Made by a program: the position numbers and the translations under genes. Below are positions 1-25,829 of a stretch of DNA of 25,829 nt, in pieces. The notes below the pieces were generated by a model that was not told where the DNA came from, ran no database searches, and saw nothing but the letters and a program-made list of their open reading frames with translations. Positions within the stretch are counted from its first letter, which is position 1. Every line of letters begins with the position of its first letter. The stretch is from a virus: the IMG/VR virus record IMGVR_UViG_3300010413_000148, positions 1 through 25,829 of that record, one strand, 5' to 3'.

Positions 1-395
1 TCGGTGTAGGCGCGTTGCCGGGCGGTTTCGAGCATGCCGGGCGTTTTATAGTCAAATTCCTGCACGGCGCTCGGCACTTGCGTTGGTGCCTGCATGCCGG
101 TTAATGCCAGCATTTCGAAAAGAGCGCCCTGGCCCGCCTGCATGTAGGGCGCAAGCAAGGTGCGTTGCTCGGCCTGCTGCTGCTCGAGCATTTGAATTTT
201 GCGCTGATACTCGGCCATTTGCGTGTCAAATTGGCGTTGCTGCTCGGCGAGCTGTTCGCGCTGAAATTCAACGCCCTGGGCCGTGGCGCTTTGCTGTGCG
301 CTGGCGGCTTTTTTTGCGGCGGATTTTTGAGCCTCAGAGGATAAAACCCCGCCTATTACTGCGCCCCCTACTATGGCTGTGGCAACCCATGTCAT
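1..395 (-). CDS. Ejection/internal virion-like protein, 5' part only
   Basis: The gene starts at 395 (ATG, with GAGGTG six bases or so upstream) and runs off the left edge of the window, so only about 131 N-terminal residues are visible. The stop of the preceding cupin-SET gene overlaps the start as ATGA, so translation is probably coupled. Residues 1-18 form a small, glycine-zipper-like hydrophobic segment (MTWVATAIVGGAVIGG). A long Gln/Ala/Glu-rich stretch from about residue 20 to 80 looks like an alpha-helical coiled coil. This N-terminal design, and a place after the gp4/gp10-type genes, matches P22-type DNA ejection proteins (gp7, gp20, gp16 class), which are expelled with the genome and help it cross the envelope. 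The family cannot be fixed from this fragment; a generic phage DNA transfer protein is equally possible. Confidence 0.6.
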   Translation of the reverse strand, partial: MTWVATAIVGGAVIGGVLSSEAQKSAAKKAASAQQSATAQGVEFQREQLAEQQRQFDTQMAEYQRKIQMLEQQQAEQRTLLAPYMQAGQGALFEMLALTGMQAPTQVPSAVQEFDYKTPGMLETARQRAYT

Positions 396-1138
396 GCTAT
401 CACCTCGCGGTAATCGATTGTAATTTCTTCGCCCAATCCGCTTCCATCCGCGCCGATGATGTCAGTCAATGCTATGACTGCAATTTCATCGTCGGTAAAT
501 TTTTTGATAGCGGCATTCGGCGTGGCGCTATGGTTGATGTATCTCCCGGCCACGGTCAGTTTGCCCATGATTCGATAAGGGATCAGATATTCATTGGCGG
601 CAAAAGGGCAGTATGAATAGAGTCCAAGACCGTGGATCAGGCTTTTTTTGATGGTAAAGGCCGATTCGAATCCTCGTGGAAGTGTAATGATTTCCTCTTC
701 AACTTCATTCCATTCGATCGATTTGAAATCCTCTATATCCTCGTTTCGATCTAAAATCGGCAGTTGAAAGACCGAATCGTCAACGCACATTTCCTGCAAG
801 GCATCAAGATCCCTGATGTTGTCCGGGTTCGGATGGATATTTACAAAAACGGTGTCTTCAAGCGCGTAAAATACTTTATGTCCGGGCGGTGCTATAAACG
901 TGTCCGGCGGCGCATATTCTTTGACGATATTTCCCGGCAGCAGTAAGGCGACTTTGCCTTTTTGCATCAGGGTCACATGTTCGTGGCGATGTCTGCGGCC
1001 AATGCCGACCACCCCGGCGGGCAATACCATTTGCCGAACATAAACCCCCGGCGCGAAGTAATGCGATATCGGGCACTGCGCTTGAGGCAGATGCGCCGCT
1101 TTTTCAATGATCCGACAAAGTTCGGAATCAGATACCAT
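392..1138 (-). CDS. Cupin-SET domain fusion protein
   Basis: 248 residues. The start at 1138 is chosen because GGAG lies about eight bases upstream and the ATG overlaps the stop of the previous gene (TGATG); the frame is open further upstream without a comparable site. Residues about 28-105 look like a cupin barrel, with a His cluster (RRHRHEH, residues 48-54) and a later PGH (His87) that could bind metal. Residues about 155-248 carry SET-domain hallmarks: SLIHGLGLYS near 166-175, the NHSATPN signature near 202-208, and GEEITIDY near 236-243. SET proteins are lysine methyltransferases using S-adenosylmethionine. The gene sits between virion genes, so a capsid or tail protein, or an ejected target in the host, are both conceivable substrates. 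The SET call is firm by motif; the cupin call is moderate; the function is inferred. Confidence 0.75.
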   Translation of the reverse strand: MVSDSELCRIIEKAAHLPQAQCPISHYFAPGVYVRQMVLPAGVVGIGRRHRHEHVTLMQKGKVALLLPGNIVKEYAPPDTFIAPPGHKVFYALEDTVFVNIHPNPDNIRDLDALQEMCVDDSVFQLPILDRNEDIEDFKSIEWNEVEEEIITLPRGFESAFTIKKSLIHGLGLYSYCPFAANEYLIPYRIMGKLTVAGRYINHSATPNAAIKKFTDDEIAVIALTDIIGADGSGLGEEITIDYREVIA

Positions 1139-1473
1139 CAAGTAATCTCCCGCCCCGAAGCGCTGATTGTCAAAGACGTGGCCGCGCTCGCCAGAGTGGA
1201 GATAAACCCCCCCACTTCGAGCGTTTGCCCGACCAACTCCGGGCAGGTATAGCATTCGCTCGGTGCAATCGCCCTGGCGTCAAGGATGCGGTTGCTGGCC
1301 GCCGCCGCGCCGCCGGAAATCACCAGATTGACGGAAAACGTGACGTTTCCGGCAGTGGTGTTGGTCACCGTGAATTTATCGATGATCGTTTTGCAGTTGG
1401 TGGCGGTGTACTGCGTTGTCTGGGTGTTTTCGGCCTGCTTACGCGGGATGATGTTTCTTACGGTTACAGCCAT
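1138..1473 (-). CDS. Small virion-associated protein of unknown function
   Basis: 111 residues, starting at 1473 with AGAGG seven bases upstream. The sequence is rich in Thr, Ala, Val and Ser with alternating hydrophobic residues (for example KFTVTNTTAGNVTFSVNLV near residues 33-51), which predicts an all-beta sandwich-like fold. No enzyme motif is seen. It lies directly downstream of the fibre-like gene and its stop overlaps the start of the cupin-SET gene by one base. Small beta proteins at this place in podovirus late operons are often decoration or fibre-associated proteins, but I do not recognise the family with certainty. Confidence 0.6.
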   Translation of the reverse strand: MAVTVRNIIPRKQAENTQTTQYTATNCKTIIDKFTVTNTTAGNVTFSVNLVISGGAAAASNRILDARAIAPSECYTCPELVGQTLEVGGFISTLASAATSLTISASGREIT

Positions 1474-1481
1474 AAGTACCT

Positions 1482-3071
1482 CTAAGTATTATAAAAATTA
1501 GGCGCTTTGTTTTTAGATCCAATGCAAGTGCTCTGATAATGAATGTCGATGTAATGGACGAACGGATCTGTGGCGGCGTTCAAACTGTTTGCGGTCAATT
1601 CGGTCTTTACCAGCACCAAGCCGTCGATCTCGATGTCATCCCGGTCAAAGTGCGTGGCATCGGCTGTCGCCGCGGTAAACGCTACTTCCGCGATCATATG
1701 CTGATACTGGGTCGTGCTGCCGTTTTGGGTTACCGTGATTGTCTTTGTGGCCGGAAATGCGGCCTGATCGTGGCCCTTGGCATAGGTAATTTCAAAGGAC
1801 CATGTTACCGATCCGGTAGTAACTGCCGCACTGGTATGGCTCCAGTGAACGTGGATATATAGATCTGTGCTTGGCGCATAATCGTGCTTGATATGATATT
1901 CGTTCCACACGATGTCATTGAGGCTGAATTGATAGGCTCGAATACCGCCGGTATAAACGGCATAGCTCGGGTCCGTCGCGGCAACGCCTCGAATCCGGAT
2001 CTCTCCAAGCATGTCATGCCAGGGATAGACCGGGGTGTCAATGTCTACCAGAATGCCTTCGCCGGTCTGCCCGTCGAAAATAAGGTTATCCCGGATCGAA
2101 ACCGTATCAAGTACAGGATCGGAAGTATTCATCCATCTCTGGTTGGTATCGTCCCATGCGATTAGATCGCCATCGGCAATGCCGGAGATGTAAACATCAT
2201 GCAAACCGGATAGATAATTTCCAAGAGACGGCCGGACAAACAGCATACCTTGAATTGCATGCGAATAGACTACTATGGCAACACGAATTTGCGGGTCCGG
2301 CGCGGTCGGTTGGGTAACGGTCAACTCTCCGGCGGTAGTAGATAGATAGAGGATATCGCCATCGTTCCAGGTTTCGCCGACCGGCGTGCCGGTGGTGTCG
2401 ATACCGCGTACAAGGCCGAATGACGTAATATATCCAACATCATTTGAAGCAATGTCCTGCGTGGCGACACCTAAAAACAGATCGGCAAATATCGATGGGT
2501 CAGATTGCGCCAAAGTGACTTCAAGCCGACCTGATGCGCCCACGGTGCCGTCATACATTACCGGCTGGCCGTTATAAATCGTTCCACCCGAAGTATTTTT
2601 GGCGTAATAATGAATCTCCTGGCCCATCTGCAAAACAACATCATTGTATAGACCCACGTTTAACGTGCCGTCCGCGCTGTTCCAGAGGCATCGGCCGGTT
2701 CGATCAATCTGCGCGGCAACGGATATAGAAAAATCGATGTAATCGCGTTTTGAAAAATTGTGGTGGCTGTTGTCGGCGGCATCCTTGAAACGCTGTTCGG
2801 AAAGAATCGAAAGCGTGTCTGAAAGCAGATCGATCCGCGCTTGCAACGTTGCAAGACTTGCTTCCATCTGCTGGCGGTGATCCACGGTGCGGCTCAATGC
2901 CTCGTTGGCATCCGACGATGAGCTGTAAGCCGAATCGGCAGCCTCGGCGATGTCGGCGGGCAGATCCTCGCCCACGCTTTGAAAGAGCCTTTGGAATCGG
3001 ATGATCAATTCCTGGTCTTTTAAAAACGTGGCAAGCTGCGCCCGTGTCAATGCTTTTGGGATGACCGCCAT
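1482..3071 (-). CDS. Fibre-like virion protein
   Basis: 529 residues; the ATG at 3071 overlaps the stop of the gp10-like gene (TGATG) and AGGG lies upstream. Residues about 1-95 are helical and heptad-like (trimeric coiled-coil candidate: QQMEASLATLQARIDLL near 67-83). The middle part (about 130-290) is a beta-rich domain with phrases such as YYAKNTSGGTIYNGQPV and GMLFVRPSLGNYLSG that recur in phage head-fibre and tail-fibre proteins. The C-terminal part (about 330-525) is also beta-rich and ends near a HYIDIHYQS segment. In P22 the tail needle gene 26 follows gene 10, so this gene holds the needle/fibre position, but its sequence is not gp26-like. Likely role: host contact or capsid fibre. 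No depolymerase catalytic motif is visible. Confidence 0.7.
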   Translation of the reverse strand: MAVIPKALTRAQLATFLKDQELIIRFQRLFQSVGEDLPADIAEAADSAYSSSSDANEALSRTVDHRQQMEASLATLQARIDLLSDTLSILSEQRFKDAADNSHHNFSKRDYIDFSISVAAQIDRTGRCLWNSADGTLNVGLYNDVVLQMGQEIHYYAKNTSGGTIYNGQPVMYDGTVGASGRLEVTLAQSDPSIFADLFLGVATQDIASNDVGYITSFGLVRGIDTTGTPVGETWNDGDILYLSTTAGELTVTQPTAPDPQIRVAIVVYSHAIQGMLFVRPSLGNYLSGLHDVYISGIADGDLIAWDDTNQRWMNTSDPVLDTVSIRDNLIFDGQTGEGILVDIDTPVYPWHDMLGEIRIRGVAATDPSYAVYTGGIRAYQFSLNDIVWNEYHIKHDYAPSTDLYIHVHWSHTSAAVTTGSVTWSFEITYAKGHDQAAFPATKTITVTQNGSTTQYQHMIAEVAFTAATADATHFDRDDIEIDGLVLVKTELTANSLNAATDPFVHYIDIHYQSTCIGSKNKAPNFYNT

Positions 3072-4483
3072 CAGTGATTAAGCCCTTCAAGTTTGGCCTC
3101 GATGCGGCTTACGATCAAATGCGCATCCGAAGTGCCGCGAAATTTTTGAATCCGGTAGTTATTGAAATATCCCTGCTGCAACCATCTCAGCCGCTTGGTG
3201 CGCTCTCCGATCATCCCGGCGGAAATCGCCCTTTCCAATCCATAGGTTGTGCCATCAATAGAGGCACTGGTCCAGATGGTCGGGTTCACGCCCAGCGGCA
3301 CCCGCCCCGGCCATGCTGTAAGTTCAAGTTCGTGGATGATCGCGCCTCGGCTTTCATTATAAAGGATATCCGTGGTGAACTCCCAGCCGACCCGCTCGCC
3401 CCAATGCGTTGATAGCGTGTTGTCAAGATAGCCGTAATTGCTGCTCTGCGGGTCGCCCACGATCCATCGCTCGCTATTCCAAACATGATTTTTAGCGCGA
3501 TATTGCGACGTGCCGATCAGCGCCGAAGAGAGAATGAACCACACCGGCACGCCGGTTGCCTGGGTCGCCGCGCCATCGAATACAAGGCATTTATCGGGCA
3601 GATGCACCATTAAAAAGTAATGCGATTTTTCGACTTTGGTTTCGAGCAGCACGGTTGACAGCGTTTCTTCGGTGTACTCTGACAGCATGATATCAACTTC
3701 GCGGCTAGAGATCTTCTGCGCTTCGGCATTCTGGCCCACATAAATGCCGGGGGCCTCGTTTCGGCCGGAACCGAGAAACGCCACCGATCCCATGAAGTAA
3801 CAAAAGGCCGAGGTGCCGACCGCGCCCTTGTCGATGCGGGTGCCTTCGACTCTCTGAAACGGGAAAAGCTCGCCGCCGATATTCTGGAAGATTTCTATCG
3901 TGTGACGGTTTACCGCGAACAATTCATTATTGATCTTCATGACGCCGACAATGGGATCGGGGTCAACTTCGGAAGATCCGTACTTTAGGTTGTTGACGCT
4001 GTAAGGGTCCCCCAATTCGGTCACGATCAGATAAGCGCCATCGGTCAGCACAAAATAGCCGTCGATAAAAACCACATCGTAAGCCGCGCCGAGATCCGGA
4101 TCGACGTTTTGTCCAAAGACTTCTGCAGCAGAAAGCAGAAATAGATTGCCTTCGGAGCAGATCGCCAGATAGTCGAATGAATAATCCATTTGAACCTGGG
4201 CATCGGTTCCGCCTACATCGCCGAGTACTATCGCCGCGCCGCCGCCTGCCGGAAGTTTGACAAGCTTGCTGCCCATTACCCGGTAACAGGTTCCATTCCA
4301 GCAGATCCCGCCGCGATCCACGCCCGGCCCGGTGCCGTAATGAACGATCCCGTCACCGGGCCGCAGGTATCCGGGACTGATCCCGGTCTGTCGCGGCACC
4401 GGGATCATATTGACGGGATAATCCATTCTGATGTCGGGCGCGGCATCGCACCGCGCCCCGGCAAGTACGCTGATGGCTGGCAT
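3071..4483 (-). CDS. P22 gp10-like packaged DNA stabilisation / tail protein
   Basis: 470 residues, almost the length of P22 gp10 (about 472). The start at 4483 has GAAGGGC upstream, four bases after the stop of the preceding gene. Characteristic stretches include an N-terminal YPVNMIPVPRQTGISPGYLRPGDG (described here by residues about 22-45), DGYFVLTDGAYLIVTELGDP (about 145-164), and VGVMKINNELFAVNRHTIEIFQNIG (about 179-203), typical of the gp10 beta-propeller-like fold. In P22, gp10 assembles after gp4 beneath the portal and closes the filled head, forming the tail hub that receives the needle. The neighbour order gp4-like then gp10-like agrees with this. I see no truncation or frameshift. 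Confidence 0.88.
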   Translation of the reverse strand: MPAISVLAGARCDAAPDIRMDYPVNMIPVPRQTGISPGYLRPGDGIVHYGTGPGVDRGGICWNGTCYRVMGSKLVKLPAGGGAAIVLGDVGGTDAQVQMDYSFDYLAICSEGNLFLLSAAEVFGQNVDPDLGAAYDVVFIDGYFVLTDGAYLIVTELGDPYSVNNLKYGSSEVDPDPIVGVMKINNELFAVNRHTIEIFQNIGGELFPFQRVEGTRIDKGAVGTSAFCYFMGSVAFLGSGRNEAPGIYVGQNAEAQKISSREVDIMLSEYTEETLSTVLLETKVEKSHYFLMVHLPDKCLVFDGAATQATGVPVWFILSSALIGTSQYRAKNHVWNSERWIVGDPQSSNYGYLDNTLSTHWGERVGWEFTTDILYNESRGAIIHELELTAWPGRVPLGVNPTIWTSASIDGTTYGLERAISAGMIGERTKRLRWLQQGYFNNYRIQKFRGTSDAHLIVSRIEAKLEGLNH

Positions 4484-4484
4484 A

Positions 4485-5753
4485 TTACGCCCTTCGAGTT
4501 AGAGTCCATGCGCCCGCGCCGGTCTTTTTGGCCCTGAAAAGCCCCTGGCTGTTATCCGTTACCGCGGTATTGGCCGCCAGCAGCATATTGCCCACCAGAG
4601 TCCAGCCGGTGTTGGTCGTTACACTGGCGGTTTCGGCGGCTACGGCGGAAATATTGGTCACGCTGAAATCAAACGCATCGCCTGCCGCGCTGTCGGGCAA
4701 GGCCGTATCAACTGCGGTTGCAAGCGGCAATTGAAGAGCGCTGTTTGCGCCGCCGCCCTGGTTAACGGTGATCTCGCCGGTCAATATCTCTGCTGCGGTA
4801 AGCGTCGCGCTGGTCGTTTTCGCGGCGGCAGCGCCCTGTTTTACGAGCAGTACGCCTCGCGTGATAATTACACCGTCAACGCCTGCCGTGCCGCCGGTGG
4901 TTGCGCCGCCGGTGCCCGGTGTGATCGTGATCGTGCCGCCCGCGCCGCCGTTGCCGGTGCCTGCCGTGGCCGCGCCGCCCGCGCCTGCGGTAATCGCAAG
5001 ATCACCGCCCGCGCCGCCTGCATGAGCGCCGGTTGAATTGGTCGCACCACCCGCACCTGCGGTAAGTGCCACCGCGCCTGCGGCACCACCGGCTTGCCCC
5101 GTGGCTCCGCCGGTATTCGCGCCGCCTGCCTGAGATCGTACCGTTACCGCGCCGGATGCGCCGCCGACTACTGCCGCCGCGCTTGCCGCGCCTGCCCCGC
5201 TCTGCATTGTCACCGCGCCGGATGCGCTTGCCGCTGTTGCCGTGCCTGATGCAATCGTAACCGTGCCTGATGCTCCGGAAGTCGCGCCGCCCGCGCCGGA
5301 AGTGATCGCTACAGCCCCGCCGACGCCGGTCGCCCCAGGAGTGCCGCCGGTAATCGTTACCGCGCCGCCCGCATTGGCCGCCGTGGAAGATGTCCCGCCG
5401 GTTATGGCTATCGCGCCGCCCTGCGTGGATGCCTCGCCGCTTAAAGTCATGGGATCGCCGGTGGCGGCGAACGTGTTGGGAACCGGTGTCGAAATCGTCG
5501 GGCTTGCGCCAACATTGTAGTAGACTTTGCCGGGACCCGCGAAAAGTCTGACCATCTGAATGGCGGAATAAGTGCCTAAAGTTACTTCGGTATTTTCAAT
5601 TTTCTGGCTGTAGCTGTAGGTCAGCGGCATGTTGGGATCATTAACGCCGAGATAGATTTTACAATCGCCTTCATATGCGCCGATAATCATATACTGACCA
5701 ATAGGAATGGCCACATCGACTTCGCCGTTGGGGTACAGAATTTGCTGCGTCAT
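4485..5753 (-). CDS. Gly/Ala-rich repetitive virion protein
   Basis: 422 residues if started at 5753, where GAAGGAGAT lies about nine bases upstream; the frame is open 18 codons further but without a site. Residues 1-110 are an ordinary beta-type head domain. From about residue 113 to 300 the protein is made of a loosely repeated unit of 16-18 residues resembling GGAVTITGGTGGATG, with a hydrophobic pair such as VT.I or VA.I in each unit. This predicts a stacked beta-solenoid or a polyglycine-helix shaft. The last 110 residues return to a normal composition with a TLTAAEILTGEI start. Such proteins are found as head fibres or appendage shafts in environmental podoviruses. The repeat is strong at the protein level and makes long false open frames on the other strand. 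Confidence 0.7.
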   Translation of the reverse strand: MTQQILYPNGEVDVAIPIGQYMIIGAYEGDCKIYLGVNDPNMPLTYSYSQKIENTEVTLGTYSAIQMVRLFAGPGKVYYNVGASPTISTPVPNTFAATGDPMTLSGEASTQGGAIAITGGTSSTAANAGGAVTITGGTPGATGVGGAVAITSGAGGATSGASGTVTIASGTATAASASGAVTMQSGAGAASAAAVVGGASGAVTVRSQAGGANTGGATGQAGGAAGAVALTAGAGGATNSTGAHAGGAGGDLAITAGAGGAATAGTGNGGAGGTITITPGTGGATTGGTAGVDGVIITRGVLLVKQGAAAAKTTSATLTAAEILTGEITVNQGGGANSALQLPLATAVDTALPDSAAGDAFDFSVTNISAVAAETASVTTNTGWTLVGNMLLAANTAVTDNSQGLFRAKKTGAGAWTLTRRA

Positions 5754-5769
5754 TTTTTTTAATCTCCTT

Positions 5770-6234
5770 CTATCCGACCCGATACCAAGTGGTTCCGGCC
5801 AGATCATATTTTAATCTAAAGTAAGCGTTCGCGGCCAGGGTCGTCGGTGCGCCTGCTACGGTCGCGCCATTTCCGGCCACGGTCAAAGTCGTTACGGCCT
5901 GGGTGCAATTGATCAATATCTGCTGCTTGTCGGCGGCGTTTGCCATTTGGGGTAGCGTGATCGTTCCCGCCGCATAGCCTGCCACGGGCGTCAAAATCAG
6001 ATGCGTGTTCGTGTCGTCGTCGGTGATCTGGACGTTAAATCCGGTCGCGGCGGGCGCTGAATACTGCGTGGTAAAGTCAACGAACGCATTGGCAAGGGCG
6101 GTCAGATTCGCTTCAATGAATGTCATGAGCGCGGTCAGACTGGCTCTGCGGTCGTCGCCCTGGGCGGCGGAGTAGAGCGCAAGCTGATCTCCCGCCGCCA
6201 GAGTATCTACTGCTGATAATCGATTAATCGGCAT
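5770..6234 (-). CDS. Conserved phage virion-type protein, unknown function
   Basis: 154 residues, starting at 6234 a few bases after the gp4-like stop, with GGAG upstream. The N-terminus (MPINRLSAVDTLAAGDQLALYS...) is of the type found in many phage proteins that lie next to head-completion genes and suggests a short adaptor segment. The C-terminal half is beta-rich, with TTLTVAGNGATVAGAPTTL near residues 115-133 and an end at TTWYRVG, much like a small fibre tip or capsid-fibre domain. No catalytic residues are seen. Place in the operon suggests a structural role between the tail accessory factor and the glycine-rich protein. Confidence 0.65.
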   Translation of the reverse strand: MPINRLSAVDTLAAGDQLALYSAAQGDDRRASLTALMTFIEANLTALANAFVDFTTQYSAPAATGFNVQITDDDTNTHLILTPVAGYAAGTITLPQMANAADKQQILINCTQAVTTLTVAGNGATVAGAPTTLAANAYFRLKYDLAGTTWYRVG

Positions 6235-6238
6235 GGCT

Positions 6239-6706
6239 CTATGGCTCCAGTAGAAAAGTTAAAGGATCAGGATCATTTACGCCAAGGGTTTGCGAGTCGT
6301 TACGCCATCCTTTGTTGCCCTGGCCTGCGGGAATCGATCCGTTGAATTGCATGTCTTGCGGCGTGGCGGCGTCTTCGAGTAATCGCAGATATGCCATGTG
6401 AGCGGTTCGCATGATTTCGGGCGGGGCATTTTTACCGAATAATGGGCAAAGCCTCTGGGCAAGGCTGTTATAAATCGCTTCGTGGGCCTCATCGGGGCAA
6501 TTGCTATCCTGGTCAAGATCACTGTCAAGCGGGTTGTTTGGCAACGGATAGCCCAGTAGAATGCCGCGCTTGTTCCAGGCCGCCATCATCGCGTCAAGCT
6601 GGCGCAGTGCGCTGGCATACTGCTCGGCGCTCATCTCAAAAGACCAGGACGCTAGCCCGATCAATTCCATGGCCTGTTCAATGTATTGTCTTTTTGTCCA
6701 GCTCAT
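6239..6706 (-). CDS. P22 gp4-like tail accessory factor (head completion)
   Basis: 155 residues versus about 166 in P22 gp4. The pattern of the family is visible: an N-terminal helix KRQYIEQAMELIGLAS, then SALRQLDAMMAAWNKRGILLGY (residues about 31-52), a loop with PDEAHEAIYNSLAQRLCPLFG (about 71-91), and a short Gly-rich tail SIPAGQGNKGW (about 124-134). In P22, twelve copies of gp4 bind beneath the portal ring after packaging and make the platform for gp10. The gene starts inside the 3' end of the preceding gene (overlap of about 29 bases), which suggests coupled translation. The position after coat and before gp10 agrees with the P22 order. Confidence 0.85.
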   Translation of the reverse strand: MSWTKRQYIEQAMELIGLASWSFEMSAEQYASALRQLDAMMAAWNKRGILLGYPLPNNPLDSDLDQDSNCPDEAHEAIYNSLAQRLCPLFGKNAPPEIMRTAHMAYLRLLEDAATPQDMQFNGSIPAGQGNKGWRNDSQTLGVNDPDPLTFLLEP

Positions 6707-7157
6707 TTGCCTTTATCTTTCGGGCCGTGTGATAGGTGATATTATATTTCTCCACCAGGGCCAGCAGGCTGCAATTTTCACACGAAATCAGATCAATCTC
6801 TTCTTCGGTCAAATCCTTGAAACCGCGCCGCTTGGGCTGTACTTCGACTTCGGGCGGATCGTCCTGATGGTCGTGCGCGTCTTTAGCGTCTTGAGTTGTA
6901 TAGTTTTCACATAAAATCAGTTCAATCTCCTCTTCGGTCAAATCCTTGAGACCGCGCCGCTTGGGTTGCACTTCGACTTCGGGCGGATCGTCCTGATGGT
7001 CGTGCGCGTCTTTAGCGTCTTGAGTTGTAAGATACCATCCGCAGTCAAGCATCGATTCCGTTTCGCTCTCCGGAACAATGATATAATCGAAGTAGTCGCC
7101 ATTCAGAAAATGCTCGCCGGGATGCCGATATAACATTCTTGTGGGGCCATGTTTCAT
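6678..7157 (-). CDS. Phage protein with internal duplication and HTH-like C-terminus
   Basis: 159 residues. I place the start at 7157: it overlaps the stop of a 14-codon gene as ATGA and has AGGGGCG upstream; the same frame is open further but without a better site. The N-terminus MKHGPTRMLYRHPGEHF followed by FDYIIVP and a W-Y-L-TTQDAKDAH segment is of a type that often lies beside coat genes in podoviruses. Residues about 43-85 are repeated almost exactly at 86-128 (see the repeat entry), an acidic, His/Asp-rich linker ending in KRRG.KDLTEEEI. After the second copy a helix-turn-helix-like segment follows (LLALVEKYNITYHTARKI). The first copy lacks that helix pair, as if a linker had been doubled. 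Function unknown; a small DNA-binding virion protein is possible. Confidence 0.7.
   Translation of the reverse strand: MKHGPTRMLYRHPGEHFLNGDYFDYIIVPESETESMLDCGWYLTTQDAKDAHDHQDDPPEVEVQPKRRGLKDLTEEEIELILCENYTTQDAKDAHDHQDDPPEVEVQPKRRGFKDLTEEEIDLISCENCSLLALVEKYNITYHTARKIKANELDKKTIH
6772..7029 (-). repeat. 129-bp tandem duplication inside a coding region
   Basis: Two adjacent copies of 129 bases, 6772-6900 and 6901-7029, differ at roughly ten or so positions by eye. The length is 43 codons, so the reading frame is kept. The right half of each copy (the part coding for the acidic linker) is almost identical, while the differences gather in the left part. This looks like a recent in-frame duplication. 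Confidence 0.9.
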
Positions 7158-7198
7158 TTGGGTCGCCCCTTGCCTTTGCCTTTGCCTTTGCATGCCAT
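7154..7198 (-). CDS. Tiny Lys/Gly-repeat peptide (14 aa)
   Basis: ATG at 7198 overlaps the stop of the 52-aa gene (TAATG), and its own stop overlaps the start of the next gene (ATGA). The product would be MACKGKGKGKGRPK, a short, very basic Lys-Gly repeat. The two overlapping junctions suggest that ribosomes pass from one gene to the next, so the frame could be a coupling device, a real basic micro-protein, or a relic. AAAGGGT about ten bases upstream could serve as a ribosome binding site. Evidence is junction architecture only. Confidence 0.4.
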   Translation of the reverse strand: MACKGKGKGKGRPK

Positions 7199-7356
7199 TA
7201 TTTTTTACCCTTTCGTTTACGTGCTTTTTTCTTCGACTCGCGGGCCATTTCCAAAGCGATTGCAACGTTTTGTTTATTGCTGCGTTTGCCGGATTTGGAT
7301 AGCTCACTGATGTTTTTGCTGATCGTTTTTCTACTATAGCCTTGTTTAAGAGGCAT
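7198..7356 (-). CDS. Small basic phage protein (52 aa)
   Basis: 52 residues, ATG at 7356 with AGGAG about nine bases upstream. The sequence begins MPLKQGYSRKTISKNISEL, has an AIALEMARE helix in the middle and ends in a Lys/Arg-rich tail (SKKKARKRKGKK). This pattern (MPLKKGYS.KTISKNI...AIAIAL..ARK) recurs as a tiny basic protein near coat or portal genes in many phages; I recall it as a domain-of-unknown-function family but do not assign a number. The high charge suggests binding to nucleic acid, perhaps to packaged DNA. It is the first gene after the coat protein and follows a perfect stem-loop. Confidence 0.7.
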   Translation of the reverse strand: MPLKQGYSRKTISKNISELSKSGKRSNKQNVAIALEMARESKKKARKRKGKK

Positions 7357-7373
7357 TTTATTTACTCCTGTCA

Positions 7374-7408
7374 TGATGTGTAGAAGTAAAATATACTTCT
7401 ACACATCA
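7374..7408. promoter_or_regulatory. Perfect 15-bp stem-loop between coat and downstream genes
   Basis: Bases 7374-7388 and 7394-7408 are perfect reverse complements with a five-base loop (7389-7393). In the leftward transcript the hairpin lies between the coat stop (7426) and the ribosome binding site of the 52-aa gene. There is no U-run after it, and it is AT-rich, so it is not a standard intrinsic terminator. It may be an mRNA-processing or stabilising element that lets coat be made in excess of the genes downstream, or a weak attenuator. Confidence 0.65.
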
Positions 7409-7425
7409 ACATTTTTACTAATAAA

Positions 7426-8682
7426 TTAAGGAGTTTGACTAAACAGCATGATGCCGCACATCTCCGGCTGTTTGCAACAAACTCCGTACAGCACATCAAG
7501 CCGGTACTTGGTGAGCATGGTATTGATGTCGTACTGTTTTTGCATTGTGATCGTAATGCCCTGCTCGGTCGTTGCGGTCATCACGGCCGCGCCTGCATCG
7601 GTCGGCACTGCGTTCCGGCCTGGCAGCAATTCAAGGGCGTCTTTCTGCCAGAAAATGTTCTGATAGGCCGCATCATAATTGATCAGCGTGATTGTCGCGC
7701 CGTTTGCCGGTGTTGCCGAAACGTTTTGATACTGCAATTCGGCATCGGTGCCGCCGCCGCCGGAGATAATCGGGGGGCTGATTACGATATTGCCGGTTCC
7801 GCCGCCGGTGATCACCCGGAAAGTCTTCAACTGGTTGGTCGCGGCCTTGGTGATGTGATGCACGGAGTAAACACCGGCGATCGTAAAGCAATCACCTGCC
7901 GCCAGGGTGCCGGTCGCAGTGATTGCGAGCGTCTGATAGCGGTTGTCCACGTTGCTGGTTTCGCCGGTAGTCGCGGTGGATGTGGCAAGCGGCGTATAGT
8001 ATTGATTTGCGCCGTTGACGGTGACATTCGTGGCGGTCGCGGCGGCCAATTGGCTGGAGTAATCCAGCTTATAAGTTTCAAAGCTGGCGATCGTGCCCAC
8101 ATAGGCTTTTTCATAGGCCGTCAAGGTCTTGTCCCGCAGTGTTTCACGGGATGCCAGATCCGAGGCCATGCTGTTGTAATCGCGGGTCGAAAGCGCGGCG
8201 TAACGGTCGAACTGGTTTACGCCCTGCTCATTCATGATTGCTTCCACGTTTGCCATGTCCGAAAACCCGCTGGCGGTGGTGGTGCTTGTATAAACGAGCG
8301 TTCCCTGCGCGGCGGCCACGGCATTTACGGAAGCATTGATATCGGAAGCCAATTTCTGCTTGGCGGCATCGCCGAGGCGCTTTTCCTGCAAAGCGTCGCG
8401 CAGTTGTTTTGCGGTCATCGTCCACGGTGACGATCTGGCATAACCGAGGGTTGCCGGCACGCTTAACTGCGTGTGGTCCTGAAAATTGGCGGTCATGTCG
8501 GTGCCGGAAAATGACTGCGCAATATAGGGCATCGGCCGCCAAATGATGTCATTGGCCCGTTCCATCATTTGATCTTCGGACCGGTAGACATTGATGTTTC
8601 GGGACAATACCAGGGCATCTTCAAAGCCCATGCAAAGGTCTTCGAACGCCACGCGCTCTTCTTTCGAAAAATTGTTTGCCAT
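7426..8682 (-). CDS. P22 gp5-like major capsid (coat) protein
   Basis: 418 residues, close to P22 coat (about 430). AAGGAT lies about eight bases upstream of the ATG at 8682. The N-terminal part (NINVYRSEDQMMERANDIIWRP near residues 29-50, followed by DHTQLSVPATLGYA) is typical of the P22 coat family. The segment about 220-345 is beta-rich and Thr/Gly-heavy (NVTVNGANQYY..., ITGGGTGNIVISPP) and corresponds to the inserted domain of P22 coat. The C-terminus returns to the HK97-type core (QKQYDINTMLTKYRLDVLYGV, about 384-404). The protein forms the icosahedral shell on the scaffold, whose gene lies immediately upstream with 14 bases between. The call rests on family pattern and on gene order. 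Confidence 0.88.
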   Translation of the reverse strand: MANNFSKEERVAFEDLCMGFEDALVLSRNINVYRSEDQMMERANDIIWRPMPYIAQSFSGTDMTANFQDHTQLSVPATLGYARSSPWTMTAKQLRDALQEKRLGDAAKQKLASDINASVNAVAAAQGTLVYTSTTTASGFSDMANVEAIMNEQGVNQFDRYAALSTRDYNSMASDLASRETLRDKTLTAYEKAYVGTIASFETYKLDYSSQLAAATATNVTVNGANQYYTPLATSTATTGETSNVDNRYQTLAITATGTLAAGDCFTIAGVYSVHHITKAATNQLKTFRVITGGGTGNIVISPPIISGGGGTDAELQYQNVSATPANGATITLINYDAAYQNIFWQKDALELLPGRNAVPTDAGAAVMTATTEQGITITMQKQYDINTMLTKYRLDVLYGVCCKQPEMCGIMLFSQTP

Positions 8683-8696
8683 TGCAATTTATCCTT

Positions 8697-9566
8697 TTAT
8701 TTACGGCGGCTTTGCTCCTTGAGTTTTCGGCGGTAGGCCATGACCTTGCTGTTATCGCCCGTTCGTGCCGCTTCGTCTCTCAGCCGCTCTAAAGTTTTGT
8801 CCGTGCTGGATATGGGTGCGCCGCCGGATGGTATTGTTTTTTCCGGGGCCACTGCCGGTTTTCGTTCGGTTACTTTCAATGATGCCTCCACTTTAGCTAC
8901 GGCGAACGCGAATTGGATTGGGTCTTCTAATGCCGCGAGTTCCTTAATTTTCTTCTGGTTTTTGCCCAGAGCGTAAAACAACAGCGCGGGATTATCCGAT
9001 CCCGATATGATCATGGCTTGCTGATGCGGGTTGAGCGTCGATGTCACCGTTAGATCGATATCTTCCCAATCCTTTACTTTGAGCGATTGCTTTTTTTCTT
9101 CAAAGAGTTGCATCTTCTGCCGCCATCGATCGTCTGCCTGCTGTTGTCTGCGTTGATTCTCGCGGTCAATCTCATCTGCCCGGCGCTTCTGCTCATACCA
9201 GGAATCCAGCTTGGTATTGAGCAAGTCTTCGTCATACTCGCACGCCGCCAGGGTCGGCTTTGGTCCCGGGTCGATCCGTTCGGGGGCCTGCACTGCGCCC
9301 TTTGCTGCGGCAAGTTCTCTTTGCAGTTTTTCGTTTTCGCGTTTTTGGTGATAGAGATTTCTGCGGATCTCTTTCACCCAGGGGGGCATCGTTCTTAATT
9401 CTTTTTCCTGCTCATCCTCTTCGGGCTGCTGCTCTCCAATAGAGACGATGATTTCATCTTGCTCTTCCGGTTCCGGCTGTTCTGGTTCCGGCTGCTCTTC
9501 GCCCTGGTCGAGCTGGGCCTCTTCTTCGACCTGGGGTTCTTCTATCGTTTCGGCATTTTCTATCAT
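8697..9566 (-). CDS. Scaffolding protein
   Basis: 289 residues (P22 gp8 has about 303). The ATG at 9566 overlaps the stop of the portal gene (ATGA). Residues 1-60 are very acidic, with Glu/Gln/Pro runs. Residues about 65-175 are a charged coiled coil (KEIRRNLYHQKRENEKLQREL, then REN..QQQADDRWRQKMQLFEEKKQ). The C-terminus is short and basic (YRRKLKEQSRRK), as expected for the helix-turn-helix tail by which P22-type scaffold binds coat. The place between portal and coat is diagnostic. Scaffold directs procapsid assembly and leaves before packaging. Confidence 0.82.
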   Translation of the reverse strand: MIENAETIEEPQVEEEAQLDQGEEQPEPEQPEPEEQDEIIVSIGEQQPEEDEQEKELRTMPPWVKEIRRNLYHQKRENEKLQRELAAAKGAVQAPERIDPGPKPTLAACEYDEDLLNTKLDSWYEQKRRADEIDRENQRRQQQADDRWRQKMQLFEEKKQSLKVKDWEDIDLTVTSTLNPHQQAMIISGSDNPALLFYALGKNQKKIKELAALEDPIQFAFAVAKVEASLKVTERKPAVAPEKTIPSGGAPISSTDKTLERLRDEAARTGDNSKVMAYRRKLKEQSRRK

Positions 9567-11632
9567 TGGACTCCTATCTCGGCTGATTGCTCAACCGGCT
9601 GCTGTTGCATATTCCTGAGTGCCTGATATGTTTTAAGCGTTTCTTCTTTTGCGCGCTGGTCTAAGGCCGATAGGCTTTCAACGGTTTTAACTCTGGTTTC
9701 TTCGGTCTTGGCGGCGGTCAGAAGTGTATCAGCTTTAGCTTTTTCAGCCTTGGCCATGGATTCTGCGGCGGCGGCCTGGATGTACATCTGTTCCGGCCCC
9801 GGCTGCTGCTGGGCCTGCATCTCTGCGGCCAGCTCTTCAGCTTCCTGCTCGTTGGGTTCGATCACGTTCATGCGTACCAATTTGCGCCGGAAGTATTTGC
9901 GAATATCGTCAATGCCTTCGCCTTCCATGTTCATCATGGCAAGGCTGGTCAGCACAGCGGTAGTTTCAGGGTCGTTCTGCGTCATTTGCATCATGCCGGT
10001 AACTGCCCGGACAATGGCGGCGCGCTTGCTATCGGACGATGGCCCGACCTGAACAGAAATATCGCATTTGGCTTCCGAGATATCGTTTTCATATTTCTTT
10101 TCACCGGTTTGCTGATCGATAACCGGTTTCATCAATTCAGCGTGGCCGATATCTTCCTGCGGCCCGATCGTTTTGACTTTGCGCCCGGGTTCGACGTAAA
10201 TATCTTTGGCCATGGATAGCCAGATTTCACCGGCGCGACGGATCGCCTTAGCCATGTTGCTCATGTAGATGAACGCTTGCATGTCGAGGCGGTTCTGAAT
10301 CAGCTCGACCGCCTTGCCGCTAACGTTCGGCTGGAGCTGTTCGGCGGCCTGCTGGTTGCCGAGAAGATCCTGCATATCCTGCTCGGTGATCTGGAGAAGC
10401 GCAGCCATGGCGGGCGGCACTTGGGGGGGTTTAGTGTATCCTACCGGTCCCGTTGCGACTGCGTTTCCGGCCATGTCGGTCATGGAGTTGATGAGCTGAT
10501 AGGGATAGTTTTTAATATTGTCTTCGGCCCAGCGCTCCGCATGCCCGGCCATCTGCTCTGCGGTGAAAATGGGCTTTTCAAGCGGCGTAAGCGCGGCGAT
10601 CTCTCCCAATTTGGAAAGCTGCATGTTCTTTAAAAGCTGGGCGTCCTTGGCAAGCCGGACGTGTCCCATGCATCGTTCGATACCATCCACAAACCAGCGT
10701 TTGCCGTACATCGGCACGACCGGCAGCATGTTCCCGGCGATGTAGCCGAGATCTTCCAAAACGCTGTTGCCGCTCATGATATACTTGCGGCATTTTTTGA
10801 TTTTGATTTTACGAGTGCCGACTTCGGTAGAGCCGATCGCGGTCAATGTTTCGAACAAGCCGGGATCATCTTCAAAATCTTTGTCGCGGTACTTTTCTTC
10901 AGTGCCGTCAAGGGCCTGCCATGTGTGGATCGTTTCGGTCTTCTGCTCGATTTTGTAATATTCGGCTAGCCACACGACATCGGGCGTGGTCCAGTCGAAT
11001 TCGTTGGATTGCAGTTCATTGGGCCAGTCGGCGGGGTCGTCGTCATATTCGGCGATGTAATCATCTATCGGCATCGATGTCAGCACAAAACAGTGCTTCG
11101 CGTCGCTCTTGTCCTGGCGCTTTGAAGCAACGTCGAAAAAGACTACCGAATCGGCATCGAAGATCGGTTCGATCCGGATGCGCTGTTTTTCGTTATCTTC
11201 GTCCTCTTCGTCTTCGTAGGCATTTATCAGCCGAAACGCACCCATGCCTCCGGAAGCAGCCTCTTCAAAGGCGTTGTCATAGGCCTCCTGAGCGCAGGAG
11301 TCATCTTCGTCGGCGCGGTACATACCGTCAAGCAGGTCGGCCAGAGAGTCATATTCAGCGCCTTCTTTGCTGATGAAATCCACGGTAATCCGGTTATTGC
11401 GGTATTCGTTGACGATCCTCAGCACGGCAAGGTGAACTTTATTGAATTCGAATTTGGGCTTGTTTTCGTACTGTTCGGCGAGGTCTTCCCACTGCGCCCC
11501 GGCGATAGAGTAAAAGCGCCGGTCGCGGCGGCACTGTTCGCGCTCATCGCGAACAGCATCCATGATGCGATCGAATTGCCGCATGGCAGTTGCATGTACT
11601 TCGGAAAGCCGTTGCTCTTTGGTCTTGGCCAT
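9563..11632 (-). CDS. P22 gp1-like portal protein
   Basis: 689 residues from the ATG at 11632, chosen because GAGG lies six bases upstream; an ATG four codons earlier (11644) has no site. The N-terminal part shows the family pattern: a helix-rich start, RRFYSIAGAQW, then FNKVHLAVLRIVNEYRNNR (about residues 62-80) and SGGMGAFRL (about 129-137). A central MPVVPMYGKRWFVDGIERCMG segment (about 306-326) and a later QQAAEQLQPNVSGKAVELIQNR are also typical. The last 120 residues are Gln/Ala/Glu-rich helix, like the barrel of P22 portal, which senses DNA pressure. Portal is the dodecameric ring through which DNA is packed and ejected. Its stop overlaps the scaffold start. Confidence 0.88.
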   Translation of the reverse strand: MAKTKEQRLSEVHATAMRQFDRIMDAVRDEREQCRRDRRFYSIAGAQWEDLAEQYENKPKFEFNKVHLAVLRIVNEYRNNRITVDFISKEGAEYDSLADLLDGMYRADEDDSCAQEAYDNAFEEAASGGMGAFRLINAYEDEEDEDNEKQRIRIEPIFDADSVVFFDVASKRQDKSDAKHCFVLTSMPIDDYIAEYDDDPADWPNELQSNEFDWTTPDVVWLAEYYKIEQKTETIHTWQALDGTEEKYRDKDFEDDPGLFETLTAIGSTEVGTRKIKIKKCRKYIMSGNSVLEDLGYIAGNMLPVVPMYGKRWFVDGIERCMGHVRLAKDAQLLKNMQLSKLGEIAALTPLEKPIFTAEQMAGHAERWAEDNIKNYPYQLINSMTDMAGNAVATGPVGYTKPPQVPPAMAALLQITEQDMQDLLGNQQAAEQLQPNVSGKAVELIQNRLDMQAFIYMSNMAKAIRRAGEIWLSMAKDIYVEPGRKVKTIGPQEDIGHAELMKPVIDQQTGEKKYENDISEAKCDISVQVGPSSDSKRAAIVRAVTGMMQMTQNDPETTAVLTSLAMMNMEGEGIDDIRKYFRRKLVRMNVIEPNEQEAEELAAEMQAQQQPGPEQMYIQAAAAESMAKAEKAKADTLLTAAKTEETRVKTVESLSALDQRAKEETLKTYQALRNMQQQPVEQSAEIGVQ

Positions 11633-11719
11633 TGACGGCCTCATGATTTTTTAAACGGGGGAATTGGATCTGGAACTGATCTCTGATTTCTCGTGGCAGG
11701 ATGCCCGGCAGTTAATTCA

Positions 11720-11749
11720 GTATTACTCGATATTTATCTATACTGTCAA
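11720..11749 (-). promoter_or_regulatory. Possible leftward promoter before the portal gene
   Basis: A consensus -35 box TTGACA reads on the minus strand from 11749 to 11744, overlapping the terminase 3' end, with TAATAC at 11725-11720 after 18 bases. CAGTAT/ATACTG arms (11718-11723 and 11740-11745) form a dyad over it. The gap 11645-11745 holds no gene. The -10 match is poor, so this is tentative. Confidence 0.3.
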
Positions 11750-12996
11750 AATCTTTTTTTCGCCATCGGCATGACCGTGGGCCTGGGCGCGGCGTTTGCC
11801 AATGGTTTTTTTTGTTTTTCGGCGCGGCGAAGTGCTTCCAGTGCGTACCTGAGCGCATCGATAATGTGATCACAACCATCTGTCAATATTGGCAAAACCT
11901 CTTCGGTTTTCGGATCGGTTTTGTAGCTATAAAGCGTCAATTCGTCGATCGTGTGCTTGCAGCGCGGGTGAACAATAATATCGTATGATCTCAGGAATTC
12001 TATGCCCTCATAAACCGAATCCTTACCCTTTACCGCCCCAAATATTTTCGGGAACCCATGGCCGCGAAGATGGCTGATTGTTTCCGGCCGGGAAGAGTCG
12101 GCGCTCATGGGCCAGCGCTCTGCGCCGGGGATCGTCATGAGCAAGTCGGGCAAGTCGGTTATCTCACATCCGATGGCGTATGCTTCGTAGTCGATGTAGA
12201 GGTTTTTGCCGATAATAAAACAGCGCACACATGCAGTCGGGTCAACGGCAAAGCCGAAGTCCAGGCCGAACCGGAAGATCACTCCAGCCGGCGGATCGAA
12301 CTCTTCAATGCGCCAGTTTTTAAACACTTTCGCGTCGGACCGGGTAACATAATTGCCAAGCCAAACGTGCTGGAATTTATCCGGGTCGCGGCGCTTATCG
12401 TAGGCGATTTCGGTCTTGGATGCTTCCGGCAGCCATGGGTTGTCTGTGTAATTGGCTTTAACGACCACGGCGGTCGGCGGCAGATCTTTGGAGCGCAAAA
12501 ATCGATCTATGGGATCGGTTTCAAAGCGGGGGTTCCAGCTCGCCCATATCTCTGAGCCGTCTTTTCTGATTGTTGGCCGCAGCAGGTCGAGACTGCGCTG
12601 GGAAATACTCTGCGCCTCTTCAATCCATGCACAGTCATAACTTTCGAGTGATTTGATCGAGTCGGCGTTATGCGACTGCATGCCCTGGAATATGATCAGA
12701 CCGCCGCCGGGTGTGCGGATCTGGTTTTCCTGCACGATAAAATAGGGGCCGAGGTTGAATTTTTCTATCTGGATTTCAAGCAAGCGCTTGGCGGAGTGTT
12801 TGAGGTCTTTTTGTACTTCGCGAATGCATACCGAAAACCTGGGCTGATTGCGGTAATGCTGTTCGATCATTTCACCGGCAAAAAACCACGACTTTCCCGA
12901 CGCCCTGCCGCCGTAAACGCCGCGGTAGCGGGCATAGGGCACAAGCAACGGCTTGGCCCACCGGGGGGTTTCAATCTGAAGCGTCGGGATGATCAA
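11746..12996 (-). CDS. Terminase large subunit
   Basis: 416 residues. The ATPase domain shows a Walker A motif GGRASGKS (residues 29-36), a Walker B-like CAWIEEAQ (122-129) with catalytic Glu, and a coupling motif WASWNPR (151-157). The nuclease half has the RNase H-like acidic positions GLDFG (Asp246), SADSS (Asp300) and DHIIDALRY (Asp376/Asp380). This is the PBSX/Terminase_3-like type rather than the P22 gp2 type. The protein cuts the concatemer and pumps DNA through the portal. The start at 12996 overlaps the 3' end of the small terminase gene by 26 bases. Length is normal for the family. Confidence 0.93.
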   Translation of the reverse strand: MIIPTLQIETPRWAKPLLVPYARYRGVYGGRASGKSWFFAGEMIEQHYRNQPRFSVCIREVQKDLKHSAKRLLEIQIEKFNLGPYFIVQENQIRTPGGGLIIFQGMQSHNADSIKSLESYDCAWIEEAQSISQRSLDLLRPTIRKDGSEIWASWNPRFETDPIDRFLRSKDLPPTAVVVKANYTDNPWLPEASKTEIAYDKRRDPDKFQHVWLGNYVTRSDAKVFKNWRIEEFDPPAGVIFRFGLDFGFAVDPTACVRCFIIGKNLYIDYEAYAIGCEITDLPDLLMTIPGAERWPMSADSSRPETISHLRGHGFPKIFGAVKGKDSVYEGIEFLRSYDIIVHPRCKHTIDELTLYSYKTDPKTEEVLPILTDGCDHIIDALRYALEALRRAEKQKKPLANAAPRPTVMPMAKKRF

Positions 12997-13348
12997 TAAT
13001 GATTCTTTCTATCCTCAATGGCGCGTTTTTACTGCCTTCTATTTCCATTTTACTTTTTTCAACCCACCCATGCTTACATTTTAAATAAAAACATATCGCG
13101 CCTAAGTTTTCCTTATCGATCAATGACATTAATTTTGATACCGTGATTTCATAATGTTTTTTGTTAATTTCTTCCATTGTATCTTGTAAATGCTTACTTC
13201 GCTGTATCCTCCTTGATACCGCTGATTGAGTAAGCCCAACCATCTCGGCGGCATGTGTTATAAAACCACCTGATGCTTTTAAAGCGGCTTCAATCTGCGC
13301 TTCGGGCACAGGTTTGCAACCGCTTTTTTTCTTCGGTCGCTCTTTCAT
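12971..13348 (-). CDS. Terminase small subunit-like DNA-binding protein
   Basis: 125 residues. The basic N-terminus (KERPKKKSG) is followed by a helix-turn-helix: GGFITHAAEMVGLTQSAVSRRIQRS, residues about 27-51. The middle is helical (HYEITVSKLMSLIDKENL), and the C-terminus has KCKHGWVEK. Placed directly before and overlapping the large terminase gene, it fits the small subunit that recognises the packaging site. The ATG at 13348 overlaps the stop of a 28-aa gene (TAATG). Homology to a particular small-terminase family is not certain; a phage regulator with the same fold is the alternative. Confidence 0.75.
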   Translation of the reverse strand: MKERPKKKSGCKPVPEAQIEAALKASGGFITHAAEMVGLTQSAVSRRIQRSKHLQDTMEEINKKHYEITVSKLMSLIDKENLGAICFYLKCKHGWVEKSKMEIEGSKNAPLRIERIIIDHPDASD

Positions 13349-13434
13349 TATTTAGGTACAAACTTGACGGATTTTCCGGATTTTGAAGTTGACCAATGGC
13401 CGCCGCTTGCCGCTGCTTGAATCAAGTTTTTCAT
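13348..13434 (-). CDS. Micro-protein (28 aa) coupled to terminase
   Basis: ATG at 13434 is preceded by GGAAAGGGG, a strong ribosome binding site, and overlaps the stop of the radical SAM frame as ATGA; its own stop overlaps the small terminase start as TAATG. The product would be MKNLIQAAASGGHWSTSKSG plus eight residues ending VKFVPK, basic and without a membrane segment. Double coupling plus a good binding site makes a real gene likely, though it may serve mainly to hand ribosomes to the terminase gene. I do not recognise a family. Confidence 0.55.
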   Translation of the reverse strand: MKNLIQAAASGGHWSTSKSGKSVKFVPK

Positions 13435-14618
13435 GATATCCCCTTTCCATTTTTATCAACGAAGATTGAAGTAAACCCTTGTCTATTAAACATATATACA
13501 GGAAGTTGACTATCAATTACAAGTGTTTTGCTGCCGGGTACTTTTTCTGCGACTATGGACAACATGGGATGGTTGGCGGGGCATGTTTTGAGTTGGGGCG
13601 AAGACCAGAAAATTTTTAATAGATCGGTTGCCGATCCTTTTGCCGGAATGCCTTTACTTCTAAATGATCTATTGATTGAAATAACGTAACTATCTATCTT
13701 AAAACTGTTTTTAGGCATTCCAGACATGATTGACTTGAATAAATCAAAATTCGCAAGATCACCATCATTCAAGTGATTTATGCAATAATTTACAAAATTA
13801 GTGATAATCGGGAAACATTTGTATCGCCGGTAATAATGATCCCAAAACCCACTGGAATGATTATTCCAGAATGACCATAGTTCAAGGCCGTTTGATATTA
13901 TGATTTCGCAAAGATCTTGATAATGACCCATTTCAAAGTCATCCGCATGACCATTCAAAGCCCGGCTGATTATTTTTTCACTAAAGACTTTTTTATCAAT
14001 TCGCCTATGCTGCTCTCTCGAAAGATGAAAGCCTTCGACCAGGACGCCATAAGCGCCCGCCTGCTTGATCTGCTCGACCAATTTATTTTTATTATTAATC
14101 CATTCAGGTATATACGGATTTATTCCTACCGTGACATGATGCCCTTTTGATACCAGCTTTTCTATTAGTTCGAGCCGTTCATTTATCGGCGGCGCTCCCG
14201 GCTCTATTTTTTTTCTTCTAGTTTCAGAGTCTTGGCTAATCGTAATATACCAACACGATGGCGGCATAAAACTAAGCACATCATCAATCCCATTGCCGCC
14301 CTTAGTCTGAAAAGCAATATCTATTCCTAATTCTGTAAATATTTCACATAGTTTTATTGAAAAAGCAGCATTTGACCGACAAAATGGGTCTGATCAATTC
14401 GAAAAACAAATAGGATATCCATCTCGTAAAAGTTGCGCGGCATGATTTTTACCGGTTGAAAAGCCCTTTATTTGATTCAAAATGGATTTATGACTTGATT
14501 TCAGTTCATACCCATTTAGATTTGAAAAGCAATAATGGCAGGCATTTGAACAACGTTCAAGTGATAATTCAAGCGGCATTGGGATGATTAAAAATTCACC
14601 GAAATAAGGAGTTATCAT
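13431..14618 (-). pseudogene. Radical SAM enzyme interrupted by one in-frame UGA
   Basis: A single frame from ATG at 14618 to the stop at 13431 (395 residue positions) is broken only by TGA at 14396-14394 (codon 75). The first part holds the radical SAM cluster motif ERCSNACHYCF, with Cys23, Cys27 and Cys30 spaced CX3CX2C. After the UGA the frame continues at once with SDPFCRSN, FQTKGGNG, then ITISQDSETRRKKIEPGAPP and a VTVGINPYIPEW segment, as in spore-photoproduct-lyase-like radical SAM proteins. Both halves are needed for activity. The ATG overlaps the stop of the ParB-like gene (ATGA). A change of CGA to TGA would explain it most simply; readthrough, selenocysteine or a sequencing error are alternatives. 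A GTG at 14279 could restart the second half, but without the cluster motif. Cut substrate and product are unknown; a nucleic acid target fits the neighbour. Confidence 0.75.
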
Positions 14619-15205
14619 TCCACCGCCTCTAATAATTTAATGAATGCCGATGTATCTGTTTTTTTGCCATGTTTTTTTTTAAAATTTTCCCAAATATCAT
14701 TTACATCGGTATCGATAACGATTGATAACGCTATTTTAGTTTGTTTTTGTTCAATAACGTCATCGGATTGGTCTTCATCAACTTCTTCAAAATCGAATTT
14801 AAAAGAATCTTGCCCTATTTTACGTAAAAAAGCGTCATTGAACCCAAGGTTACCTAAAACTTTTTTATCAAATTCAAGTTTCAGGGCATCGAGTTCGAAT
14901 GACATCTTTTTTTCATCAAACCCCGCACCTTGAGCCGCTCTGTTATCGGCAATCCGTGACAGTCGAACCTGTTTTTCGGTTAAATCGGTTCGAACAATAA
15001 CAGGGACCGTTTCCATACCGAGTTTCTTAGCGGCTTCAAGCCGTCCATGCCCTTTGATGATATTGCCGGCGGCATCAATCACAATGGGCTGATCAAAATC
15101 AAACTGTTCAATTGACTTTGCAATCCATGCGATTTTATGCCGCTTGGCATTCATTTCATAGGGCTTCAATCGATCTATAGACCACTGTTCAATTTTCATC
15201 CTCAT
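14615..15205 (-). CDS. ParB-like nuclease/NTPase-fold protein
   Basis: 196 residues. The N-terminal 90 residues match the ParB/Spo0J N-domain: an entry strand IEQWSIDRLKPYEMNAKRH, the PIVID.AGNIIKGHGRLEAAK core (residues about 40-60, with the GHGR signature at 52-55), then VPVIV and a RIADNRAAQ segment (about 85-93). The remainder is charged and helical with no ParB DNA-binding HTH, so this is the phage-type short ParB-like protein, often linked with DNA modification genes rather than partition. Iyer, Burroughs and Aravind have tied this fold to nucleotide chemistry. The next gene, overlapping by four bases, is a radical SAM enzyme. A role in DNA modification is inferred from that pairing. 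The start at 15205 has only a weak binding site; the ATG two codons later is an option. Confidence 0.8.
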   Translation of the reverse strand: MRMKIEQWSIDRLKPYEMNAKRHKIAWIAKSIEQFDFDQPIVIDAAGNIIKGHGRLEAAKKLGMETVPVIVRTDLTEKQVRLSRIADNRAAQGAGFDEKKMSFELDALKLEFDKKVLGNLGFNDAFLRKIGQDSFKFDFEEVDEDQSDDVIEQKQTKIALSIVIDTDVNDIWENFKKKHGKKTDTSAFIKLLEAVE

Positions 15206-15393
15206 CCCGTTGTACTTTACATAACTAAACCCTTACAATACCGGTACGAATCAGCGCTGGGCAATACCCTAACAGGACTCTGCCTTAGCTTAGCTTACCG
15301 AAACTATACGGTGCTTCACCCCGGTAAACAAAACCCCTACAAAACCTCACTTCACCGCAACATCGCCTCACTAAACCGAAACCTAGCTTCGCT
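15206..15393 (-). repeat. Noncoding purine-rich stretch of degenerate short repeats
   Basis: This 188-base gap breaks an otherwise overlapping operon and shows no gene on either strand that I can support. Read on the minus strand it is rich in G and A and is full of loosely repeated words such as GTGAAG, GTGAGG, GTTTAG and AAGCTAAGCTAAGG. It may be an RNA element in the leader of the ParB-like gene, a decayed gene, or a recombination site. Confidence 0.5.
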
Positions 15394-15684
15394 TCACTGC
15401 GGTTCACCTTTGCATAATTCCATTATTTTGATCGTAACTCTTTCAGCAAAAAGAAGAAAATGTTCAATGATTACCGGATCAATTACAGCATGCGTAATCC
15501 CATCACATTCAAGAAGACATTCATATCGTCCTTCAAATCCACTGCGCTGAATCGATAGTATTTTTACTGGCCCAAATATGTTCACATTGTTTCTGATGCC
15601 CATCAAAATTCTGTTATAATCAAGCAAACTATTTTCATCAGTGGATATATGATCTCTAAATTTTTCGTTTGATCGGTACATCAT
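15394..15684 (-). CDS. Hypothetical phage protein (96 aa)
   Basis: 96 residues; the ATG at 15684 overlaps the stop of the next gene upstream (ATGA). The N-terminal third is charged and helical. The rest has strands (VKILSIQRS, YECLLECDGITHAVIDP) and a final helix VTIKIMELC. There is no recognisable motif, signal peptide or membrane segment. It lies just before the repeat-rich noncoding stretch. The overlap with its neighbour supports a real gene; the function is unknown. Confidence 0.6.
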   Translation of the reverse strand: MMYRSNEKFRDHISTDENSLLDYNRILMGIRNNVNIFGPVKILSIQRSGFEGRYECLLECDGITHAVIDPVIIEHFLLFAERVTIKIMELCKGEPQ

Positions 15685-16013
15685 TCCAACGGCTTTATAC
15701 TTTTCTTTTCCCGTCTGATCTGCAAATGTATCATGATTTCCAGTACATTTTCGTTCAAAACCTCTATCTTTGTCAAGGCCATTTCCATTACGGTTTCACT
15801 TCGGCGCAATGCGGTAAAAACCTGATCCCGATGTTCCTTGCACGTTCTGACGTCTATGAGATTAAGCGATCCTTTTTCAGCATAGATAATACTTGTGATT
15901 TTTCTAAATTCGCTTTCCATTGCCGCGAGCCGCGCCTTGAACGACATGAAAATAGACACCAGAGAAACCAAGTAGGTTATCAAATAAATGGCATCTTTCA
16001 AATCAACTGTCAT
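15681..16013 (-). CDS. Membrane-anchored coiled-coil protein
   Basis: 110 residues from the ATG at 16013, which lies inside the last codons of the nuclease-like gene and has CAGGG upstream. Residues about 8-26 (AIYLITYLVSLVSIFMSF) form one membrane segment, followed by a basic/charged helical stretch FKARLAAMESEFRKI and a long helical tail (about 60-105) with heptad-like spacing. A short tail before the membrane segment and a long soluble part after it suggest a type II or III anchor. Such small phage proteins can be holin- or spanin-like or simply membrane docking factors; with no endolysin nearby I make no lysis call. Translational coupling to the nuclease suggests a shared job. Confidence 0.6.
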   Translation of the reverse strand: MTVDLKDAIYLITYLVSLVSIFMSFKARLAAMESEFRKITSIIYAEKGSLNLIDVRTCKEHRDQVFTALRRSETVMEMALTKIEVLNENVLEIMIHLQIRREKKSIKPLE

Positions 16014-16395
16014 CGTTGGGCCCTGCTTCCGGTAAGATGTCGTCAAAGGTAATCTCTCTTATTGCCGGTTCCCAAATTTCTTTTTTACCGCCTCTTTTCA
16101 CCTTCACTTTTCGCCAGTACCAGAGCTCGATGCGGCCCCCGGAAGATAGCCATTTTAAGGCCGGCGCGCAGTGCTGCTCCGTGATTTTTTTATAATGCTC
16201 GGCCTGCCCACTGCAACACGTCTGAATGCCCGTGATCCGGTCTTTAATAGCGACGATATCAAAAATTCCGAACAGATCCGACCGATGCCCATGCGCCCCG
16301 ACAAATTTATTATGAACGAATCGCTCCACGATCCCGGCCGGCACTTCATGTTCCCGCAATTTTTTGAGCGTCATTTGCATGCTGCTTGCCGCCAT
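16003..16395 (-). CDS. PD-(D/E)XK-like nuclease / resolvase-type protein
   Basis: 130 residues, ATG at 16395 with GGGGGGTGA upstream. Residues about 38-70 read RSDLFGIFDIVAI, then GIQTCCSG and EHYKKI. This is the pattern seen in small phage proteins related to Holliday-junction-resolvase or VRR-NUC nucleases: an Asp in a strand (Asp46), then a short strand with a Gln/Glu-X-Lys/Thr site (here Gln58), then a helix with Lys. The usual Glu-X-Lys pair is replaced by Gln-Thr, as in the IQVT-type phage members. A basic KVKVKRGGKK loop follows. The likely role is cutting branched DNA before packaging, or it may be an inactive relative. The 3' end overlaps the membrane-protein gene. Confidence 0.6.
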   Translation of the reverse strand: MAASSMQMTLKKLREHEVPAGIVERFVHNKFVGAHGHRSDLFGIFDIVAIKDRITGIQTCCSGQAEHYKKITEQHCAPALKWLSSGGRIELWYWRKVKVKRGGKKEIWEPAIREITFDDILPEAGPNDDS

Positions 16396-16398
16396 TAA

Positions 16399-16620
16399 TC
16401 ACCCCCCGTATAAAGATAAAAGCTCAGTTGCGTATTCAATAATTTTTTCCCGGTCGATTTCACCCCAATCATGGCGCTTTTTGGCGGCTTCCAGATAGCC
16501 GCGAAGCAGATCGGCTTTTGTCAACCGGAAACTTGCGGCATGCGGTCCATAGCTTCCAAGATGCCGTAGAAAATCCATTTCACAGCTTGTTTGATATTTT
16601 TTTTGCTTTGAATCCTGCAT
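16399..16620 (-). CDS. Hypothetical protein (73 aa)
   Basis: 73 residues, ATG at 16620 with AGGA about nine bases upstream, placed inside the end of the gene upstream (overlap of 41 bases). The sequence is helical and basic (LTKADLLRGYLEAAKKRHDWGEIDREKIIEYATELLSLYGG). No known motif. The stop lies three bases before the start of the nuclease-like gene, so it belongs to the same leftward operon. Function unknown. Confidence 0.6.
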   Translation of the reverse strand: MQDSKQKKYQTSCEMDFLRHLGSYGPHAASFRLTKADLLRGYLEAAKKRHDWGEIDREKIIEYATELLSLYGG

Positions 16621-16780
16621 GGTAAATCCTGTATATATTCAGCGGTTTAGCATCAGGTAAATCAAACTTTTCCAGCATGCCGTCATAGCCATAGCCATCT
16701 TCCTCGGCTGCGATCGCGTCGCCCAGGTCGGCGTCATAAATCCGAATGCCAAACAACGGGTTGGTTGGAATTATTCGCAT
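16580..16780 (-). CDS. Hypothetical protein (66 aa)
   Basis: 66 residues, starting at 16780 inside the HNH gene (overlap of 47 bases) with only a weak AAAGAAAAA site upstream. It is acidic in the middle (YDADLGDAIAAEEDGYGYDGML) and basic at the end. No motif recognised. Overlapping at both ends with real genes makes this the weakest member of the operon, but it fills the only space between the HNH gene and the next supported start, so I keep it. Confidence 0.45.
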   Translation of the reverse strand: MRIIPTNPLFGIRIYDADLGDAIAAEEDGYGYDGMLEKFDLPDAKPLNIYRIYHAGFKAKKISNKL

Positions 16781-17318
16781 GTTTTTCTTTATGGCACTCT
16801 TCGCAAAGGGTTATCATTAAATTGTCAGGATGCTCCCATGGTTCAATTCCTTCAATATAATCAATATGATGTACTGCAAGCGTTGATTTTTTATCACCGC
16901 ATTCCTGGCAAGTCCAATTATCACGTTGGAAAATTTCAAGCCGTTTTCTTTGCCATAAAGGATCTTTCAGTTTAAATTTATACTTGGTTCCTTCACTTTG
17001 AATCCCAATAGGATTTTCATATATTTTATAATAAAACCTTTCAAATCCACCATTTACTTTTCTATCACATATTACTTCAGCAAGATTATTTTCAACCAAT
17101 ACTCTCAAAAGACGCTGTGCTTTTTTCATGGAAATATTAAAAGTTTTACTTATAAATTTCGTTGTAATTTTAAAGTCGTGTTGGCAAGACAACGCGAAAA
17201 TCCATATTTGAAACGCATTTAATTTATTGCCATTGAAATTATATCTTAAGGTTGAATTTTTAAGTTTGGTATAGTTTGAAACAGGTTTAGATCTAACTAT
17301 GGTTCTATGATCTTCCAT
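16734..17318 (-). CDS. Winged-helix protein fused to an HNH endonuclease domain
   Basis: 194 residues, ATG at 17318 with GAGGAAAA upstream, overlapping the stop of the replication gene. Residues about 30-100 resemble a winged helix of the kind in phage replication or regulator proteins (NAFQIWIFALSC, then KFISKTFNISMKKAQRLLRVLVENNL and a wing with FERFYYKIY). Residues about 123-180 are a complete HNH domain: WTCQECG (Cys137, Cys140), LAVHHID (His150-His151), DNLMITLCEECHKEKH (Asn166, Cys172, Cys175, His180). HNH proteins nick or cut DNA; terminase-associated and homing types both exist. The DNA-binding half suggests the cut is directed to chosen sites, perhaps in the origin next door. This combination is not one I know well. 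Confidence 0.8.
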   Translation of the reverse strand: MEDHRTIVRSKPVSNYTKLKNSTLRYNFNGNKLNAFQIWIFALSCQHDFKITTKFISKTFNISMKKAQRLLRVLVENNLAEVICDRKVNGGFERFYYKIYENPIGIQSEGTKYKFKLKDPLWQRKRLEIFQRDNWTCQECGDKKSTLAVHHIDYIEGIEPWEHPDNLMITLCEECHKEKHANNSNQPVVWHSDL

Positions 17319-18321
17319 TTTTCCTCACAAAATCTTGAAATAATACATTCTCAATGACTTGATGCCACGATTTCTTTGCCCATTTTTTTATCATTTCAGC
17401 GGGCTTTGTCATTGCATAGGCTCTAATCAAATCGGCTTTTTCATTGTCTGTAAATCCGATGGCTTCTATCTCATTTTTAACAGCTTCTCTATCTTTAGAA
17501 ATTCTATTTATTGCATCCCGGCGATTTTTTTCGTCAATAAAGTTTTCATGTTTTTCTTTGATAATTTTTTCTGCAATGACATCCAAATCAACGATATTTT
17601 CAACGCCACGCGATTTGACATGCCACATCAACCAGCCGCAGCTTTCAACATTTGCCGCATTCATCGCGTCAATCGCGGCTTTAATTTGCCCGTCTGTCAG
17701 CTTTTTGGCCTTCAGATCCCGGTATGTTCTAAGATTGAAATCCGATCTTAGCCGTTCGCACACTCTATTTTTCAAAGCTTCAAACGCAGATCCAACCAAG
17801 ACAAGATCCGGGGTTGATTTTTTAGAATCTGAGGGCGGCGGATCTGAAGGGGGTTTGGGGGTTGGATGTACTTTTCTATTGTTCTTTTCTATTAAAGGGA
17901 CTCCCTGGCCAGGGATAGTGGTATCCCTCACCAGGGATAGCCGTGGGCATAAAAGTAGCCCATATTCATCTGATTTTGCTACATAATTAGTGACCGCAAC
18001 ATCAGGATCATATAAAGAGATGAATCTTTTGTTTTTATTGTGTTGTTTCGGATAGTTAATGAATTTTTTAGATTTTAAATCGGAAAGGCAGTTTAAAACG
18101 GTTTTCGGCGGCAGTTCGGTTGCTTCGGATATGGCTTTATTCGACGGAAAAATTTTACCGTTGTTTCCGAAGTGGTCCGATAATTCCCACAAGATCAATT
18201 TTTCGGGAATTGATAAAATTTTTTTATTGATACGTCTGATTTGCTTTCCGTACTGGAAGATGTCGAAATATTTACTTGATTCTTTTTCTTGGTCTATTTT
18301 TTGCGTGGATGATGATGCCAA
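17305..18321 (-). CDS. Replication initiator-like winged-helix protein (O-like)
   Basis: 338 residues. The start is TTG at 18321, with AAAGGGA seven bases upstream; no ATG in frame has a site. Residues about 30-95 form a helix-turn-helix/winged-helix domain (SIPEKLILWELSDHF..KIFPSNKAISEATELPPKTVLNCLSDLKSKKFI), as in phage replication proteins. A Pro/Ser-rich linker (about 150-170) follows, then a helical C-terminal half (about 175-335) with many Lys residues, perhaps the helicase-loader contact. The gene holds two 22-bp dyad repeats at the junction between the halves (see separate entry), so the origin may lie inside it, as in the lambda O gene. It heads the leftward accessory operon. Replication role is by architecture; no sequence match is claimed. 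Confidence 0.65.
   Translation of the reverse strand: MASSSTQKIDQEKESSKYFDIFQYGKQIRRINKKILSIPEKLILWELSDHFGNNGKIFPSNKAISEATELPPKTVLNCLSDLKSKKFINYPKQHNKNKRFISLYDPDVAVTNYVAKSDEYGLLLCPRLSLVRDTTIPGQGVPLIEKNNRKVHPTPKPPSDPPPSDSKKSTPDLVLVGSAFEALKNRVCERLRSDFNLRTYRDLKAKKLTDGQIKAAIDAMNAANVESCGWLMWHVKSRGVENIVDLDVIAEKIIKEKHENFIDEKNRRDAINRISKDREAVKNEIEAIGFTDNEKADLIRAYAMTKPAEMIKKWAKKSWHQVIENVLFQDFVRKNGRS
17897..17940 (-). repeat. Two 22-bp dyad iterons within the replication gene
   Basis: Two adjacent 22-base units, 17919-17940 and 17897-17918, both begin CTATCCCTGG on the minus strand and contain a palindrome: TATCCCT with AGGGATA around four bases in one, and TCCCTGGCCAGGGA in the other. A third dyad of unrelated sequence (TGGGC/GCCCA, centred near 17953) lies at the same spacing. 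AT-rich sequence follows on the leftward side (about 17868-17896). This is the pattern of an initiator binding site array. Confidence 0.55.
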
Positions 18322-18451
18322 GCGTTTTCCCTTTCATTCAGAAAAACCTTGACTATTGGGAGAGGATCAGAGTAGAGGTCAAATCAGTTATGGGGCAGCC
18401 CGCGCATCTTCAAGTGTAATCGGTCATTGGTCCATAACCAAGGTTCTATCC

Positions 18452-18604
18452 TCACTTCGCGGTTCCGGAAAGAAGGGCGTTATGAGGGTTAAGTGTTTGG
18501 CTGGAGGCGGATTCTGAAAAGGGTCCGCCTCTTTGCGTTTTTTCGTTTGAAAAGATCAATTCGTCATAAATCTGATCATATTCCAGGCGCTTGAATCTGT
18601 CCAT
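18452..18604 (-). CDS. Possible small protein (50 aa)
   Basis: An open frame from ATG at 18604 gives MDRFKRLEYDQIYDELIFSN and 30 more residues, ending at 18452. It lies in the leader of the leftward replication operon. I see no ribosome binding site in the T-rich stretch before the ATG, and the hairpin at 18504-18531 lies within it, so it may be chance. Kept at low confidence because the N-terminal half has natural-looking composition. Confidence 0.25.
   Translation of the reverse strand: MDRFKRLEYDQIYDELIFSNEKTQRGGPFSESASSQTLNPHNALLSGTAK
18504..18544 (+). terminator. Hairpin with T-rich tail, rightward
   Basis: GAGGCGGA (18504-18511) pairs with TCCGCCTC (18524-18531) around a 12-base loop, followed by a T-rich but interrupted tail (18532-18544). 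It may end a short rightward transcript or act as a structured element in the opposite leader. Confidence 0.4.
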
Positions 18605-18616
18605 AAAAAAATACAC

Positions 18617-18731
18617 TTGACGGACTCAACAATCTACGACGATAGTATCAATGAAGGTGCGAAATGGGGTTGCACGCCCCAGGAACACGAACCCCCGGAG
18701 CGTTTAATGGAACCGCGCCGGGGGTTTTTTT
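18617..18731 (+). ncRNA. Candidate small RNA with promoter and intrinsic terminator
   Basis: A rightward promoter-like pair TTGACG (18617-18622) and GATAGT (18641-18646) is 18 bases apart. About 80 bases of transcript would follow, with a small GGGG/CCCC hairpin (18666-18680) and then a strong intrinsic terminator: AACCCCCGG (18690-18698) pairs with CCGGGGGTT (18718-18726) and a run of T follows to 18731. There is no good ribosome binding site. The transcript would be antisense to the leftward leader and to the end of the 29-aa gene, so a regulatory RNA of the early switch is plausible. The terminator is firm; the promoter is moderate. Confidence 0.5.
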
Positions 18732-18819
18732 ATTTAACCCCCACAATTTTTTTGTAGACACCACAAACATTTTTATGTTTCAATGAAGCAGTCACAGTCA
18801 GCCCCGGAAACTGATTCAT
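18730..18819 (-). CDS. Micro-protein (29 aa)
   Basis: ATG at 18819 follows a strong ribosome binding site (AAAAGGAG, eight bases upstream). The product, MNQFPGLTVTASLKHKNVCG plus nine residues, is basic, with one Cys and no membrane segment. It lies in the leftward stretch after the 70-aa gene, separated from it by a hairpin. The binding site argues for real translation. Family unknown. Confidence 0.5.
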   Translation of the reverse strand: MNQFPGLTVTASLKHKNVCGVYKKIVGVK

Positions 18820-18847
18820 TGATAAGCTCCTTTTGCATTCTCGGTAT

Positions 18848-18890
18848 CCGCCGCCTGGAACCCACCGTTCAGGCGGCGGTGTCGTTTTTT
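18848..18890 (+). terminator. Intrinsic terminator, rightward
   Basis: CCGCCGCCTG (18848-18857) pairs perfectly with CAGGCGGCGG (18870-18879), and six T follow at 18885-18890. It would stop rightward transcription just at the end of the leftward 70-aa gene. For leftward transcripts there is no U-run after the hairpin, so it would act only as a stable stem between two genes. Confidence 0.7.
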
Positions 18891-19101
18891 AATCCAGTTT
18901 AAGATGGAACTCTTCAAAGGTTCCATCCCAATATTCATTTTGGCCATACTCTACAACTCTGAAAAATCTTCTTAAAAATACCGATACCGAATCGGCATCA
19001 TTAACAAGCTGGCCACGTAACGACCTAAATCTGTTTCCAGTTACAAGGCCCAATGAATGAGCGGTGCCTAACGCATGCGCTCTACCATAACACACTATCA
19101 T
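18889..19101 (-). CDS. Hypothetical early protein (70 aa)
   Basis: 70 residues from ATG at 19101, chosen because AAAGGGTGAG lies just upstream and the start comes one base after the stop of the gene before; the frame is open further upstream but overlaps that gene. The N-terminus MIVCYGRAHALGTAHSLGLV and an aromatic, acidic C-terminus (EYGQNEYWDGTFEEFHLKLD) are noted. No motif recognised. It is the third of three tiny genes that read leftward from the divergent control region, where phages commonly place host-takeover or switch proteins. Confidence 0.6.
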   Translation of the reverse strand: MIVCYGRAHALGTAHSLGLVTGNRFRSLRGQLVNDADSVSVFLRRFFRVVEYGQNEYWDGTFEEFHLKLD

Positions 19102-19102
19102 T

Positions 19103-19243
19103 TTACTCACCCTTTCCCCACCCGACAATATCGTCGGGCGCGTTAATTTCAGCGTGACAGCGGTCACAGAGTTCCTGCGCCGCGATTTCGTCGTCATCGC
19201 TTACCCATCTTTGTCCGCAGCATGCACAGGTTTTAGTTTCCAT
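19103..19243 (-). CDS. Small Cys-rich zinc-binding-type protein (46 aa)
   Basis: 46 residues, ATG at 19243 with AGAGG about ten bases upstream and overlapping the stop of the 53-aa gene. Four or five Cys in two knuckles (TCACCGQRW at residues 5-13 and LCDRCH at 25-30) suggest one zinc ribbon. The C-terminus is acidic and then Gly-rich (INAPDDIVGWGKGE). Such tiny zinc proteins are common among phage early genes, often as anti-host or adaptor factors, but this one is not recognised further. Confidence 0.65.
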   Translation of the reverse strand: METKTCACCGQRWVSDDDEIAAQELCDRCHAEINAPDDIVGWGKGE

Positions 19244-19394
19244 TTTCAATTTCCTCTATTTTTATAAATGAGTCGTAACCTGTTTTTTTGGCCGCTTTTA
19301 CCGCCAGATCATACCGACTATGTCTGCTGATAGTTTGATTCCTTTTTTTGTCCCCAAACTCATACGCTACTTTAACCGCCCATTTTTTTTCCAT
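19233..19394 (-). CDS. Small basic early protein (53 aa)
   Basis: 53 residues, ATG at 19394 with AGGGGG about eight bases upstream. The sequence MEKKWAVKVAYEFGDKKRNQ then TISRHSRYDLAVKAAKKTGYDSFIKIEEIE reads as a small alpha-beta protein with a strand, helix, strand order. It is the first gene of the leftward early set, starting right beside the divergent promoter. Its stop overlaps the start of the zinc-type gene by 11 bases. Family unknown. Confidence 0.6.
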   Translation of the reverse strand: MEKKWAVKVAYEFGDKKRNQTISRHSRYDLAVKAAKKTGYDSFIKIEEIENGN

Positions 19395-19427
19395 TTTCAG
19401 CCCCCTTTATTTGAGTTGCATGCTCTG

Positions 19428-19521
19428 TTGATATCATTATTGCCCACTTTTTACAAATCTTTAATATATTTTTTGTAAAAAATAAATATAAATCTTTACA
19501 AAAATTAGACGATAGTATAAA
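19428..19521. promoter_or_regulatory. Divergent early promoters with operator-like repeats
   Basis: Rightward: TTTACA (19495-19500) and TATAAA (19516-19521), 15 bases apart. Leftward: TTGTAA (reading down from 19456 to 19451) and TATCAA (19433-19428), 17 bases apart. Between them lies a perfect 10-bp inverted repeat, TTTTTACAAA (19448-19457) and TTTGTAAAAA (19472-19481), plus a direct repeat AAATCTTTA at 19455-19463 and 19490-19498. The left arm covers the leftward -35 box. This looks like a switch operator; the RHH protein encoded next door is a natural candidate to bind it. Confidence 0.55.
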
Positions 19522-19559
19522 TACAAATCAAAAACATCATTAATATAGGAGATAAAAAA

Positions 19560-19730
19560 ATGGGAAAAATAGTAACGAGGCATGTGGCCTTCAGTATTGA
19601 TGAAGACCTTTACGAGCAATTAAGAGAAACGGCTAAAGAGGATCGGAGATCGATCGGTAATTATATCGCTGCAATGATCGAATCGGCACTAAAACGGAAC
19701 CAAATCGGTACAAAACAGGAATCAAAATAG
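19560..19730 (+). CDS. Ribbon-helix-helix DNA-binding protein (56 aa)
   Basis: 56 residues, ATG at 19560 with AGGAGAT about eight bases upstream. The sequence is the Arc/CopG type: a strand VTRHVAFSIDED, helix LYEQLRETAKED, a turn with RRSIG, and helix NYIAAMIESALKR. These small dimers bind direct or inverted repeats through the strand. It is the first gene of the rightward operon and sits next to the operator-like repeats, so self-regulation is likely. The last residues (NQIGTKQESK) are encoded by the start of the 11-bp periodic array. No further domain is present. Confidence 0.8.
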   Translation: MGKIVTRHVAFSIDEDLYEQLRETAKEDRRSIGNYIAAMIESALKRNQIGTKQESK

Positions 19731-19778
19731 TACCAAAAAGGAACCAAAATGATACTAATTTTGCACCAAATCAGCATT
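19691..19778 (+). repeat. Eight-unit 11-bp periodic array
   Basis: Eight consecutive 11-base units run without a gap from 19691 to 19778: each begins with AAA or AAT and most end in ACC, TAC or similar, best described as AAAA-NN-G-N-ACC. The array crosses the end of the RHH gene and the start of the ATPase gene, in two reading frames, so a protein repeat does not explain it. Eleven bases is close to one helical turn, which suits a row of protein binding sites on one face of DNA. It also holds the ribosome binding site of the ATPase gene (AAGGAACC). Confidence 0.65.
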
Positions 19779-21683
19779 AAAAATTTCAAGGGAGTACGGT
19801 CGTTTTCGATGACCGCCCCACCTTCCGGCGCGATTATCGTCGGCGCGAACGGCACCGGAAAAACCACTATCGCGGATGCGTGGTACTGGCTGCTGTCTGA
19901 TCAAGACAGCATAGGGCAGAGCAAGTTTAACCTGATCGGCCTGGACTCCACCGGCAACCCGATCGCGCATCAGGATGCGATCGTGGAAGCCGTGTTGCTT
20001 GCGGATCTGCTCGAGATCCGGCTGAAAAAAATCTATAGCCAGAAGTGGACAAAGAAAAGAGGTCAAGCTGAAGCAGAATTGACTGGCCACACCACGGAAT
20101 ATTTTTTCGATAACGTGCCTGTTTCGAAAAAAATCTATTCAGAAAAGATTTCTGAACTTATCGACCCGGCGATCATCAGAACGCTGTCTGATCCCTGGCA
20201 TTTTTGTAATAGAATGAAGCATGAAGACCGCCGCAAAATCCTTGTTGATCTTGCCGGTACGGTATCAATTGATACCATGATTTCGCATGACAATGAACTC
20301 TCTGAGTTATCGTCGATTCTTGCGAAGCACACACCTGAAGAAGCTAAAAAAATCGCTACCCTCGATAAAAAATCCGCGAATAAACAGCTTGACGATCTGC
20401 CCAGCCGCATCGATGAGCTTCGGCAGATGATGCCTAAAATCCCGGAGAGATCTGAAGAGAATCTCCGGTTTGAACTATTAGAGATCAAGAACATGATCTT
20501 GGAGAAATCCGAACAGATCGCAATGATGAAATCATCCGGCGCGGTTGAAGAGTTGCGCCACAAGAGATCGATACTCCGCACTCAGATACAAGAGTCCGCG
20601 CGAGTTATCAGGAATCAAGCTGAAATCAAAATCGCTGATATGAATGCGTTTTTGAATCGCAATCGGCAATGGGTGGATGAAAATTTAGGCCGCATGGCGG
20701 CGTTGAATCGCAAATTCTCAACAATAGGAAAGGAGATTTCTGAAAACGGCAACAAGCGGCTGGCGCTGATGGAGCAGTGGAAGAAAATCAATTCAGAAAC
20801 ACCTCAAGTAAAAGACACTTGCTTTGCATGCGGACAGATACTGCCGCATCAGAAGATATCTGAGCAGGTCACAAAATTTCATCAATATAAAACAGATCAA
20901 CTCAAAAAAATAAACGCAGAAGGTGAAAAGCTTCACATAGAATTGAAATCACTTCAAGCCGACGATGAAAAATTTCGTCAGGAGTTCCTGCAGATACATG
21001 AGCTGAATAAAAAATTGAACGCCGAAATTGAGGCTCAGAAAAAAGATATCGAAGCGGCGGACAAAGCAATCCAGACAGAGATCAATGAAAAGAACGCCGA
21101 AACCGCATCTATCCTGGCCGATCTTGAAGAGAAAATCAAAAATGCGGAGAACGATATTTCCCCGGATCTATCGTTCGAAATAGAGGCTCTAAACACGCTT
21201 GAAACAAATAAAATGGTAATCGAGAAATATCTGCTCGATTACACTCAAATAGAAAAAATATCACGCCGGATTACCGAGCGTGAAAATGAGATGATCGATG
21301 CATCCGCCGCTTTGATGAATGCGGAACGCAGAATCTATCTTCTTGAGCTACTCAGCCGCCGAACTGCGGAGATGCTCGAAAAATCGGTGTCTGAAAAGTT
21401 TTCGCTCATCGAATGGAAATTGTTCGAGCAGCAGGTAAACGGTGGGATCCGCGAGACATGCGAAGCAACGGTGAATGGAGTCCCGTACAACACCGATCTG
21501 AACACCGGGCATAAAATACTGGCCGGTCTTGATGTCATTGAAACCTTGTCGAAACACTATGGCCAGTATTTTCCGGTGTTTATCGATAATTCCGAATCTT
21601 TGACAGTCGAAAAATTTATCTCAACGCAAATGTTTTTTCTTCGCGCCGAAGACAATAAAGAATTGGATATTCTAACTTTATGA
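19749..21683 (+). CDS. SMC/Rad50-like AAA ATPase
   Basis: 644 residues, ATG at 19749 with AAGGA seven bases upstream. The N-terminus has the Rad50/RecF form ISIKNFKGVRSF and a Walker A motif GANGTGKTT (residues 32-40). Residues about 215-530 are coiled coil broken at Cys358-X-X-Cys361 (TCFACGQ), a zinc-hook-like CXXC near the middle. The C-terminal Walker B is VFIDNSESL (about 610-620), with a poor signature motif between. This is the phage class of SMC-like ATPases found beside recombination genes. It lacks an SbcD/Mre11-type nuclease partner in this operon; RecT, encoded four genes on, may be the functional partner. It likely clamps or processes DNA ends during replication or recombination. 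Confidence 0.85.
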   Translation: MILILHQISIKNFKGVRSFSMTAPPSGAIIVGANGTGKTTIADAWYWLLSDQDSIGQSKFNLIGLDSTGNPIAHQDAIVEAVLLADLLEIRLKKIYSQKWTKKRGQAEAELTGHTTEYFFDNVPVSKKIYSEKISELIDPAIIRTLSDPWHFCNRMKHEDRRKILVDLAGTVSIDTMISHDNELSELSSILAKHTPEEAKKIATLDKKSANKQLDDLPSRIDELRQMMPKIPERSEENLRFELLEIKNMILEKSEQIAMMKSSGAVEELRHKRSILRTQIQESARVIRNQAEIKIADMNAFLNRNRQWVDENLGRMAALNRKFSTIGKEISENGNKRLALMEQWKKINSETPQVKDTCFACGQILPHQKISEQVTKFHQYKTDQLKKINAEGEKLHIELKSLQADDEKFRQEFLQIHELNKKLNAEIEAQKKDIEAADKAIQTEINEKNAETASILADLEEKIKNAENDISPDLSFEIEALNTLETNKMVIEKYLLDYTQIEKISRRITERENEMIDASAALMNAERRIYLLELLSRRTAEMLEKSVSEKFSLIEWKLFEQQVNGGIRETCEATVNGVPYNTDLNTGHKILAGLDVIETLSKHYGQYFPVFIDNSESLTVEKFISTQMFFLRAEDNKELDILTL

Positions 21684-21690
21684 GGCAGCC

Positions 21691-21984
21691 ATGGTCAAAA
21701 AACATAAAGATCAACTATCATTGTTTGCGACCGTAATAAAAAGCGCTTCTCTCATTGCGGATTCACCCAAAAAAGCGTTCTACAGAATCCGCATTGAAGA
21801 GGAGCAGGGAAAGTACGAAATCGTAAAAGAATCAGGTGCCGCCGACAAGATTCTTGATTGCCGGAGATGGACGGCACCGACACTTGAAAAAGCAGAGCAG
21901 TTTTTCGATAAAAAAATTGAGCAGAAACAGCGCCCAGGGCGGCGGCGGCGCTACAAATTGGAGCGGAAACGTGGAAATAAATAA
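21691..21984 (+). CDS. Hypothetical protein following the SMC-like ATPase (97 aa)
   Basis: 97 residues, ATG at 21691 with GAGG six bases upstream, seven bases after the ATPase stop. A beta-rich core FYRIRIEEEQGKYEIVKESG, then DCRRWTAPTLEKAEQFFDKKI, somewhat recalls WGR-type DNA-end domains, and the C-terminus is strongly basic (RPGRRRRYKLERKR). Basic, small and next to an SMC-like ATPase, it may bind DNA. Genes of this form often follow SMC-like ATPases in phages. The WGR resemblance is tentative. Confidence 0.6.
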   Translation: MVKKHKDQLSLFATVIKSASLIADSPKKAFYRIRIEEEQGKYEIVKESGAADKILDCRRWTAPTLEKAEQFFDKKIEQKQRPGRRRRYKLERKRGNK

Positions 21985-22183
21985 AATCAAAGTAGGGATC
22001 GGACGTACCGTGAACATCGGCAATTATGAAAGCGTTCGGATTGATATTGAAATGACCGCCGATATTACGGAAAGAGAGAATCCGCATGCATGCACGGATC
22101 AACTTCGGCATGCGGTTAAAATTGAGCTTGAAAAAGCGATTCGGGCTGAAACAAAAAAACAGAAGGAACCTGAACTATGGTGA
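21971..22183 (+). CDS. Hypothetical phage early protein (70 aa)
   Basis: 70 residues starting at GTG 21971, chosen because GGAG lies seven bases upstream; it overlaps the gene before by 14 bases, and no ATG is available before residue 29. The sequence VEINKIKVGIGRTVNIGNYE, then SVRIDIEMTADI and a helix LRHAVKIELEKAIRAE, is of a type seen in many phage recombination operons: a short two- or three-strand sheet with a helix. The stop overlaps the HAD gene start (ATGGTGA). Function unknown. Confidence 0.65.
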   Translation: MEINKIKVGIGRTVNIGNYESVRIDIEMTADITERENPHACTDQLRHAVKIELEKAIRAETKKQKEPELW

Positions 22184-22593
22184 AAAATAAACCAATATTA
22201 TCAATCGATTTTGATGGCGTAATTCATAGTTATAAAAGCGGGTGGCTTGCAATTGATATCATCCCTGATCCGCCGGTTGACGGCGCTTTTGATGCGCTCA
22301 AAAAATACCAGGAAAAATTCAGGGTATCTATTTTTTCAAGCAGGTCCGGCAGCATTCTCGGGATCCGGGCGATGAAAAAATGGTTTGAGAAATGGGGCTG
22401 GGAGTGTCACAGAAAATATGTTGGATCTCTTCTGATTGATCTTGAGCCGATAGGGCTGTATTTCCCATCTGAAAAACCACCGGCGTTTTTAACAATCGAT
22501 GATCGGGCGATCACATTTAAAGGGTCGTTTCCCCCTGCAGAAGAGTTATTGAATTTTCAACAATGGCAAATAAAGGATAAAAAAAATGGGTAA
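22177..22593 (+). CDS. HAD-superfamily hydrolase (phosphatase-like)
   Basis: 138 residues. Motif I is IDFDGVIHSY with the nucleophile Asp11 and acid/base Asp13. Motif II is VSIFSSRSG (Ser54-Ser55). A later TIDDRAITF (Asp107, Asp108) fits motif IV. A Lys for motif III is probable in the MKKWFEKWG helix or just after. The protein is shorter than typical HADs with caps, so a capless polynucleotide or nucleotide phosphatase is likely. It lies between a small protein and RecT, with overlaps at both ends, pointing to a role in DNA-end or nucleotide processing. Substrate cannot be told. Confidence 0.82.
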   Translation: MVKNKPILSIDFDGVIHSYKSGWLAIDIIPDPPVDGAFDALKKYQEKFRVSIFSSRSGSILGIRAMKKWFEKWGWECHRKYVGSLLIDLEPIGLYFPSEKPPAFLTIDDRAITFKGSFPPAEELLNFQQWQIKDKKNG

Positions 22594-23644
22594 GGATTTG
22601 ATTGTCATCGCAAAAGAGGCGCTGAGAGAGTTAAAGGAAGCTGATTATCAATTTTTCCACGGATACAGCCCGGAATCGGCGATTAAGGGTGCCGAGCTGA
22701 TATTCCGCGAAAACAAAGGGTTTCCGCGATGCACTGATGCATCGAAATATAAAGCTTTGCTCGACATGTTTATTCAAGGTCTGAACCCCCTCAAAAAACA
22801 GTGTTATTTTATTCCATACCGCGATGAGCTGTTGCTTCTGCGGGATTACTCCGGCGATATCATGGTTGCAAAGCGCTCCGATGTGAGAATCATGGATATC
22901 CGGGCTGAGGTGGTGCGCGAGGGGGATCTGTTTGATTGGGAGGTCGTCAATGGGTTGAAGGTAATCAGGCGGCATAAGCCCACCTGGGATAGCCTCAACG
23001 GTAAAATCATAGGAACATATGCGGTGGCGGTAGATTATGATGACAAACCGCTCCACGTTGATTTGATGTCCTATAATGACTATCTAAATACCCTAAGAAA
23101 AACGAATCTAAAAATAAACGGCGAACCTGTAGTACGGCAGGACGGCAGCATTCACCCCAGCAGCAACCACGCGAAATATCCTGAGCGCATGGTTCGAAAA
23201 ACTGTAATTCATCGGTTGTGCAGGGGCATAATTAAAGCAAGTCCGAATGAAAAGCTTCAGGAATCATTCGATAACACGCCAGAGGACAAGATCGAAATCA
23301 TGGAAGCCCAGGTCCGAGAATCAATGGCATCGGTGCCGATGGATTTCCCGGAAGAACAAGTGCATGAAATCCAGCATATTCAAGCACAAGAGGCGGACCC
23401 GCCCTGCAGTGTCGAACAGCGCCGCCGAATCGTAGAACTGGAAACAGCGGCAAATCGTGAAAAAGATGCCAGCATTGAAAATATTAGCCGCTTTTTTACC
23501 CGACAAATAGAATCAACCCGTGATCTCTCCGAAAAAGAAGCGGAACAATATATCGAAGCATTGCTAACCTGGGATGACAAATTTGGGCCGGATCCGGGAG
23601 CGGACGAAAAAATCGATCCGCCGGTGTGGGGGGCGGACCTATGA
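22586..23644 (+). CDS. recT: RecT-family single-strand annealing recombinase
   Basis: 352 residues, ATG at 22586 overlapping the HAD gene. Family marks: GLNPLKKQCYFIPYRDEL (about residues 66-83), a RRHKPTWDSLNGKIIGTYAV segment (about 128-147), and KYPERMVRKTVIHRLCR (about 198-214), a basic DNA-binding helix. The last 130 residues are acidic and helical (SVEQRRRIVELE... to EKEAEQYIEALLTWDDKFG), which in this family contacts partner proteins. RecT pairs complementary strands during phage recombination and replication. A partner exonuclease of the RecE or lambda-Exo type is not seen in the window; the SMC-like ATPase may take that place. Confidence 0.87.
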   Translation: MGKDLIVIAKEALRELKEADYQFFHGYSPESAIKGAELIFRENKGFPRCTDASKYKALLDMFIQGLNPLKKQCYFIPYRDELLLLRDYSGDIMVAKRSDVRIMDIRAEVVREGDLFDWEVVNGLKVIRRHKPTWDSLNGKIIGTYAVAVDYDDKPLHVDLMSYNDYLNTLRKTNLKINGEPVVRQDGSIHPSSNHAKYPERMVRKTVIHRLCRGIIKASPNEKLQESFDNTPEDKIEIMEAQVRESMASVPMDFPEEQVHEIQHIQAQEADPPCSVEQRRRIVELETAANREKDASIENISRFFTRQIESTRDLSEKEAEQYIEALLTWDDKFGPDPGADEKIDPPVWGADL

Positions 23645-24171
23645 TACAAATCGAAATTGAAGGGAATCCAACAATTGATATCGGCGAAGATTATCTCGAA
23701 TCATTGATTTTGGCTTGGAGGGGATTGGTCGATCAAATATTTAAGAATAAAAATGTAACACCGTTTTGTTTCGTTATTTGCGACAACTATAAAAATCAAA
23801 ACGGCGCTTTTGTTTTACCATTTATCTTCGGAGATAATGAAGAAAAAAATAAATTAAAATCATATATTTATGGCATGTGTAAATTATATAATGCCAAATT
23901 TATATTGTTCACGGCTGATATGTGGGTCGCGCGAAGTAATGACCCGGAATACATGCAGAAAAAGCGCCCCTCAGAAGATCCTGATCGAATTGAGGCAGTC
24001 TGCGCGGTAATCATGTCGCCGGATGGATACACAAATATGCTGTCGCTTAAATATGAACGAATTGATAACGAGATAAAATTAGATTCGTCCGCGAGGTGGA
24101 TGGAAGATTCTGGAATGAGACGTGGATTTTTCATTCCGCCATGGGAGCCGACAGAAGAGGTTATGCAATGA
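23641..24171 (+). CDS. Hypothetical protein (176 aa)
   Basis: 176 residues; the start at 23641 has GGGCGG upstream and overlaps the recT stop as ATGA (the frame could begin five codons earlier). It begins IQIEIEGNPTIDIGEDYLES, continues with a helix and a strand FCFVICDNY, a helix with YNAKFILFTADMWVA, and ends in FFIPPWEPTEEV. It reads like an alpha/beta protein with a Asp/Glu-rich surface, but I do not recognise it. Its stop overlaps the next start (ATGA). Function unknown, probably part of the early DNA set. Confidence 0.6.
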   Translation: MIQIEIEGNPTIDIGEDYLESLILAWRGLVDQIFKNKNVTPFCFVICDNYKNQNGAFVLPFIFGDNEEKNKLKSYIYGMCKLYNAKFILFTADMWVARSNDPEYMQKKRPSEDPDRIEAVCAVIMSPDGYTNMLSLKYERIDNEIKLDSSARWMEDSGMRRGFFIPPWEPTEEVMQ

Positions 24172-24524
24172 TAAAATTAACTGAAAAACCAATATGTTTT
24201 AATGATGGACCATCAGCGTATTGGGGGCATTTATATCTTGGCCAATATTCGAACGGCGCTATCGCGATCGTTGCCGGTGATCGTGGGCAGGTAGGAAAAT
24301 TAAGCGTTAATTTGGTTACACTGGCCGACCAACTCGCCGAGAACGAATTTTATGTAAAATTGTATGGCGAGGGACTATATATGAACGATCCCTGCATGGA
24401 ATCCGGCCTATTCGAAGTTGCCGGGCCTGAATTTGTGCTGGGGCCTCATGATGCTCCGTTTCAGAAATGGAAAATCAAGGATGAAGTTTGGCAAAAAATT
24501 CTATCTGAGATCGAGGACGAATAA
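24168..24524 (+). CDS. Hypothetical protein (118 aa)
   Basis: 118 residues; the ATG at 24168 has GAGG seven bases upstream and overlaps the stop of the gene before. The sequence is mixed alpha/beta with a Gly-rich loop (IVAGDRGQVGKLS) and a C-terminal helix DEVWQKILSEIEDE. It looks like a small beta-barrel protein. It is the last gene of the rightward early operon, and its stop (TAA at 24522-24524) lies on the T-run of the CRISPR transcript terminator read from the other strand. Function unknown. Confidence 0.6.
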   Translation: MIKLTEKPICFNDGPSAYWGHLYLGQYSNGAIAIVAGDRGQVGKLSVNLVTLADQLAENEFYVKLYGEGLYMNDPCMESGLFEVAGPEFVLGPHDAPFQKWKIKDEVWQKILSEIEDE

Positions 24525-24562
24525 AAAAACGCCCCTGGTTCCATTGCGGAAACCAGGGGCGT
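24522..24562 (-). terminator. Intrinsic terminator of the CRISPR transcript
   Basis: ACGCCCCTGGTT (24529-24540) pairs perfectly with AACCAGGGGCGT (24551-24562). On the minus strand seven T follow at 24528-24522. It faces the leftward CRISPR transcript; there is no U-run for rightward transcripts, so the early operon can read through antisense to the array. Confidence 0.8.
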
Positions 24563-24613
24563 CTGCCCGGCCAGCTCATTGGTTTGTTTGAACCGGGCAA
24601 ATCCGGTGGTTCG

Positions 24614-24703
24614 CGGTTCATCCCCACGCATGTGGGGAACACTTTTGGGGTCAACCAGGGTTCTCCTACAGTCACGGTTCATCCCCACGCATGTGGGGAA
24701 CGC
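24614..24703 (-). CRISPR. Type I-E-like mini-array: two repeats, one spacer
   Basis: Two 29-base repeats, 24614-24642 and 24675-24703, differ at one base near one end (ACAC versus ACGC). They begin CGGTTCATCCCCACGCATG on the plus strand and end GTGGGGAAC plus two bases. They flank one 32-base spacer, 24643-24674. Repeat and spacer lengths (29 + 32) and sequence are those of type I-E; read on the minus strand the repeat ends ATGAACCG, the usual crRNA 5' handle, and has a CCCCAC/GTGGGG stem. There are no cas genes in the window. The minus orientation fits a candidate promoter to the right and a terminator to the left. A further spacer-like segment lies between repeat one and the terminator. The array is therefore likely to be expressed and used by host Cascade. 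Confidence 0.9.
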
Positions 24704-24764
24704 TCTTCATGGGGAAGCCCGGCAGGGAGCGCCGGGGGTTCGGATGGCCTATCCTATTCCCATG

Positions 24765-24793
24765 ATTTGACGTGCCGAAAAAATAGGTGTAAA
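24765..24793 (-). promoter_or_regulatory. Candidate promoter of the CRISPR mini-array
   Basis: On the minus strand TTTACA (24793-24788) and TCAAAT (24770-24765) are 17 bases apart, which would place transcription start about 55 bases before the first repeat. The leader between them carries a CCCGGC/GCCGGG hairpin (24718-24723 with 24731-24736). Confidence 0.5.
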
Positions 24794-24819
24794 AAGGTTG
24801 CAGTTCATTCACAATCAAA

Positions 24820-24867
24820 CAAAAACGAATGCCCTGGCTCAACTTTGGAGGTTGCCGGGGCATCGTT
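24820..24867 (-). terminator. Leftward intrinsic terminator upstream of the array promoter
   Basis: AACG plus ATGCCCTGGC (24824-24838) pairs with GCCGGGGCAT plus CGTT (24854-24867), with one bulge and one G-U-type pair. The T-run is in the leftward direction. It would shield the array from transcripts coming from the replication gene side. Confidence 0.55.
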
Positions 24868-24874
24868 TAACTGA

Positions 24875-24994
24875 AAAGGCTTGAAAGGTGTTAACGCTTC
24901 TCATTTCGTTTTCCTTTCTGGCTTATCTGAATATCCAATTCCGCTCCCGCAGTCAAGCCTTTCCAGAATTTTAACCAAAAAAATTCAGAAAGGC
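24875..24994 (+). promoter_or_regulatory. Leader with mutually exclusive hairpins over a ribosome binding site
   Basis: Bases 24957-24972 pair with 24980-24994 (14 pairs, one small internal loop, seven-base loop). The right arm contains the GAAAGG ribosome binding site of the gene at 25000. The same left arm, TCAAGCCTTT (24953-24962), also pairs perfectly with AAAGGCTTGA at 24875-24884. Only one pairing can form at a time, so the leader could switch translation on or off. Confidence 0.5.
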
Positions 24995-24999
24995 GTCCA

Positions 25000-25829
25000 A
25001 TGCCATACAATCCCTTAAAAGATGAAATATTTTTACCAATTCCATTAAAAATAGCTCAAAGATCTGATTTATCTTCATTATCAAAGCTTGTATATGGCTA
25101 TCTTCTAAAATGTTTCGGCAATGACGGACAAATACAAATTAAAGCCGCGACTATTGCAAATGATCTCAAGAGACCGAGACAAAAAATCTCAGAATCCATA
25201 TCAGAATTAAATTCAAAAAAATTAATTGAAACTTTCCGCACTGGAAAAGCAAGCCGCTATGAATTTTTACCGATTCCTGTTGTCACCCCTGCCGTGACAT
25301 CTGTTGTCACCCCTGCCGTGACATCTGTTGTCACCCCTGCCGTGACATCGCCTTTATTAAAAGAAAATAAAAAAAGAATTTTTAAAAAATCGGTCCAGCT
25401 CCCCGAAATCCAAATAAAACCAGTCGCCGAATCCGCAAAGGCTGCGCCCGACTTTTTGAAAAAAATAGAATTATGGAATTCGATTCCGATTGAAATCCGC
25501 CGCAAATTGAATAAAAAACAGATTCTAACCGGAAGTATTGAAAAGATTGAATATTCTATTGAACGTATGATCGTTGCGATGACATCCGGCGGAAATGCGA
25601 TAGCGGCGTTCCAGAACGCATTTAAAGGCGATCATGCCAAATTAACCCGGAAAATGGAGGAAATAGAAATGAAAAAAAACAGAGAACATACTAAAGATAT
25701 TGATATTTTATTTAAAAAAGCACGTGACCGTCAAAATATCAAATTTCAACCCACCGACGCTGAAATATCAAAATTTGTAAAGGAATTCAGATCGGTTATG
25801 TCACCGATGTATGACAATCATTCCGACTC
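25000..25829 (+). CDS. Second replication initiator-like protein, 5' part
   Basis: ATG at 25000 with GAAAGG six bases upstream; the frame stays open to the window edge (about 276 residues seen). Residues about 20-85 look like a winged helix (LSSLSKLVYGYLLKCFGNDGQIQIKAATIANDLKRPRQKISESISEL). Then come three copies of VVTPAVTS (residues about 93-116), encoded by the 24-bp iterons, and a Lys-rich stretch, then a helical C-terminal half (LWNSIPIEIRRKLNKKQ...). The layout is the same as the gene at 17305-18321: DNA-binding head, repeat-bearing hinge, helical tail. That is the lambda O layout. No strong homologue is claimed. The low G+C and many Lys codons match the early region. Confidence 0.65.
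   Translation, partial: MPYNPLKDEIFLPIPLKIAQRSDLSSLSKLVYGYLLKCFGNDGQIQIKAATIANDLKRPRQKISESISELNSKKLIETFRTGKASRYEFLPIPVVTPAVTSVVTPAVTSVVTPAVTSPLLKENKKRIFKKSVQLPEIQIKPVAESAKAAPDFLKKIELWNSIPIEIRRKLNKKQILTGSIEKIEYSIERMIVAMTSGGNAIAAFQNAFKGDHAKLTRKMEEIEMKKNREHTKDIDILFKKARDRQNIKFQPTDAEISKFVKEFRSVMSPMYDNHSD
25277..25348 (+). repeat. Three 24-bp dyad iterons (origin candidate)
   Basis: Three exact tandem copies of 24 bases (25277-25300, 25301-25324, 25325-25348). Each has a perfect dyad TGTCAC, seven bases, GTGACA. They code for VVTPAVTS three times. Confidence 0.92.
25349..25393 (+). other. AT-rich stretch beside iterons (possible unwinding element)
   Basis: This 45-base stretch right after the third iteron is almost all A and T, with runs of A. 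In lambda ori an AT-rich part follows the O iterons and melts first. By analogy this could be the unwinding element. Confidence 0.5.

Follow-up and report, generated by a model that had tools for sequence, protein, structure and literature searches.

Cas-free mini-CRISPR arrays are known from archaeal viruses and from phages. In the archaeal viruses SPV1 and SPV2, arrays of one or two spacers, provided with promoter-bearing, host-like leaders and with reciprocal targets, have been proposed to use the Cas proteins of the host against rival viruses (PMC6858448). In phage mini-arrays, the spacers are reported to be directed against adjacent genes of close relatives and spare the carrier, and an origin by recombination has been argued for these arrays (PMC6858448). 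The leaderless mini-arrays of phages and prophages, as summarized from a survey cited in two papers (PMC6858448, PMC11656645), are intergenic and consist of one spacer between two host-type repeats, with neither leader nor cas genes. The direct experimental support that we found for the function of mini-arrays comes from archaeal viruses (PMC6858448, PMC11656645). Viral repeats are also described as RNA anti-CRISPRs (Racr), in which a phage intergenic mimic of the host repeat is potentially bound and cut by Cas6; the definition of the solitary repeat unit drops repeats clustered within 100 bp (PMC10651486). Type I-E Racr candidates are active in P. aeruginosa, and a non-targeting canonical crRNA also reduced interference in the published I-F assay (PMC10651486), which makes every mini-array with high expression a potential decoy.

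Here, we analyze a type I-E array found in a P22-like phage fragment of 25,829 bases, an IMG/VR virus record that is referred to below, at its full length, as the window. The element is a leaderless phage-borne mini-CRISPR array, an additional member of this known class, and its repeats, its expression signals, its possible targets and its counterparts in other viruses are considered in the following sections.

The Phage Fragment and Its Gene Surroundings

Portal, scaffold, coat, head-closure and terminase proteins of P22-like type are encoded on the minus strand of the window, an incomplete contig, and the plus strand has genes for an SbcC-like ATPase and for RecT as well as a replication-like gene; both the structural genes (portal, coat, scaffold, terminase) and the IMG/VR record place the array in a viral genome. 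The nearest named relatives of the portal (56–66% identity) are found in two phage genomes from Manatee Spring, both of them circular. The best relatives found through RecT have 40% identity and do not carry the repeats, and the neighboring gene at 23626–24171, used to look for close relatives, led to none. The array is located in an intergenic gap of 475 nt, between the end (24524) of a hypothetical gene and the start (25000) of the replication-like gene. The left neighbor (24168..24524, plus strand), convergent with the array, has no family match; the right one (25000..25829, plus strand), a probable replication gene continuing past the contig end, shows a weak HTH match and internal 24-bp iteron-like repeats. 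The latter, three perfect tandem copies with TGTCAC-N7-GTGACA (25277–25349), resemble the origin iterons found within genes of the lambda-O type.

No cas genes were recognized among the main ORFs scanned in this incomplete 25.8-kb fragment, in agreement with the initial annotation, which had reported none near the array. The cas genes of its own that mark a complete phage CRISPR-Cas of the ICP1 type were likewise not found in these ORFs.

Repeats, Spacer and Predicted crRNA

Two 29-base type I-E repeats and one 32-base spacer had been read in the minus strand, and they were found exactly at the positions given. The leader-side repeat R1 (GCGTTCCCCACATGCGTGGGGATGAACCG, 24675..24703) and the distal repeat R2 (GTGTTCCCCACATGCGTGGGGATGAACCG, 24614..24642), an exact consensus, enclose the 32-nt spacer (TGACTGTAGGAGAACCCTGGTTGACCCCAAAA, 24643..24674) in the canonical 61-nt register. 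The two repeats differ by a single base, a substitution at position 2 of R1, which is located in the 5′ part lost on processing; the stems and the 8-nt handles are intact in both copies. On the basis of the known cleavage by Cas6e, the predicted mature crRNA (61 nt, 24622..24682, minus strand) would consist of the 8-nt 5′ handle AUGAACCG derived from R1, the 32-nt spacer and a 21-nt 3′ hairpin handle derived from R2.

The segment 24582–24613 was considered as a second spacer and was rejected, as it had no match in the search of the collected loci and is not followed by a third repeat. Rfam gave no match. On both strands, mechanical ORFs running over the repeats (24461–24874) yield peptides of the PTHVGN and PHMRGDEP types, which are a recognized source of false gene calls at I-E repeats.

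Expression Signals and Leader

Directly downstream of the array, an intrinsic terminator (24527..24564, minus strand) with a 16-bp stem and a T tract (–28.7 kcal/mol) bears out, as a pattern, the strong terminator of the initial annotation. Of the other signals assigned to this strand, the two upstream hairpins were recovered as structures. The more distant one (24823..24868, –19.2 kcal/mol), described as a second terminator, combines a long loop with a T tract that is interrupted, and was not called by the consensus scan; this candidate could, if real, insulate the array from leftward readthrough. The second, strong hairpin (24707..24765, –25.3 kcal/mol), ahead of R1 in the predicted transcript, is present as proposed, but it is not a canonical I-E leader: neither a GGTRGA motif nor an IHF-like site was found upstream of R1, in a region of 57% G+C. 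In the hosts, the leaders of arrays with the window repeat have in common a GGTAGA-type motif together with a stretch rich in A and T that adjoins the first repeat. The absence of an I-E leader makes normal spacer adaptation unlikely and recombination more plausible.

The proposed promoter was not sustained by the analysis. The best sigma-70-like pair of the minus strand, TTTACA-17-TCAAAT (24765..24793), agrees with the consensus at 9 of 12 positions, a score equaled in 30% of shuffled sequences, and the consensus promoter scan called none on this strand. The suggested agreement in orientation holds for the repeats and the terminator and does not extend to a recognizable promoter. The entire predicted transcript folds more stably than shuffled sequences (z –3.8), in part owing to the terminator and the hairpins of the repeats.

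The Repeat in Cellular Arrays and the Search for a Host

The 29-mer of R2 occurs exactly in 33 genome stretches, mostly within long CRISPR arrays with 32-nt spacers, and for this reason the repeats of the window are not attributable to chance. The titles of these records name, among others, Desulfobacterales, Syntrophales, Nitrospirales, Giesbergeria, Chromobacterium, other Proteobacteria and one Methanoculleus MAG. In both loci that were checked, the 29-mer adjoins cas6e and cas1e, together with cas2e in one (L034) and cas5e in the other (L011). Judged from this identity and from these surroundings, the 29-mer is a genuine type I-E repeat, and the array of the window thus repeats a cellular CRISPR sequence exactly in R2 and with one substitution in R1.

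A comparison of the repeat with host arrays had been suggested in the initial annotation; it succeeded as far as chromosomal I-E arrays are concerned, while the search for the phage's own host gave no informative match. The 813 spacers of arrays with the window repeat did not match the phage beyond chance. Furthermore, no near relative of the portal was found in 27 repeat-bearing genomes and in 794 further ones (399 from a single order, 395 from a single phylum), the portals of the searched genomes being remote (≤31% identity).

Searches for the Spacer Target

In the pattern searches for protospacers, the wobble positions of type I-E (6, 12 and 18) were left free. No match over 23 nt was obtained in about 85,000 species genomes and none over 20 nt in viral contigs, where the exact scan was negative as well; blastn against named phages and plasmids returned only matches of 17 nt or weak ones. 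The 48 related phage records contained no target at up to three mismatches and also did not contain the repeat or the array. The fuzzy search of the collected loci performed no better than shuffled controls, and the six-frame peptide search gave nothing above chance. Of the spacer and the segment 24582–24613, for both of which the initial annotation had suggested a search, neither gave a target, and no related virus or mobile element with a target emerged from any collection scanned. The same species genomes bear on the possibility, named there as contrary evidence, that the same array resides at a bacterial locus beside cas genes: tested through the spacer, no such case was detected.

A single contig (L192) matched the 3′ half of the spacer, and this half-match had first appeared codon-aligned with a protein reading. 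It was rejected as a target and ascribed to chance because 11 of 12 seed-side bases differ; chance alone is expected to give a hit of this kind.

Known matches are lacking for most spacers, whatever their origin, and for this reason the missing target argues neither for nor against a function of the array as a guide.

Comparable Arrays in Other Viruses

When viral contigs were scanned by pattern for pairs of I-E repeats 28–38 nt apart, 24 stretches were returned, some of which are long, leader-bearing arrays. Leaderless I-E arrays of two or three repeats were found in about 10 viral lineages (L160/L175/L178, L161, L162, L163, L168, L169, L172, L176, L182 and L183).

One of these, L168, is a leaderless array of two repeats and one 32-nt spacer, without cas genes, in a T7-like contig; it has the scaffold gene on one side and, on the other, a dCMP deaminase gene, itself located ahead of the coat gene. 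Within this dCMP deaminase gene of its own contig, about 310 nt downstream, 31 of 32 bases agree with the spacer (array at 6578–6667 and self-match at 6237–6268, minus strand), and the 5′ flank of this self-match is ACG and not AAG. The array resembles, in these sequence features, a guide against a close relative combined with self-avoidance: its target would be a close relative carrying AAG and the exact sequence. This pattern fits the phage mini-arrays reported to target relatives and not the carrier (PMC6858448). It also distinguishes L168, with its self-match and poor PAM, from the array of the window, for which target evidence of this kind is missing. When the spacers of other phages' mini-arrays were compared with named phages, the only match was a self match of the Klebsiella phage KP13-16.

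This phage (OP617741, L038) carries, in an intergenic region, a nearly identical 29-nt repeat. Unlike the window, its cluster has kept the chromosomal leader motif GGTAGATTTT and its later repeats are degenerate. The cluster (L038:2945–3155, OP617741.1 at about 19.3–19.5 kb) adjoins a tRNA cluster and bears no annotated feature.

Solitary copies of the window repeat were found in two viral contigs (L003 and L004); in L004 (2430–2480), the hairpin is lengthened by flanking CGGCC/GGCCG, making it a candidate solitary repeat unit. In a third contig (L002:8577–9239), two separate mini-arrays share the core of the window repeat, with 34-nt spacers at a period of 63 nt in one of them and a 32-nt spacer in the other, and each is preceded by one copy of a gene segment that is duplicated. 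The two-repeat I-E array of L161 (7990–8165) has GATATGCGAATCGAYAG on either side, and these flanking copies of GATATGCGAATCGAYAG, as a sequence pattern, are suggestive of an insertion by duplication.

Relation to Known Systems and Possible Function

The array of the window shares with the leaderless phage and prophage mini-arrays, as far as the survey is summarized in the two papers citing it (PMC6858448, PMC11656645), one spacer between two repeats of a cellular CRISPR type, an intergenic location and the lack of both cas genes and leader. It differs from the arrays described there in that no target of its spacer was detected and in its strong dedicated terminator, a feature that we also observed in L169. 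With SPV1 and SPV2 it has in common the viral location, the small number of spacers and the absence of cas genes, but these archaeal viruses, whose hosts belong to a different domain, have leaders and reciprocal targets, whereas the window array shows neither the GGTRGA motif nor the IHF-like site of an I-E leader and gave no target. Like Racr, it is a phage intergenic mimic of a cellular repeat that Cas6 might bind and cleave; unlike Racr, it has two repeats and a spacer of exactly 32 nt. A solitary repeat unit had been one of the options of the initial annotation, and this option was discarded, since the second repeat is only 61 nt away and the array falls outside the definition (PMC10651486); even so, it could act like an RNA anti-CRISPR.

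We favor, with a probability of about 0.52, the reading of the array as a leaderless phage-borne type I-E guide cassette that would use the Cas proteins of the host. The minus strand would be transcribed up to the terminator at 24564–24527, and the host Cas6e would cleave both repeats, releasing one canonical 61-nt crRNA; once loaded onto the host Cascade, this could direct Cas3 to a rival phage, or to another mobile element, bearing the protospacer; this would be a type of superinfection exclusion. Recombination with a host array is the probable source of the spacer, as there is no leader for adaptation by Cas1-Cas2. This reading is supported by the consensus repeat, the intact stems and handles, the 61-nt spacing, the dedicated terminator, the intergenic site and the lack of recognized cas genes and, at the level of sequence comparison, it appears to gain from the 29-mer shared with chromosomal I-E arrays, from the recurrence of leaderless arrays in unrelated viral contigs and from the pattern of L168. 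Counted against it are the protospacer that was not found, the null host searches, a promoter no better than shuffled sequences and the absence of the array from 48 relatives.

The next most likely reading, which we hold as tentative and on the whole somewhat unlikely, is that of an RNA anti-CRISPR acting by titration: the RNAs of the array, namely a crRNA with a matchless spacer and a leader-R1 fragment holding Cas6e at its 3′ end, would keep Cas6e, Cas7 and Cascade occupied; the crRNAs of the host would then fail to be loaded, and the phage would be protected from host CRISPR. The activity of I-E Racr candidates in P. aeruginosa (PMC10651486), the solitary copies of the window repeat in two other viral contigs and the failure to find a target in the collections scanned are all in keeping with such a decoy, although a missing target is weak evidence when most spacers are matchless. 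The preserved 61-nt register favors the guide, since a decoy can do without a second repeat and without an exact spacer length; titration also requires strong expression, of which the promoter scan gives no sign, and no acr gene was recognized beside the array in a search run without a dedicated Acr library. That a single transcript of one terminator-bounded cassette serves both purposes, with a full crRNA guiding against a rival and the structured leader-R1 fragment and a trailing fragment tying up host Cas proteins, seems to us improbable. An inert relic, that is, a repeat-spacer-repeat block taken up through recombination with a host array but devoid of present function, is likewise doubtful: the array is missing from the related records, its leader is absent, it has no clear promoter, R1 carries a substitution and a clearly decaying phage mini-array is known in KP13-16, but the only change affects a part lost on processing, the stems and handles of the two copies are undamaged and a strong, correctly oriented terminator ends the cassette in a clean intergenic gap. 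Finally, the source being an IMG/VR virus contig, a fragment of a bacterial array could have been misassembled into it; this is hardly credible for an internal block of only 90 nt flanked by phage-like early genes (RecT on the left, the replication-like gene on the right), similar two-repeat blocks being found inside many other phage contigs.

Concluding Remarks

The nearest decisive evidence is in the sister case L168 and not in the array of the window: L168 is a concrete, testable mini-array of a bacterial phage, whose spacer would fit a near-identical relative and spare the carrier. If the dual use considered above were true, the phage of the window would both hijack and dampen the type I-E system of its host. 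With this array, a P22-like environmental phage joins those viruses in which a probable CRISPR guide cassette occurs without any cas genes, and leaderless two-repeat I-E cassettes of this kind recur across unrelated phages.
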